Shown piece by piece: positions 1 to 64,000 of a stretch of 64,000 nucleotides of DNA. The notes beneath the pieces were generated by a model. That model had not been told where the DNA came from and did no database searches. It saw only the letters and a list, made by a program, of their open reading frames with translations. The position numbers were made by a program, and so were the translations under genes. Source of the DNA: Oscillospiraceae bacterium (lineage in GTDB: Bacteria > Bacillota > Clostridia > Oscillospirales > Ruminococcaceae); NCBI GenBank assembly GCA_009783695.1, contig WRCY01000007.1:1-64000 (forward strand), in the 5' to 3' direction. The first letter of the stretch is position 1; each line of letters begins with the position of its first letter.

Positions 1-145
1 ACCACCACAAAGGCAGAAAAGCAAGTAGTATCTCACCGCCGATTGCAAAACCTCCGCGACTTACGCTTGCCGCTTGGTGAGCAAAATAGAACAGAACGAT
101 GCCGATAACTGTGAGGATTATATATTTTATAACGGTTTTAATCAT
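1..145 (-). CDS. Small membrane protein, partial (runs off window start)
   Basis: Minus-strand translation MIKTVIKYIILTVIGIVLFYFAHQAASVSRGGFAIGGEILLAFLPLWW; one hydrophobic N-terminal segment; no stop before the window edge. Confidence 0.5.
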   Translation of the reverse strand, partial: MIKTVIKYIILTVIGIVLFYFAHQAASVSRGGFAIGGEILLAFLPLWW

Positions 146-147
146 GG

Positions 148-561
148 CTACACCGCCAATCCCTGCTTATGTAAGGCTTTTATTTTCCTCATATCCCTGC
201 CGAAAGCCTCAACAATATCGCTTAAAAGCGGTTCAATGGCTTTTTCTTCGCCTTTTGATAAGCCTGTTTTTTTGTTTATGTTTGCCGCATCCTCTACAAA
301 ATAAAGTTGTTTGCCGCTTTCTGTGGATAGTTTCCTCTCACCCGCGGCGAATCTTTTTCTCGCTTCTTCAATATCTGTATATATCATGCCGCCTAAAACA
401 AGCCGCTTTTCTTTCTGTAATTCTACAATAGCGGCGGGGTCGGCTTCATCAGCGGGAACAATCATATACTGAGGAACGGCGGGAAGTGGTGTGCCGCTCG
501 GGGAGCGAAGCGCAATGGTTCCTGCATACACAAGACATTCATTGTCTTTAAGTATAATCAT
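148..561 (-). CDS. Hypothetical protein, mobile-element cargo
   Basis: 137 aa ORF; start overlaps the stop of the upstream small ORF (ATGA). Confidence 0.6.
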   Translation of the reverse strand: MIILKDNECLVYAGTIALRSPSGTPLPAVPQYMIVPADEADPAAIVELQKEKRLVLGGMIYTDIEEARKRFAAGERKLSTESGKQLYFVEDAANINKKTGLSKGEEKAIEPLLSDIVEAFGRDMRKIKALHKQGLAV

Positions 562-734
562 GACGCTAACACCTCACTTCTGCCACTTTCAATCAGATTC
601 CGCTCTATTGATTTATCAGCAATAAGGGCGGCGAAACGAAGATTATCCCACGCGTTTTTTACTTTTGGCAACCCTTGAAGCGCCTGCAAGATTTCGATTA
701 CTTCTTCCGATGTACTTTCTATTATAAGTTTCAT
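558..734 (-). CDS. Small hypothetical protein (58 aa), mobile-element cargo
   Basis: MKLIIESTSEEVIEILQALQGLPKVKNAWDNLRFAALIADKSIERNLIESGRSEVLAS; ATGA overlap with the next gene; absent from the ORF track because of its size. Confidence 0.55.
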   Translation of the reverse strand: MKLIIESTSEEVIEILQALQGLPKVKNAWDNLRFAALIADKSIERNLIESGRSEVLAS

Positions 735-751
735 AAGCTTGTCCTCTTTTA

Positions 752-994
752 TTAATTATTTAACGCCCGCATTGCCGCTTCCACTTCATACTTTCTAAAT
801 AACGAACTTGTTATTGCTGATACTTCCTCACTTGAGCATCGCTCAACTTTCTTTTTAGGCGGTTTTATAATATGCTTTTTTTGCGGCGCAGCAATTATTC
901 CGCCGCAATCACATTTCTCGCCGTGATTTAAATTTAAACCGCAGGAGCACGTCCAATATTGAGCCATAAATAACACCTGCCTTTCGTTTTCCAT
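752..994 (-). CDS. Small zinc-ribbon-like protein (CxC...CxCGG)
   Basis: 80 aa ORF with CSCGLNLNHGEKCDCGG cysteine cluster. Confidence 0.5.
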   Translation of the reverse strand: MENERQVLFMAQYWTCSCGLNLNHGEKCDCGGIIAAPQKKHIIKPPKKKVERCSSEEVSAITSSLFRKYEVEAAMRALNN

Positions 995-1030
995 TCCTTA
1001 TTTAAAATATGCAATAGTCGCAATGTCGCT

Positions 1031-1231
1031 TTAAGCGGCATTTTCTATTTCTAAAAAAATTATAACAGCTTCTTTTATATCGGGTCTTATAGTTCTGCCG
1101 TGGATTACTGCCGAAACAGTAGCGCGGTTAAATCCGATTTTCGCAGCAAGCTGCGACACCGTCATATCCTTGTCGATAAGAGCTTTTAACGCTGTTCTTC
1201 CCCATTCGGGCTTTTCAATAATAGTTTTCAT
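1031..1231 (-). CDS. Small helix-turn-helix protein
   Basis: MKTIIEKPEWGRTALKALIDKDMTVSQLAAKIGFNRATVSAVIHGRTIRPDIKEAVIIFLEIENAA; internal start of the 1031..1393 ORF chosen because of the AAGGAG upstream. Confidence 0.65.
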   Translation of the reverse strand: MKTIIEKPEWGRTALKALIDKDMTVSQLAAKIGFNRATVSAVIHGRTIRPDIKEAVIIFLEIENAA

Positions 1232-1286
1232 ATTTTTAACTCCTTCCAATGTGGGTATTAAATTACATTTGTTTCTACATTTGTAT

Positions 1287-1315
1287 TGACATTTTTCGTC
1301 ATGCGTTGTATAATG
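1287..1315 (+). promoter_or_regulatory. Sigma70-type promoter, TTGACA-N17-TATAAT
   Basis: TTGACA TTTTTCGTCATGCGTTG TATAAT read directly. Confidence 0.6.
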
Positions 1316-1344
1316 ATAGCAAATGTACTTACACTTGTTATTAT

Positions 1345-1362
1345 ATCTCAATATTATGAGAT
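1345..1362. promoter_or_regulatory. Palindromic operator candidate ATCTCA-N6-TGAGAT (copy 1)
   Basis: ATCTCA ATATTA TGAGAT followed by TTGTCAA; same half sites recur at 2334-2351. Confidence 0.6.
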
Positions 1363-1479
1363 TGTCAATAGTTTCAAAGCGCGTACGGCTCATTTATGTG
1401 AGATTTGTAAGTATCTACAAAAATACAACCCTGCTTTTAGCAAGGTTGCACAAATTACATTTTATAGGAGTACATAATT

Positions 1480-1701
1480 ATGGATTTGTTAAAAATTATT
1501 AAATCTGTGCCTGGAGAAGCGTATAGCAATAAAGAGTGGGGTTTTGTAAAGCCTTTTAAGTATATTCTTGATGAAGTAAACAAATACGGCGATTACAGTA
1601 ATGACTGGCTTGAATTTGAGTTGGAAAAATTAGAAAAGAACGATAAAATCAAAATATTTAAAGCTGATTCGGTTGTAATAACCGCAGTATGCATTGTTTA
1701 A
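1480..1701 (+). CDS. Hypothetical protein (73 aa)
   Basis: ORF with AGGAG upstream; follows the promoter at 1287-1315. Confidence 0.5.
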   Translation: MDLLKIIKSVPGEAYSNKEWGFVKPFKYILDEVNKYGDYSNDWLEFELEKLEKNDKIKIFKADSVVITAVCIV

Positions 1702-1714
1702 ACTTTTCCCTGTG

Positions 1715-1960
1715 CTATCTGATAGCACAAAAAACATACTGTACTATCTGTTCGGGAGTGCCAACTACACGAGGATTGGTAACTTCTTCTGTCTGCTCTT
1801 GAATCATTTTCATTATATTTAAAAATCTAGATAATTCCTCCTTGACTTCATCAAACTTTTTCCCATTGTAATGCTTTTCTATTATCATGCGCCCTACCGA
1901 TGATACCAAATTGCTTTGTTCTGATGTTTTTTTATCATATCCCACATTCTCACCCCCCAA
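1715..1960 (-). CDS. Hypothetical protein (81 aa)
   Basis: ORF in the mobile-element region; 3' end overlaps hairpin TGTGCTATCTGATAGCACA. Confidence 0.45.
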   Translation of the reverse strand: MGGENVGYDKKTSEQSNLVSSVGRMIIEKHYNGKKFDEVKEELSRFLNIMKMIQEQTEEVTNPRVVGTPEQIVQYVFCAIR

Positions 1961-2333
1961 AAATTATTATACTTATATCCCCGAAAGGATTTAGTTTAAA
2001 TGGAAAACCAAATGTTTTAAATAAAATAATCGAAAAAAATTCTAATTTTACTCTTTATGCTTACGCTTACCGAAAATTAACATACGCCGAAAAACAACAA
2101 GCCCAGCTGCAATGGCTTCGCGCAAGCAGGTTAAAAGATTTCCCCAAAAACGGACGCGGTGAAATTCATTCAACTCACCAAGAGTGTTTTTAAGAGTTTT
2201 AATCAGATTTTTAACGTCTTTCGGCTCATTCTTATACAGTTTTCGTTTTCTTCACCCGGCGTTAACTCTATTTCGTTTTTGTCTGAGTGAACAATGATGC
2301 TGTAATAAATTTGATTATTCATGTTTATATTAT

Positions 2334-2351
2334 ATCTCATATTATTGAGAT
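2334..2351. promoter_or_regulatory. Palindromic operator candidate ATCTCA-N6-TGAGAT (copy 2)
   Basis: ATCTCA TATTAT TGAGAT followed by TTGTCAA, immediately upstream of the repressor-like gene at 2373. Confidence 0.6.
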
Positions 2352-2372
2352 TGTCAAGCAAAAGGAGTAAAA

Positions 2373-2717
2373 ATGTTTTTTGAACGTTTTAATGAATTAG
2401 CAAAAAAAGAAAATACAAGCGTAAATGCTATAGCAAAAGTATTAGTATTATCTTCCGGTAGCGTGACTGCATGGAAAAATGGAACAAAGCCAAGTGTGAG
2501 TACAGTTTATAAAATAGCCAATTATTTCAATGTTTCCACTGACTACCTCCTTGGCCGCACCGATGACCCTACGCCTAAGGATGCAGAGGCAATCCTTGAG
2601 GGACTGCCTCTGTCGCCTGAGCAACAAGAATTATTAAATCTTGTTTCTAATTTTAATGAGGTGGAGCTGTTAGAAGTCTTGAACCATGTTCGTTATGTAA
2701 AATCAAAGCGAACTTAA
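2373..2717 (+). CDS. XRE-family (cI-like) transcriptional regulator
   Basis: N-terminal HTH (NAIAKVLVLSSGSVTAWKNGTKPSVSTVYKIANYFNVSTDYLLGRTD); AAAGGAG before ATG. Confidence 0.85.
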   Translation: MFFERFNELAKKENTSVNAIAKVLVLSSGSVTAWKNGTKPSVSTVYKIANYFNVSTDYLLGRTDDPTPKDAEAILEGLPLSPEQQELLNLVSNFNEVELLEVLNHVRYVKSKRT

Positions 2718-2814
2718 TAATTTCTTCGGCTTCCTCCTTTGTTAGGTTGGAAATTTCCTTTGTAAACTCCATGCAAATTTCATACCATTTGTTGCTTTTA
2801 TGCTCTAACATCAT
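2653..2814 (-). CDS. Small hypothetical protein (53 aa)
   Basis: MMLEHKSNKWYEICMEFTKEISNLTKEEAEEIIKFALILHNEHGSRLLTAPPH; GAAAGGAG upstream of ATG; 3' end overlaps the regulator gene antisense. Confidence 0.4.
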   Translation of the reverse strand: MMLEHKSNKWYEICMEFTKEISNLTKEEAEEIIKFALILHNEHGSRLLTAPPH

Positions 2815-3059
2815 TTTTCTCCTTTCTACCATAATTAAAAAATGCAAAAAGACACCAAGCCTAAAATAGGCCTTGATGTCTCTAATTAAAAAATATTTGT
2901 CAATTTATGTCATTTTAATTATATAACATAAACGCGAAAATACCTATATATTTGTGTCGTATATTTTCGTATTAATTTATCTATATGTTTATATGGTTTA
3001 TTAACGGAAACAAGCCCGATAACGGGTAAAAATAAGAAGCCGCCCGGGGTCTGAGCGGT

Positions 3060-3980
3060 GTGGAGGTATTATTTTATATGTCTAATTTATTACCATATTT
3101 AATAATAGGCTGTATAATCGGATTAGTTTCCTCTATATATCAAACTCTTAAAACCCATAAAAGAATAAAAAGGGAAGTTAAAAATGAACTTTCAGACCTA
3201 TCAATTGAATCAGATTTATCACTTGAATTTTCTTTTGAATCCCACTTAACTTCTAAATATAGCGATTATGGTCGCTATTTTCAAACATGGGACAAGAATT
3301 ATGATAAAGATTTAGGTTATGAATGGTTTAGAATATGTGTAGAACGTTTAGATTTTCCAATTTATAATAGCTTAGATTTTAGATTAAGGAATATTCGCAA
3401 TGGTTTAGGATTTACCCAGAGTGAAGCCTCTAATATTATTGGTATTTCTACTTCTACGCTTTCATCATATGAAAATGGTTATACTATACCAAACGATAAT
3501 TATTTGCAGATATTATCTAAAAGGTATCGAGTATCATTCGATTTTATTAAATACGGATATGATGATGATTTCGAAGAACACATTAAACTATGTGAGCGTT
3601 TTGGTGAAGAAGAATATATACATAGTTTACGACTTTCTGTAACTGCGGCGAGTCGATTATTCCCCGAAATTCTCACTTCAAGTGATAGGCATATATGCAT
3701 ATTAGTTGATGATATATTAAATTTAAAGTTGGATTTATTTAATAAAAAAGCAAATGATGAAGCAGAATTAAGGGTGAATATTAAAGCTGATATTCTTAAT
3801 CGATTAGAGCAGGGGGATATAATACAAAGCGAATTATATAAATCGTTTGAGAATAATCGGTATTTAGCGCAAAGTATTGTGAAAGAGCTTCATGAGGGCA
3901 AAATTATATCTAAAACGAAAAAAAGTAATACGTTTATTTTATCAAAAGTTTTAATTTGCATGGATGCGAGTAATGAATAG
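3060..3980 (+). CDS. HTH (XRE) domain protein with N-terminal transmembrane segment
   Basis: Hydrophobic N-terminus plus internal LRNIRNGLGFTQSEASNIIGISTSTLSSYENGYTIPNDNYLQILSKRY. Confidence 0.65.
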   Translation: MEVLFYMSNLLPYLIIGCIIGLVSSIYQTLKTHKRIKREVKNELSDLSIESDLSLEFSFESHLTSKYSDYGRYFQTWDKNYDKDLGYEWFRICVERLDFPIYNSLDFRLRNIRNGLGFTQSEASNIIGISTSTLSSYENGYTIPNDNYLQILSKRYRVSFDFIKYGYDDDFEEHIKLCERFGEEEYIHSLRLSVTAASRLFPEILTSSDRHICILVDDILNLKLDLFNKKANDEAELRVNIKADILNRLEQGDIIQSELYKSFENNRYLAQSIVKELHEGKIISKTKKSNTFILSKVLICMDASNE

Positions 3981-3992
3981 GTTAGGATTTCT

Positions 3993-4163
3993 ATGTCCGA
4001 TTTAAAACTTAAAGAAAAATCCACACCAAAAGTATACTGCCATTACTTAGATAAATGGTATAATGCGGATTCCGACAATTCAAATTGTTATTACAAAGAT
4101 GAATGTCCGCGGGTTAAAATCAATTCATGCGTGTTAGAGAAAAATGAATGTAAAGGCGGGTGA
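3993..4163 (+). CDS. Small Cys-rich protein upstream of recombinase
   Basis: MSDLKLKEKSTPKVYCHYLDKWYNADSDNSNCYYKDECPRVKINSCVLEKNECKGG; five Cys; not in the ORF track. Confidence 0.45.
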   Translation: MSDLKLKEKSTPKVYCHYLDKWYNADSDNSNCYYKDECPRVKINSCVLEKNECKGG

Positions 4164-4167
4164 TTTC

Positions 4168-5795
4168 ATGGGTACGGCGAAATTACAAGATAACCAACAG
4201 GCAAACGCCGTCATTTATGCCCGGTATTCGAGCCACGGGCAACAGGAGCAGAGTATAGACGGACAGCTTCGTGACTGTTACGCCTTTGCAAAGCGCGAGG
4301 GTGTTATTGTTGTCGGTGAATATATTGACCGCGCGATTTCGGGTAAAACCGACGACCGCCCGGACTTTCAACGAATGATTGCCGATGCCGCAAAAAAGCA
4401 GTTTAAGTATATAGTTGTTTGGAAACTTGACAGATTCGCCCGTAACCGCTACGACAGCGCATTTAATAAACGCACACTTAAAAAATACGGGGTCAAGGTT
4501 ATATCTGCCACTGAGTATATTACGGACGAGCCAGAAGGCATACTGCTTGAGGGTTTAATAGAGTCCCTCGCCGAATACTATTCTGAAAACCTTTCAAAAC
4601 ATATTAAACGTGGTCAACGCGAGAGTATATTGAGGGGTTCACATTTAGGAGGTAAGCCGCCTTTTGGCTTTAAAATGATAAATGTTGATGGAATAAAAAG
4701 ACTTGTTGCAGACGAACAAAACGCGCCTATTATTAAATATGTGTTTGAGCAGTATGCAAAAGGAATACCAAAAAAGCAAATTATGGAGGATTTGAGCGCA
4801 AAGGGTACATTGAATTATTACGGTCGTCCTCTTACATTATCATGTTTGCAAAAAGCCTTGCGGAATAAAAAATATATAGGCATTTATATGTACGGCGGTG
4901 AAGAAGTGCGCGGCGCTTGCGATGTAATTATAAGTGAAAAAACATTTAACGCCGTGCAAGCCCGCCTTGATTTGGTGAAACACGCTCCCGCCGCAAAAAA
5001 AGCGCGACAGGATTACTTATTACAAGGTAAGGCTTTCTGTGGCTATTGTGAAGCTCGGCTTATCGGGGATTGCGGCAAAAGCAAAACAGGTGATTTTCAT
5101 TATTACTATGCTTGCGGCGTAAAGAAAAAAAGTCGTAAATGCAAAAAGAAAAATGAGAAAAAGGCTTTTTTAGAGCGATATATTGTTGAGCAAACCGTTG
5201 AATATGTTTTACGACCCGAACGCATCAAATACATTGCGGAACGGATTGTCGCGAAATATGATGATGAATTTAATGTTAACAAGGTAAAAGAATTAGAACG
5301 GCAGATAAAAAACTCGACAAAGAGGTGAACGCCGCGGTCGATGCTTCTCTTGCCGCTCCCGCTAAAGCCCGTTCGAAGTATTTTGAAAAAATAGAGGTTT
5401 TAGAAACACAAAAAGCAGATATTGAACACAACCTTGTCACTCTGCGAATTGCAAGCAAGCAACAATATACAGAATCGGAAATTATCTCATGGTTAAAATC
5501 TTTCTGTAACGGCGATATAGAGGACAAAGCATTTCAAGGCCGGATAATCGACGTGCTTGTCAATTCCGTTTTTGTGTACGATGATAAATTTGTCATATAT
5601 TATAACATAGAAGGCAGTAAACAAGTATCCCATGTCGGTATGTGTGAGGATTTAAAAAGCCTTGAATCCGTTGAAAGCGGCGTAGAATCTAACTTTATTA
5701 ATGATAAACAAAAAAATAGAAGAGTTCGTATTTCAAATACTCCTCTCCATAAACAGGCTTACAGATTAAATCTGCAAGCCTGTTTTTTATTATGA
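4168..5795 (+). pseudogene. Large serine recombinase (resolvase + recombinase + zinc ribbon + coiled coil), split into two frames at 5307-5328
   Basis: AVIYARYSSHGQQEQSIDGQL resolvase N-terminus, C-x2-C...C zinc ribbon; ORF 4144-5328 stops, and ORF 5325-5795 continues the coiled coil in the -1 frame. Confidence 0.85.
5751..5788 (+). terminator. Rho-independent terminator at the end of the recombinase
   Basis: AACAGGCTTACAGATTAAATCTGCAAGCCTGTTTTTT. Confidence 0.8.
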
Positions 5796-5916
5796 AGCTT
5801 TTATTGATTAAAGCAACCATTCCGATTATCACATATTAAATATAATCTCATATAATATATACGTATCGTTTATTATATTTAATGATTAATATAAAACTGA
5901 CAAGGAGATGCTACTG

Positions 5917-6696
5917 ATGGGAACAGGATATTTGCGTATACAGGCAACAACGGCTGACGGGGCGCTGCCGGTTGCTGACGCTGAGGTTACGGTAATGAAA
6001 AAAAGCGGAACAAAGATTTTTTCAGCACGTACCGACGAGAACGGAAAAACAGAAGATTTTCCGCTGCCGGCCCCCCCAAAAGAGTATACATTATGCCCAT
6101 ACAGTGAAATTGCGCCGGCCTCGATTAGTTATGTAAGCATTAAAAAGCACGGATTTATTTCAAAACGTATAAACGGTATTGAAATCCTTGATACGCAAAC
6201 GTCGATTCTCCCGGTAAATATGATTCCGCTTACCGACATAACGAATCCCGTAAAAGAGTTAGTGATAGATATCCCGCCCGGAAAACTACTACAAAAACCA
6301 TACATAGGCGGATACTACTCCGAGCCTTTAACAAATGTCACGAAAAAAATGATAATTCATGATTACATAACAATTCACTTGGGCAAGCCTGATAATAAAT
6401 ACGCAGAAAATATTAGAGTTACGTTTATGGAGTATATTGAAAATGTTGCCTCGGGTGAACTAAACCCAAATTATCCTCATGAATCGCTGTTGACAAGTAT
6501 TGATGAGCTTATAACACTCGCCGCAAACAGGATTTGCGCAGAACGCTACAGAAGCAGGGGCTGTGATTTTGATATTGACAATTCCGCACACGCTGACCAT
6601 TTTTACAGGGAGGGCGGTCATATATATGAACGAATAAGAAACACTGTCAGGAGAATTTCTAATATCATAGAAACCGACTATCAGCCGAGATGCTAA
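5917..6696 (+). CDS. Hypothetical protein with carboxypeptidase-regulatory-like N-terminus, resembling clostridial cortex-lytic/peptidoglycan-binding-associated proteins
   Basis: GYLRIQATTADGALPVADAEVTV; HDYITIHLGKPDNKYAENIRVTFMEYIENVASGELNPNYPHESL...AERYRSRGCDFDI; AAGGAG 8 nt before ATG 5917. Confidence 0.5.
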   Translation: MGTGYLRIQATTADGALPVADAEVTVMKKSGTKIFSARTDENGKTEDFPLPAPPKEYTLCPYSEIAPASISYVSIKKHGFISKRINGIEILDTQTSILPVNMIPLTDITNPVKELVIDIPPGKLLQKPYIGGYYSEPLTNVTKKMIIHDYITIHLGKPDNKYAENIRVTFMEYIENVASGELNPNYPHESLLTSIDELITLAANRICAERYRSRGCDFDIDNSAHADHFYREGGHIYERIRNTVRRISNIIETDYQPRC

Positions 6697-6739
6697 GATT
6701 TTAATACAGCGGGCCGTCTATAACGGGTCTGATTCCGAC

Positions 6740-6819
6740 AAATTAAGCCGCTGCGCGGCTGTGCGGCGACCGCCGCACCTTGAAAATGCTAACGCATTTT
6801 CAAGTTAATTGATTATAAT
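6740..6819. repeat. 80 bp hairpin-rich intergenic repeat, type A copy 1
   Basis: Near-identical to 57843-57922; hairpins AGCCGCTGCGCGGCT, GTGCGGCGACCGCCGCAC, TTGAAAATGCTAACGCATTTTCAA. Confidence 0.85.
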
Positions 6820-6824
6820 GCTTA

Positions 6825-7358
6825 TTATTTAACGTAGCTTAAAACATAAATTTTATGCAGATATTTTTTACCACGAAATATTTCATCTTTCATTTGACCA
6901 TTAAAAATAAAACCATGTTTTTCTAAAAGAATTACAGATTTATTATTTTCGGGATAAACACAAGCATTTATTTTTGATACTTTCATCTCATTTTTTGCGA
7001 AATCGAGAATTGCCTGAATCGCTTCGCTCATGTAACCCTTCCCCCAAAATTCGGGGGAAAGGTCGTAGCCTATATCGCAGTAGCCTGCCTGTTTATCCCA
7101 GCAGTGAAATCCGCAAGTGCCGATTTTTTCATTATCGCTTTTTCTGACTAATATCCACCTATGTAAATTTCGCGGTTCGGATTGCGTGAATAAATTAATA
7201 ATCTCGTCCGCACCTTTAATATCTGTTAATGGTTCGTTATCCAATAAGTATTGAGTAACCTTTTCATCGGAGAACATCTTAAAAATAAAATCCTTGTCAT
7301 CCGTTGATATATTTTTAAGAAACAATCTATCCGTTTCAAGTTCTTTGAAAAAAACCAT
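6825..7358 (-). CDS. GNAT-family N-acetyltransferase (RimJ/RimL-like)
   Basis: ETDRLFLKNIS...IGYDLSPEFWGKGYMSEAIQAILDFA...NKSVILLEKHGF. Confidence 0.85.
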   Translation of the reverse strand: MVFFKELETDRLFLKNISTDDKDFIFKMFSDEKVTQYLLDNEPLTDIKGADEIINLFTQSEPRNLHRWILVRKSDNEKIGTCGFHCWDKQAGYCDIGYDLSPEFWGKGYMSEAIQAILDFAKNEMKVSKINACVYPENNKSVILLEKHGFIFNGQMKDEIFRGKKYLHKIYVLSYVK

Positions 7359-7459
7359 AATATATTATCTCCCGTTATATAAAAACTGCATGCCGTTTTC
7401 CGCTCCTTTGCCGCGGACGGCTGAGCGAACTTTGAAAAATGCTTCGCATTTTATAAATT

Positions 7460-8161
7460 CTACGAACTCCCTTCCGGATACTTTTTATAGCCCGGATGCC
7501 TGCCGGTTATGCCATAAAACTCCCTCATGCCGCAAAGTTTGTCGATGTTTTCGCGTGACATCTCGTCCGCTCCGCCGAGCAGATGTGCATTTAAGCTGAT
7601 TTTCGCCCACAGCTCCAGCGTTTCCATGCGGTAGTAGGCGGTAATCAAATCCGCGCCCATAGTCAGCGCGCCGTGATTTCGCAAAAGCAGCGCGTCATGC
7701 TCATGCAGGTACGGCGCAACAGCGTCGGGAACTTCGCTTGTGGACGGCGTTGCATACGGCGCGACGGGAACACTGCCGATTGCGATAATTGCCTCGACCA
7801 TCGTATACTCGTCAAGAGCGCGGTTCGCCACCGCGTAGCCCGCGGCTGCGGGCGGGTGCGCGTGCAGAACCGCGCCTATATCCCCCCGCTCCTCGTAACA
7901 GCGCAGGTGCATCTTAATTTCGGACGACGGCTTTAAACCGTCCGCACTTTCAACAACTTCGCCCTTTGCATTAATTTTCACGATTTTATCGGGGGTTATG
8001 AAGCTTTTGCTCATGCCGGTCGGCGTCGTTAAAAAAAGCCCGTCACCGAGCTTTACCGAAATATTACCGTCGTTGGCGGCGACCCAGCCGAGCTGCCACA
8101 TCTTTCTGCAAATATCACAGATTTGATTTTTAATATCAATTTCATTCATATTTATTTTCAT
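7460..8161 (-). CDS. Class II aldolase/adducin family protein (fuculose-phosphate aldolase-like)
   Basis: GNISVKLGDGLFLTTPTGMSK...HLRCYEERGDIGAVLHAHPPAAAGYA...LLLRNHGALTMGADL. Confidence 0.85.
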   Translation of the reverse strand: MKINMNEIDIKNQICDICRKMWQLGWVAANDGNISVKLGDGLFLTTPTGMSKSFITPDKIVKINAKGEVVESADGLKPSSEIKMHLRCYEERGDIGAVLHAHPPAAAGYAVANRALDEYTMVEAIIAIGSVPVAPYATPSTSEVPDAVAPYLHEHDALLLRNHGALTMGADLITAYYRMETLELWAKISLNAHLLGGADEMSRENIDKLCGMREFYGITGRHPGYKKYPEGSS

Positions 8162-8188
8162 TAAGTCCTTCCTTCACAAATGAATCAT

Positions 8189-8228
8189 GAAAACAACGTT
8201 TTCCCCGATTCAGTTGTTTTATTTTCAA
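8189..8228 (-). promoter_or_regulatory. Two-box leader motif, copy proximal to the aldolase
   Basis: Sense strand TTGAAA-N15-CGGGGAAAACGTTGTTTTC. Confidence 0.7.
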
Positions 8229-8272
8229 ACTTTCGCCAAGCCCTTTCTTCACCAACGGGAAATAAAATGCTT

Positions 8273-8304
8273 CATTTTCCCGATTTTATATCAGCTGTCT
8301 TCAA
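8273..8304 (-). promoter_or_regulatory. Two-box leader motif, second tandem copy
   Basis: Sense strand TTGAAG-N15-TCGGGAAAATG; 76 bp upstream of the proximal copy. Confidence 0.65.
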
Positions 8305-8319
8305 ACTTTATATTCCTTT

Positions 8320-8919
8320 TTAAAAGATAAATATTACCGCTAAGAAAACCAATCCCAGTATAATAAGTCCCTTTTGGCAGAAGCCGTATTTCTTGAATTT
8401 CACCGACGAAAGCATAAGCGTGCCCAGCGTGAAGAAAACAGCCGCCGGAATCCATGCGGCAAACAGGCTCTGCTCCGCATACAGCCATATCGTGATGATT
8501 GCAAACAGCATCGCGCCCGGAACGGGCATGCCCGTGAAATGCGGCTGTTTCTCCGCCGTCGTCACAGTGATAAAGTATCCGAGCCGCCATAAGCCGCAAA
8601 CAGCGTAAAATGAGCAGGCGGCGACAATTAATACCGAAACCTGCACAAACGTATAGAGCATCAAAACAGGGACGACGCAGCACACAAAAAAATCCGTCAG
8701 CAAATCCATATACTCGCCGAAGCGCGTCTGCTGTTTCAGTTTTTTCGCCAGGAAGCCGTCGATTACGTCCATGAAAGTAGCCAGCAGCAGGCAGAAAATC
8801 GTGCTCCTCATATTCCCCTGGAGCATGAAAAAGCAGGCGATTATACCCGAAACAAGACCCGTCGTCGTCGCAAGATTCGGAATGTTTATGTATTCAAGAG
8901 GAGGAAAAAATTTCTTCAT
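8320..8919 (-). CDS. pssA: CDP-diacylglycerol--serine O-phosphatidyltransferase
   Basis: YINIPNLATTTGLVSG..., CDP-alcohol phosphatidyltransferase motif DVIDGFLAKKLKQQTRFGEYMDLLTDF; adjacent to psd. Confidence 0.85.
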   Translation of the reverse strand: MKKFFPPLEYINIPNLATTTGLVSGIIACFFMLQGNMRSTIFCLLLATFMDVIDGFLAKKLKQQTRFGEYMDLLTDFFVCCVVPVLMLYTFVQVSVLIVAACSFYAVCGLWRLGYFITVTTAEKQPHFTGMPVPGAMLFAIITIWLYAEQSLFAAWIPAAVFFTLGTLMLSSVKFKKYGFCQKGLIILGLVFLAVIFIF

Positions 8920-8925
8920 ACAACC

Positions 8926-9864
8926 TTAAATCTCCGGATTTTCAAAATTCGTCCCAAGCGGTTCACCCGCGCTTATTTTTGACTCGAAGCCCTTTTCGGT
9001 CTGTGCAAGGATTTCACCGTCGGGAACAAGGGTATCCTTTTTAAAAAACATCAGCACCAGCGACCCGCCCGGCAGAAAATAACTCGCCTGCTGCCCCCGG
9101 CTTACCGTCTGCCCCCCCTCGAAACAGTGCACGATACTGCCCACGAAAGTCGCGCCGACCTCCACTAAAATCACGTCGCCGAAATTCTCCGTAGAAACTG
9201 AAAAAACCGCACGCTTGTTGCGGCAGTACAGCCGCGCAATGCGCCCGACCGCCAGCGGATTTACCGAATACAAATGCCCTTTGATAAACTTCGGGGCGCC
9301 GACAACGCCGTCGTCGAAAAAGTGCATGCGGTGATAATTCGTGGGCGTCAGCCGAAGCCTAACCATCGTCCCGCCTCTGTACTCCTCCGCCAGCCTACCG
9401 TCCCCGAACAGCTCCGGTAAAGAGAATACGGAATCCTTCGCCGCTATTAGATTTTCCGGCTCTATACCTGTGTTTATCGACACTAACCCCTCGCACGGCG
9501 AGCCCAGCACACCCTGCTTTTCGGGGAAACTCAGATTATTTTTCTCCCTTGCGAAAAAATCTGCAAAGCTTCTGTAAGTCCCCTCGCAGCCGGTCATATC
9601 CACGCGGTACTTTTTTATGAACTTCGGAATCCTGCGCGCCGAGGACCTTGTGCGGCAATAACGCCCGTACAGGCGGCTCACAAGCTTTCTCTTCACCAAA
9701 AACAACATCGGCGGCCCGCAAACCGGGTTCCCGTAAATAAGGCGCATGCCTTTTTCGGCGGGTATGAACTCTTTTTCGTACTGCCCGTTGTTGTATATTA
9801 TGACATCGTCCTGCTTATTATTTCTTTTGAGTTTATTTTTAGATTTAAGTTTAATGCGTTTCAT
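8926..9864 (-). CDS. psd: Phosphatidylserine decarboxylase
   Basis: FADFFARE..., RLTPTNYHRMHFFDDG, VGATFVGSI, GGS autocleavage-type motif near the C-terminus; next to pssA. Confidence 0.85.
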   Translation of the reverse strand: MKRIKLKSKNKLKRNNKQDDVIIYNNGQYEKEFIPAEKGMRLIYGNPVCGPPMLFLVKRKLVSRLYGRYCRTRSSARRIPKFIKKYRVDMTGCEGTYRSFADFFAREKNNLSFPEKQGVLGSPCEGLVSINTGIEPENLIAAKDSVFSLPELFGDGRLAEEYRGGTMVRLRLTPTNYHRMHFFDDGVVGAPKFIKGHLYSVNPLAVGRIARLYCRNKRAVFSVSTENFGDVILVEVGATFVGSIVHCFEGGQTVSRGQQASYFLPGGSLVLMFFKKDTLVPDGEILAQTEKGFESKISAGEPLGTNFENPEI

Positions 9865-9870
9865 CTCCTT

Positions 9871-10449
9871 TTATCCTTCAGCTCCCTCCAAAAAATATGT
9901 CGCTTCCATATCTGCAACTGTAAGCGCGAACGCGAGCGGATATTTCTCGAGCGCGCTGCCGATTGTATTTTTATCCTCAGTCCCCGAGAATCCCATATGC
10001 CAGCGGATTGCCATTGCCTCCTCGCGAGTCAGCCGCATGAAGCCGCTAATCATATAAACCGACTTCTCGCCGTGCCCGTAAGGCAGGCTGTCCTCGAAGT
10101 TATAGCAAGGTACCTTATCCCACACGCCCGTGACCTCGTTCTTGACGTTCCGGGTGCTTTTCTTGTAGACGTCAACCTTGCAGACATCGTGCAGAAGCGC
10201 GCAAATGGCGATGCTTTCTTCAGAATAATCAAACTTGTAAACGTCTTTTACGCGCTCCCGTTCAAGATAGTCGGTAAGGCAGCGATAAACATTGACGCTA
10301 TGGCTAACCAGCCCGCCCTCGAAAGAGCCGTGATAGCGCGTGCTTGCGGGCGCGGTGAAGAAGTCGCTGTTATTCAGAAACTCCAGCATTTTGTCGGCGC
10401 CGGGGCGGGTTATATTCGTGCTGTAAATCTCGGTGAACTCAGTCTTCAT
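9871..10449 (-). CDS. HD-domain hydrolase
   Basis: ESIAICALLHDVCKVDVYKK; GSFEGGLVSHSVNVYRCL. Confidence 0.75.
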   Translation of the reverse strand: MKTEFTEIYSTNITRPGADKMLEFLNNSDFFTAPASTRYHGSFEGGLVSHSVNVYRCLTDYLERERVKDVYKFDYSEESIAICALLHDVCKVDVYKKSTRNVKNEVTGVWDKVPCYNFEDSLPYGHGEKSVYMISGFMRLTREEAMAIRWHMGFSGTEDKNTIGSALEKYPLAFALTVADMEATYFLEGAEG

Positions 10450-10484
10450 ATTTTATTAAATCCTCTCTTCACCAAAAATATAAT

Positions 10485-10525
10485 ATAAAAATATCGTTTC
10501 TCCGACTCAAATACTTTGCTTTCAC
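10485..10525 (-). promoter_or_regulatory. Two-box leader motif upstream of HD-domain gene
   Basis: Sense GTGAAA-N15-CGGAGAAACG, between the stop of 10540-11724 and ATG 10449. Confidence 0.65.
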
Positions 10526-10539
10526 GCTTATCGCCGCTC

Positions 10540-11724
10540 TTACTGCTTTATTACAAAATCAGAAAGCACAATATCCGTCAGCGGTTCCGAGAAATTCTTC
10601 TCGGTGTCAATGATATTCGTGAGCCATCTCATCGTGAACACCTGCGAAATATACAGCGAACTGCCTTTTTCCACGCGAATCGCACCGGCTCTGTCACGAA
10701 TTTCTCCGCCGAAAACAGCGGAGCGCTCGTCCATAATAATCGCCCGCAGCTCATTCGCAAGGTCCCGCGTGCCCGGCTTCACGCGGTCATCCTCGAAGCC
10801 AATCATTTCTACCATGCCGTGAAGCAGCCCGCGCTGCGTGAGGTCGCCGAAAACTCCGACATTGCCGTACATATAATTACGCGTCTTGTCTATAAGATAC
10901 GTGTTTAAGTTGAGATACATTCCTGTAATATAGTGCTCGGGCGCGAGCTCGGGCAGATTATATGCAAAGCCCATCACGCCGACGCCGAGCTGCTCGCAGA
11001 GTTTAATGCCGTATTCGTCCGACTGATACACAAAAATAATGTCGCAGCCCTGATTTATAAGGTCATTTATCGCCGCTCTCGTATCGTCGTGATGCGCCGA
11101 CAGCGCCCAGTTTATTGAAACGTCAACCTGCGCGTGCTGAAGCTCCCGCACTCCCAGCGCAAACGCGTTGGCTATGCCGTGAGCGTTGTACATATTATTG
11201 TCAATAACCATGCCGACCCGGTTTGTATAGGTGTTGAACGCCGCAGTAAAGCCGCAGACGTTCGCCGCCTGGAACAGGAGCGGTTGTACCGAAGCCAAAT
11301 TCGGCGACTGGTCGGTGCCTCCGAAGCTGACGAAATATACGTCCGTGTATTTGCGCGCCGCCAGGACGACGGCGGAGTTGAACGTGTTCGACGCCGCGAC
11401 TATGACGTTCGCGCCGGCCTCAGCCATTCTGTCAACAGCTTCTTCAAACTGCAATACACGCACATTTTCCATATAACAGGTTTCTGCCCCGAGCGTCCGC
11501 TCAAGCTGGTTACGCGCAACTTCAAAAACAGCAGTCATCGGGTCGCCGCCCACCTGCCCGCCGTATATAAAACCAACCTTTGTATCAAGCGGATATGGGT
11601 TTACTTCCTCTTCGGTTATGAACATGCCGCCGAGGTCCATGCCCGCGCCGTCGCCGCAGGCAGCAAGCAGCCCCAATCCCGTCAGCCCGCACAAAATAAA
11701 TGTAATGATTTTTTTTAATTTCAT
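10540..11724 (-). CDS. BMP-family (basic membrane protein/nucleoside-binding) lipoprotein
   Basis: Lipobox LAAC; KVGFIYGGQVGGDPMTAVFEVARNQLERTLGAET... periplasmic-binding-like fold. Confidence 0.8.
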   Translation of the reverse strand: MKLKKIITFILCGLTGLGLLAACGDGAGMDLGGMFITEEEVNPYPLDTKVGFIYGGQVGGDPMTAVFEVARNQLERTLGAETCYMENVRVLQFEEAVDRMAEAGANVIVAASNTFNSAVVLAARKYTDVYFVSFGGTDQSPNLASVQPLLFQAANVCGFTAAFNTYTNRVGMVIDNNMYNAHGIANAFALGVRELQHAQVDVSINWALSAHHDDTRAAINDLINQGCDIIFVYQSDEYGIKLCEQLGVGVMGFAYNLPELAPEHYITGMYLNLNTYLIDKTRNYMYGNVGVFGDLTQRGLLHGMVEMIGFEDDRVKPGTRDLANELRAIIMDERSAVFGGEIRDRAGAIRVEKGSSLYISQVFTMRWLTNIIDTEKNFSEPLTDIVLSDFVIKQ

Positions 11725-11756
11725 TTTTAACTATACCTTTCCTGTACCGGCGGGAA

Positions 11757-11799
11757 ATAAAAAGCTTAGATTTCTCCGTTTTAGTACCGATTGTTTCAA
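11757..11799 (-). promoter_or_regulatory. Two-box leader motif upstream of BMP lipoprotein
   Basis: Sense TTGAAA-N15-CGGAGAAATC; box 1 overlaps the TGA stop of the upstream decarboxylase-like gene. Confidence 0.65.
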
Positions 11800-13037
11800 A
11801 CTTCCCCTGCCTCCGTAATTCTTATTCTGTCCACCCCGAAGCCTTTTAATAATTCTGCGGCTTCTTTGTTTATAATCTCTCCCGGCATAACGAGCGGCAC
11901 ACCCGGCGGACACGGCGCTTTTATACAGGCGCATACTTTCCCCGCTGCCTCTTCAAGGCGCAGTACAGCGCAGTTCCTGTCCGGCGCGAACAGCGCGTCA
12001 CGTATGCTCATTGCCTTTTCAAGCTTTAAAGACGGCTCGTTCATTGCTGCGAGCGGCTTTTTCCGTTCTATTCTCCCGAAAGCAACGTAAACAGCCTTGG
12101 TTTCCGCCTCTGTTGTAATTGTCGAAAACAGCAAAGCCGTGCAGCTTCCGTCCGCATATTCACATTCAATGTTATTTTTTCGCAGTTCAAAAGTGAATTC
12201 TGCCCCCGTATAGCCGTATTCTCTCGCGTTCACAGTAATTCTTAAAGCATCGCTTTCCCGAAGCGGAAAACCGTCATGCACAAGTCTGCGCTTTAAATCC
12301 GCGACAAGCTCGAACGCCTCCGCCCTGCCGCCTGCAATATGCCTGTTACATAAATCAAGGCTTTCAAGAATCAAATACGACGGGCTCGACGTCCCGAACA
12401 GCGCGGCTGCGGCTTCGGCATTCCCGGTAAACCGCTCGTCACTTAAATGCAGATACGCTGCTCCGGTAAGAGCAGGCAAAGTTTTATGCGCGCTGTCCGC
12501 GGTCATAGCCGCCCCCTGGGTAATCGGGTGAGTCCCCAAAAACACGCGATATGCGCCATGCGCATTGTCAACTAAAAGCGGTATTTTCCCGCATATATCA
12601 GCAATGCTTCTTATATCATACTCGTCGCCGTAATAATTGAGGCTGTTTATGAAAACTGCCGCTGTACCGGGCTTTATCGCGTGTGAAACCTCGTCTGCAT
12701 TATAAATCCAATCAACCTCAAAACCGAGCAGCGCACATGACGATACAAAGCTCCTGTGAGCATATCTCATAGCCGCGATTCTGTTCCCGCCCGCCATCCT
12801 CACAAGCGTCAGCATAGCCTGTACCGCAAGCGTGCTCCCCGAGCAGGAGTAAAGCGTCTTCTTCGCGCCGAAGAGCTTTGCAGCTATGCTTTCGCTTTCT
12901 GCGATTATGCTTACAGCGCCGTCTATTTCAGTTATATCGTGCGAAAATTCGCGCCCTTTGTGTCCCGGCATATGGCAGCGCACACGGTTCTTCTCACTAT
13001 ACTTTTTAAGGAAATCGTGAATCGGGGTACTCACCAT
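11796..13037 (-). CDS. Orn/Lys/Arg decarboxylase-like PLP enzyme
   Basis: RCHMPGHKGR...; PLP-lysine context TADSAHKTLPALTGAAYLHL. Confidence 0.85.
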   Translation of the reverse strand: MVSTPIHDFLKKYSEKNRVRCHMPGHKGREFSHDITEIDGAVSIIAESESIAAKLFGAKKTLYSCSGSTLAVQAMLTLVRMAGGNRIAAMRYAHRSFVSSCALLGFEVDWIYNADEVSHAIKPGTAAVFINSLNYYGDEYDIRSIADICGKIPLLVDNAHGAYRVFLGTHPITQGAAMTADSAHKTLPALTGAAYLHLSDERFTGNAEAAAALFGTSSPSYLILESLDLCNRHIAGGRAEAFELVADLKRRLVHDGFPLRESDALRITVNAREYGYTGAEFTFELRKNNIECEYADGSCTALLFSTITTEAETKAVYVAFGRIERKKPLAAMNEPSLKLEKAMSIRDALFAPDRNCAVLRLEEAAGKVCACIKAPCPPGVPLVMPGEIINKEAAELLKGFGVDRIRITEAGEV

Positions 13038-13038
13038 T

Positions 13039-14481
13039 TTACTGAGCCTTCCCCTTTACCGTAAACGGCAGGTATGCTAAATGTCCCTCATCGTCCTTGC
13101 CAATCATGACCTTGGTTAAGTGCCGGTCAACGATTAAAAGCTCCGAGCCGATGCGAACCGTTACCCCCGGCCATAAGTCTTTATGTACGATTATATACTG
13201 GTCGCCCGCGGAATCCAATTCTTTTTCAATTTCCGCGATTCTTCCCGTAAGCACTTTCACCTCGCGCTGGAAAGTAAATCTCGAGCGGATAGCAGTGGTG
13301 AGCATAGCTTCGCGGTCAGCGGGGAGCTGACCCGTATTCTTCTTCTGCTCCTGAAGCACCTCCGCCACCTGTAAAAGTTTTTTCGTGCGTTCCTCAAGGT
13401 CCTTGATTTTATTGGTGAGCTCAAGCTTTTCCTCGGTGAGCACCGCGCTGTTGCCGAGCGTAATCTGCGTCTTTGTATAGCTTTCAGTACCGATAATATT
13501 CGCGGTAAAGCCGCCGATTGCTATATGCTTGCCCCCGAAAACAACGCCGCGCCCCTGCGTCAGATTAATCGTTCCCCCGCAGAAAACCTCACCGGCTATT
13601 ATTGACTGGCTGCTGAAGCTGCCCTGACATTCGATTTTTGAGCTTTCGCAGAAGCCGAGTTTAATGTCGCCCTTTGCAATCAAATCGGAATTCACGCTGC
13701 CGAGATTGATTATGATATTCCCATCGGCTATAACTGTCGCGCCCGTCACAGTGCCGTTGATTGTCACTGTCTTTTTTGATTTGACAGTGAAATTCTCCGC
13801 TACGTTTCCTTTTATGAGAACGTCGCCGATAAAGTCTATATTGCCCGTAGAAACGTCCACGTTTTCCTTAATCACCAGCGTTTCCTCAACAGCGAAGCTG
13901 CCCTTCTGCCAGACAAGATTACCGCTGATTGCCGCTTTAATCTCAGTTTCCTCGTCATTTATCACGGTTCCGGGCCCGACAGCGTACTTCATTTCCTTAC
14001 CGGCAATCGGAGACAGCTCCTGCCCGAAGACGTTCACGCCCGGCACTCCCTCATCCGGGTGGTAAATGATTGCAATCAGCTCGCCTTCGATTATATTGCG
14101 CACGAGCCCCAGGTCTTTGTAGTCAACTTCGCCGAGCTTGCCTTTCTTCGGGACAAGCTCATTCGTGGTTTCAAAAAGGTAGTCAATGCGCCCGTCGCGC
14201 CCGTTGACCGCTTTTACACCTCTGGAAATCACGACTTTTTTACCGTAGCGCTTCTCCTCGAGAAGCGTCTTTGCCTCATCAAGGCTGACCTCGTGCGTGA
14301 TTCCGTACGCGCTGACTTCCTCGGTTATGTCTTTAAAAGTGACAGGGTCGCCGCCGTCACGCTCCTCAGTTATGCACAGGTAGGCTTCCATCTTCGATTC
14401 GTTCGTGCTGATTACGACCGCTCCGTTTATTGGTATGCGTTCATCGGCAGCGCCGCCGGCGTTTGAATTATCTTCGCTCAT
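13039..14481 (-). CDS. DUF342 (FapA-family) protein
   Basis: 480 aa; repeated GNIDFIGDVLIKGNVAENFTVKSKKTVTINGTVTGATVIADGNIIINLGSVNSDLIAKGDIKLGFCESSKI beta-helix. Confidence 0.85.
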   Translation of the reverse strand: MSEDNSNAGGAADERIPINGAVVISTNESKMEAYLCITEERDGGDPVTFKDITEEVSAYGITHEVSLDEAKTLLEEKRYGKKVVISRGVKAVNGRDGRIDYLFETTNELVPKKGKLGEVDYKDLGLVRNIIEGELIAIIYHPDEGVPGVNVFGQELSPIAGKEMKYAVGPGTVINDEETEIKAAISGNLVWQKGSFAVEETLVIKENVDVSTGNIDFIGDVLIKGNVAENFTVKSKKTVTINGTVTGATVIADGNIIINLGSVNSDLIAKGDIKLGFCESSKIECQGSFSSQSIIAGEVFCGGTINLTQGRGVVFGGKHIAIGGFTANIIGTESYTKTQITLGNSAVLTEEKLELTNKIKDLEERTKKLLQVAEVLQEQKKNTGQLPADREAMLTTAIRSRFTFQREVKVLTGRIAEIEKELDSAGDQYIIVHKDLWPGVTVRIGSELLIVDRHLTKVMIGKDDEGHLAYLPFTVKGKAQ

Positions 14482-14540
14482 GGCCGCCCTCCTTTCCCGT
14501 ATTTTATTTCTGTTAAATTATTTTTTCACAAATGAACCGT

Positions 14541-14580
14541 GAAAACAACATTTTCCCCGATTCAATTGTTTTATTTTAAA
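14541..14580 (-). promoter_or_regulatory. Two-box leader motif upstream of DUF342 gene
   Basis: Sense TTTAAA-N15-CGGGGAAAATGTTGTTTTC; about 60 bp nearly identical to the aldolase leader. Confidence 0.7.
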
Positions 14581-14752
14581 ACTTGCATCTTAAAAAGCCT
14601 ATTTTATTAATAATAACACATTTCAACGTAAAATTCTATAGTTTTTTCCTCTTTTTTTTGTAAATAATGAAAATATTTTCGAGCCGTATTTGTCACTTTT
14701 CACGAATTTTCTTTAAAAGCGACTCAAAAAACGTCTAAAACAGAGAAAACCA

Positions 14753-14781
14753 TTGACTTTGCCTAAAATTTATATTATAAT
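14753..14781 (+). promoter_or_regulatory. Sigma70-type promoter
   Basis: TTGACT-N17-TATAAT. Confidence 0.7.
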
Positions 14782-14793
14782 GAGTGAAAGCGG

Positions 14794-15933
14794 GTGATTT
14801 ATTTGCTGATTTATATACTCCTGCCTGTGGCTGCTATAGTTTTCGGAGTTTTTCTCTGCCGGGAAAAACTTAAAAGCGCAGGCAAGGTTATTTATTGCGC
14901 CCTTGCGGGCGCGGGGCTGTTCGCCGTCGCCGCAATGCGGCTCGAGGTAGGCTACGACTATATCCTTTATGCCAACTGGTTCAACGATTTGCGCCTTATG
15001 TCCGAGGGCGAGATTATACTTTGGTCCCGCGAGAAAGGCTTTACGCTGCCGCTCAAAATTATGGCGGATGTATCTTCAAGCTTTCAGGTTATGTTCGTGC
15101 TGATTGCCTTTGTGATTACGCTGGGCGTAATTCTGCTTGTTTACAGGCGTTCGGCCGCCCCCTGGGTCAGCGTAACTGCGTTTTTGGTCTTCGGATTGTT
15201 TTTTAACTCGCTTAACTTCATGCGGCAGTTCATAGCTGCGGTATTTATAGCTTTCGCGCTGTTTTATGTCGCTAAGAATCGGTTTTTCCGGTTCGCGGGG
15301 CTTGTCCTCTTAGCGTCGGCTTTCCATTTTTCCGCGCTGCTTTTACTGCCGTTCTTCTTCATATTAAAAATCAAGTTGAATTACATATCGCTCGTTGTTA
15401 TGCTGGCGGGCTCAGTTGTTGCCTATATATACATAACCCCGCTCATGGACTGCGTTACCAATTACTTTTATAAAGGCTACGACCCCGTCACGAGCATCGA
15501 AGCCGCACACGGGCTCACCCCCGCCTACACAATCGCATTCGCCGTATTTTTCGTATTAGCGTTTTTGCTCCGAAAGATGATTTGCCGCCGCAACCCGCAC
15601 GCAAACACGCTGCTCATGGCGATGTATTTCGTGGTTTTCTTCAGTTTTTTAGGGACTGTACACGGCATACTCTCGCGGCTTGCACTGCTTTTTATAGTTG
15701 CACCTGTACTGATTCTTAGCGCGGAGATTTACATGGTTCTGCGCGATTTGATTCGTCTTACTTTTAAAGATGCAGAAATGTCTAAAAAGAAAGCGCGTGT
15801 TTTTGCGGCTGCCGTTTTAAGCTTAGTTTTCCTCGGCCTCGGCGGGTTTTATTACAGCTTCCTGCTTGAGGACAATTATAATGGCGTGGTGCCTTATCGT
15901 ACTATTCACGAACGGGAACGGGAGGTGCTGTGA
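14794..15933 (+). CDS. EpsG-family polysaccharide polymerase-like membrane protein
   Basis: Polytopic; GYDYILYANWFNDLR...FFNSLNFMRQFIAAVFIAFALFYVAKNRFFRFAGLVLLASAFHFSALLLLPFF; GTG start. Confidence 0.8.
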   Translation: MIYLLIYILLPVAAIVFGVFLCREKLKSAGKVIYCALAGAGLFAVAAMRLEVGYDYILYANWFNDLRLMSEGEIILWSREKGFTLPLKIMADVSSSFQVMFVLIAFVITLGVILLVYRRSAAPWVSVTAFLVFGLFFNSLNFMRQFIAAVFIAFALFYVAKNRFFRFAGLVLLASAFHFSALLLLPFFFILKIKLNYISLVVMLAGSVVAYIYITPLMDCVTNYFYKGYDPVTSIEAAHGLTPAYTIAFAVFFVLAFLLRKMICRRNPHANTLLMAMYFVVFFSFLGTVHGILSRLALLFIVAPVLILSAEIYMVLRDLIRLTFKDAEMSKKKARVFAAAVLSLVFLGLGGFYYSFLLEDNYNGVVPYRTIHEREREVL

Positions 15934-16442
15934 TGGAGGCGCTGCGCTCAAAAACTCTGCTTCGTATTTTCCGCTCCGCTTTTACCGGCGACTGCACATT
16001 TCTGCTCGCTGTAACGCTTGCGGCGGCGTTTTATGTCTACGAAAAGGCACTTCCCTACGGCGAGTTAATCTCACTCACGCTCACGATTGCAACTCTTGCT
16101 GCGTGGATTTGGCTTTCCTTTACATCGGGCTTTATGCGGCGGCGTGCGTTTTTGATTTTCACGCTTATTTACTGGCTTTTGCCGCAGTTTATTATCATAA
16201 GGTTTCAGGATATCGCCATACAGGATTACAGCACGACTCTGCACATTTCCTCGCGCATATCGGGACTGCTGGTGCGCGCGCCGCTGGACAGCGTTTCCGG
16301 CCTTTTGAACGTAAGCTCCTTCATCACCGGTATGTTTTTGCTTTTGCTGTGTGCGATTGCTTTTCTCTCCGGCTTCATCTTCCGCGACAAATGCAGCTCC
16401 CGGCATTGGTACCGCGTCTTTCGGGAGCGGTATAATATATAA
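15930..16442 (+). CDS. Hypothetical membrane protein
   Basis: 170 aa hydrophobic ORF overlapping the preceding stop. Confidence 0.65.
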   Translation: MMEALRSKTLLRIFRSAFTGDCTFLLAVTLAAAFYVYEKALPYGELISLTLTIATLAAWIWLSFTSGFMRRRAFLIFTLIYWLLPQFIIIRFQDIAIQDYSTTLHISSRISGLLVRAPLDSVSGLLNVSSFITGMFLLLLCAIAFLSGFIFRDKCSSRHWYRVFRERYNI

Positions 16443-16486
16443 CTAAAGATACCAACAAGCATCAATTAACGAAAGGAATCGTAAAA

Positions 16487-17539
16487 ATGAAAAAAGTTTG
16501 CGCTCTGATGATTGCAGTAATTTTCTTCGCTGTTGGCGCGGTTTCCGCTGCGGCAATCAACTATGTTCAAAATCCGAATTATATTTATAATCCGGAGCTT
16601 GCCAACACGCCGCTCCCCGGCTCCGCCATCAGCAGCTTCATCACAACGGGAGTTCCGATTAATATTGACAATGCCGGAGTTTTGACAAGTTCGCATCTGC
16701 AGGAAATACGCGACGCGGGGATTCCGATTAGTTTTATTAACACGGACATGGGATATCTGCTCACCATTACTGATGTTACGCGCACAAACCCCATTTCTGT
16801 CGCTATACATTTGGAACCGAACGCCGAGGCATATAAAGATATTCCTGCGGGCGTGTTTTTGATTACGCCCGCGGCAAAAGGCGAGTTCGGTATGCTTTTT
16901 GAGCTGACCATCACAAACACTGACAGCCTTGCGGGGCTCGTCGGTTTCGATGTTTTAAAACTTTATAAAGTGAACGACAACGGCATAAAAACATATTTAA
17001 GAGATGTTATTTTTAATGCGGACGGCACGCTGACTATTCTGATTGACAGTGCGTCGCAGTATTTCATTGAGGGAACAGAGCTGCCTCAAGGCCCGCAGGG
17101 ACCGCAAGGTTCACAAGGACTTCGCGGAAGTTCCGGAGGCGGCTGGATAGGGAGCGGGGCGACAGGTGCTCCCGGCAGAGACGGCGCTGACGGGCGCGAC
17201 GGCAGTGACGGTATTGACGGCAGGAGCGGACGTGACGGCGTTGACGGGCAAAATGTAACCGACGGCACACCCGGCGGCGGCAGCGGTTCAGGCAGCGGCA
17301 CAGGAGGGGGCTCGGGCGGCGGAACAGGCGGTTCGGGTACGGGCGGCAGCGCAGGAGGCGGTTCGGGAACCGGAGGAAATAATAACGATAATAACTGGTG
17401 GAGCTTCCAAAACGACCGCAACCCCTCAACCAATGCAGCGGCAGGCGTAACGGGTCTTTTGGCTATCGCGGGTGCGGCGGCTGTGATGGTTCTCTTTAAG
17501 AAGCGTAATATCAATGACGACGAAGATTTTATTGATTGA
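16487..17539 (+). CDS. Secreted collagen-like surface protein with C-terminal sorting-like signal
   Basis: Signal peptide, GxY repeats GPQGPQGSQGLRG/GAPGRDGADGRDGSDGIDG, Gly-rich linker, NPSTN + hydrophobic segment + KKR tail. Confidence 0.8.
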   Translation: MKKVCALMIAVIFFAVGAVSAAAINYVQNPNYIYNPELANTPLPGSAISSFITTGVPINIDNAGVLTSSHLQEIRDAGIPISFINTDMGYLLTITDVTRTNPISVAIHLEPNAEAYKDIPAGVFLITPAAKGEFGMLFELTITNTDSLAGLVGFDVLKLYKVNDNGIKTYLRDVIFNADGTLTILIDSASQYFIEGTELPQGPQGPQGSQGLRGSSGGGWIGSGATGAPGRDGADGRDGSDGIDGRSGRDGVDGQNVTDGTPGGGSGSGSGTGGGSGGGTGGSGTGGSAGGGSGTGGNNNDNNWWSFQNDRNPSTNAAAGVTGLLAIAGAAAVMVLFKKRNINDDEDFID

Positions 17540-17587
17540 TTAATCGGTAAAACGATATTTTTATGCCATTATAGTTAAAAACTTAAT

Positions 17588-17617
17588 AAAACTCCCCGCA
17601 GATTACGGGGAGTTTTT
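17588..17617. terminator. Bidirectional rho-independent terminator
   Basis: AAAACTCCCCGCAGATTACGGGGAGTTTTT between convergent genes. Confidence 0.85.
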
Positions 17618-17620
17618 GTA

Positions 17621-20600
17621 TTAAATAGTAGTTGAAACCTGCTCCGACCTATCGTAATCTAAATCCTCATCTCTTGTCATATCCCTGTTCCTGTGCAGAA
17701 TGTCATACATTGCAGGTACGACGAACAAGGTCATCAGCGTTGCGTATGTGAGCCCGCCCACAACCGTCACCGCCATCGGCTGAACCATCGCAACGCCCGT
17801 CCCCATGCCGATTGTCATGGTGCTCATGGCGGCGATTGTTGTCAGCGCGGTCATCAGTATCGGGCGCAGACGCATTTTACCCGCTTCGACAATTGCTTCT
17901 TTTTTCTCCATGCCGCCGCGCCGAAGCCTGTTTATGCAGTCCACAAAGATAATGCCGTTGCTGACTATTATACCCGCGAGCAGAATCAAACCTATCATCG
18001 ACACAACCGACAGCCTCATATCGCCGATTAAAAGCCCGAGGAAGCCCCCCGTGAAACCGAGCGGAATCGTAAACATTACGATAAACGGCGAAAGCAGCGA
18101 CTGAAACTGTGCAACCATTATCAAATAAATAAAAACGAGTGCAAGCAGCAGCATTAAATAAAGGTCGCCGAACGCTTCCGCAATCGCCTCGGATTCGCCT
18201 CGGATTGTCACTGTGCAGCCCTCGCGCGGCGTGTAGTTCTCGAGCCTGCGCGCGATTTCGTCGTTTACGAGCGTTACATTGTAGCCCTCCTCGATTTCGC
18301 CGCTGACGGTGACATACCGCGCGTTATTATCTCTGAAGATTGCCGTAAAGCCGACGTCGTCGCGGATTTCGGCTACGTCCGTAATCTTCACGTTTTCGCC
18401 CGTGGTACCGGTAAGCTCAAGCGCCTCAATCGCCGCGCGGCCGGGTTCCGTGTACGATGCGTCTTTAATAATCACTTCATAATCCCTGCCCGAAAGGCTC
18501 ATGCTTACTCTGGCTTCGGGGCTTGTGATTTGGCTCATCGCCGCCATAAACACCTGCGCCGTAGTGAGCCCTCGGCGCATCGCTTCGTCGCGGTTAACGA
18601 TTATACGCATTTCCGATGCTCCTCTTTGCTCAATGTCCGAAATATTAACCGCCCCCTCGACCCCGCGCACTATTTCGGCGACTTCGAGCGCAGTATCGCG
18701 CAAATCATCAAGCTCCCTGCCGGTAATGCTAACCGAAATAGGAGAGCCCGTGAGGAATTCCATCTCCTGCATACTCTCGGACATAACAGATATTTCCGCG
18801 CCGCCAAGACCGTCTTTCTGCATTATTATGTCGGCGATTTCACTGTTTTTCATGGTACGTATATCGCTCAGCAGCAGATATATTTCAATGCCGTAATCCC
18901 CGCCGCTGCTTTCCGTCATATTAAAGCCGAACATCCCGCCGAGTATACCCATCATGCCGCTGGAAGACACGTTAATACTCACATGCTCCACATCTAAAAT
19001 CCCCTGTATATGTTCGCAAAGCTCCTCACCGATGCTGACAGCGTCTTCAAAGCTTATGCCCTCCGGAAGCTCCACACTCACAGAAATTTCGTCCATATCC
19101 ATGCTCGGGAAAAACTCCATACCCTTGGAATACATAAGGTATCCGGTGTAAATCACGGCGCCGAACGCGATTACAAGAATGAGCGGTTTTATTTTAAGCG
19201 AGCCTTTAAGGATTTTGCCGTAGCCGTCACGGAAACGGTTGAACAGCTTATTTTCTTTAAGTCTCATGTTATAAAATACCGCGCTTGAAGCCGCAGGCAC
19301 AACCGTCATCGCAACAAGCAGGCTTGCGAGCAGCGCGTAGCCGATAGTGAGCCCGAGGTCGGTGAAAAGCTGCCTTGTGAGCCCCTGCGTAAACACGATT
19401 GGCAGAAAGACTGCGATTGTCGTCAGCGTGCAGGCGATAATCGCGCCGCTTATTTCCCGCGCGCCCTCTACAGCCGCCCGCCGCGCCGGAACACCCTGCA
19501 GACGCAGCCGGTATATATTATCTATAACTATAATAGAGTTATCTATTAGCAGCCCCACGCTCAGCGCAAGCCCCGACATCGAGATTATATTCAGGCTGAT
19601 TCCCGTGAAGTACATCGCCGTGAACGCAAGCATAAGGCTCACCGGGATTGAAATCCCCACGACAAGCGTCGGTCGCAAATCCCGCAGAAATATAATCAGA
19701 ATAAGCAGCGCCAGCAGACCGCCGATTATAAGGTTGTTCAGAATCGAATTAACGATTATATCAATATACTGCCCCTGGTCCATCATGACCGCGAACTCCA
19801 GCCCTGCATCGGAATAACGCTCAGACAGCTCGTCCATTTTCGCTCTTATGCTGCGGGTGAGGTCTGCAGTCGAGAACTCCGTCTGCTTCTGCATAGTAAG
19901 CATGACCGCAGGGTTGCCGTTAACTCTCGTGTACTGTGTACCGCTGTTGTCGGTGACGATTATATCTGCAATATCCGAAAGCCGCACAGGTGTCAGCCCT
20001 GTAATCATATGCGCCATTTCCGGCGCAAGCGCGGCAAGCATAACCGCGGGGTCGAAAAGCAGCAGCTCCGCTACTTCATCGGTGGTTCTGATTCTGTCGC
20101 CGACGCGCACGGTGAGAAGCTCGTCACCGTCTGTAATCATACCCGCCGGCATCGAAAAGTTCTGCGCCGTCAGTATCATGTTAACCATCTCGATTGTCAG
20201 CATTTCGGCAGGGATTGCGATGTCGGTAATATCAAACTGCGGTATGGATTGATGAATCTCGCTTTCTTCCTCACTTTCTCCCGCGCCGGGAACCGCCATG
20301 AACTCCGTCAGCGCCATCATTCGTACAGCCGCACCGCCGATAACTGCTTGTAAATTTGCATTGACCTGCGCAATTTTATCTTCGTCTATAATTATATAAA
20401 GCTGATTTTGAATAAGTCCCGAAGCCGAAACCGAAGCAACACCGGGAATCCCCTCAAACGCAGGCGACACCGTGTTCTTCGTGAACTCCGAAAGCTCGTC
20501 CATATCCATATTTGCTGCATAAACAGTCGTCACCATAACCGGAAGCATATCGGGATTTATGCGCAGGATTGCCGGTTTACCCGTGCTGTCGGGGAGAGAA

Positions 20601-20941
20601 AGCATATCCAGCGACTCCCGAATCTCAAGCGATGCGGAATCCATGTTCGTAGTATCTGTAAACTCTAAGATAACGAGCGAAAAATGTTCCCGCGATATTG
20701 ACGAAATGTTTTTTATTCCGCTGATTATGCCCATGCGGCTTTCTATGGGAGCGGTTACTTCAAGCTCCACCTGTTCCGGTGTTGCGCCTATGTATGTGGT
20801 TATAACCATCGCGTACGGCAGGTTTATGCTCGGAATGAGGTCGGTGGTGGTGTTCATGAATGAAACTACCCCGAGCGTTATAATTAATATAACTCCGACC
20901 AAGACAGTAAAAGGCTTTCGGACGCTGAATTTTGCAAACAT
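17621..20941 (-). CDS. RND-family efflux transporter (AcrB/MdtB-like)
   Basis: 1106 aa; FSVRKPFTVLVGVILIITLGVVSF...; DLIPSINLPYAMV; VAQFQSLLSPFIVMFTIPLGFTGG. Confidence 0.9.
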   Translation of the reverse strand: MFAKFSVRKPFTVLVGVILIITLGVVSFMNTTTDLIPSINLPYAMVITTYIGATPEQVELEVTAPIESRMGIISGIKNISSISREHFSLVILEFTDTTNMDSASLEIRESLDMLSLPDSTGKPAILRINPDMLPVMVTTVYAANMDMDELSEFTKNTVSPAFEGIPGVASVSASGLIQNQLYIIIDEDKIAQVNANLQAVIGGAAVRMMALTEFMAVPGAGESEEESEIHQSIPQFDITDIAIPAEMLTIEMVNMILTAQNFSMPAGMITDGDELLTVRVGDRIRTTDEVAELLLFDPAVMLAALAPEMAHMITGLTPVRLSDIADIIVTDNSGTQYTRVNGNPAVMLTMQKQTEFSTADLTRSIRAKMDELSERYSDAGLEFAVMMDQGQYIDIIVNSILNNLIIGGLLALLILIIFLRDLRPTLVVGISIPVSLMLAFTAMYFTGISLNIISMSGLALSVGLLIDNSIIVIDNIYRLRLQGVPARRAAVEGAREISGAIIACTLTTIAVFLPIVFTQGLTRQLFTDLGLTIGYALLASLLVAMTVVPAASSAVFYNMRLKENKLFNRFRDGYGKILKGSLKIKPLILVIAFGAVIYTGYLMYSKGMEFFPSMDMDEISVSVELPEGISFEDAVSIGEELCEHIQGILDVEHVSINVSSSGMMGILGGMFGFNMTESSGGDYGIEIYLLLSDIRTMKNSEIADIIMQKDGLGGAEISVMSESMQEMEFLTGSPISVSITGRELDDLRDTALEVAEIVRGVEGAVNISDIEQRGASEMRIIVNRDEAMRRGLTTAQVFMAAMSQITSPEARVSMSLSGRDYEVIIKDASYTEPGRAAIEALELTGTTGENVKITDVAEIRDDVGFTAIFRDNNARYVTVSGEIEEGYNVTLVNDEIARRLENYTPREGCTVTIRGESEAIAEAFGDLYLMLLLALVFIYLIMVAQFQSLLSPFIVMFTIPLGFTGGFLGLLIGDMRLSVVSMIGLILLAGIIVSNGIIFVDCINRLRRGGMEKKEAIVEAGKMRLRPILMTALTTIAAMSTMTIGMGTGVAMVQPMAVTVVGGLTYATLMTLFVVPAMYDILHRNRDMTRDEDLDYDRSEQVSTTI

Positions 20942-20960
20942 AACGGGATTCCTCTCTTTA

Positions 20961-21407
20961 TTACGCTTTAATTATTTCCTCTATTAATGCCGCTTCTTCG
21001 TGGCAGATTAAATATGCAATGCCATTATAGCTACTGACGACAGAACTTGCCGCCGCGGCCTGCTGCGCGGGATAGAAAGCCAGCTGCTCCTTTAAAACAT
21101 TCTGCCTTTCAAGCAGCAAGTCCATAACCTCTCTTGTGGCAGGTTTTATTAAAACTATTTCAATTAAATGCACGGTCAGCGCCTGCTGGATAAACACGAT
21201 TTCATCAATGGCGCCGAAGTCTGCACCGGGCAGAAAAGCTTCGATTTCGCTTTGCCCGGTGTAGGTAATCATCGCGGGGAACTCCACGCTTCCGAGGATT
21301 AAATCTGCGAGCTCATCAACCGTTATTTCAACCTCCGCTTCCTGCAAACCGGCGCAGGAACAAAATAAAAACACAGCAGCCAAAAAGGCAGGTAACTTCT
21401 TCATAAA
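20961..21407 (-). CDS. DUF4358-like lipoprotein
   Basis: MKKLPAFLAAVFLFCSCAGLQE lipobox; preferred internal Met of the 20961-21422 ORF. Confidence 0.55.
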   Translation of the reverse strand, partial: FMKKLPAFLAAVFLFCSCAGLQEAEVEITVDELADLILGSVEFPAMITYTGQSEIEAFLPGADFGAIDEIVFIQQALTVHLIEIVLIKPATREVMDLLLERQNVLKEQLAFYPAQQAAAASSVVSSYNGIAYLICHEEAALIEEIIKA

Positions 21408-21841
21408 CTCCAATTCCTCCATAATTCGGGCATTATTTCTTTCAGTCTGCCCATGATTCTTACAAACTCGGCAGCATCATTTTCCCCCAGCAAACTAAGA
21501 AACTTCGATGCGCCGTACGTTATATTATTCCAGTGTTTTTCGGCAATATCCCTGCCCTGCGGCGTTATTTCGACAATAACCTTTCTGCGGTCGTTTTTGT
21601 CAGTGCTGCGGGTAATCAGCCCTTTGTTTTCCAGGCTGTTCAAGGCAGCGGCGACCCGCGCACTGCTCACGTTCATCTCGCTGCTTATATCGCCCGGGAG
21701 CACGCTCCCGCCGTTCATCGCTATGTACTGAAGCCCGAAAGCCTCACCGCACATGGCTTCGTTAATATGATGATGCGTTTTCGTTTTGAAAAGCGCCTTC
21801 ATGTTTTCGAGCAGCTCCAATGCTAAATCGTCAGTTACCAT
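21401..21841 (-). CDS. MarR-family transcriptional regulator
   Basis: GDISSEMNVSSARVAAALNSLENKGLITRSTDKNDRRKVIVEITPQGRDIAE; upstream of the RND gene in the same direction. Confidence 0.9.
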   Translation of the reverse strand: MVTDDLALELLENMKALFKTKTHHHINEAMCGEAFGLQYIAMNGGSVLPGDISSEMNVSSARVAAALNSLENKGLITRSTDKNDRRKVIVEITPQGRDIAEKHWNNITYGASKFLSLLGENDAAEFVRIMGRLKEIMPELWRNWSL

Positions 21842-21916
21842 CTGCTTTTGCTCCTTTCATTTTAGCTAACACCGTTACATTTTATCACAGTTAGAAATAA
21901 TTGTCAAGACTTATCA

Positions 21917-21945
21917 TTGACTTTTTTATCCAATTAATATATAAT
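21917..21945 (+). promoter_or_regulatory. Sigma70-type promoter
   Basis: TTGACT-N17-TATAAT upstream of 21978. Confidence 0.65.
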
Positions 21946-21977
21946 TTGATAATAACAGTTAATTATGAGGTATTGCT

Positions 21978-22520
21978 TTGAATTATAACAACAAGGTTTG
22001 CTCCTTTACGGGCTACCGTCCTAAAAAACTATACGAAGCTTTCAGTGACGAAAACGGCATGGCAGAGCTCAGCGAAAAGCTGCGCATTGAAATAAGCGGG
22101 CTCATCAGCGACGATTATACGGTTTTTCAGTGCGGAATGGCGCTCGGTGCGGATATGCTTTTCGCCGGCATTGTCGCGGAATTTAAACGCAGATACCCGG
22201 GCGTGAAGCTTATCGCCGTCGTTCCTTGCCACGGACAGGAAAGCTCGTGGAGCGAGAAGCAGCAACATAAATACAAGCAGCTCCTCAACGAGGCAAGCGA
22301 AGTAAAAATCGTCAGTAACTCGGCGTATTTCGACGGTTGCATGCAAATCCGCAACAGGGAGCTTGTCGAAACCTGCGACCTTTTGCTCGCCGTTTACGAC
22401 GGAAAACGAGGCGGCACTATGCAGACCGTGGAGTACGCGAAGAAACTCGGCAGAAGAATCAGAATTATCGACCCCTCGACTATGTTAAGAGTGTCTTTAT
22501 TTCAACAAGGGAGGCTTTAA
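21978..22520 (+). CDS. SLOG/DUF1273 (YpsA-like) family protein
   Basis: CSFTGYRPKKL...VFQCGMALGADMLFAGIVAEFKRRYPGVKLIAVVPCHGQE...LLLAVYDGKRGGTMQTVEYAKKLG. Confidence 0.85.
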   Translation: MNYNNKVCSFTGYRPKKLYEAFSDENGMAELSEKLRIEISGLISDDYTVFQCGMALGADMLFAGIVAEFKRRYPGVKLIAVVPCHGQESSWSEKQQHKYKQLLNEASEVKIVSNSAYFDGCMQIRNRELVETCDLLLAVYDGKRGGTMQTVEYAKKLGRRIRIIDPSTMLRVSLFQQGRL

Positions 22521-22521
22521 A

Positions 22522-25500
22522 ATGAAAAAATTATTTAATGATAACTGGCAGTTTAAACTCAGTGAATCCGAATGGTGCGATGTTGAAATCCCGCACGACT
22601 GGCTGATTTATAACACATCAAAGCTCTACGAGGACGGCGTAGGCTTGTACAGAAAAAGATTTAATGTGAACGATATAAACTCGGTTCATACCATAATTTT
22701 TGACGGCGTTTACATGAACTGCGAGGTGTTTGTAAACGCGCAGTCCGCGGGAGAGTGGAAGTACGGTTACACTGCGTTTGCTTTCAACATTTCAGAGTTT
22801 CTGCAGGCAGGTGCAAATGAGATAGTTGTCAAAGTCAATCACGAAGCCCCGAATACTCGCTGGTACAGCGGCGCGGGCATTTACCGCAACGTCTGGCTGA
22901 ATGTGCAGAACCCGACGCGAATCATCAATGACGGAGTTTATATACATACAAGGTTTAACGGCGAAGTATGGGAACTATGCGCAGAAACCGAGTTTATCGG
23001 CGAAGTTGATATGATACGGCATACGCTCTCAGACGCTGATGGCAGCGTAATAGACACCTTTGAAGATTCAGCAGTTTTAAGCGATGTAAATCTATGGAGC
23101 TGTGAAAATCCGTATGTTTACAGACTTAAAACCGAGCTGATTAAAAACGGCGAAATTGTCGACTGCGAGGAAAACCCCGTAGGTTTCCGCACACTCGAAT
23201 TCAATCCCGATAAAGGCTTCTTCTTAAATGACAAGTATATGAAAATGCACGGCGTCTGCCTGCATCATGACCTCGGCGCGTTCGGCGCGGCTTTTAACGT
23301 GAACGCCGCCCGCCGTCAGGTTAAAATCATGAAAGAGATGGGCGTGAACGCGATTCGTTTCGCGCACAATCCGCCCGCCCGCGAGTATCTTGATTTATGT
23401 GACGAAATGGGTGTTCTCGCGATTGATGAGCTGCTTGACATTTGGGAGCTTCCTAAAAATAAAAATGATTATGCGCGCTTTTTCCCCGAGTGGCACGAAA
23501 GGGACACCGCCTCGTGGGTGCGCCGCGACCGCAATCATCCCTCGGTCATTATGTGGAGCATAGGCAACGAAATCTACGACACGCACAAGGACGGGCGCGG
23601 CTTGGAGGTTGCGAAAATTTTAAGCGGCCTGGTACTTGAAAGCGACCCATGTGGCAATGCACAGGTCACAATCGGCTCGAACTTCATGCCGTGGGAGAAT
23701 GCGCAGAAAGTCGCAAACGAATTTAAACTTGCGGGTTACAATTACGCTGAGGGATTGTACGACGACCATCATAAAAAATATCCGGACTGGTTCATTTACG
23801 GAAGTGAAACCGCGTCAACAGTGCGTTCACGCGGGATTTACCGCTTTCCTCTCGATATGCCTATCCTCAGCTTTGAGGACCTGCAGTGCTCGGACTTGGG
23901 CAACTCGGTTGTAGGCTGGGGGAAGTCAGCTGAAAGCGCATGGATTGAGGACAGGGACAGGGAGTGGTGCGGCGGGCAGTTCATCTGGACGGGCATGGAT
24001 TATATCGGCGAGCCTACGCCGTATTCCACGAAGAATTCTTACTTCGGCGCGGTAGATACAGCCGGATTCCAAAAGGCGGCGTTCTGGTTTTACCGCGCAG
24101 TCTGGCACAAAACCGCAGAGCCTTTTATCAAGCTTTTTCCGCACTGGGACTGGAACGAGGGACAGCTGATTGATGTAATAGCTTATTCAAATGTAGAGGA
24201 AGCTGAGCTTTTTCTTAACGGCAAATCGCTCGGCAGGCAGACAATTGACCTTAAAAAAGGCAGGAATTTACGCTACGCATGGCGGGTGCCGTTCGAGCGC
24301 GGCGTACTCGAAATCAAGGCGTACAAAGACGGCGCAGAAACTGCAAGCGACTGTAAAAAAAGCTTCGGTGAAGCGGTAAGTTTAAAGACCGAAAGCGATG
24401 TTTACGGCGATTTGACTTTCACAAAAATCTTTGCAGTTGATGAGAATAATATTCCCGTTGAAAACGCTCGTAACCGTATAAATGTAACGGGTGATTTACT
24501 CGGGCTCGACAGCGGCGACAGTACCGATTATGACAGCTACAAAGGGAACTCCAAACGGCTTTTCAGCGGGCAGCTGCTTGCGATTTCAAGAGGAAAAGTC
24601 GAAGTTGAATTTTCAAAAGATGAAAAGCCTTTGCGTAAAATTGAATTGTCTGCAGGCGGCTTAACGTTTACTAAAGATAAAAAGCAAATCAGAATCAGTG
24701 CAAAGCTGTTCCCGGAAAACGCCTATTATCGTGATATAAAATGGCGCTGTATGCTTGGCACCGGAGCGGCGGCGGACGGCATAAGAATCATTGAAAGCGA
24801 TAATGCAAGCGCACTTGTAAAAGCGGTCAGCGACGGCGTTTTCAAACTTCGCGCAACCTGTAATAACGGCAGGGAACACCCCGAAATAATAAGTGAAATT
24901 AACCTTACGGTGACAGGTGTCGCAGACGCTGTTAAAAATCCGTTCGAGTTTATTCACGCCGGGCGTTATGACATAAGTTATACGCCGCTTAAGATTATCG
25001 AGCACGGCGCAATCTCGGGAGTGAATGATGTAAAAACGCTTGCCGGTTTTAAAAACGTGGATTTCGGAAAAAATAAAACGAGCTCGCTTCGCCTGTTTTT
25101 AGGAACAACTTCTTACTATGACTGCGTGCCCGTGGAATTACACATAGGCGACGTAAAAGCGGGTACAGCGCGGCTTTTGGAAACACTCAGCTTCCCGCGC
25201 AACAACCTGCACTATGACTTTGCGCCTCATGATTTTACACTTTCAGAAACGCTTTCGGGCAGGCATGACATTTGTTTTATCCTTGACAGGCGCTGCGTTT
25301 TCGGCGGGTTCGAGTTTATAAACAAGCGCGTATTCGAGCCGGTTTACGCTAATGAAAACGATGAGATTTACGGCGATAATTATGTTATGAACGGGCGTAA
25401 AATCGAGAGCATCGGAAACAACGTTATTTTAAAATTCAACGGTCTTGACCTCGGCGCAGACGGTGTAAACAAGCTGATGATTAGCGGATTTGCGCCTAAA

Positions 25501-25680
25501 GGAAACTCGATTTCATTAAAGTTTGACGAGCAGAAATGGCTGATTGAATTTGCGCCCGGCAATGATTATACAGTGCAGGAATTCGAGCTCGGAACATTCA
25601 AAGGCACTGTTGATTTGAGCTTTATTTTTCTGCCGGGCAGCGATTTTAATTTTGAGTGGTTTAAGTTTATAATCAATTAA
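22522..25680 (+). CDS. Glycoside hydrolase family 2 (beta-galactosidase-like)
   Basis: 1052 aa; IPHDWLIYNT, GVCLHHDLGAFGAAFN, AIRFAHNPPAREYLDLCDEMGVLAIDE, IMWSIGNEIYD. Confidence 0.9.
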   Translation: MKKLFNDNWQFKLSESEWCDVEIPHDWLIYNTSKLYEDGVGLYRKRFNVNDINSVHTIIFDGVYMNCEVFVNAQSAGEWKYGYTAFAFNISEFLQAGANEIVVKVNHEAPNTRWYSGAGIYRNVWLNVQNPTRIINDGVYIHTRFNGEVWELCAETEFIGEVDMIRHTLSDADGSVIDTFEDSAVLSDVNLWSCENPYVYRLKTELIKNGEIVDCEENPVGFRTLEFNPDKGFFLNDKYMKMHGVCLHHDLGAFGAAFNVNAARRQVKIMKEMGVNAIRFAHNPPAREYLDLCDEMGVLAIDELLDIWELPKNKNDYARFFPEWHERDTASWVRRDRNHPSVIMWSIGNEIYDTHKDGRGLEVAKILSGLVLESDPCGNAQVTIGSNFMPWENAQKVANEFKLAGYNYAEGLYDDHHKKYPDWFIYGSETASTVRSRGIYRFPLDMPILSFEDLQCSDLGNSVVGWGKSAESAWIEDRDREWCGGQFIWTGMDYIGEPTPYSTKNSYFGAVDTAGFQKAAFWFYRAVWHKTAEPFIKLFPHWDWNEGQLIDVIAYSNVEEAELFLNGKSLGRQTIDLKKGRNLRYAWRVPFERGVLEIKAYKDGAETASDCKKSFGEAVSLKTESDVYGDLTFTKIFAVDENNIPVENARNRINVTGDLLGLDSGDSTDYDSYKGNSKRLFSGQLLAISRGKVEVEFSKDEKPLRKIELSAGGLTFTKDKKQIRISAKLFPENAYYRDIKWRCMLGTGAAADGIRIIESDNASALVKAVSDGVFKLRATCNNGREHPEIISEINLTVTGVADAVKNPFEFIHAGRYDISYTPLKIIEHGAISGVNDVKTLAGFKNVDFGKNKTSSLRLFLGTTSYYDCVPVELHIGDVKAGTARLLETLSFPRNNLHYDFAPHDFTLSETLSGRHDICFILDRRCVFGGFEFINKRVFEPVYANENDEIYGDNYVMNGRKIESIGNNVILKFNGLDLGADGVNKLMISGFAPKGNSISLKFDEQKWLIEFAPGNDYTVQEFELGTFKGTVDLSFIFLPGSDFNFEWFKFIIN

Positions 25681-25840
25681 CTTCAAAAATGCTTAAGCAT
25701 TTTTGAAGACGCGGCATTTGCCGCGTAAGCCGCGAAGCGGCTTAATTCGATTGCATAGCCGATTGCGTACCTACGGCGCGTCAGCAAACGAGTTTGCTGT
25801 TAAAAATGCGGAGCATTTTTCAATTTAATCGGTTATATAT
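25668..25840. repeat. About 170 bp hairpin-chain repeat, type B copy 1
   Basis: Near-identical to 57306-57477; serial hairpins with imperfect terminal inverted repeats. Confidence 0.85.
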
Positions 25841-25849
25841 AGGAAAATG

Positions 25850-25885
25850 CTTAGATAATCGGTGTTGAATCCGGGAAAACGAAAC
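25850..25885 (+). promoter_or_regulatory. Two-box leader motif (degenerate box 1) upstream of prfB
   Basis: GCTTAGAT...CCGGGAAAACGAAACTTTTCATTCC...GAAAGGATTTATTAAAAAATATG. Confidence 0.5.
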
Positions 25886-25926
25886 TTTTCATTCCTCACC
25901 GGTGTAGAAAGGATTTATTAAAAAAT

Positions 25927-27054
25927 ATGTTAGAATACGATGAAATCCGCGCTGAACTCATTGCTCTCGCGCCCGAGATAAAAGAACTTTCGGAGGCTTT
26001 GGGTCTTGTGCGGCTTGAAAAGGAAATAACAGAGCTCGACGAGCTCACGATGTCCCCGGACTTCTGGAACGACGCCGACAACGCGCGCACAGTGCAGAAA
26101 AAACTCGGAAACATGAAAAACACCCGGGAAGCTTTCTTAAAGCTCAAGTGCGACCACGAGGACGTGCTTACGATGATTGAGCTCGCGGAAGAGGAAGGCG
26201 ACACCGGCGAAATAATGATAACAGAAATAAAAGAAGCCGCTGAAAAAGTGAAAGCCACGCTGCTGTCACAGAAGCTTGCAACGCTGCTCTCGGGCGAGTA
26301 TGACAGCAAAAATGCGATTCTTACGCTGCACGCGGGCGCGGGCGGTACCGAGGCTATGGACTGGGTTGAAATGCTGTACCGAATGTACCGCCAGTGGACA
26401 GAGCGACACGGTTTTAAATATGAGCTTTTAGACTTCCTTGACGGTGACGAAGCGGGTATAAAAAGCGTTTCGTTTTTGATTACGGGGCAGAACGCCTACG
26501 GGCTCCTGAAGTCCGAGCACGGCGTTCACAGGCTTGTGCGGGTTTCACCGTTTGACTCGTCGGGGCGGCGGCATACGAGCTTTGCAAGCCTTGAGGTAAT
26601 GCCGGAAATAGACGAGGACGTTCATGTTGAAATCCGCGAGGAGGACATCGAGTTCGAGGTTTACCGTGCGAGCGGTGCGGGCGGTCAGAAAGTGAACAAA
26701 ACAAGCTCAGCTGTGCGGATAACGCACAAGCCTACGGGCATCGTCTGCGCTTGCCAGACACAGCGGAGCCAGCTGCAGAACCGCGAGTATGCTATGCGCA
26801 TGCTTAAATCAAAGCTTATTGAAATAAAAGAGCGTGAGCACCTTGACAAGATTTCTGACATAAAAGGCGAGCAGTTGCAAATTGCGTGGGGGGCGCAAAT
26901 CCGCTCGTATGTTTTCATGCCGTATACGATGGCGAAAGACCACCGCACAAGCTTCGAGGTCGGGAATATAAATGCAGTTATGGACGGCGAACTCGACGGT
27001 TTTATTAATGCGTACTTGAAAGCGAAGAGCTTGGAGAAGAATTATGGGGGGTAA
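25927..27054 (+). CDS. prfB: Peptide chain release factor 2
   Basis: SPDFWND..., GAGGQKVNKTSSAVRITH motif; single uninterrupted frame. Confidence 0.95.
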   Translation: MLEYDEIRAELIALAPEIKELSEALGLVRLEKEITELDELTMSPDFWNDADNARTVQKKLGNMKNTREAFLKLKCDHEDVLTMIELAEEEGDTGEIMITEIKEAAEKVKATLLSQKLATLLSGEYDSKNAILTLHAGAGGTEAMDWVEMLYRMYRQWTERHGFKYELLDFLDGDEAGIKSVSFLITGQNAYGLLKSEHGVHRLVRVSPFDSSGRRHTSFASLEVMPEIDEDVHVEIREEDIEFEVYRASGAGGQKVNKTSSAVRITHKPTGIVCACQTQRSQLQNREYAMRMLKSKLIEIKEREHLDKISDIKGEQLQIAWGAQIRSYVFMPYTMAKDHRTSFEVGNINAVMDGELDGFINAYLKAKSLEKNYGG

Positions 27055-27120
27055 ACTTTACGAAAAACCGCAACTTTTTTCTCGCTTGAACTGTGTTATA
27101 TAAAAAGGAGGCTTGATATT

Positions 27121-27777
27121 ATGAAAAAAGTTTTAGCATTAATTTGCATTATAAGTATTTTTTGCACGCTAATAATTCCCGCAAACGCTTGTTGGGCATG
27201 GGGTTTTGAAAGTCTTGACGAATTAATTAACGGTAAGAAAAGCGAAGATGCTCCGGGCGCAGATATTATAATAACAGGGATTGTTATTGACGCAGAGCTG
27301 ACAGAGCTCACATGGAATTCATATCCGGAAATTGCTCCTCAATCTGTAACTTTGGCTTCCGTGAGGGTGACAGAAGTTATAAAAGGCGATGTCAGCGTGG
27401 GTGATATAATCAAAACAGTATCGACGGGCTATGACTGGAGCTTGGTTGAATTAAATGAAGATGATATTATAATGGAATCTTCGGTTGACGGCCCGTTTCT
27501 AAGCTTAGAACAGGATTATCTGTTGTTCCTGTGGGAGAGCGACCGAGGCGAAAATAATTACGGCTTTTCCGGTGCGAATCAGGGTGCGTTTATCCTTGAC
27601 GGCGAGAACATCGAACACGCCGAGCATATGGGAATTAGCTCGCTTGATACGGTAAGAAGAGCGGTTGCAAAAGGTAACGATTCTAATCCGACTACAGGCG
27701 TTATGATTATTACGATTCCGTTAATCATCGCAGGGAGCGCAGTGATATGGATTTTTAGAAAAAAACGCAGTACGTAA
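27121..27777 (+). CDS. Secreted protein with NPTTG sorting-like C-terminus
   Basis: Signal peptide; C-terminus NPTTGVMIITIPLIIAGSAVIWIFRKKRST. Confidence 0.7.
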   Translation: MKKVLALICIISIFCTLIIPANACWAWGFESLDELINGKKSEDAPGADIIITGIVIDAELTELTWNSYPEIAPQSVTLASVRVTEVIKGDVSVGDIIKTVSTGYDWSLVELNEDDIIMESSVDGPFLSLEQDYLLFLWESDRGENNYGFSGANQGAFILDGENIEHAEHMGISSLDTVRRAVAKGNDSNPTTGVMIITIPLIIAGSAVIWIFRKKRST

Positions 27778-27780
27778 AAT

Positions 27781-27817
27781 AAAAAAATGAACCCGCATGA
27801 AGCGGGTTCATTTTTTT
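27781..27817. terminator. Bidirectional rho-independent terminator
   Basis: AAAAAAATGAACCCGCATGAAGCGGGTTCATTTTTTT. Confidence 0.9.
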
Positions 27818-27823
27818 ATATTC

Positions 27824-29254
27824 TTACAAATCAAAATACATCTCATATTCAACAGGGTGCGGCATTGAGCTGTAGCGGGCTGCATCCTGCCTGCGCTTTT
27901 TAATCCAAATATCAATTAATCTTTGCGGGAAAACTCCGCCCGCAAGCAAAAACTCATGGTCGTTTTCGAGTGCGTCAAGCGCTTCATCAAGGCTCTGCGG
28001 AAGCGACCGGATTTTCGCCTTTTCCTCAGAACTGAGGTTGTAGAGCAGGAAATCATACGGCCCGAAGCCTTCTTTAACGGGGTCAATTTTGTTTTTAATT
28101 CCGTCGATTCCCGCCATGAGAATTGCGGAATATGCGTAGTAAGGATTGCAGGTGCCGTCGGGATTACGCAGTTCAAAACGCTTCTGCTCGGGAGCTTTGG
28201 CGTAGGCCGGGATTCGGATTACCGAGCTGCGGTTAGACGTCGCGTAGCCGATTGTAACAGGCGCTTCATAACCGGGAATAAGCCGCTTGTACGAGTTCGT
28301 TGAGGGATTGGTAAACGCGCAGAGAGCCTTGGCGTGTTTTAGCAGTCCGCCGATGAAATAATGTGCAGTTTCACTTAGCTGCGAATAGCCATTTTCGTCG
28401 TAGAAGAGCGGCTTACCCTCCTTGAAGAGGTGCATATGAACGTGCAGACCGTTACCCGCCTCGCCGTAAATCGGCTTGGGCATGAAGGTTGCGGTTTTAT
28501 TTTCGCGGATTGCGTTATTTTTAATGATGTACTTGCCGAGCATGGTTTTGTCCGCCATCTCGCGCAGCCCGCCGAACTCGACTTCAATCTCAATCTGCCC
28601 CGAGCCGCTGACCTCGTGATGGTGGTACTTTACGGCGATTCCCGCCTGCTCGAAAAGCAGGCAGAGCCGACTGCGGAAATCCTGCAGCTTATCAAGCGGC
28701 GGCGCGGCGTGGTAGCCGTTGTTTTTACCAAGCTTGTAGCCGAGGTTCATCTCCTCGTTTCCCGTGTTCCATTCACCCGGCTCAGTGTCGACCTTAAAGC
28801 GCGTGTTGTAGGACATTGTGGAGTAGCTCACGTGATTGAATACATGAAATTCAAACTCCGGCCCGATGCGGAATTCGTCGGCGATTCCCGTGCTTTTCAG
28901 ATACTCCTCTGCGAACGCAGCGACACTGCGCGGGTCTTGGTCAAAGCGTTTGTTTTCGGGGAGCGCAATTACATAAACGTCGCCAATCATCGTCAGCGTC
29001 GGCACTTCCGAAAACGGGTCAACATACGCTGTTGAGAGGTCGGGAATGAACACCATGTCGCTGTTCTCGACAGGCGCGTAGCCGTAGTTTGAACCATCGA
29101 AGCCGATGCCGTATTTCATGGTGTCGGGCGTGAACCGCTGTACGGGAATCGTCAGGTGCTTCCACCGTCCGTCAAGGTCGAGCATCATAAAATCGACCAT
29201 CTTTATTTCTTTTTCCCTGCAGAACGCAAGGGTTTCGTCAAGCGTTTTAAACAT
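27824..29254 (-). CDS. glnA: Glutamine synthetase
   Basis: 476 aa; MLDLDGRWKHLTIP, GPEFEFHVF, GNGLHVHMHL, NPSTNSYKRLIPGYEAPV. Confidence 0.92.
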   Translation of the reverse strand: MFKTLDETLAFCREKEIKMVDFMMLDLDGRWKHLTIPVQRFTPDTMKYGIGFDGSNYGYAPVENSDMVFIPDLSTAYVDPFSEVPTLTMIGDVYVIALPENKRFDQDPRSVAAFAEEYLKSTGIADEFRIGPEFEFHVFNHVSYSTMSYNTRFKVDTEPGEWNTGNEEMNLGYKLGKNNGYHAAPPLDKLQDFRSRLCLLFEQAGIAVKYHHHEVSGSGQIEIEVEFGGLREMADKTMLGKYIIKNNAIRENKTATFMPKPIYGEAGNGLHVHMHLFKEGKPLFYDENGYSQLSETAHYFIGGLLKHAKALCAFTNPSTNSYKRLIPGYEAPVTIGYATSNRSSVIRIPAYAKAPEQKRFELRNPDGTCNPYYAYSAILMAGIDGIKNKIDPVKEGFGPYDFLLYNLSSEEKAKIRSLPQSLDEALDALENDHEFLLAGGVFPQRLIDIWIKKRRQDAARYSSMPHPVEYEMYFDL

Positions 29255-29318
29255 TGTTTTCTCCTTAGTTTTTGTTGTTTTTGTTTTATGTAATATGCGG
29301 GTTATGCTTATTATATGA

Positions 29319-30185
29319 CTATTTAGTTAATACACCGCAAATTGTTTCTCCTGTTTCTAAAAATTCATTCCCTGCTACATCGCCGTAAAACTCATACTCC
29401 TTAAATCCGGCAGTTCGGGCTTCGGACACCAATTTTTCCTTAGTAAAAAAATGGTCATATATATTATAGATATTTACGGTTTCTCCGGAAATAATAATGT
29501 CCTGCCTTAACTCGGTTTCATCATCGTCACCGTATTGATAAACCGCTTTTAAATGTATATAAGGTTCATCACAAAAAAAACCGCCATTTTCGCAATATCC
29601 CCATGTTTGGCTTGCTTCTTTTCTCATTCGGGGCGTGAATACATCAAAAATGAATTTTCCTCCCGGTTTTAACGCCCGATAAACTTTGTTTAGCAAAATA
29701 AGCCTGTCCGTAATTGACAACACCGCATAATCACAATAAATCATAACTGAAACATCAAACGTCTCCGCGAAATCTATCTTCATGTAGTCTTGATAATAAT
29801 ACTCAATGTTGCTTTTATGAAGCAGTGTTTGTTCCTTTGCATATGCTATCGAGCGTTTTGAAAAATCCACTCCTGTAACGGAATAACCGATTGCGCTGAA
29901 TCGTTCTGCATAAAGCCCCGGACCACAACCTAAATCAAGTAATGAATCATATTTTTTCGGCGGGACGATTTTAGAAATCCAGCTTACCGATTTATCTAAA
30001 AATTCATGCTTACGTGTTGCACCGTGCCAATGCGGATTTAAGTGAGCTTCAAGCAAACCTTTTGAGATATGCTCGTCGTCCCACAAGCTTTTCGTGCTTG
30101 GGGTATAAAGTGCGGGTTTTGACAAGTAATCTTTTAGTTCCTTAAACATATTTGTTAACCCTTTTTCTGATAATATAAATACCAT
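29319..30185 (-). CDS. Class I SAM-dependent methyltransferase
   Basis: SLLDLGCGPGLYAERFSAIGYSVTGVDFSKRSIAYA; LKPGGKFIFDVFT. Confidence 0.9.
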   Translation of the reverse strand: MVFILSEKGLTNMFKELKDYLSKPALYTPSTKSLWDDEHISKGLLEAHLNPHWHGATRKHEFLDKSVSWISKIVPPKKYDSLLDLGCGPGLYAERFSAIGYSVTGVDFSKRSIAYAKEQTLLHKSNIEYYYQDYMKIDFAETFDVSVMIYCDYAVLSITDRLILLNKVYRALKPGGKFIFDVFTPRMRKEASQTWGYCENGGFFCDEPYIHLKAVYQYGDDDETELRQDIIISGETVNIYNIYDHFFTKEKLVSEARTAGFKEYEFYGDVAGNEFLETGETICGVLTK

Positions 30186-30241
30186 TAACCCTGTAATTTA
30201 CATCACTTTTTTTACCCCATTTTTCTGATTATAACATAAAT

Positions 30242-30270
30242 TTGACCGCAAGTCAAATCTGTGTTATAAT
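30242..30270 (+). promoter_or_regulatory. Sigma70-type promoter for ABC-F gene
   Basis: TTGACC-N17-TATAAT ending just upstream of ATG 30277. Confidence 0.65.
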
Positions 30271-30276
30271 AAAATT

Positions 30277-32172
30277 ATGATTATCTCACTTGAAAACATA
30301 AGTAAATACTACGGCGGCAATAAGGTGCTCGACAACATCGCTCTGACTATTGAAAACAGCGACCGTATAGGGCTCATCGGCATCAACGGCTGCGGCAAAT
30401 CCACGCTTCTGCGCATTATAACCGGGTTCGAGATTCCGGACAAGCAGCCTGAACCTTATCACGCACGAATTTCCAAAAACAAGGACGCTGTCATAGGTTT
30501 TTTGGCGCAAAACTCCGGGCTTGACGGCGATAACACCATAAACGCCGAAATGAAGAGCGTTTTCCGGGATTTGCTTGAAACTGCACAGCGTCTTGAGGAA
30601 CTGCGCAGAATCAATATCCCCGAGGAGTTTGCCGAGGAATACTCACAGAAAACGACGTTCTTTGAGGCGAACGACGGCTATCTGACTGACGTTAAAATCA
30701 ACAGGATTCTCAGCGGTATGGGCTTCCCGCCCGAGACCCGCGGACGTGTGATTTCTACGCTCAGCGGAGGTGAAAAAACCCGCCTCGCTCTCGCCAAGCT
30801 GCTGCTCGAAAACCCGAACCTGCTCATCTTGGACGAGCCGACAAATCATCTTGATTTTGATACGATTTTATGGCTTGAAGAGTATCTGCAGAGTTACAAA
30901 GGCGCGCTGCTCATAGTTTCGCATGACCGCTACTTCCTTGATAAGCTTGTAACCTCGACCTGCGAGATTGAACGCGGGATATTACGCCGTTTTAAAGGAA
31001 ACTTTACAGCTTTTACTTTACAAAAATCTGATTTTATCAAACATCAATTAAAAGAATATGAAGCACAGCAGGAAGAAATCGCGAAGCTTCAGGATTACAT
31101 CGACCGCAATTTAGTACGTGCTTCAACCTCGAATATGGCTAAAAGCCGCAGAAAACAGCTCGAATCCATGGAGCTTATTAATAAGCCCGTTATGTTTGAG
31201 AAGAGTGCGAAAATAAAATTTGCATACGACCGCACACCTGTTAAAGAACTGCTCACGGTTGAGGATTTAAAGCTTATTGCAGGTGAGAATAACATACTTG
31301 CAGACAACGTTTCCTTTAATCTGCGCAGAGGCGAAAAGCTCGCCGTCGTCGGCGCGAACGGCAGCGGAAAGTCCACACTGCTTAAAGTGCTTCGCGGTGA
31401 ACTGCCGTATTCTGACGGGCTTATACGATGGGGCGATTACGTGAAAACCGCATATTTCGAGCAGGCGAACGATTATTTCAATATGGACGACACCTGCATA
31501 AACGCCGTTCATCGTTTGTATCCGCGCATGACGGAGCTTGAAGTGCGCAGTCTTCTCGGGCAGGTTCGTATTACCGGCGAGAATGTTTACAAGAAAGTAG
31601 GCGTGATTTCCGGCGGCGAGCGCGCAAAGCTGCGGTTTGCAATCATGATGCTTGAACGCGGAAACGTGCTTATTCTTGACGAGCCTACAAATCATCTTGA
31701 CATAGATACGCGCGAGGTGCTTGAAAACGCGCTGTTTGAGTTCGACGGCACGATTATTTTTGTGTCGCACGACCGTTATTTACTCGACAGGCTCAGCACA
31801 CGCGTGCTTGAAATTACCGATAATCGCATAGAAATGCACGATGATTTTAATAGTTACGTTGAGGCGAGGCGCATACGCCGCGCGGCTGAAAAACCGCCGC
31901 CGTCCGAACGGGCGGGTTCGCGCGAGGCGCGACCCGCGGCGTACCGCACCAAAGAACAGCGTGCGCTCGAAACAAAAAAGCGCGTGCGTATCTCAGAGCT
32001 TGAATCCGAAATACACCGCGCCGAAATTTTAATTTCCGACTTACAGTCGGCGCTCTCAGACCCCGGTGTCTGCGCTGATTATCAACTGCTCAGTGAGAAG
32101 GTTGAATTATACGAACAGGAGAAAAAGCGGCTCTCCGAGCTGTCTGACGAGTGGCTGAATTTATCGGAATAA
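30277..32172 (+). CDS. ABC-F family ATP-binding protein
   Basis: Two ABC cassettes: GINGCGKSTLLR, LSGGEKTRLALAKLLLENPNLLILDEPTNHLD; GANGSGKSTLLK, ISGGERAKLRFAIMMLERGNVLILDEPTNHLD. Confidence 0.93.
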   Translation: MIISLENISKYYGGNKVLDNIALTIENSDRIGLIGINGCGKSTLLRIITGFEIPDKQPEPYHARISKNKDAVIGFLAQNSGLDGDNTINAEMKSVFRDLLETAQRLEELRRINIPEEFAEEYSQKTTFFEANDGYLTDVKINRILSGMGFPPETRGRVISTLSGGEKTRLALAKLLLENPNLLILDEPTNHLDFDTILWLEEYLQSYKGALLIVSHDRYFLDKLVTSTCEIERGILRRFKGNFTAFTLQKSDFIKHQLKEYEAQQEEIAKLQDYIDRNLVRASTSNMAKSRRKQLESMELINKPVMFEKSAKIKFAYDRTPVKELLTVEDLKLIAGENNILADNVSFNLRRGEKLAVVGANGSGKSTLLKVLRGELPYSDGLIRWGDYVKTAYFEQANDYFNMDDTCINAVHRLYPRMTELEVRSLLGQVRITGENVYKKVGVISGGERAKLRFAIMMLERGNVLILDEPTNHLDIDTREVLENALFEFDGTIIFVSHDRYLLDRLSTRVLEITDNRIEMHDDFNSYVEARRIRRAAEKPPPSERAGSREARPAAYRTKEQRALETKKRVRISELESEIHRAEILISDLQSALSDPGVCADYQLLSEKVELYEQEKKRLSELSDEWLNLSE

Positions 32173-35100
32173 CTACTTGAGTTCTGCGAGCAGCTCGCCC
32201 GCTTTCACAAACTGCCCCTCGCGCACAAGCACATCGCCGACAGTGCCGGAAATCTGCGCCACGACGCTGGTTTCCATCTTCATTGCCTCGATGATGAACA
32301 ACGGCTGATTTACTTCAACTGCGTCGCCCTTTTTAATATAAACTTTTGAAATTGCGCCCGGTATGCTCGAGCCCACATGTCTGCGGTTTTCAAAATCGGC
32401 GTATTTCACCTGGTCGGCTGAAATCTTAATCGTCTTGTCCTGTACAGTTATATCGCGGCGGATGCCATTAACTTCAAACTGCATAATCCGCGTGCCGTCT
32501 TCATTTTCCGCGCCCTCGCCGACGAACTTAATAATTACAGTCTTGCCGTCTTCAATGGCGATTTCAGTGGATTCACCCGCTGCCATTCCCATGAAGAATA
32601 CGTGGCTGCTCATGCGGCTGATGTCGCTGTATTCCTTGCGGCGTTTGATAAATTCCTCAAAAACCTTCGGGTACAGGCACCAGCTAATCGCGTCACGGTC
32701 GGTCGGGTTATCGGTAAACTTCTTCAGAATTTCCTTGACTTCATCAAGGTTCACAGGCGCAAGGCTTTCGCCCGGCTTGCCTGTAATGGGCGTCGCACCT
32801 TTGAGCACTACTTTCTGCAGTTCTTCCGGAAACCCGAATGACGGCTGACCCATGAGCCCTTTAAAATAGCTCACGACCGAATCCGGGAAAGACAGTGTCT
32901 TACCGCGCTCGACAAGGTTTTCGGCGGTAAGCTCGTTCTGTACCATGAAAATCGCCATATCGCCGACCATCTTTGAGGATGGCGTAACCTTAACTATATC
33001 GCCGAGAATCTGATTGACTTCGACGTACTTTTTCTTCACCTCATCGAACCTGTCCGCGAGTCCCAAATCCTTCACCTGCGACTTGAAGTTCGTGTACTGC
33101 CCGCCCGGGATTTCAAGCTGATAAATTTCGGTTTCCGGCGTTTTAATATCACCCTCAAACTGACTGTAATACGGGCGGATATCCGACCAGTAATCGGTCA
33201 GTTTTTGCAGCTCGGATTGCCGGAAGCCCGTGTCGCGTTCTGTACCCTCAAGTGCGGCGCAGAGCGAGTTCATGGACGGCTGACTCGTTAATGAGCTCAT
33301 CGAAGAAATCGCGGTGTCAACAATATCAACTCCCTCCTCACCCGCCATCATCAGCGTTGCAATTCCGTTGCCGCTTGTGTCGTGCGTATGCAGGTGAATG
33401 GGAATGTTTATAGTATCCTTGAGCGCGCGAATCAGCTTCTTTGCCGCGAACGGCTTCAGCAGCCCCGACATATCTTTTATGGTAAGGATATGCGCGCCGC
33501 GTTTTTCAATTTCTTTCGCATAATTAACGTAATACTTGAGGTCGTATTTGTCGCGGTCGGTTTCGAGCACATTACCCGTATAGCACATGGTTACATTCGC
33601 CACCTTACCGGTCTTAAGCACTTCCGAAATTGCAAACTCCATGTTCGGCAGCCAGTTGAGCGAGTCGAATATTCTGAATATATCAATGCCGCTGCGGGCG
33701 GCTTCCTGTATAAAAGCCTTGATTAAATTATCGGGATAACTGCTGTAGCCGACGGCGTTTGCGCCGCGCAGCAGCATCTGGAAAGGAATGTTCGGAATCC
33801 GGCGGCGAAGCTCGTCAAGACGCACCCACGGCGACTCATGCAGGAATCTGTAGGCTGTGTCGAACGTCGCACCGCCCCACATTTCAAGCGACAGCAGGTC
33901 GTTCATGATGTGCGAGGTTGCGTTTGCAATCGTCGTCATATCGCGTGTTCTCATGCGGGTCGCCAGCAGGGACTGCTGCGCATCGCGCATGGTCGTATCG
34001 GTGATTAACAGCTTCTTCTGCTCTAAAATCCACTTGGAAAGCTTTTCGGGCCCGTCGCGGTCAAGAATCTGCTTAATTCCCTCGGGCGCATTGCCTGCGA
34101 ATTCCGGCACGCGCGGGTTATCGAACGCAGGCTTGCTTTCGCTGTTTGGGTTTGCGAGGGTCACATTGCTGATATAAGTCATGACCTTCGCGGCGCGGTC
34201 GTTGGAAGCCTTGAGCTCGAACAGTTCGGGGGTTTCGTCGATAAACTTTGTATAGCAGTTCCCCGACGTGAAAGTCGAATGAGTCAGCACATTATTGAGA
34301 AAAGGTACATTCGTTTTAACACCGCGGATTTTTATTTCACGCAGAGCGCGCAGCATCTTGCGCGTTGCGCCCTCGAAAGTGCGGTCAACAGTAGTCACTT
34401 TAACGAGCAGGCTGTCGTAGAACGGCGTGATGATTGCGCCCGTGAACGCGTTACCCGCGTCAAGGCGTACGCCGAAGCCGCCGCCCGAGCGGTAGGCGGT
34501 GATTTTTCCTGTGTCAGGCGCGAAGTTGTTTGCGGGGTCTTCCGTAGTTACGCGGCTCTGAATCGCAACGCCGTAAACGCGTACGTCTTCCTGCGAAGCT
34601 ATACCGATTTCCGGGTCGGAAAGCTTTGCGCCGCCCGCGATTGCAATCTGCGACTGGATTATATCAACGCCCGTCACCATTTCGGTGACAGTATGCTCAA
34701 CCTGCACACGCGGATTCATCTCGATGAAATAATGCTCGCCGTATTTATCTACTAAAAACTCGACCGTACCTGCGTTTATATAACCGACCGCCTGCGCGAT
34801 TCTTACGGCATCGGCGTTAATCGCCGCCCGTTTCTCATCGGAAATAGTGAAAGCGGGCGCAATCTCAACTACTTTTTGGTAACGTCTTTGCACAGAGCAG
34901 TCACGCTCATATAAGTGCAAAGTTGTGCCGTGGCTGTCAGCGAGAATCTGAACCTCAATGTGCTTGGGCTCCTCAAGGTACTTCTCAAGAAAAACATCGG
35001 CGCTGCCGAACGCTTTCTTCGCCTCGCCCTGCACGAGCTCAAACGCGCTGTCCATTTCCCCGGATTCGCGTATGAGACGCATACCGCGCCCGCCGCCGCC

Positions 35101-35592
35101 CGCAGCGGCCTTAAGTATAACGGGATAACCAAATTTTTCTGCATATTCCTTAGCTTCCGCCAGAGAAGCCAGCGGATTTTCCGTGCCCTGTATAATCGGC
35201 ACGCCGGCGGAAACCGCTACTTTCTTGGCGTTAAGCTTGTCGCCCATTTTCGCAAGCACATCAGACGGCGGCCCTATAAAAATAATTCCCGAATCCTCGC
35301 AGGCTTTCGCGAGCCCTGCGTTCTCGGACAAAAAGCCGTAGCCCGGATGAATCGCGTCTGCGCCCTTGCGTTTGGCGAGGCTCACGATGTTGTGTATATC
35401 AAGGTACGCTCCGAGCGGGCTTGCGTTTTCGCCGACGCAGTACGCCTCGTCCGCGAGAGTGCGGAAAAGCGAGAGCTTGTCCTCTTTCGAGTAAATCGCA
35501 ATGGTTTTCAGGTTCATGTCGTTACACGCTCGGATAATGCGGATTGCGATTTCTCCCCTGTTTGCAATCAAAACTTTTTTAATCTGCTTCAT
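32173..35592 (-). CDS. pyc: Pyruvate carboxylase
   Basis: 1139 aa; biotin carboxylase N-terminus, central carboxyltransferase (DTTMRDAQQSLLATRMRT), C-terminal EAMKMET biotinyl motif. Confidence 0.95.
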   Translation of the reverse strand: MKQIKKVLIANRGEIAIRIIRACNDMNLKTIAIYSKEDKLSLFRTLADEAYCVGENASPLGAYLDIHNIVSLAKRKGADAIHPGYGFLSENAGLAKACEDSGIIFIGPPSDVLAKMGDKLNAKKVAVSAGVPIIQGTENPLASLAEAKEYAEKFGYPVILKAAAGGGGRGMRLIRESGEMDSAFELVQGEAKKAFGSADVFLEKYLEEPKHIEVQILADSHGTTLHLYERDCSVQRRYQKVVEIAPAFTISDEKRAAINADAVRIAQAVGYINAGTVEFLVDKYGEHYFIEMNPRVQVEHTVTEMVTGVDIIQSQIAIAGGAKLSDPEIGIASQEDVRVYGVAIQSRVTTEDPANNFAPDTGKITAYRSGGGFGVRLDAGNAFTGAIITPFYDSLLVKVTTVDRTFEGATRKMLRALREIKIRGVKTNVPFLNNVLTHSTFTSGNCYTKFIDETPELFELKASNDRAAKVMTYISNVTLANPNSESKPAFDNPRVPEFAGNAPEGIKQILDRDGPEKLSKWILEQKKLLITDTTMRDAQQSLLATRMRTRDMTTIANATSHIMNDLLSLEMWGGATFDTAYRFLHESPWVRLDELRRRIPNIPFQMLLRGANAVGYSSYPDNLIKAFIQEAARSGIDIFRIFDSLNWLPNMEFAISEVLKTGKVANVTMCYTGNVLETDRDKYDLKYYVNYAKEIEKRGAHILTIKDMSGLLKPFAAKKLIRALKDTINIPIHLHTHDTSGNGIATLMMAGEEGVDIVDTAISSMSSLTSQPSMNSLCAALEGTERDTGFRQSELQKLTDYWSDIRPYYSQFEGDIKTPETEIYQLEIPGGQYTNFKSQVKDLGLADRFDEVKKKYVEVNQILGDIVKVTPSSKMVGDMAIFMVQNELTAENLVERGKTLSFPDSVVSYFKGLMGQPSFGFPEELQKVVLKGATPITGKPGESLAPVNLDEVKEILKKFTDNPTDRDAISWCLYPKVFEEFIKRRKEYSDISRMSSHVFFMGMAAGESTEIAIEDGKTVIIKFVGEGAENEDGTRIMQFEVNGIRRDITVQDKTIKISADQVKYADFENRRHVGSSIPGAISKVYIKKGDAVEVNQPLFIIEAMKMETSVVAQISGTVGDVLVREGQFVKAGELLAELK

Positions 35593-35626
35593 TTTTCATT
35601 AAATCCTTTCTGTATTAACAATGAAT

Positions 35627-35666
35627 GAAAAATTTCGTTTCCCCGATTTAACACCATCATTTTAAA
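35627..35666 (-). promoter_or_regulatory. Two-box leader motif upstream of pyc
   Basis: Sense TTTAAA-N15-CGGGGAAACGAAATTTTTC. Confidence 0.65.
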
Positions 35667-35680
35667 ACTTTTATTCCCTG

Positions 35681-37219
35681 TTATGCTTGATAATTATTTA
35701 TAAATATGAAATTTATAATACCCATAACAAGCGCGATTAATAGCACAAGCGGGATTAGTTTTTTCAGAATCGCCGAAACTTTATCAGTTTGCTTGGTTGC
35801 AAGAGCGCCCATGAACACCAGCGTAGAGCCGATTGAACAGCCCAGCGCACCCGAAATCGACTGCGCCGCCGACATGACTGCTTGATTTAATCCGAGATTT
35901 TCTGCAACCGCCCGCTGAAACTCACCGAACATCACGTTGGAGTTGGTATTGTTGCCGGTGAGGAAGCTTGCAAGAACGCCGAGGAACGGCGCGATGAAAG
36001 GATATAACTGCCCCATGAAGCCGGCAACCGTGTTCGCAAGACGCAGCATCATCCCCGAATCCATCATAATAAGCGACATATGCCCGAAAGCGAGCAGCGC
36101 CAGTGTTGCGGGGATTCCTTTTTTGACCGTTTGCTTTGCGGCGTTTTTGAAGATTTTAATGTCCCAAACGCCCGCTTTTTTGTAAATCATACAAGCGGCA
36201 GCGGCAGCAATAAGAAGCACCATCGCCGGGTGCGCGAAAATTCGCAGCGGGTTAAAATTCTCCTCCGCGGCGGCAATGTGCGGGGTTTCGAGCGTTGTTT
36301 GCGTTTCGGGAAAGCTGAACGAGATTGCAACTTTGTTGCGTATATCAACCGGTATAAATTGAAATGACAGAAGTAAAAACATTATCAGCGCATACGGGAA
36401 AACTGATTGCAGGAGGCCGAGCTTGTCTTTGTATAAACGGGTTTTCCCGGTTCTTTTTACACGTAATCTGTAAAGCAGAAACATAACTGCAAGCCCGCTG
36501 AGCGCGGTGATAAGCGTTCCGAGCGAATACATTCCCCCGGATATAATAAAATACTGCACAGACGACATTACCGCGGCAACCGGAAGTATATACATGAGCC
36601 CTTTTGCGATGCCTTTGAATCCGCCGTAAATGAAGCAAACGCCGATACCCGTCAGCAGTATCGTCGAGGTGTTGAACACCCACATCGGCAGCCCGAGTTC
36701 CTCGGGCGGGAGTTTGGTAATGCCCTGAATCACGAAGAACGCCGCGCCCATAGAGCCGAATGTAATCGCCCATGAGTGCCCGAGCAGACAGGCGGCAAGC
36801 GACTTCACCGGATTGAATCCGAGTGAAATCAATATCGGAGCAACAATTACCGACGGAATCCCGAATCCTGCAATCCCCTGCAGCATTCCCGTGAACAGCC
36901 AGGCGAGCAGCACGAATGAAACAAATTCATCTCTGACTAAGACCTTAATGTTCTCGTTTATAACTTTAATCGCACCGAAGTCGTTGACTAAGTGATATAA
37001 AAACAGCGCGCACCAGACAATGAGTGAAACAAAAAGCGCAAGCCACAAAGCTTTTCCCGAGGCTGCGGCGAGCCCGAAGCCGGTGATTCCGAAGAACGCT
37101 ATTGCGATTATAAGCGCGAAAGCCAGAGCAACCGCCCCCGCCTTGGTCACGGGAAGCTTCAGCACAATCAAGCATACAAGCAGACATATTATAGGCAAAA
37201 CCGATAGAATCGTCAGCAT
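35681..37219 (-). CDS. lctP: L-lactate permease family transporter
   Basis: 512 aa; LLAWLFTGMLQGIAGFGIPSVIVAPILISLGFNPVKSLAACLLGHSWAITFGSMG; LTGNNTNSNVMFGEFQ. Confidence 0.9.
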   Translation of the reverse strand: MLTILSVLPIICLLVCLIVLKLPVTKAGAVALAFALIIAIAFFGITGFGLAAASGKALWLALFVSLIVWCALFLYHLVNDFGAIKVINENIKVLVRDEFVSFVLLAWLFTGMLQGIAGFGIPSVIVAPILISLGFNPVKSLAACLLGHSWAITFGSMGAAFFVIQGITKLPPEELGLPMWVFNTSTILLTGIGVCFIYGGFKGIAKGLMYILPVAAVMSSVQYFIISGGMYSLGTLITALSGLAVMFLLYRLRVKRTGKTRLYKDKLGLLQSVFPYALIMFLLLSFQFIPVDIRNKVAISFSFPETQTTLETPHIAAAEENFNPLRIFAHPAMVLLIAAAAACMIYKKAGVWDIKIFKNAAKQTVKKGIPATLALLAFGHMSLIMMDSGMMLRLANTVAGFMGQLYPFIAPFLGVLASFLTGNNTNSNVMFGEFQRAVAENLGLNQAVMSAAQSISGALGCSIGSTLVFMGALATKQTDKVSAILKKLIPLVLLIALVMGIINFIFINNYQA

Positions 37220-37276
37220 TAATTTTTACGACCTTTGCGTTTAGTTAAAATATTTTACCATAAATTGGAAATTATG

Positions 37277-39706
37277 TCAAGTTTTAAATACCTTTTTTGA
37301 AATCTCGCTCCCGGCCAGTGTAACAAAAACAAACGCAAGGCACACCGCAGCTTGTGTAAAATTTAGCGGTACTGTTGTAAATAAACTGTTTAAAACCGGC
37401 ACATACATAACCGCAATAAGAATCATTAGCGACAGCAAAATTGAAATATTAAGGAACCGGTTTTTAAACAGGCTTTTTTTAAAGCAAAGCGCAGCTTCCG
37501 TCTTCGACGGATATGCAATTAAAAGCTCACTTGCAACAAGCGTGAAAAAGCACATACTGACGGCAACCGCATAATTATCATACGCAAAAAGCCCGACCAG
37601 GAACGCACCGAGCGCACCCGCGCAGACAAACAATGACCGGAACGCAACCGAGCCTTTCATAGATTTGTTAATTATAGGCTCGCGAGGGTCGCGTGGCGGA
37701 CGCTTCATAATCCCCGCCTCCCTGCCCTCCATGCCGAGCGCGAACGCAGGGAACGCGTCAGTAATCAGGTTTATGAACAGCAGCTGCGTCGCCACAAGCG
37801 GCACGGGAAGCCCGAAAATAATCGCGAGTAATATTATAAGAATCTCGCCGATATTGCACGCCAAAAGATACCCGGTGACCTTGCGTATATTACCGTATAT
37901 CGTCCGCCCCTGCTCAACCGCTCCGACTATGCTCGCAAAATTATCGTCGGTGAGAATCATGTCGGCGGTTTCCTTGGAAACGTCGGTGCCTGTAATCCCC
38001 ATTGCTATGCCGATGTCGGCTTTTTTAAGCGACGGCGCGTCATTGACGCCGTCGCCTGTCATCGCGACAATGTGCCCCCCTGTTTTCAGCTGCGTAACTA
38101 TATTTACCTTATCCTCCGGCGACACGCGTGCGTAAACGTCTTCGGGCGCTATACCGAGCTCCTTTGCAATGGCAAGCGCTGTAATTTTATGGTCGCCTGT
38201 AATCATCTTAACATTAATCCCTGCAGTTCGGCACTGCGCGATTGCGTTTTTCGCTTCCTCGCGCGGCGGGTCAATAATGCCCATCAGTCCGATAAACCTG
38301 CCGTCCACCGCGAATGCAAGCACTCGCAGCGCCCTGCCCGCCATTTCATCGGATTTTTTGTGAACCTCATCGCTGACAGGCGTACACTGCCTTAATACAG
38401 CTTCAAGCGAGCCTTTTAGCCAGTTTTTTCCGCCTGCAGTAACCTGCATAAACTTTTTTTCACTGTCGAACGGTATCTCATCAGTCCGCTCGCAGCCGCT
38501 GATGTCAACACCCGCTTTGTCTGCAGCAACAGCAAGCGCAACTTCCGTCGGCTCGCCGATATAGCTGCCGTTTTCATTTCTGATTGAGTTATTACACAGC
38601 ACACCACACTTAAACAAATTGTCAATTGTAAGTTGTAAATTGTCAATTGTCCATATTTCCGTCACTGTCATTTTGTTTTGCGTCAGCGTACCTGTTTTAT
38701 CCGAGCATATAACTGTAGTACTGCCGAGCGTTTCAACCGCTCTGAGCTTCTTGATGATTGCATTTCTTTTCACCATTTTCTGCACGCCGATTGCAAGGAT
38801 TACAGTCGCCACAATCGCGACGCCCTCCGGCACCGCCGCAACAGCCAAAGACACAGACACCATCAGCATTTCAACTATATCGCGCGGGTCGCCGATACCG
38901 AGCATGTTATATAAGAAGCCGATTCCGAACACAAGCGCGCAGGTCGCAATGCAGACAATCCCGAGCACCTTTGCCATGCCGTTCAGCTTGTCCTGCAAGG
39001 GCGTGCTGCCCTCGTCTGTTTCGTTCAGAATCGCCGCTATTCTGCCCATTTCGGTGTTCATTCCCGTAGCACAAACGACGCCCGCGCCGCGCCCGTAAGT
39101 CACGACAGTGCCCATTGCTGCCGAATTTACACGGTCGCCGAGCGGCACACCGCTGTCAAGAACAGCTTCTGCATTTTTCTCAACCGGAACCGACTCGCCG
39201 GTCAGCGCGGATTCGTCAACCTTGAGATTAACGCACTCGACAAGCCTTAAATCGGCAGGGATATAATCGCCCGCATCCAGCACAATTACATCACCTAAAA
39301 CAACATTCCCGGATTCAATCCTCTCGACTGCACTGTTTCTGCGAACCTTAGCTTTCGGGCTTGACATGCTTTTTAATTCTTTCAGCGCATTGTCGGCTTT
39401 ATTCTCCTGCGTAATGCCGATAATCATGTTAACAACCAGAATCCCCATGATTATAACCGCGTCCTTGAGCCCGTCCCCGGCAACTATGGAAATCACTGCC
39501 GCCGCAATTAGTATTAAAACAAGAAAATCCTTGAACTGCGCCAATATCCGCATAAGCAGCGACTTTTTCTTCGCGCCTGCAAGCTTGTTGGCGCCGTTTT
39601 GCGCGAGCCTTCGTGCGGCCTCGTCCGCGGTTAAGCCGCGCTCAAAATCCACATCAAGCACTCTCAATGACTGCGAAATACCTTTATTGTAAAACTCTGT
39701 ATCCAT
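37277..39706 (-). CDS. Cation-transporting P-type ATPase (Ca2+/Mn2+ type)
   Basis: 809 aa; ICSDKTGTLTQNKMTVTE, TGDGVNDAPSLKKADIGIAMG, GDYIPADLRLVE. Confidence 0.93.
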   Translation of the reverse strand: MDTEFYNKGISQSLRVLDVDFERGLTADEAARRLAQNGANKLAGAKKKSLLMRILAQFKDFLVLILIAAAVISIVAGDGLKDAVIIMGILVVNMIIGITQENKADNALKELKSMSSPKAKVRRNSAVERIESGNVVLGDVIVLDAGDYIPADLRLVECVNLKVDESALTGESVPVEKNAEAVLDSGVPLGDRVNSAAMGTVVTYGRGAGVVCATGMNTEMGRIAAILNETDEGSTPLQDKLNGMAKVLGIVCIATCALVFGIGFLYNMLGIGDPRDIVEMLMVSVSLAVAAVPEGVAIVATVILAIGVQKMVKRNAIIKKLRAVETLGSTTVICSDKTGTLTQNKMTVTEIWTIDNLQLTIDNLFKCGVLCNNSIRNENGSYIGEPTEVALAVAADKAGVDISGCERTDEIPFDSEKKFMQVTAGGKNWLKGSLEAVLRQCTPVSDEVHKKSDEMAGRALRVLAFAVDGRFIGLMGIIDPPREEAKNAIAQCRTAGINVKMITGDHKITALAIAKELGIAPEDVYARVSPEDKVNIVTQLKTGGHIVAMTGDGVNDAPSLKKADIGIAMGITGTDVSKETADMILTDDNFASIVGAVEQGRTIYGNIRKVTGYLLACNIGEILIILLAIIFGLPVPLVATQLLFINLITDAFPAFALGMEGREAGIMKRPPRDPREPIINKSMKGSVAFRSLFVCAGALGAFLVGLFAYDNYAVAVSMCFFTLVASELLIAYPSKTEAALCFKKSLFKNRFLNISILLSLMILIAVMYVPVLNSLFTTVPLNFTQAAVCLAFVFVTLAGSEISKKVFKT
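38617..38650. repeat. Short dispersed AATTGTCAATTGT repeat inside the P-ATPase CDS
   Basis: AAATTGTCAATTGT-AAGTTGT-AAATTGTCAATTGT; encodes TIDNLQLTIDN; related to 48726-48780. Confidence 0.8.
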
Positions 39707-39744
39707 ATTTTTATTATGCCCTTTCTTTACTAATGTTGTATTAA

Positions 39745-39781
39745 AATATCGTTTTCACCGATTTGGGTTTTTTATCTTGAA
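39745..39781 (-). promoter_or_regulatory. Two-box leader motif upstream of P-ATPase
   Basis: Sense TTCAAG-N15-CGGTGAAAACG. Confidence 0.6.
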
Positions 39782-39786
39782 GCTTA

Positions 39787-39946
39787 GAGCCTATCCAACA
39801 ATAGAACGTGTACAGATTGGTGAGTGGATTTTTCGTCAGACAAGGCAATTTTTTGGCGAATATCCGTTGATATTTAAGAAAAAATTAACGCAGTATGACG
39901 GAAAATACGCTGTCAAGATGTACGTGGACTATTGTTGGATAGGCTC
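39787..39946. mobile_element. MITE-like element, 160 bp, 18 bp terminal inverted repeats, TTA target duplication
   Basis: GAGCCTATCCAACAATAG ... CTATTGTTGGATAGGCTC, flanked by TTA on both sides; no coding capacity. Confidence 0.85.
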
Positions 39947-39961
39947 TTAATACATCCTCTA

Positions 39962-40004
39962 AAAATAAACAAACCCAAGCACAGCCTTATGCAGGCTATA
40001 CCTG
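39962..40004 (-). terminator. Riboswitch-associated terminator hairpin
   Basis: Sense CAGGTATAGCCTGCATAAGGCTGTGCTTGGGTTTGTTTATTTTT; 12 bp stem including G-U pairs then U-rich. Confidence 0.7.
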
Positions 40005-40155
40005 AGTCTCGCTAATTAAGACAAAACCGAGTTTTTACACCGGCTGCAAACACCTGCTCTTTCCGGTGAGCGTTGTTTCATGTCAGTATAAAAACCGTGA
40101 TGACGGCTTGCCACGCGGATTATTAATTCCGCGCAAACTACTCCCTCATGAGTTA
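40002..40155 (-). ncRNA. Probable yybP-ykoY (manganese) riboswitch
   Basis: Sense TGAGGGAGTAG...GTCATCACGG...GCTCACCGG...CTCGGTTTTGTC...GCGAGACTCA; upstream of a P-type ATPase. Confidence 0.65.
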
Positions 40156-40406
40156 TTCTGTTGCACTTATTATAACATATTTTTCATGACTTGTCAACTT
40201 TTATTATATGATACACAATTTGTGCATTATATACATGACGAACGCAATATATTGATAATGTTTAGGTATTATGCAAATTGCCCTAATCCCGAAAATATGT
40301 TAAAATTAATTTGTACATATTGAAGAATTACAAAAACTTTGAAACTTTTTTCGTCTTTATATTGTTTTATATATAGACGAAAAAATAGTAAAAATGGAGG
40401 AAGAAC

Positions 40407-42980
40407 ATGAAACTAAAGAGAATCACAGCTATACTTACAGCGCTTACGCTTATACTTATTACAATACCGACAGCGGCGGCGGAAGATTTTATAGCCGTGA
40501 CAAGCATTACGGGCGTTTCCACCAACGCAACGGCCGGTACCCAGCTTATGCTTGACAATGCCACTGTACAGCCGGTGAACGCCACTAACCAGGCTATAGT
40601 CTGGACAGTCGCCGACCAAGGGTCGACAGGCGCTTCTATTTCCGGTGCGGCGTTTAATGCGTCTGGCTCGGGAACAGCGATAATAACCGCGACAATCGCG
40701 AGCGGCTCCGGCGAGGGCGTGAATTACACCCAGGACTTCACCATATCCGTTAATATGCCTTTCATCGGAGTGACGGATATAACGGGAATCCCTGCAAATC
40801 AGACAGCGGGAACATTTTTGCTTGAGGGTGTCATCTCCCCCGCGAACGCCACCAGCACAGGCATCGTGTGGAGCCTTGTCAACGCGGGGACGACAGGCGC
40901 GTCTGTTTCGGGAAACTCGCTCACAACGACCAACACCGGAACAGTTCTCATTCGCGCTACAATAGAAAACGGATTGACAAGCGCAACTCATTTCGTTAAA
41001 GATTTTTCAATTAATATCGGTACACAAACCATTACAAGCGTTTCCGTTCAAATCCCCGCGCCCGAAACCTTCGGGCTGCGCCCGACAACAGCGACCCTGC
41101 CCACCAACTCAAACTTCACCGTAAATTCGGTTACGTGGCGGGTGGGAACGACGAACTTTACGGGAGCTTCGTTCCTCGGGAACACCCGCTATACAGTCGA
41201 TATAACCATAGCCGCAAATTCCGGCTTCACATTTGCGGACGGCAGCTCTTTTATAGGCAGAATCAATGCCACCGCCCCCACTAACTTAGTGCGTAACACC
41301 AACGGCACGATTACTATGTCGCTTGAGTTTCCCTCAACCAGAGCCACCAGCGTCCTGCCGACAGCCCCACAGAACTTCAAAGCCGAGCCCGGCAACAACC
41401 AGGTGAGGCTTACCTGGACTGCCCCCCAGAACACCGGCGGCAGCAATATCGTGAGATACCAGCTTTCATACGGGCTTACCACCGGTTACACGCGGCAATG
41501 GGATAATATCCCAAACTCCAGCGGAACGACTGTCGCATATACCGTGACCGGTCTTGAAAACGACAAGGAATATACGTTTGAGCTGCGGGCGGTGAACCAG
41601 GCCTACGGAGGCGGCGTGGCAACCTCGGCGATTAGGTCGATGCCTGTAGGTACCGCAACAGCTCCCCAGAACTTCCGCGTTTCACCCGGTAACAATCACG
41701 TATTGATTTCATGGACACCTCCGTCATTCACGGGCGGAACAATCACAGGTTATGAGTATTCGTACGCGCCCTCGGGCAGCTACACCGAAAGCTGGGACGA
41801 GGTTCCCCGCACGGGCTCGGGCGTACCGCTCAACTATGTTGTGGAGGATGTCACCAACGGCGTCGAATACACTTTCCAGGTCAGAGCGGTGAACTCCAAC
41901 GGAGAGGGCACAGCCTCGGCTAAGATTAACGGCATGCCTGCGGTAAATATAATCTCGGCACCGAGAAGCTTCTCGGCGACAGCCGGAAACGAGCAGGTCG
42001 TGCTCTCATGGAACACACCGCAAAGCCTTGGCGGCAACACGATTACAAAATATCAGTACTCACAAATCACAACCTCGGGAAACCCGACATGGCGCGATGT
42101 TCCCGATTCAAACGCGAATACTAATTCATTTACGATTACGGGGCTCACCAACGGCACAACTTACTTCTTTGAAGTTCGCGCGGTAGCCGGCTCAGTCTTA
42201 GGCTCTACTTCGGGCGTAAGAGTAGCGGCACCCGCCGCCGCCATCTCGAACAGTACCACCTCTGTTGACAACAGGGCGGGCGATATTCAGACCGCGGCAA
42301 ACAACAACACAGGGCAAACCATAACGGTTACCATGGCTTCCGGCTCAAACTCAATTTCCAAAGCGGTTCTCGATTCAATCAGAGGTAAAAACGTAATACT
42401 TTCACTTGATTACGGCGCCCTGGGCAGAATCACGATTAACGGCACGGGAGTTAATTCAACCAACGGCGCGTCAACCCTTAACATGAATCTTCAGCGCACC
42501 TCCGGAACAGCCACGATGATTGCCGAATACGCGATTCCGAAAACAGAGATTGACGCAAGGAACCCCCTGCCCGTTCATCAGCTTAAAATAGGTTCCGGCT
42601 CTTCCGTTGCTATTAACGGCACGGTTACCGTTAACGTCGGCGACGCGAATTCCGGCAGAAACGCAATCCTGTGCAGATACAACGCAACCTCAAAGCAATT
42701 CGAGGTTATAAATTCAAGCGTAATAGCCTCAAACGGCACTGCCGCGATTGAATTTACGGGAACCGGCGACTATCTGATTATCGTTCAGCGCGACGGCGAT
42801 GTGAACGGCAATAACGAAATCGGCACGGACGACGCTCTTGAAATCCTCAGAGCCGTTGCAGGAATCATAAAGCTTGACCCTGTTCAGCTGCACGTAGCAA
42901 GCACAAGGCGCGACAGCAAGGTTGAAACAGGCGACGCAATGGCCATACTGCGGCGCGTCGCGGGGCTTACCGTATCCTAA
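40407..42980 (+). CDS. Secreted protein: Ig-like repeats, three FN3 domains, C-terminal type I dockerin
   Basis: Signal peptide; three APQNFxxxPGNNxVxLxWxxP FN3 units; dockerin DVNGNNEIGTDDALEILRAVAG...ETGDAMAILRRVAGL. Confidence 0.85.
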   Translation: MKLKRITAILTALTLILITIPTAAAEDFIAVTSITGVSTNATAGTQLMLDNATVQPVNATNQAIVWTVADQGSTGASISGAAFNASGSGTAIITATIASGSGEGVNYTQDFTISVNMPFIGVTDITGIPANQTAGTFLLEGVISPANATSTGIVWSLVNAGTTGASVSGNSLTTTNTGTVLIRATIENGLTSATHFVKDFSINIGTQTITSVSVQIPAPETFGLRPTTATLPTNSNFTVNSVTWRVGTTNFTGASFLGNTRYTVDITIAANSGFTFADGSSFIGRINATAPTNLVRNTNGTITMSLEFPSTRATSVLPTAPQNFKAEPGNNQVRLTWTAPQNTGGSNIVRYQLSYGLTTGYTRQWDNIPNSSGTTVAYTVTGLENDKEYTFELRAVNQAYGGGVATSAIRSMPVGTATAPQNFRVSPGNNHVLISWTPPSFTGGTITGYEYSYAPSGSYTESWDEVPRTGSGVPLNYVVEDVTNGVEYTFQVRAVNSNGEGTASAKINGMPAVNIISAPRSFSATAGNEQVVLSWNTPQSLGGNTITKYQYSQITTSGNPTWRDVPDSNANTNSFTITGLTNGTTYFFEVRAVAGSVLGSTSGVRVAAPAAAISNSTTSVDNRAGDIQTAANNNTGQTITVTMASGSNSISKAVLDSIRGKNVILSLDYGALGRITINGTGVNSTNGASTLNMNLQRTSGTATMIAEYAIPKTEIDARNPLPVHQLKIGSGSSVAINGTVTVNVGDANSGRNAILCRYNATSKQFEVINSSVIASNGTAAIEFTGTGDYLIIVQRDGDVNGNNEIGTDDALEILRAVAGIIKLDPVQLHVASTRRDSKVETGDAMAILRRVAGLTVS

Positions 42981-42990
42981 ATAAACATAT

Positions 42991-43034
42991 AAAACACTCG
43001 CTGTACATTAAACTGTACGGCGAGTGTTTTTATT
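42991..43034. terminator. Rho-independent terminator
   Basis: AAAACACTCGCTGTACATTAAACTGTACGGCGAGTGTTTTTATTT. Confidence 0.85.
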
Positions 43035-43043
43035 TATTCGTTT

Positions 43044-44096
43044 TTATACGAGCCGCTTGTCAAGCGCGGTTATGTCCTGCGCGTAGCTGAGCGCGGTATC
43101 GCGCGTAACCCAGCCGCCATAATAAAGCTCCGATATGGCGTCGTCCATTGTCTGCATACCGAGTTTTTTGCTCGTTTGCAAAACCGACGGAATCTGAAAG
43201 GTTTTTCCCTCGCGGATATAACTCTTGATTGCGCCGTTGGACAGCATTACCTCAATGGCAGCCACTCTGCCCTTGCCGTCCTTTTTCGGCAGCAGCTGCT
43301 GTGAAACCACGCACTCCAGCACATCCGCGAGCTGCGTTCTGATTTGCTGCTGTTGATACGGCGGGAAGATGTCAATGATTCTGTCAACTGTATTGGCGGC
43401 GCCGACTGTGTGCAGTGTTGAGAAAACTAAGTGCCCTGTTTCGGCAGCGGTAACGGCTGTGGAAATAGTTTCCAGGTCACGCATCTCCCCCACCAGTATT
43501 ACGTCGGGGTCCTGCCGCAGCGAGGCGCGCAACGCCGACGCAAAGTTCCTCGAGTCAGTGCCCATGTCCCGCTGATTAACTATGCTTTGTTTGTGCGAGT
43601 GCAGGTACTCAACAGGGTCTTCAAGCGTGATTACATGATACTTGTATGTATTGTTAATAATGTTGATGAGCGAGGCGAGCGTTGTGGATTTACCGCTGCC
43701 CGTAGCTCCCGTAACAAGCACCAGACCTCTGCGTTTGTGCACCATTTCTATTACGCTTGCGGGAATCCCGAGCTCCTCCGGGCCGGGGATATGCAGGTTA
43801 AGTATACGCGCGACAAGCGCCATGCTTCCCCGCTGATAAAACACATTCACGCGGTAACGCCCGACTCGGGGAATGGAATGAGCGAAGTCCACCTCGCCGT
43901 CCTTGCGCAGAATCTCTTTCTGATTATCGCTCATTATTTCAAAAGCGACTCTTTCTATATCCGCGCCGCTCATGCGCTCGTCGCCGATAGGCGTAATGTG
44001 CCCGTCAACACGGCAGGAGGGCGGGCGCGCAATGGTTAAATGCAGGTCTGACGCATGCAGGGCCGCCGCTTGTTGAATCAAGGTTTCAAAAGTCAT
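43044..44096 (-). CDS. pilT: Type IV pilus retraction ATPase PilT
   Basis: GATGSGKSTTLASLIN, ALRASLRQDPDVILVGEMRDLETISTAVTAAETGHLVFSTLHT. Confidence 0.93.
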   Translation of the reverse strand: MTFETLIQQAAALHASDLHLTIARPPSCRVDGHITPIGDERMSGADIERVAFEIMSDNQKEILRKDGEVDFAHSIPRVGRYRVNVFYQRGSMALVARILNLHIPGPEELGIPASVIEMVHKRRGLVLVTGATGSGKSTTLASLINIINNTYKYHVITLEDPVEYLHSHKQSIVNQRDMGTDSRNFASALRASLRQDPDVILVGEMRDLETISTAVTAAETGHLVFSTLHTVGAANTVDRIIDIFPPYQQQQIRTQLADVLECVVSQQLLPKKDGKGRVAAIEVMLSNGAIKSYIREGKTFQIPSVLQTSKKLGMQTMDDAISELYYGGWVTRDTALSYAQDITALDKRLV

Positions 44097-45829
44097 TATA
44101 ACGTTCCGCCTCCTATATTTGATGTATTCTCAAAAGATATTTTAAGCATCTCGGAAATGGTTGTAGTCCCCTCAAGCACGTGCTTTATCGCGCTCATTCG
44201 CAACGTGTTCATGCCCTCGGATATGCCGATATCGCGGATTTCCTCAGTAGTCGCCATCTTCGAGATTGCGGCCTTTAGCTTCGGCGAAATCGCCATAATT
44301 TCATATACGCCGATTCTTCCGTAATATCCCGAATCCCCGCACAAGTGGCAGCCCGCCGTGTCGTAAATCTCCAATTCCTGACTAATCGGTATGTTTAAAG
44401 AGATTTTTTCATGGTCTTTAGCGGGACGCAGTACACGGCAAGCCGTGCAAAGCCGCCGCACAAGCCGCTGCGCCATAATTCCCACAAGCGCGTCTGCAAG
44501 CAGAAACGATTCTACGCCCATGTCGATAAGGCGCGTAATGGTCGCCGCCGCGCTGTTAGTGTGCAATGTACTGACAACCAAGTGACCCGTGTTCGATGCT
44601 TGTACAGCAATCCCCGCCGTTTCGGAGTCGCGGATTTCACCGACCATGATAATATCGGGGTCCTGCCGCAGAATCGAGCGCAGCGCGGAAGCAAAAGTCA
44701 TGTTGGCTTTGGGGTTAACCTGCACCTGGTTTACGCCCGCGATGTTTGCTTCAACAGGGTCTTCAACGGTGATTATATTTACCTGCTCGGTATTGAGCTC
44801 GGAAATTGCGGTATACAGCGTGGTGGATTTTCCGCTGCCTGTAGGACCTGTAACTAAAATGATTCCGTGCGGGTTCGAGAGAATTTGATTGAACCGCTCA
44901 AGCTCATAGTCCTTCATACCGAGCTCAGACTTTTTCCGCGCGAACGACGTCCTCAGCGCAAGACGCATAACTACCTTTTCACCGTATGTAGACGGAAGAA
45001 TCGAAACACGGATGTCATACTCTTGCTTGTCAACAATGATGGACATACGCCCGTCCTGCGGCTTTCTTTTCTCGGAAATGTCCATACCCGAAAGGATTTT
45101 TATGCGGGTTGTAATCGCCGACAAAAGCGCGATGTCATACATCATCTTCTCGACTAAAACGCCGTCTATTCTGAAACGCACGCGGATTTGCTTTTCGAGC
45201 GGGTCAAAGTGAATATCACTTGTGCGAAGACGCACCGCCTGCTCAATTATCGAACGCACAAGCTGCACTATCGGCGCGTTTGAAACGTCTGTATCGCCCT
45301 GCGCTTCCATTGCGGCCAATTGCGCGAGCTGAAGCTCGCGCTCCTTTGAATACTGCTCCGCCGCAGACATAGCCTCGCTCGTCCCGAAGAAGCGGTCAAG
45401 AACGGAGTTGATTGCGCCGTAAGTGGCAATCCGCGGCTCAATGGCGTAGTTTGTGATAATGGCTATGTCGTCCTGCGCAACCATGTCGAGCGGGTCTGCC
45501 ATTGCAAGAATCAAGACGTTCGGGTTCGCCGGGTCAAACTCGATGGGCAGCACGCTGTGCTTACGGAGCACGGAGCCGTTTACAAGCCCGATAATTTCGG
45601 GCGGAATTTTAATCCCGTGAAGGTCGATAATGGGGATATTAAGCTGCAAATGTAGCGCCGTAGCGATGTCGTCGCCTGTGATGAAACCACATTCAATCAG
45701 GCAGTCGCCGAGCCTCATTCCTTTGTTTTTCTTCTGGAATTCAAAAGCCGCCGATAACTGCGCCTCCGTTATAACATCATGATGTAGCAGAATGTCGCCG
45801 AGCCTGAGTTTCTGACCGCCGCTTCTCAT
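44096..45829 (-). CDS. pilB: Type IV pilus assembly ATPase PilB/GspE
   Basis: GTGPTGSGKSTTLYTAI-type Walker A, SILRQDPDIIMVGEIRDSETAGIAVQASNTGHLVVSTLHTN, CxxC pair. Confidence 0.93.
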   Translation of the reverse strand: MRSGGQKLRLGDILLHHDVITEAQLSAAFEFQKKNKGMRLGDCLIECGFITGDDIATALHLQLNIPIIDLHGIKIPPEIIGLVNGSVLRKHSVLPIEFDPANPNVLILAMADPLDMVAQDDIAIITNYAIEPRIATYGAINSVLDRFFGTSEAMSAAEQYSKERELQLAQLAAMEAQGDTDVSNAPIVQLVRSIIEQAVRLRTSDIHFDPLEKQIRVRFRIDGVLVEKMMYDIALLSAITTRIKILSGMDISEKRKPQDGRMSIIVDKQEYDIRVSILPSTYGEKVVMRLALRTSFARKKSELGMKDYELERFNQILSNPHGIILVTGPTGSGKSTTLYTAISELNTEQVNIITVEDPVEANIAGVNQVQVNPKANMTFASALRSILRQDPDIIMVGEIRDSETAGIAVQASNTGHLVVSTLHTNSAAATITRLIDMGVESFLLADALVGIMAQRLVRRLCTACRVLRPAKDHEKISLNIPISQELEIYDTAGCHLCGDSGYYGRIGVYEIMAISPKLKAAISKMATTEEIRDIGISEGMNTLRMSAIKHVLEGTTTISEMLKISFENTSNIGGGTL

Positions 45830-45855
45830 ATAAAAATCCTCCTCCGGGGTTTTGT

Positions 45856-48192
45856 TTAGTGTAATGGAAATAATCCGATTTTACGGACAGTGATATTTTT
45901 ATTCTCACCGTTTAAAACGTTTCCGGTTATCGTTACTTGGTCTGCGCCGTTATCAAGGGCGTTTAATATATCGCCGGGTAAATCAAAGTAATAAACATCG
46001 GTACTGCCGACCTCTTGTTTTATATCTTCTATTTTTATTTCCTTTAGTATACCATCCAATTCATAAACAAATTCGATATTAAATAATTCTGTATCTCCTA
46101 TGAGTTTGAAATAAACCCTTAGGTTATTGCCGTTTAAAATCCCGCTCTCATCGGTATCCGACGGCAGTAATATATATTTCATAATAATCCCACCCGAGGA
46201 ATCGGTAAAATTAAATTCCGGCACGAGTACCCACTGCGCGTATAACACAATATTCTCTGTAATACCCGAAATCGTAGAACCCGGCAAATAACGTATTATG
46301 CTGCCGCCCGACATTTCACGAAGCCAGCCATCGAATACATAACCCTCAGGAGCAGTGAAAGAATTCATGCCGACAATGTGATTCTCACCACTGCTTACAT
46401 CGACAGAAAATGCTGTGCCGAGCCCGCCGTTCGGGTCATATTCAATATCGTGTGTCCAATACGCGATAACAGTTACGTTCTCTGTGAACACTGTATCTGT
46501 CGTTACCTGCGCTCCGCCATCAGCTTCTGTTCTGAACCAACCTGCGAATTTTGCGCCGCTTCTCTCCGGTATCGGTAAAGAAGAAAGCTTCCCGTCAACT
46601 TCTGTTAAGGCACTAAGCGGGTCAACCGAGCCTCCGTTCGGGTTAAATGTAACTATAAAAAGATTCTGCAACCACTGCGCGTAAATAGTAGTATCCGCGG
46701 TAAATACTGTGCTCGTTGTTACTTCAATGCCGTATTCTTGCGCCGTAAACCACCCGTTAAATACGAAACCGCTTCTCGTCGGCGTAGGGAGTATTACTAA
46801 TGTGCCGTCAGGTTCTGCTGCTGCGCTTGTTGGATTAACCTCCCCACCGTTCGGATTAAAAGTTATTGTATAATTCAGCACTTCCTCCCACTGTGCATAT
46901 AAGATAGTATTCCAATACACATAATCTATGGTTTCACCCGCTGCATAATGTGTTCCGCTTCCGTCTGCTTCGGTATTCCAACCATTAAAAGTATAGTTTG
47001 CTCTGGTAAATGTATTTGTTTTGATATTATAATGATTACCTCGAGCCACGAAAACATCTGACATTAAACCTATGCCGCCGTTCCGGTCAAAACTAACAGT
47101 ACAAATGTCTATTGTTGTCCCGTTACCCAAGGTTTCAATGTCCAAAGTTGCTTCTATATTTCCAGCATCTAAAATAAATCTCAATGGTACAGGGTAACTT
47201 AAACTAATTCCGGTTTGAATACTGCCGTTTACTGCGATATTATTATTCCAGCTTAAATTTGAAAGAGTGACCCTGTCGCCCGGTATGTGCTGAACTGTCA
47301 TATTAGATTGACTGTTAAATATAACCCCTTCTGAAAGGTCAATATTAAACGCCCAAGCATTAATGGCAGTGCTTCCGGTGTTTCTAATTGTTATTGTAAA
47401 AGATGATGTTAAAATTCCGGTAGCGATATTTACACTCGCATTTAACATAAGAAATGACACACTTATATTCTGATTAGTACTTACATTAAAAAGTTCTCCC
47501 GGAGTAAATCCCAATTGAAATGTAGAAGTAATTGAACTATTTGCGGGAATACTACCGGAATTTGACAATACAAGTTCTTGATTTATACTATCCATTGATA
47601 GATTTGCACCACCCCAAAAACTTTCAATTGTTGTTTCATTAGGAATAATAGCCTTAACCGCCCAATCGTTTATAGCTGTATTTCCTGTATTAAAAATTCT
47701 CGTTTCATACTGTACAAATAATCTGCCGCCGCTCCCCCAAGCACCCGTAATTCTAAATTCTACTTCCAAATCCGGATGACTTATTCCAAATCCACCCGAT
47801 GAAAGCATATTAACTTGATTTATGTTGGTATAAAATGTTTCCCCTGTTTCCGCATGTCTTATTTCGCAACGATAAAATCCGTTAACGTATATGCTTTCAG
47901 TAAAATTCCGCGATGTAGCTCCATTAACATTAGTATATACACCGGTTTGTGTATCACTGCGCTGCCATCTAAATATAAAATCACTATAATTAACAGCAAC
48001 ACCTGAAGCAGCGGTTATTTCAGCGGTTAATCTTAGCGTTAAGCCGGTAGTTCCGTTATCTGTTATAATTGCTGAAAAAGTTTCGTAATCGCCCGGAACC
48101 GAAAAGGTATCAAAGCTAAACGATAATACAAGAATAAGCGAAACAAATGCAGCGACTGCGCGGCGCAGACATATTTTATTCTTCATCGTCAT
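45856..48192 (-). CDS. Secreted protein with CBM2-like and InlB/Listeria-Bacteroides repeat domains inside the pilus locus
   Basis: CBM2-like WGSGGRLFVQYETRIFNTGNTAINDWAVKAIIPN...SIPANSSITSTFQLGF; repeats ITFNPNGGEV...GFVFNGWFTAQ...TTIYAQW; signal peptide. Confidence 0.75.
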   Translation of the reverse strand: MTMKNKICLRRAVAAFVSLILVLSFSFDTFSVPGDYETFSAIITDNGTTGLTLRLTAEITAASGVAVNYSDFIFRWQRSDTQTGVYTNVNGATSRNFTESIYVNGFYRCEIRHAETGETFYTNINQVNMLSSGGFGISHPDLEVEFRITGAWGSGGRLFVQYETRIFNTGNTAINDWAVKAIIPNETTIESFWGGANLSMDSINQELVLSNSGSIPANSSITSTFQLGFTPGELFNVSTNQNISVSFLMLNASVNIATGILTSSFTITIRNTGSTAINAWAFNIDLSEGVIFNSQSNMTVQHIPGDRVTLSNLSWNNNIAVNGSIQTGISLSYPVPLRFILDAGNIEATLDIETLGNGTTIDICTVSFDRNGGIGLMSDVFVARGNHYNIKTNTFTRANYTFNGWNTEADGSGTHYAAGETIDYVYWNTILYAQWEEVLNYTITFNPNGGEVNPTSAAAEPDGTLVILPTPTRSGFVFNGWFTAQEYGIEVTTSTVFTADTTIYAQWLQNLFIVTFNPNGGSVDPLSALTEVDGKLSSLPIPERSGAKFAGWFRTEADGGAQVTTDTVFTENVTVIAYWTHDIEYDPNGGLGTAFSVDVSSGENHIVGMNSFTAPEGYVFDGWLREMSGGSIIRYLPGSTISGITENIVLYAQWVLVPEFNFTDSSGGIIMKYILLPSDTDESGILNGNNLRVYFKLIGDTELFNIEFVYELDGILKEIKIEDIKQEVGSTDVYYFDLPGDILNALDNGADQVTITGNVLNGENKNITVRKIGLFPLH

Positions 48193-48706
48193 TATCCTCC
48201 TCTTCCGGTTCTGCCGGGCGTTCCGGAACGCCGAGAGTGTCCGGCGAATTACGCAGATTAATCAATTGCTCGGCAGTATAAACACGGCTGTCGCCCGGGT
48301 TTGTCGGCGAAAACGACATGGTAATCCCAAGCAGATTATCGCCCGTTTCTCTAACCGCTGTAAAAGCGGTTACATTCCTTGAAACAATATTCCCGTTCAA
48401 AAAGAGCCCGCCGTCATCTAAAGCAAATGTATTTACTGTTCCGTCGCCGTCGTTTATTGTCAGCGTGCCTGTATCGGCATTAAACGCAATACTCCCGTTA
48501 CAGCCCATAACAAACTCGCTCAGCATATTCATTACAATCTGATACTCTATTTGCAGATTAACCATATCCGAGGTTCTTCTGTATGAGCGCGAGCTCATGG
48601 TAATAAAGCCCACCAGCGCAGCGCACAGCACCCCGAAAATCGCGAAGCTGACCAGCAGTTCTATCAGCGAGAAGCCTTTATTGCTTTTTAGATTCTTAAC
48701 ATTCAT
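48176..48706 (-). CDS. Type IV prepilin-like protein
   Basis: NKGFSLIELLVSFAIFGVLCAALVGFI class III signal peptide. Confidence 0.85.
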   Translation of the reverse strand: MNVKNLKSNKGFSLIELLVSFAIFGVLCAALVGFITMSSRSYRRTSDMVNLQIEYQIVMNMLSEFVMGCNGSIAFNADTGTLTINDGDGTVNTFALDDGGLFLNGNIVSRNVTAFTAVRETGDNLLGITMSFSPTNPGDSRVYTAEQLINLRNSPDTLGVPERPAEPEEEDNDDEE

Positions 48707-48725
48707 AACGATACCTTTTACAAAT

Positions 48726-48780
48726 AATTGTCAATTGTACATTGTTAATTGTTAATTGTCAATTGTCAATTGTCAATTGT
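48726..48780. repeat. Heptamer tandem repeat (CAATTGT/TAATTGT)n
   Basis: TAATTGTCAATTGTACATTGTTAATTGTTAATTGTCAATTGTCAATTGTCAATTG. Confidence 0.85.
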
Positions 48781-48783
48781 CCG

Positions 48784-49338
48784 TCACCCCGCTCTGACAC
48801 GTCTGTTTCCAGTTTCGGGAGTTATGTCAATCAAATAGGTGAGCGTGCCGTTTGAGAATCTGATTTCTTCAAGACTTGGCTCGCCGTCTAACGGTGCGCC
48901 CGTCTCGTCAGCTAAAATCAACGCGCCTCTGCGGGTAAAGCTGATTCTGAGCGGCAGGCCGCTTTCTTCCCCGTCAATAACAGGCGTAACTGTGATACCG
49001 GATTTCCCCATAATCTGCTCGTCAACATGAAATCCGTTTTCTTCGCAATCTTCACGCGTACAGATTTCATTTAGGCAACGTTCATGGTATCTGCCCACGA
49101 TATTTCCGCCGCTCACAATAAACTCAACAAAGACGGGCTCCGCGCGGTACATGGAATTAATCCGGCAGCGCGCTATCATGCTGTTTACAGAATTAGTGCA
49201 TTTTCGCAGGTTGTTCGCCGCCGACGAGGAAGACGAAATCCCAAGCACGCCAATCGAAACGCCGATAAGCGCCAGCACCACAAGAATCTCAATAAGCGTG
49301 AAGCCTTTATTCTTTTTTATGTTTTTTGCAGCTTTCAT
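48784..49338 (-). CDS. Type IV prepilin-like (GspH/FimT-like) protein
   Basis: NKGFTLIEILVVLALIGVSIGVLGISSSSSAANNLRKCTNSVNSMI; start chosen at MKAAKNIKKNKGF. Confidence 0.8.
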   Translation of the reverse strand: MKAAKNIKKNKGFTLIEILVVLALIGVSIGVLGISSSSSAANNLRKCTNSVNSMIARCRINSMYRAEPVFVEFIVSGGNIVGRYHERCLNEICTREDCEENGFHVDEQIMGKSGITVTPVIDGEESGLPLRISFTRRGALILADETGAPLDGEPSLEEIRFSNGTLTYLIDITPETGNRRVRAG

Positions 49339-49343
49339 AAAAC

Positions 49344-51383
49344 TCACCACCTGCGCCAGTTTTCGTATGACACCAGCGCGGACATATCCCAAGAAAGCGA
49401 CTTTTCAAGGGCGTGGTCGTCTTCTGTGAAAAAGGATTGATTTAAAAACTTGCCAAACATATCGCCCGCTTCATTCTTTGCGCGGATTGACGGGATAATA
49501 TCTCTGGGAGCCGCCGTTACACTGCTGTATAACTCTATGGTACCGTTACTAATAATCAATCCCTCGAAAGCTCGGTCTGCTATAACGTTTCCCGTGCTTA
49601 GTATTAAGTTAACGTCAGGACTAAGACTGCTTATATTTGTAGTGCTATTCCCCTCACATTTTATGATAACGGCGCGAGTATTGCCATCTTCAATAAAATC
49701 GTATCTGCCGTTTTCAAGCTTGTTAACTTCATTTGTATCTACAATATAAGAATAAGGCGTGATTTCATTGCCGACCTGTATACTCGTTGAAAGCGAGCGG
49801 GTTATATTTTCATACATACGCGAAAGCCGCAGTGAAACGCCGGGCATAACAGGTGAAATAAGTATATCATCAATGCCCAAGTCATAATAATATCCGCTTG
49901 TCTGCATGTTTGCTGCGGGGTCATCAGGGAGGAGGTATGGGTTAAGATATTGGCTTACATAATCTTTTATTTCTTCGGAATAATCTGTAAAATATTTTTG
50001 GAAATAAGTGTTCGCACCATTTGCACCATCAATGCCGTCGAACTTCATAAAGACAAACAAGAGCGTCTGCCCTGTTGCGGCAACAGGTCTGTACACGAGG
50101 TGATAATCGTCTTCAAAACCTGTTGTATCGGGCGTTTCTGCGGTATCGAAAATAAACGGATTCGATTGTAGGCCTATTTCACTCGCAGGAACTAAATAAG
50201 CAAGCTGGTCGCTCTTGACAGAAACGGACTGTCCCATTAAAATATCGTTGTAACCGCTTCCCGTATCAATAAAGCTGTGCCCCGCGAGGAAAAGCGTATT
50301 AAGTCCCGACATATCAAGGGTTGAGCCCGGGCCGTTCACAATAATTGAGCTGCTTTCATCAGCGCTCTCAAGCGAACGCCCGAAGCCGTAGTACCGCCCC
50401 TTAAGTATTGCTCTTGATTCCTCGCCGTTCAGCACCAAGTCGTCGGCGATATATGTATCGCCGAGCAGCTGTACGGAGCTTTCGTAAGCTACATCATCGT
50501 CTTTTTCAACAAAGATTCTTCTCGCCCATAAAGAAGAATAGCTGTCTGTTGTAAATTTCCCGTTAACATTTATATTGCCGCTGCTGATGAGCGTTGTGTT
50601 ATTTGTTGAAAATTCAAAGTGCTCGCCTGTGTTTACTGTTATATTTCCCGCAAAGGCAATGCCGTCATTTATGCCAGCGTCAGCCGCGGGAATGTTTAAT
50701 GTTTCTGATGCAATCAACGCGATATCATTAATCGGATAATCGGCGCGCACATAGGAAAAATCCGGTACGACAACGACAATATCGCTCGCTACTCTTGAAA
50801 CAAAACCGTCTGCGGTGCTGTGGCTGATTTCGATGCTTTTCAGTACAAAAACGACTTCATCACCAACTGCCTTACGGTCAACTTCACCCAGTATCTGTCC
50901 GTCAAGCGGCTGCGTTTCCAGCGCGGAAGTGATATTTATGTTTTCCGTTACGCTAATAAAATCGCCCACTTTAACAAAGTCGCCATCTGCTAAAATGTTA
51001 TAAAACAAACCATCGCTGACTTGCCTGAATAAATCAGATGTTTTGAAATAATGCTCAAATCCTCTGCGGAACACATCTTCCAAGTTAATCGGCTCATCTT
51101 TTTCTTCATCATACATATCGTGCTTGTATTCAACAAGCATATCGGTATAAGCCTTTGCGATACATTCCGTCACGATAGCCTGTATGCCCGCGCGCACTTC
51201 GTCGAGTGCGGTCTCCGCGCTGTAAAAAGCACGCTCGCCTTTGGCTTCGGCGGATTTAATCTGATAGCCGGTGTACGCCATGAACATGAGAATAGTTCCG
51301 AGTATGGAAATGAACGCCATAGCGATTAACACCATGATTACGGAAGAGCCTTTATTATTTAATAATGCTTTAATCCCGCTCAT
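49344..51383 (-). CDS. Pilus-associated protein with PilX-like N-terminus
   Basis: NNKGSSVIMVLIAMAFISILGTILMFMAYTGYQIKSAEAKGERAFYSAETALDEVRAGI. Confidence 0.7.
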   Translation of the reverse strand: MSGIKALLNNKGSSVIMVLIAMAFISILGTILMFMAYTGYQIKSAEAKGERAFYSAETALDEVRAGIQAIVTECIAKAYTDMLVEYKHDMYDEEKDEPINLEDVFRRGFEHYFKTSDLFRQVSDGLFYNILADGDFVKVGDFISVTENINITSALETQPLDGQILGEVDRKAVGDEVVFVLKSIEISHSTADGFVSRVASDIVVVVPDFSYVRADYPINDIALIASETLNIPAADAGINDGIAFAGNITVNTGEHFEFSTNNTTLISSGNINVNGKFTTDSYSSLWARRIFVEKDDDVAYESSVQLLGDTYIADDLVLNGEESRAILKGRYYGFGRSLESADESSSIIVNGPGSTLDMSGLNTLFLAGHSFIDTGSGYNDILMGQSVSVKSDQLAYLVPASEIGLQSNPFIFDTAETPDTTGFEDDYHLVYRPVAATGQTLLFVFMKFDGIDGANGANTYFQKYFTDYSEEIKDYVSQYLNPYLLPDDPAANMQTSGYYYDLGIDDILISPVMPGVSLRLSRMYENITRSLSTSIQVGNEITPYSYIVDTNEVNKLENGRYDFIEDGNTRAVIIKCEGNSTTNISSLSPDVNLILSTGNVIADRAFEGLIISNGTIELYSSVTAAPRDIIPSIRAKNEAGDMFGKFLNQSFFTEDDHALEKSLSWDMSALVSYENWRRW

Positions 51384-51453
51384 AACAACCTACTCCTACG
51401 TGTTCCCTGCCTCGGCGCTCAGGCAGGCGGTATTGATACCGGCGTCACGCTGT

Positions 51454-52593
51454 TTAATCAAACTGTGCCGCCTGCGTTCTCAGTAAATGCCTGCCTCCCG
51501 CGGCAAGCTCGCCTTCCCTGTAAACATGAATTGTCACCGCGTACATGCGGTTCTGCTGCGAGCGCGAAACAAGCTCGCCGGATGTTTCTTTATTACCCAC
51601 CCAATACATTTCCGAAAACTTATAATCAATGACAGCAGGGTTAAAAGCCCGTATCTCATAAGGGCGCTTAAAATTAGCAAAAACCCGGGTTTTAACAGTG
51701 TCCGTATCCGTACCCTCAGATTCAAGCAGGGTTATATTTGCGTTATTGTAATGCTCCTGCATATCTTGATTTACAAGAAATACCGACAGATTCATTCCGG
51801 GTTTGTTTTCAATTTCAATATTGTCGCTTACTCCATACCTTGGCTGATAGCAAACGTAGATATTCGCGCTGTCGGCTGTTTTTCCTCTATAAAACTCCCG
51901 CTGCCATTCAAAATCATAGCCGCCGAATTTATAATAATAAGTAACAGTTATACTTACGTTATCGCCATTTTCATGAGCTGTCACTGTAATTACCCGATTA
52001 TAAAGCCCGCGCATTTTTTCCCAGCAATTACACTCGATTTCAAGCTCGTCACATGTACAAAATTCATTGTTGCTGATTATTTCACGGTCTGCCAAATACC
52101 TTGCCGCTAATATATCGGGATTTTCATCATCTCTGTCGGACTGCGCGAACACCCCGTCCATAGGGGAGTAGTCAACGATTTGCATATTATTTATATCATT
52201 AAAGTCGCCCGCGGACAGCATTACGCGTAAATCAAACCGCGACATCCCCGCGGAATAACCGAGCAAATCGAAAGCGTAAATTCCGTTATCATTATCAAGC
52301 GTTTGAATCTCAAAGCCGTTCGACGTAAACGGGTTTGCATCTGCTCTAAGCTGATTAATAACATCTTCCGCGCCTGACGCCTTGATAGTTTCAATAACAT
52401 TGCGGGAGGAGAGCGTTGCGTCGCCGAGATAATGGCTTCTCCTTGAGGTTGACTGCGCGGTAAGAAAAGCATGAAGCAGCGGACTGCAAATCAATGCAAA
52501 TATAGCCACGCTCACCATCAGCTCGACAAGCGTGAAGCCGCTGTTCTTTTTAAGATTTTTAACTCTGTTCTTCATAATCATCACTTGGCTCAA
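51454..52593 (-). CDS. Type IV prepilin-like protein (PilW/PulJ-like)
   Basis: NSGFTLVELMVSVAIFALICSPLLHAFLTAQSTSRRSHYLGDATLSSRNVIETIK. Confidence 0.8.
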   Translation of the reverse strand: MSQVMIMKNRVKNLKKNSGFTLVELMVSVAIFALICSPLLHAFLTAQSTSRRSHYLGDATLSSRNVIETIKASGAEDVINQLRADANPFTSNGFEIQTLDNDNGIYAFDLLGYSAGMSRFDLRVMLSAGDFNDINNMQIVDYSPMDGVFAQSDRDDENPDILAARYLADREIISNNEFCTCDELEIECNCWEKMRGLYNRVITVTAHENGDNVSITVTYYYKFGGYDFEWQREFYRGKTADSANIYVCYQPRYGVSDNIEIENKPGMNLSVFLVNQDMQEHYNNANITLLESEGTDTDTVKTRVFANFKRPYEIRAFNPAVIDYKFSEMYWVGNKETSGELVSRSQQNRMYAVTIHVYREGELAAGGRHLLRTQAAQFD

Positions 52594-53311
52594 ACTGAGG
52601 CGGGGCGTTTGGTTGAGGTACAGAACGTATTACGCCGAAAGGATTCGGCAGACCGAGCCCCATATCGGGAGTCTGCGCCGCCGTATATCCGGCATCGTGC
52701 GAGCCGAGGAAGCTTTTGTTAACCACCATGTTGCCGTAAAGCAGCCCCGTGGCAGAGTTAAAGCTGAAGCTGATTGAATGAAGCGAGGTTTTCGGGCTTT
52801 CCTCGTATATATAGTTCACCAAATCTTTAAGCTGCCCGTATGTCAGATTGCAACTCACGTTAATCCCTGTGCGGTAGGCGCTCTGCGCAGTGAAAGAAAG
52901 ACCGCCGGCGGCGTTTTCCGCCAGCCCCTGCACCGTCATTATTTCGACAGGCTGAATAAACGTAATCCCGCCCGTATTTATTCCTATTTGCTCCCCGAGC
53001 TCCACCACGTACATAATCAGGTCCGCCGCATGGACGTCAGCCGGGAATTCGGCTTGCGCCGCTAAAATAAACTCTTCGGAATCTTTGATTGCCTGCCTGT
53101 ATCCGCCGACCTCCCGCTCAATTGCTTTCAACCGCGAGTATTCAAACTCGGCGTCTTCAATATCCTCGAGCAGATATTCATTTTCCTCGGTAAATGAAAG
53201 ATACACCAAAAAATAACAAAGCACAAAAATGACAATCCCGAATAGAATCAGCAGCATTTTTATATCACGTTTAGATATATTCATATTTTCACCATGTCCT
53301 TCCAGCACCAA
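52559..53311 (-). CDS. PilO-like pilus assembly protein
   Basis: Single N-terminal TM (LLILFGIVIFVLCYFLVYLSF) then coiled coil and alpha/beta domain; position after the PilM/N-like gene. Confidence 0.65.
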   Translation of the reverse strand: MVLEGHGENMNISKRDIKMLLILFGIVIFVLCYFLVYLSFTEENEYLLEDIEDAEFEYSRLKAIEREVGGYRQAIKDSEEFILAAQAEFPADVHAADLIMYVVELGEQIGINTGGITFIQPVEIMTVQGLAENAAGGLSFTAQSAYRTGINVSCNLTYGQLKDLVNYIYEESPKTSLHSISFSFNSATGLLYGNMVVNKSFLGSHDAGYTAAQTPDMGLGLPNPFGVIRSVPQPNAPPQFEPSDDYEEQS

Positions 53312-53510
53312 ACGAATTTAAAACAACGTTTTCCCCGACAAAACAGATTTTGCTTCAAGCTTTCACCATGTCCTTCCCGCACCAAACGAATTTAAAACAG
53401 CGTTTTCCCCGACAAGACAGATTTTGCTTCAAGCTTTCACCATGTCCTTCCCGCACCAAACGAGTTTAAAACAGCGTTTTCCCTGATAAAACAGATTTTG
53501 TTTCAAGCTT
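53289..53510 (-). repeat. Three tandem 74 bp copies of the two-box leader unit
   Basis: TCACCATGTCCTTC recurs at 53289, 53363 and 53437 (exact 74 bp period); each has sense TTGAAR-N15-cRGGGAAAACG. Confidence 0.9.
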
Positions 53511-55153
53511 TAGTCCTCCTCGCCCTCATCAAATATGCTGTCAGCCCTTTCCGTTTGTCTGTCCGACACCGCCGGCTTGTCGTAAAGGCAATTAACCGTA
53601 AACGAGTAGAATGTAAATCCCGCTTCGTCCTGCCCCTGGCTGAGCGCCGAGATTTCAAGCGCTTCTATGCTTTCAAACGTATGGAACTGGTTTATCACCA
53701 CCGCCGCCGTTTCGAGCGAGGGAACGCGCAGGTTCATAAGCACTCCCTCATTAGTGCAGACCGCCGACAGGAACAGTATATCCGAGGGCATCTTCTCCTC
53801 AAGCTCGTCAAAAAAGTCCACGAGCCCGCTGTTGTTATTCTGTATAGCTTCGTTAAGCGCGGTAAAACCTCTTTCGGCGTTCTGATACACCATATAGCTT
53901 CTGTGTTCAGATTCAACGTATCTGACAGATTCAATGTCTTTTCTTATATCTTCCAGCTCTTCGCGCAGCCTGTTGCTCTCAAAAACCGCAGACGGCGACA
54001 TTGCCGCGCCCGCAATCACGCAGGTTGCGAAAATCACGACTGCGCCGACAATGCCGTGCTCTGAGCTCTTTTTTCTTTCTTTGGTCGCCTTGTATTTATC
54101 AGGAATCAAATCAACGGGAGCGAACGTGCTTCCGTATGCAGTTATGTACTGCGAAATGAGCGCCGGGTTCCCCTGCAGCGCGGGATTCGGCGAGGCTGCG
54201 AGGAATTTGTCAAGCAGGAAAACGTCTGCTTCATTGAGTGCTGTTGAAACAGCCTCGCGAAGCCCTGCGAGATTCGCGCAGGTTCCTGCAAGAATAATAC
54301 TGTCGAGCGGCGCGCTCCACCTGCTGGAATTAAAGAAGTCCATGCTGCGCGTAATGCCGCCCACAATGCGGTTATATGCGCGGTTAATATCACTTTCGCC
54401 GAGGATTGCCTTTGTGAGAAAAGTATTTAATGGAACTGAACATTCCTTGAGTGCTTTTTCGTAGTTATTTTCGTTTTCTTCACCGTCCTTAGCGGACAGG
54501 TATGCATCTATAAACTCGTCGCCGCCCCACGGAAGCATGCGCTGCAGAATCAGCCTGTCGCCTTTTGCAATCATAATACAGGTATGGTTTCCCGTCACCG
54601 CGACGCACATCGTGACTTTACCTGTTCCGAGCGCCTTTAAAACCTGGAACTGGCTGTTTCCGCCATAATCAATGCCCTGTATGTCGAGGTTCATTTTCTC
54701 GGCAAGCTTAATGTACCCGTCAAGAAGCTGCAGCGGCGCCGCAAGCGCCATCGTGTGGGTGCCCGCGTCCTTGCCCTCGCTCACAGTCTTTAGCATGCCG
54801 TAGGAAACAAGATACCTGCTTATATCAACAGGAAAATAATCGCTCGTATTCGCTTCTATAACTTGTTTTACGCGGTTTTCTTTTAAAGGGGGGAGCATGA
54901 CCTCGCGCGTCGCCACCTTGCCGGAAACAAGCGTGAAGATAACGTTTTTCACGCCGCTCATGCCGTTTTCATGCAGCTTTGGAGTCAGCGTGCTGCCGAG
55001 CAGCCCGGCGTCGGAAATCATTCCGTCGGCAGCCGTGCCGACAGGAGTTTCAATCATGAACGCTTTCTTCAGTGTGACGTTGTTTTTCTTTTTCTCGGTC
55101 AGGCAGACTTTAACAAAGCTGTCCCCAACTTCGATATTCAAAAATTTTGCCAT
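53510..55153 (-). CDS. PilM (actin-like)/PilN-like fusion pilus assembly protein
   Basis: MAKFLNIEVGDSFVKVCLTE...; C-terminal TM and PilN-like region after SEHGIVGAVVIFATCVIAGAAM. Confidence 0.8.
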   Translation of the reverse strand: MAKFLNIEVGDSFVKVCLTEKKKNNVTLKKAFMIETPVGTAADGMISDAGLLGSTLTPKLHENGMSGVKNVIFTLVSGKVATREVMLPPLKENRVKQVIEANTSDYFPVDISRYLVSYGMLKTVSEGKDAGTHTMALAAPLQLLDGYIKLAEKMNLDIQGIDYGGNSQFQVLKALGTGKVTMCVAVTGNHTCIMIAKGDRLILQRMLPWGGDEFIDAYLSAKDGEENENNYEKALKECSVPLNTFLTKAILGESDINRAYNRIVGGITRSMDFFNSSRWSAPLDSIILAGTCANLAGLREAVSTALNEADVFLLDKFLAASPNPALQGNPALISQYITAYGSTFAPVDLIPDKYKATKERKKSSEHGIVGAVVIFATCVIAGAAMSPSAVFESNRLREELEDIRKDIESVRYVESEHRSYMVYQNAERGFTALNEAIQNNNSGLVDFFDELEEKMPSDILFLSAVCTNEGVLMNLRVPSLETAAVVINQFHTFESIEALEISALSQGQDEAGFTFYSFTVNCLYDKPAVSDRQTERADSIFDEGEED

Positions 55154-55233
55154 AAGAACTCCCTAAAAGTAATTTCGCGAGAAAATTAAGGCGGATGCGG
55201 ACACCCGCCTTACATTACTTACAATAATATTAC

Positions 55234-55761
55234 TTATGATTTATGGTCGATATCCCCGATATTTCTGACCATTCTTTCAAAATCAGTACGCGACGAACCT
55301 GTGGTGGGCATACCGTTCGTTTCAATACTTATTTCACCACTGCCGTCGGAATTTAATGAATATACCATTGCAATTGATGTGGCTGTTTTGACTAAGTTTG
55401 AACGGGCGGTTTCATTGCTGCCGATTATACCTACAATAGAATTTGTGATTGCTGTTAAATCATCACTTGTTGCAGTGCTGATAACGGCAAGAGCACCTGT
55501 AGCTGTAGTCCATGTAACAGTGATATGGGCGCCGCTACCGGACGGAATAGCATCTTCAAGGAAAGGGTCGAGGGTGGTATTCTGGATTGCGTTGGCTATG
55601 CTGTTAATTGTCTGCACGTCTGAGGACTGGCGCGAACGTTCGACATATCTGATGTACTGCGGCGCGAGGATACCTACAAGAACTGCCATGATTGCGATAA
55701 CAATCAGCAGTTCCACGAGCGAGAAGCCCTTTTTGCTTTTGAGTTGTTGAAGTTTTTTCAT
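55234..55761 (-). CDS. pilA: Major type IV pilin-like protein
   Basis: MKKLQQLKSKKGFSLVELLIVIAIMAVLVGILAPQYIRYVERSRQ. Confidence 0.9.
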   Translation of the reverse strand: MKKLQQLKSKKGFSLVELLIVIAIMAVLVGILAPQYIRYVERSRQSSDVQTINSIANAIQNTTLDPFLEDAIPSGSGAHITVTWTTATGALAVISTATSDDLTAITNSIVGIIGSNETARSNLVKTATSIAMVYSLNSDGSGEISIETNGMPTTGSSRTDFERMVRNIGDIDHKS

Positions 55762-55830
55762 GTTATTTTCTCCTATAAAATTTGATGTATATATTTTATC
55801 GGCAGCTTTCGCCGAAAAATAACTAAAAGA

Positions 55831-57183
55831 CTATATGGCGTCAAGCGCGTCGTACATTGCGCTCATCGGGAGCAGAACCGAAATCACCAGCGTCCCCACT
55901 ATGCCCGCCATAACTATGATAATCGCCGGCTCCATCGCCGCCATGAGCGACTGAGTGACGTTCTTTACTTCCTCGTCGTAATAATCGGCAAGCTTGTTCA
56001 GCATACCCTCGATTCCGCCGGTGTTTTCGCCGATTTTAAGCATATGGTGGACAAGCGGCGGGAACATCGCAGAGCGCTGAATCGGCTCGGAAAGATTGTT
56101 GCCCATAGCAACCTCTTCCTTGGCGGCGAGCAGCGCGTTCTTGAAATGTATGTTGGTCATGGTCGACGCGGTAATGTCAATAGCCTCAATCAACGGGATT
56201 CCCGCCGCAATCAGCGTGGAGAGCGTACGCGCCATTCTCGCGCAGGCGGTTTTTATGACAAGATTACCAAACAGCGGCAGCCGAAGCACAAATCGTCCGA
56301 GGAACTGCGTTCCCACTCTGCTTTTCGCGATATTTACAACAAATATAATAAACAAAGCTAACACCGCCGCAACTATGTACCAGTATGAAAGCAGGAAGTT
56401 ACTTGCACTGAGGACCGCCACCGTTATTCCCGGAAGCCCCTGGTCCATGTCCGCGAACATATCCTCAAACGACGGGATTACAAATATCAGCAGCATAGCG
56501 ACCACCGCGACCGCCACAATCGCAAGCGAGGCGGGATAAATCGTTGCTTTTTTCATGTTCGCCTTGAGTGCGGCGTCCTTCTCGAACCGCTCTGCCATTC
56601 GGGTAAACGAGATTCCGAGGCTTCCCGAAGCTTCGCCAGCTTCCACCATTGTTACGAATATATCGGTAAATATATTGCGGTTTACCCGCATCGCGCCCGC
56701 CAGCGATTCGCCTTTTTCAACTTCCGTGCGCGTTTCCCATATAATACGGCTTAGGCACTTGTTTTCGGTCTGCTCGCCCAGCATTTCAAGCGTGGATAAA
56801 ATATTAACCCCCGCCGAGAGTATGCTTACAAACTGGCGGCAGAAAACTGCCATGTCGCGCGATTTCGGTTTTTTTTCAAAGAATTTAAGGTTTATGTCTT
56901 TCGATATGGCGAGAGAATCAACAAGCGATACCGGAATAAGCTCATTTTGCTTGAGCCATTCCGACGCTTCTTCCCGGCTCGCCGAATCAACGGTGCCCTT
57001 TTTCTCTTTTCCCTCTTTATCAACTGCCAAATAACTAAATATAGGCAAAACCGAATCCCTCCCCTCTACATATAATATAGTGAGCGCATTAATAAAACAA
57101 GACCCGTAACTGATTATTATTATAGCATGATTCATTTTTTTTGTCAATATATTGTTTAAAATGGGGTATTTTACATAATTCAT
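55831..57183 (-). CDS. pilC: Type IV pilus inner-membrane platform protein PilC/GspF
   Basis: FCRQFVSILSAGVNILSTLEMLGEQTENKCL...ARMARTLSTLIAAGIPLIEAIDITA; true start probably downstream at LPIFSYLAVDKEGKEKKG. Confidence 0.93.
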   Translation of the reverse strand: MNYVKYPILNNILTKKMNHAIIIISYGSCFINALTILYVEGRDSVLPIFSYLAVDKEGKEKKGTVDSASREEASEWLKQNELIPVSLVDSLAISKDINLKFFEKKPKSRDMAVFCRQFVSILSAGVNILSTLEMLGEQTENKCLSRIIWETRTEVEKGESLAGAMRVNRNIFTDIFVTMVEAGEASGSLGISFTRMAERFEKDAALKANMKKATIYPASLAIVAVAVVAMLLIFVIPSFEDMFADMDQGLPGITVAVLSASNFLLSYWYIVAAVLALFIIFVVNIAKSRVGTQFLGRFVLRLPLFGNLVIKTACARMARTLSTLIAAGIPLIEAIDITASTMTNIHFKNALLAAKEEVAMGNNLSEPIQRSAMFPPLVHHMLKIGENTGGIEGMLNKLADYYDEEVKNVTQSLMAAMEPAIIIVMAGIVGTLVISVLLPMSAMYDALDAI

Positions 57184-57305
57184 ACTAAATATCCAATAAA
57201 AGAAATGACAAAATTTGCCTTATTTATCCATCATTTTGTGTTAACATTTTTTCGCTTTTTATTGATTATTTTATGTAGTAATTATGTCATGTTTTTTATT
57301 AATCC

Positions 57306-57477
57306 TATAATCAATTAACTTCAAAAATGTTCTGGCATTTTTGAAGACGCGGCAAATGCCGCGTAAGCCGCAAAGCGGCTTAATTCGATTACATAGCCGA
57401 TTGCGCGCCTGCGGCGCGTCAGCAAACGAGTTTGCTGCGAAAATGCGGAGCATTTTTCAAGTTAATCGGCTATATAT
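57306..57477. repeat. Hairpin-chain repeat, type B copy 2
   Basis: Near-identical to 25668-25840. Confidence 0.85.
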
Positions 57478-57479
57478 GC

Positions 57480-57507
57480 AAAAAGGGCGAAATCATCGCC
57501 CTTTTTA
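57480..57507. terminator. Rho-independent terminator
   Basis: AAAAAGGGCGAAATCATCGCCCTTTTT. Confidence 0.85.
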
Positions 57508-57535
57508 TCATTTGTTTGTAAACACGCCCGTAACG

Positions 57536-57727
57536 TTATCTGTACTGGTTTAAATAATTCCGGTTCTTCGGGATTCGCGGGACTTGCGCTTCCTGTGCCT
57601 CGCTTGATTTAATCGCCTCCTGCTTGGTGAATTTTGCCTTACCCTGCAGCTCCTCTACGGGTGCAACCTCGTTCAGCGGCGGCTTCATGAAGTCGGTTTC
57701 TGGGCGTTTCATGCCTTTTTTCGCCAT
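57536..57727 (-). CDS. Small hypothetical protein (63 aa)
   Basis: MAKKGMKRPETDFMKPPLNEVAPVEELQGKAKFTKQEAIKSSEAQEAQVPRIPKNRNYLNQYR; AAAGGA upstream. Confidence 0.6.
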   Translation of the reverse strand: MAKKGMKRPETDFMKPPLNEVAPVEELQGKAKFTKQEAIKSSEAQEAQVPRIPKNRNYLNQYR

Positions 57728-57749
57728 TTAAGCTTTTCCTTTCACTCAA

Positions 57750-57838
57750 GTATAGTTGATTAACTTGAAAAACCGCTTTACGGTTTTTCCGGCAAGCAAA
57801 GCTTGCCGCCCGCGCTGTAAGCGCGTAATCAACTATAC
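57750..57838. repeat. Cloverleaf-like element: 13 bp perfect terminal inverted repeat enclosing three hairpins
   Basis: GTATAGTTGATTA ... TAATCAACTATAC enclosing AAAAACCG/CGGTTTTT, GGCAAGC/GCTTGCC, CGCGCT/AGCGCG. Confidence 0.85.
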
Positions 57839-57842
57839 AATT

Positions 57843-57922
57843 AAATTAAGCCGCTGCGCGGCTGTGCGGCAACCGCCGCACCTTAAAAATGATAACGCAT
57901 TTTCAAGTTAATTAATTATAAT
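57843..57922. repeat. Hairpin-rich repeat, type A copy 2
   Basis: 80 bp, near-identical to 6740-6819. Confidence 0.85.
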
Positions 57923-58052
57923 CACAATTGAATTAAATCCTCGCCTTTTTCTTTTATTATCCGACAATTTGCAAATATTATACAAGTTGACAAGAAGATG
58001 AATTCGTGCTATACTTTTAAACAGACATTTTATTTTACAGGAGGAATTCATT

Positions 58053-58394
58053 ATGGCAGCAGCAATGATTCCGCTCGAGAATATTCTTGCGGATATTAAG
58101 GGCAAAACGGCAAACTTTAACGGGAGCAATTATCACGGGTTTTTGGCGCTTCAGGTGAACCTGACCGATATTAACAAGGTGTTTTATGTAGAAGTTAAAG
58201 AGCATAAGCTTACTATTGAGCCTTTTGAGTATAATGACCGTCAGGCGAAAATGTCGATGACATCGTCCAATTTCTCAAAAATGATTAACGGGCAGCTCAA
58301 CGGCACGACGGCGTTCCTGACCGGAAAGCTTAAAATCGAAGGCAGCATTGAAAAGTGCAAGGAGCTGACGGCGCTGCTCGGCGGCAGGGCATAA
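58053..58394 (+). CDS. SCP2-like sterol/lipid-binding domain protein
   Basis: QVNLTDINKVFYVEVKEHKLTIEPFEYNDRQAKMSMTSSNFSKMINGQLNGTTAFLTGKLKIEGSIEKCKEL. Confidence 0.75.
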   Translation: MAAAMIPLENILADIKGKTANFNGSNYHGFLALQVNLTDINKVFYVEVKEHKLTIEPFEYNDRQAKMSMTSSNFSKMINGQLNGTTAFLTGKLKIEGSIEKCKELTALLGGRA

Positions 58395-58460
58395 TAAAGC
58401 AAACTTACGGGCGGCCGGCGCAATGCGCATGCCGCCTTTACAAATTTCAGAGAGGGCAGC

Positions 58461-58880
58461 ATGAGAAGGTTTTTATTACCGGTTTTAATCGCCGTATTCT
58501 ATGCAGGGTGTGCGGCTGCGGACGACGCGGGCATCCGGGACGGCGAGGTTCAAATTCCGATTGTAGGCATGTCGCGTGACTGGCTGTTTACCGATGGTAG
58601 CGAGATGGGACTTGAAGATTTAAGGCGGGTGAGCGGAGAAATACCCGATTTGCTCATAAGCGACTTGTTCCCTTATAAGGGCATGAATGTTTCGTCAAGC
58701 ACAGAAACTTTTAACGTAATAATCTCGGTGGAGAGCGCCGGTTCCCTGCAGGTATACGCAGGAAGCGACTATGTTATAACCTCCATGACGTTTAAAACGG
58801 TGTCGCAGACTGTGCCGCTTAATCTGCTGACAGAGGCGCAGCGGCTGGATGAATATATAGACGGTGAATACACGCCTTAA
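58461..58880 (+). CDS. Hypothetical lipoprotein
   Basis: MRRFLLPVLIAVFYAGCAAADD lipobox-like. Confidence 0.6.
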   Translation: MRRFLLPVLIAVFYAGCAAADDAGIRDGEVQIPIVGMSRDWLFTDGSEMGLEDLRRVSGEIPDLLISDLFPYKGMNVSSSTETFNVIISVESAGSLQVYAGSDYVITSMTFKTVSQTVPLNLLTEAQRLDEYIDGEYTP

Positions 58881-58897
58881 TTATTTTTCCGTTTCTA

Positions 58898-58926
58898 TTG
58901 ACAAGTACTATAATTTATGATAATAT
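58898..58926 (+). promoter_or_regulatory. Sigma70-type promoter of rpsF operon
   Basis: TTGACA-N17-TAATAT. Confidence 0.75.
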
Positions 58927-59017
58927 GTATAGGCTATCCGAAAATTACAATTTAAGGAAGCTATCCTTGCTCGCGCTGTAAACCGCGCGGGACAAAGTCC
59001 AAAAGGAGGTTAAAGTA

Positions 59018-59362
59018 ATGGCTAAAATCAAAGAGAAGTACGAGGCGGTAGTAGTTTTTTCCGTTAAGGACGAAGAGGCTGTGCCTGCGCTTGTGCTCAA
59101 GTTTTCCGATTTGCTCCGGGAAAGAGCCGAGCTCGTAAGCATCGATGAGTGGGGCAAGCGCAGGCTTGCTTATCCGATTAACTACGAGAACGAAGGCTAC
59201 TACGTGCTGTACAACTTCGACGCTACGCCCGACGTTCCGGTCGAGTTCGAGCGCGTAATCAATATTACGGAAAGCGTTTTACGCTCGATGGTTGTTTTGC
59301 GGCAGGGCGAAGACGGCAAAAGCGTTAAACAAGACGACACACCTGCGCCGTCAGACGATTAA
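59018..59362 (+). CDS. rpsF: 30S ribosomal protein S6
   Basis: KEKYEAVVVFSVK...VSIDEWGKRRLAYPINYENEGYYVLYNFDA; operon with ssb and rpsR. Confidence 0.95.
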   Translation: MAKIKEKYEAVVVFSVKDEEAVPALVLKFSDLLRERAELVSIDEWGKRRLAYPINYENEGYYVLYNFDATPDVPVEFERVINITESVLRSMVVLRQGEDGKSVKQDDTPAPSDD

Positions 59363-59382
59363 CGGAAAGGAAAAAGACTTTT

Positions 59383-59898
59383 ATGTACAATCGAGTTATT
59401 TTGATGGGCAGAATATGCCATGACCTTGAATTAAAGTCAACGCCCAACGGCGTCCCCGTACTATCGTTCAGACTCGCGGTGGAGCGTAATTATCAGGTTA
59501 AGGGCGAGGAGCGGAAGTCTGACTTCTTCAACATCGTCGCCTGGCGCAACAACGCGGAATTCATCAGCAGGTATTTTTTCAAGGGCAGAATGATTCTGCT
59601 CGACGGCGAGCTGCAAACGCGGCAGTATACCGATAAAAACAACGTACAGCGCGATATAGTTGAGATTATCGTTGACCACGCGAGCTTCACGGGTGAGCCC
59701 AAGGCTCAGCAGCAGGGCGGCGGCTATCAAAACAGCTATCCCAGTTACCAAAATAATCAGCAGGGCGGTTATCAGAGCGGATACAGCCAGCCGCAGCCGG
59801 CTCCCTTGCCGAGCGCCTCGCAGCCTGCCGTGCTGTCGCAGGGCGACGCGCAGGACTTCGTTGATAACGCCGCATCTGATGACGACTATCCGTTTTAA
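59383..59898 (+). CDS. ssb: Single-stranded DNA-binding protein
   Basis: MYNRVILMGRICHDLELKSTPNGVPVLSFRLAVER...; Q/G/P-rich tail ending DDDYPF. Confidence 0.96.
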   Translation: MYNRVILMGRICHDLELKSTPNGVPVLSFRLAVERNYQVKGEERKSDFFNIVAWRNNAEFISRYFFKGRMILLDGELQTRQYTDKNNVQRDIVEIIVDHASFTGEPKAQQQGGGYQNSYPSYQNNQQGGYQSGYSQPQPAPLPSASQPAVLSQGDAQDFVDNAASDDDYPF

Positions 59899-59966
59899 CA
59901 CAAGGGGATAGCGGGGTTAATCCCCGTCAACCGCCCCCTTTACTCAACATTTAGGAGGAAAATAAA

Positions 59967-60224
59967 ATGTCCGACAGGAAGGAATTTAACGACAAAGGCG
60001 GACGCCCGATGAAGCGCGCCCGCAAAAAAGTCTGCCAGTTTTGCGTAGACAGAGCCGAGTTCATCGACTACAAAGACGTCGCAAAGCTCAAAAAGTGCAT
60101 GACCGAACGCTCGAAAATTTTACCCAGGCGCGTCACCGGCTGCTGCGCTTATCATCAGCGCGAACTCACAACGGCAATCAAAAGAGCAAGGCAAATCGCG
60201 ATTTTACCTTACGTTTCAGATTGA
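59967..60224 (+). CDS. rpsR: 30S ribosomal protein S18
   Basis: [65 protein letters not shown]. Confidence 0.96.
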
Positions 60225-60231
60225 TTTATTT

Positions 60232-60260
60232 AAGGGTGTTTGATAAAAACACCCTTTTTT
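60232..60260. terminator. Rho-independent terminator after rpsR
   Basis: AAGGGTGTTTGATAAAAACACCCTTTTTT. Confidence 0.85.
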
Positions 60261-60281
60261 ACAATCAGCGTGGTTGAAAAT

Positions 60282-60323
60282 TTGAGAACAGGCAAACATA
60301 ATAGGGAAAAACGTTGTTTTCAT
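60282..60323 (+). promoter_or_regulatory. Two-box leader motif upstream of YjbQ-family gene
   Basis: TTGAGA-N15-AGGGAAAAACGTTGTTTTCATG. Confidence 0.6.
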
Positions 60324-60356
60324 GTAGATTTTATAAACAGAGGGCTTAATGAAAAT

Positions 60357-60752
60357 ATGCTTTACGAATACAAACTAAGCACTGACAGGCAGGGGTTCAG
60401 CAATATTACAAAATGCCTTTATCAAGCGTTCGGAAAAAGCAGTGTTAAAGATGGGTTATGCGTGGTTTTCTGCCCGCATACAACGGCGGGAATCACCATA
60501 AACGAAAACGCCGACCCCGATGTTGTGCGGGATATGCTGCTCGGCTTGGATAAGGCGTACCCTGACCGTGCGGAGTTTCGGCACGCCGAGGGGAACAGCT
60601 CCGCACACCTGAAAGCGACAGCAGTCGGGAGCAGCGCGAATGTTATAATTGCGCAGGGGAAGCTGATGCTCGGAATGTGGCAGGGGGTTTATTTCTGCGA
60701 GTTTGACGGACCGAGGAACAGGACGTTTTATGTGAAGATTATCGGTTCATAA
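60357..60752 (+). CDS. YjbQ/UPF0047 family protein
   Basis: LCVVFCPHTTAGITINENADPDVVRDML...HAEGNSSAHLKATAVGSSANVIIAQGKLMLGMWQGVYFCEFDGPRNRTFYVK. Confidence 0.9.
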   Translation: MLYEYKLSTDRQGFSNITKCLYQAFGKSSVKDGLCVVFCPHTTAGITINENADPDVVRDMLLGLDKAYPDRAEFRHAEGNSSAHLKATAVGSSANVIIAQGKLMLGMWQGVYFCEFDGPRNRTFYVKIIGS

Positions 60753-60785
60753 TGATGTTGCATTACAACACACTTTATACGATTC

Positions 60786-60815
60786 AGGCACATTTCGGTG
60801 TGCCTTTTGTTTTTG
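60786..60815. terminator. Rho-independent terminator
   Basis: AGGCACATTTCGGTGTGCCTTTTGTTTTT. Confidence 0.8.
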
Positions 60816-60910
60816 TAATATTCCGGTATTCTTCATATCGTGCTGCAATATATTTGCAAAATGTTATGTGAGGAAAAAAGCAAGGGGGCTTAAAGTTCTG
60901 TCAATCGGGG

Positions 60911-61135
60911 TTGAAAATTCTGCCAATCTGTGTTATAATAAAATCACATACCCAAACGTAAAACGTTTGGTATCCGCTTTGCTGATGGTTTCGGCAAAGC
61001 CGAAACGGTGATTTTATTTCAACAATGATTCGGCGCGTTAGCGCCGTCGGCGGCTTTGCCGCCGCAATCGCCGCAGGCGATTGGAATTATGTTATAATAA
61101 CCTCACCCGTTACCGAAAATAAATTTTTAAACGGG
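60911..61135. repeat. Hairpin-chain intergenic element with sigma70-like promoter at its left edge
   Basis: TTGAAA-N17-TATAAT; outer ATAAAATCAC/GTGATTTTAT; hairpins CCAAACGTAAAACGTTTGG, GGTTTCGGCAAAGCCGAAAC, CGGCGCGTTAGCGCCG, CGGCGGCTTTGCCGCCG, AATCGCCGCAGGCGATT. Confidence 0.75.
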
Positions 61136-61345
61136 TCTCGAGAACATTACAGTGAAAAGTAATGCTTATACGCAGGGTTTGAAATACATAATTAGGCAAT
61201 TTTGCAAAAATCCATAGTTATATAAAAAAACCGGCGTTTAAAAAGTAATAACATATAAGACAGTTGCAGAAATATCTCTTTCAATCTGTAAAAGGCAATA
61301 GGTAAGCCTTTTTTACGTAAAGTATTTTTGAAAGGAGTACCGAGA

Positions 61346-64000
61346 TTGCCTGCTCGGTATATTATTATGTTGTGGAAAGACGGTCAAAGTGAACTTGATG
61401 TAACTATGCTTGATGATTCAACGGCTTTTTTAATCGAATCCGCGATTGAGCATTGCGCAGAAAAATCATATAAAAACATCACGCTATTATCGTTATTATA
61501 TCCGCTGTTTGTTTTGCGCGAGAGCGGCAGCCAATCAAATCCGCCTGAAGTAGTGCGATTGAGTAAAATTCTGAGTAATTTTCTGATAAACGGAATGACT
61601 TTTAACTTATGTGCATCAGCGACGGAAAAAATGCGCCTGAAAACAAAAGACGACATCAATCCCTATGAGCGTGCTAATTGGGAAGATGGGGCAGCGGACT
61701 TGGTTGAGGATATGCTTGCCCGCGAGCAGAAATGCGGCTGTGCGGAATTTGCACTAAACATTTTCAAACGTATCACTGACGCGGGTAATTTTGATTCCGA
61801 GCTGCTGCATGGAATGATTGATGTTTCAAATCTTATTGATACTCTTTCAAATAAATTTGAAAATATTGATGTTTTTAGTGAATCCGGCGAAATCACGGGC
61901 GTTTCACTGGGTGTGAAAAATATACTTTTAAGTGCTTTGAAAGCGGCAGAAACCTGCGGGAAATGCGAAGCATCTCCCGCACATATGATTTATGCAATCT
62001 TAAAAGAAAACGACGGCTATGTTTCCGCAATTATAAACAGAGCGGCTTCCCATGATTTAAGCTTATCAAAAAGCTTTGCAATTATAAAATCCCACATATA
62101 CAATAATTTTGAATCGGGGGCTTCAACCTCGCGATTGTTATTAAACGAGAAGAGTTTTAACGAGCAGTGCGTAAAGATTTTAAACGACGCCGCAAACTCC
62201 GGCAGTGAGCATGGTGAAAAAGCCGTTGATGAACGCAGGCTTTTATTGGAGCTTCTGAACAGCAGCGACGCCGGCGTAAAGATGATTTTAATAAATCAAT
62301 TAAAATGGAATGTCAGCGAGATGGTTTCCATTGCTGAGAATCTCAAATGGAATCCGCTTTCTGTACCGCTGCCTGTTTTTTTGCGTGAATGTCAAAACCT
62401 TTCCGTGAAAGACCATCGGAATTTGATTGAGCGGCAGGAAATTACCGATGAAATAATCGAGGTTTTATATAATCCGTCAAGCCACAATGTTGCGGTTTTC
62501 GGGGAGAAGGGTGTCGGTAAAACCGCCTGCGCCCACCTTTTGGCAAAGGCGTTGAAAGAAAGCAATTCCGCACTTTTGCAAGAAACTCCGGTTGTGTATT
62601 TGGATTTCTCCGAATTTCAAGGGGACGATAAAAATCCAAAAACAAGTCAGCATTATGGGATACAAAGCACGGGGAATCCGGCAATCGCTCAAATATTCAC
62701 TTTCATGGAAGAGCATCCGCGTCCCGTATACATAATTGATAATGTTGATTTAATTGCCGAGGAGTTTATCGGATATTGCGCAAAAAGGCTCGTGAATAAC
62801 GAGTATAAGCTCGCCGTAATAATGAATAATGCAACAAAAAAGCTTTTCGACGATTATCAGTCGGGCGGGATTAATCTGCAATTCGTTGAAATCGAAGAGC
62901 TAAGCCCTAAAACAGCAGAAAAAAGAGAGTTGATTTTACAAATCATTAATGCAAAAATGTCAGAAATAAGTGAAAAATACGATGTCAGTTTCGATGAAAA
63001 ATCACCTGATTATGCTTTGCGTATGTCTGTAGATTATTTGCTGTCCAAAAGACTTCCGCAAAAAGCGATTGCTTTGCTTGAAAGCATAGCTGCACTTAAA
63101 CGCACAAAATCGAATCTTTACGGCGGCGATAAACCTTTTATCGGAAAAGAGGACATTGCCGGAATTATCTCAAAGGAAACCCTGCTGCCGGTAGAATCAA
63201 TCTTAGGCATGGGGCAGGATAAGGATTTTAACTACTTGCTTTCACAAGCGATAGTCGGTCAGAATCACGCTGTAGCAAAAGTCGCCGACAGGCTTGATTT
63301 AATCCAGAAAGGAATGGTTGATTCGAGCCGTCCCGCGGCTATATTCTTATTCGCGGGATTATCGGGAACGGGCAAAACCGAGCTCGCAAAGCAAATCGCA
63401 AGCGTCTATTCATCTTCCCATAAAATAACAACATATGAAATGAACAGCTTCAAGGAAAGTCATGCAACTTCACGCATTATAGGTGTTCCGCCGGGATATG
63501 AGGGCTACGCCGAAGGCGGCAAACTTATAAACGATATCAACAAAGACCCTTATTCGCTTATATTATTCGACGAGGTGGAAAAAGCCCACCCGTCCATGTG
63601 GGACCCGCTCATGAGGTTATTCGACGAAGGCGTTGCAGAAGACACCCGCGGCGTTACCGCTTACGGGAACAAGTCGTTCTTCGTGCTTACATCGAATATC
63701 GGTCAATACGAAATAGCCGATATGCTCCGTCAAAACCGCCCTCTTGAAGAAATAGAGGATGCAGTCAAGGACGCTATAGGCGAAGCGGTTCACTCCGAAA
63801 GCAAGCAGAAGTGTTTCCGCCCTGAGTTTATCGGAAGAATTACCAGGAGCGGCGGCATAGTGATTTTCAATGCGCTCGGTTACGAGGCTCTTGCAGGGAT
63901 TACAAGGAGAATTGCCCGTAACGAAGAAAGCAAATTTGAATCAATGAGAGAATGTAAATTAAAAATTGACGATGCGGTTATTGAGTTTATTGCTAAAAAG
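61346..64000 (+). CDS. Large Clp/Hsp100-like double AAA+ ATPase with divergent N-terminal region, partial (open at window end)
   Basis: AAAGGAG 8 nt before TTG; Walker A GEKGVGKTA and GLSGTGKTE; Walker B SLILFDEVEKAHPSMWDPLMRLFDEG; C-terminal FRPEFIGRI; no stop to window end, absent from the ORF track. Confidence 0.85.
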   Translation, partial: MPARYIIMLWKDGQSELDVTMLDDSTAFLIESAIEHCAEKSYKNITLLSLLYPLFVLRESGSQSNPPEVVRLSKILSNFLINGMTFNLCASATEKMRLKTKDDINPYERANWEDGAADLVEDMLAREQKCGCAEFALNIFKRITDAGNFDSELLHGMIDVSNLIDTLSNKFENIDVFSESGEITGVSLGVKNILLSALKAAETCGKCEASPAHMIYAILKENDGYVSAIINRAASHDLSLSKSFAIIKSHIYNNFESGASTSRLLLNEKSFNEQCVKILNDAANSGSEHGEKAVDERRLLLELLNSSDAGVKMILINQLKWNVSEMVSIAENLKWNPLSVPLPVFLRECQNLSVKDHRNLIERQEITDEIIEVLYNPSSHNVAVFGEKGVGKTACAHLLAKALKESNSALLQETPVVYLDFSEFQGDDKNPKTSQHYGIQSTGNPAIAQIFTFMEEHPRPVYIIDNVDLIAEEFIGYCAKRLVNNEYKLAVIMNNATKKLFDDYQSGGINLQFVEIEELSPKTAEKRELILQIINAKMSEISEKYDVSFDEKSPDYALRMSVDYLLSKRLPQKAIALLESIAALKRTKSNLYGGDKPFIGKEDIAGIISKETLLPVESILGMGQDKDFNYLLSQAIVGQNHAVAKVADRLDLIQKGMVDSSRPAAIFLFAGLSGTGKTELAKQIASVYSSSHKITTYEMNSFKESHATSRIIGVPPGYEGYAEGGKLINDINKDPYSLILFDEVEKAHPSMWDPLMRLFDEGVAEDTRGVTAYGNKSFFVLTSNIGQYEIADMLRQNRPLEEIEDAVKDAIGEAVHSESKQKCFRPEFIGRITRSGGIVIFNALGYEALAGITRRIARNEESKFESMRECKLKIDDAVIEFIAKK

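Follow-up and report, generated by a model that had tools for sequence, protein, structure and literature searches.

In Gram-negative bacteria with type IVa pili, the non-pilin PilY1 is encoded together with the minor pilins; its conserved C-terminal part joins the minor-pilin complex and reaches the tip of the pilus, where its variable N-terminal domain is outermost (PMC13190605). Adhesion by type IV pili of Gram-positive bacteria is not well understood: large modular minor pilins are one suggested answer, and the late outer-membrane components are listed as missing from monoderm pili (PMC6916266). In ruminococci, type IV pili have been implicated in adhesion to cellulose (PMC3672088). Here, we analysed a window of 64,000 nucleotides from a draft Oscillospiraceae genome of 2.23 Mb, in which a secreted multi-domain protein of 778 amino acids, termed Adh in the following, is encoded in a pilus operon (45856-48192; reverse strand, as are the operon genes described below). 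We favour, with a probability of about 0.58, the reading that Adh is a PilY1-like adhesin of the pilus tip that lacks the PilY1 propeller, is docked to the minor pilins by its C-terminus and carries an exchangeable head.

The operon around Adh is a type IVa pilus operon. Its transcription order starts with the platform protein gene pilC (55831-57183), a major-type prepilin (55234-55761), pilM (53510-55153, with a putatively PilN-like C-terminal half), a gene assigned to the pilO position by its place and its homologs (52559-53311), a minor prepilin (51454-52593) and a PilX-like minor pilin with a long extension (49344-51383), which ends in LVSYENWRRW. These are followed by an H-type (GspH-like) minor prepilin (48784-49392), an I/J-type minor prepilin (48176-48706), Adh, the extension ATPase gene pilB (44096-45829, by homology) and the retraction ATPase gene pilT (43044-44096, by profile match and homology). 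The GspH-like reading frame overlaps pilX with its first codons and probably has its true start further downstream. Likewise, a sigma-70-like promoter with a 12/12 match (57147-57119) falls within the range of the pilC reading frame, the true start of which is probably near 57054, downstream of the promoter. Adh starts with an ATG directly preceded by the ribosome site AGAGGAGG, shares 17 nt with the I/J-type prepilin gene and stops 26 nt short of the ATG of pilB, the arrangement noted in a preliminary description of this DNA, which had seen a reading frame overlapping a prepilin stop directly before pilB.

Several further elements were observed in and beside the operon. Between the two minor-prepilin genes, a 7-bp unit (TTGACAA register) is repeated eight times in tandem (48726-48781), each unit resembling a -35 hexamer; the 20-bp pattern of three units has 134 overlapping matches in the genome at up to 2 mismatches, against 1 for the reversed control. 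A 74-bp tandem repeat (three copies, 94% matches) lies between pilM and the pilO-position gene (53287-53511). Beyond pilT, the opposite strand encodes a secreted protein with three FN3 domains (40407-42980), whose C-terminal sequence is dockerin-like (GDxNGN..EILRAVAGI) and has no dockerin match in Pfam. In the relative Pal332_bin19, a protein of 2,027 aa whose end is similar is encoded one gene past pilT.

Adh begins with a signal peptide (residues 1-33; 48094-48192) that has an n-region KNK..RR, a hydrophobic core and no lipobox cysteine, and this hydrophobic N-terminus fits a Sec signal peptide. An N-methylation (N_methyl) match and a class III prepilin motif are both absent from the protein, which is accordingly not a prepilin. 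The signal peptide is followed by an Ig-like domain (residues ~52-130; 47803-48039) with a conserved FYRC, weakly matched by the ig profile in the orthologs and all-beta in a low-confidence predicted model. Next come two CBM2 segments, CBM2-1 (47512-47766), which aligns to the CBM2 of EngD, and CBM2-2 (47194-47397), which aligns to that of ChiC. Four InlB/List_Bact repeats found with Pfam form the stalk (residues 363-655; 46228-47106), and a C-terminal domain (residues 656-778; 45859-46227) closes the protein with the motif TVRKIGLFPLH (45859-45891), the proposed docking strand.

The preliminary description had named two CBM2-like segments and about four InlB repeats, and the Pfam scan bears out both. 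CBM_2 (PF00553) matched two stretches (E 4e-12, 46.8 bits), each passing the curated cut-off of 24 bits singly, CBM2-2 with 38.8 and CBM2-1 with 24.3 bits; List_Bact_rpt/Flg_new matched four (E 3e-45, 152.7 bits). By sequence, the solved structures nearest to Adh are the CBM2 domains of ChiC and C. cellulovorans EngD and the repeats of internalin B. The CBM2 assignment gains weak support from a low-confidence single-sequence model of residues 138-355 (mean pLDDT 43), for which Foldseek returned the EngD CBM2 as best PDB match (E 2.6e-3, probability 1.00). A full-length model from a two-row alignment (mean pLDDT 33) was not used for fold claims. The signal peptide, the Ig-like domain and the C-terminal domain are additions to the earlier picture. 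Since the Adh sequence contains neither an LPxTG motif nor a second transmembrane segment, some partner must hold the protein.

Among named relatives, two Oscillospiraceae MAGs are closest by PilM, Emb289P3bin72 (78% identity) and Pal332_bin19 (80%); their isolate names presumably point to termite guts. Absence of the gene from homologous pilus loci, which the preliminary description had named as a refutation, was not observed: both MAGs have an ortholog of Adh in this slot, flanked by the last prepilin and pilB (L132, 822 aa; L254, 841 aa), and the overlapping reading frames at the end of the minor-pilin cluster are conserved with it. Identity to Adh (L132 / L254) is uneven along the protein: 45% / 52% in the signal peptide, 37% / 25% in the Ig-like domain, 19% / 11% in the CBM2 segment, 76% / 46% in InlB copy 3 and 53% / 39% in the C-terminal domain. 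Both orthologs lack a CBM_2 profile match and carry other sequence in place of the CBM2 segment. The GC3 is 26% in the CBM2 segment, 34% in the whole Adh gene, 43-63% in the other pilus genes and 45-47% in the ortholog genes. Retention thus extends to slot, leader, InlB stalk and tail, and the head is different, for which replacement is the simplest account. Full-length Adh compared with 391 genomes of the class gave InlB-repeat matches, with no ortholog among the matches listed. CBM2 matches elsewhere in the family (L041-L046) were considered as orthologs and discarded, as the stretches read showed pilus genes close to none of them.

Is a protein in this slot a common feature of related pili? 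We surveyed 80 loci taken from a PilM alignment, mostly from Lachnospiraceae, and the slot was readable in 68 of them. About 65 of these 68 hold a large secreted non-pilin; a clear N-terminal hydrophobic segment was found in 62 non-pilin slot reading frames and falls just below the threshold in 4 more. The 62 include L140, where the slot reading frame is an unrelated membrane protein. L164 and L174 have a phosphoglycerate mutase in this position and no slot protein. A second sample of 20 loci from Lachnospiraceae genera, retrieved with a slot protein as query, showed the order pilX, H-type, I/J-type, slot protein in each of the 18 judgeable loci, a locus with pilC as neighbour being outside the 18. 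The "new arrangement" of the preliminary description is therefore too strong a term, as PilY1 occupies the same position in Gram-negatives and a large secreted slot protein is common in Clostridia.

The PilB of the Adh operon shares 56-58% identity with PilB of Lachnospiraceae and ~42% with canonical Oscillospiraceae PilB, including that of a second locus in its own genome; by these similarities, the Adh-bearing pilus belongs to the Lachnospiraceae type. In the canonical Oscillospiraceae loci read, the slot is empty. The second locus of the genome is such a canonical one (contig C9; L049; L053-L056) and comprises pilC, pilM, a pilO-position gene, pilD and pilB, with neither PilX nor prepilins between them; the two pilus systems may share parts. 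Because its PilM is barely similar to that of the Adh operon (E 3e-4) and the slot protein is missing from loci of this kind, we set the canonical locus aside as a comparison.

The slot proteins themselves are diverse. Those of Lachnospiraceae carry DUF5057, SHIRT, or PA14 with a sub-threshold CBM35 match, and those of other Clostridia carry FN3 with a short CBM3 match, or DUF7305. Two of the latter, from Clostridia genomes of 4-5 Mb (L122:6955-9591 and L124:10889-13621), combine FN3 domains with a short CBM_3 match that barely exceeds the cut-off, and may thus be another instance of a slot protein that binds carbohydrate. In many Lachnospiraceae loci (L136-L211), we also observed that the minor prepilin nearest the slot reaches 600-1,140 aa, a modular pilin of very large size.

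What these proteins have in common is their end. Complete slot proteins end in a short, hydrophobic motif exemplified by LKERVLFNLY, FTRRGLFSLD, FLRRALFDLD and TERELFKLE, and Adh and its orthologs end in RKIGLFPLH, RKIGLFQLH and RRIGLFDLH. A loose form of the motif was found at the C-terminus of 30 of 33 slot proteins and a strict form in 27 of 33, each against 3 of 1,428 other reading frames of the same loci, a contrast that is descriptive because the expressions were composed after the sequences had been seen. For most of the 33, the match by which they were retrieved breaks off 68 or more residues short of the query end, so the motif was not selected for by the search. In a profile comparison, the C-termini of the orthologs matched the Lachnospiraceae ones with 86.5% probability (13 controls, ~1% or less), which fell to 1.3% upon removal of the last ten residues from both profiles. 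The common element is thus the tail of about ten residues, and common descent of the whole C-terminal domain with the Lachnospiraceae slot proteins is not shown by this match. Toward slot proteins of other Clostridia families, homology of the tail is unsupported (2% probability).

A common motif beneath differing heads suggests a common partner. PilX is the first candidate, because a conserved C-terminal motif is likewise present in PilX-like proteins (59 of 71). The two motifs do not always co-occur: L164 and L174 keep the PilX motif and have no slot protein, which leaves the link between PilX and the slot suggestive.

The suggested partner bears on an alternative that we consider unlikely, in which Adh, comparable to a tapirin, would be an adhesin that is secreted or loosely attached to the cell and, although co-expressed with the pilus, is never built into it. 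Tapirins are encoded near type IV pilus genes. They are discrete cellulose-binding adhesins encoded beside genes for plant-wall use (PMC7142884), and SLH-like sequence, which would bind the wall, occurs in some slot proteins of Clostridia (L127, L129). However, neither a wall-binding module nor an anchor was found in Adh, and the gene is embedded between the minor pilins and pilB rather than at the edge of the operon; together with the tail shared across different heads, this speaks against the alternative.

What might the head of Adh bind? We take the binding positions to be the three surface aromatics usual in CBM2, as known for CBM2a. Aligned with the EngD and ChiC domains, CBM2-1 retains two of the three binding tryptophans (W152, W193) and CBM2-2 one (W315). 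The two Adh stretches are the only CBM2 matches in the draft genome, and a search of it for GH9 found none. Cellulose is therefore not established as the ligand; cellulose, chitin or another glycan is possible. A cellulosome setting was considered as well and dismissed, with six weak dockerin matches (24-28 bits) and GH9 absent. Of the pilus-linked polysaccharide adhesin first proposed for this gene, the pilus-linked adhesin is still the best reading, while the absence of CBM2 from both orthologs rules out carbohydrate binding as the conserved function.

The same observations could be read in favour of Adh being mainly a factor of pilus assembly, whose tail primes or stabilises the minor-pilin complex and whose head is a fast-changing decoration or phage decoy with no role in sugar binding. 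A conserved tail under a variable head would fit this, as would the loss of two of three binding aromatics in CBM2-2 and of one in CBM2-1 in a genome with no other CBM2 and no GH9. We nevertheless regard it as less probable still than mere co-expression, since two binding tryptophans are retained in CBM2-1 and since the PA14 and sub-threshold CBM35, SHIRT and CBM3-like segments of other slot proteins are typical of adhesins. That the locus encodes a type II secretion-like pseudopilus with Adh as secreted cargo is very improbable: weak matches of the minor pilins to GspH, GspI and GspJ models would agree with it, but a PilT-like retraction ATPase and PilM are present, and the lineage is expected to lack an outer membrane, without which a Sec-exported protein needs no second export step.

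Returning to the PilY1-like tip adhesin, we propose the following course of events. Adh would be exported by Sec as a non-pilin, and its conserved C-terminal domain with the strand-like end would dock to the minor-pilin priming complex, most likely to the PilX-like pilin and by beta-strand complementation. Extension by PilB would then push the docked Adh outward, so that it rides on the tip of a retractable type IVa pilus. The N-terminal head would be exchangeable; here, two CBM2 segments stand ahead of the InlB-repeat stalk, and such a head would probably grip a polysaccharide (cellulose, chitin or another glycan), and retraction by PilT could then pull the cell to the gripped surface. In this scheme, the domains, the secretion signal, the conserved slot, the replaced head segment and the tail motif are observed, while the location at the tip, the docking partner, the strand complementation and the glycan binding are inferred.

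The general finding is the slot with its tail motif, not the CBM2 domains. We speculate, at somewhat less than even odds, that the Lachnospiraceae-type pili of Clostridia have an unrecognised class of tip adhesins that replaces PilY1, with fast-changing heads on a short C-terminal docking strand complementing a PilX-like pilin, and that Adh is a carbohydrate-binding version of this class. The heads within this proposed class would comprise CBM2, Ig-like, CBM3-like, PA14, SHIRT and DUF5057 domains, and the strand would end in LFxL[D/E] or similar. If the slot encodes tip adhesins, one operon position would predict the binding target of the pilus of each gut species, and the ten-residue tail would be a simple target for testing PilY1-like docking.

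How does Adh compare with the known systems? The cellulose-linked proteins of ruminococci (CbpC, GP25, Pil3) come from the same broad bacterial group, but they are pilins themselves; the precedent drawn from them in the preliminary description concerns true pilins (PMC3672088) and does not carry over to Adh, which is not a pilin. The modular monoderm pilins PilB and PilC of S. sanguinis likewise place adhesive domains on a type IV pilus (PMC6916266), as our reading would for Adh, yet there the domain is fused to a pilin, whereas Adh carries a signal peptide and lacks the class III prepilin motif. The tapirins of Caldicellulosiruptor are, like Adh, discrete secreted adhesins of Gram-positive plant-fibre bacteria (PMC7142884). 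Compared by description rather than by sequence, they differ in having a beta-helix binding domain and no CBM2, and no tapirin is among the PDB sequence matches of Adh. The DUF5057-type slot proteins of Lachnospiraceae share with Adh the slot after the pilX, H-type and I/J-type pilins and the C-terminal motif; Adh has no DUF5057 (PF16480), on which we found no literature, and the match is confined to the tail. The PilY1/PilC tip adhesins differ from Adh in three respects. Adh has no beta-propeller (no hmmscan match to PF05567 at E <= 0.1, nor in seven slot proteins at E <= 0.01), its host is expected to have one membrane, and the tail common to the slot proteins is a short motif instead of a large domain. 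At the same time, both are Sec-exported non-pilins encoded in a minor-pilin cluster, with a conserved C-terminal and a variable N-terminal part (PMC13190605). By this analogy, Adh may work like PilY1 while standing outside the PilY1 family.
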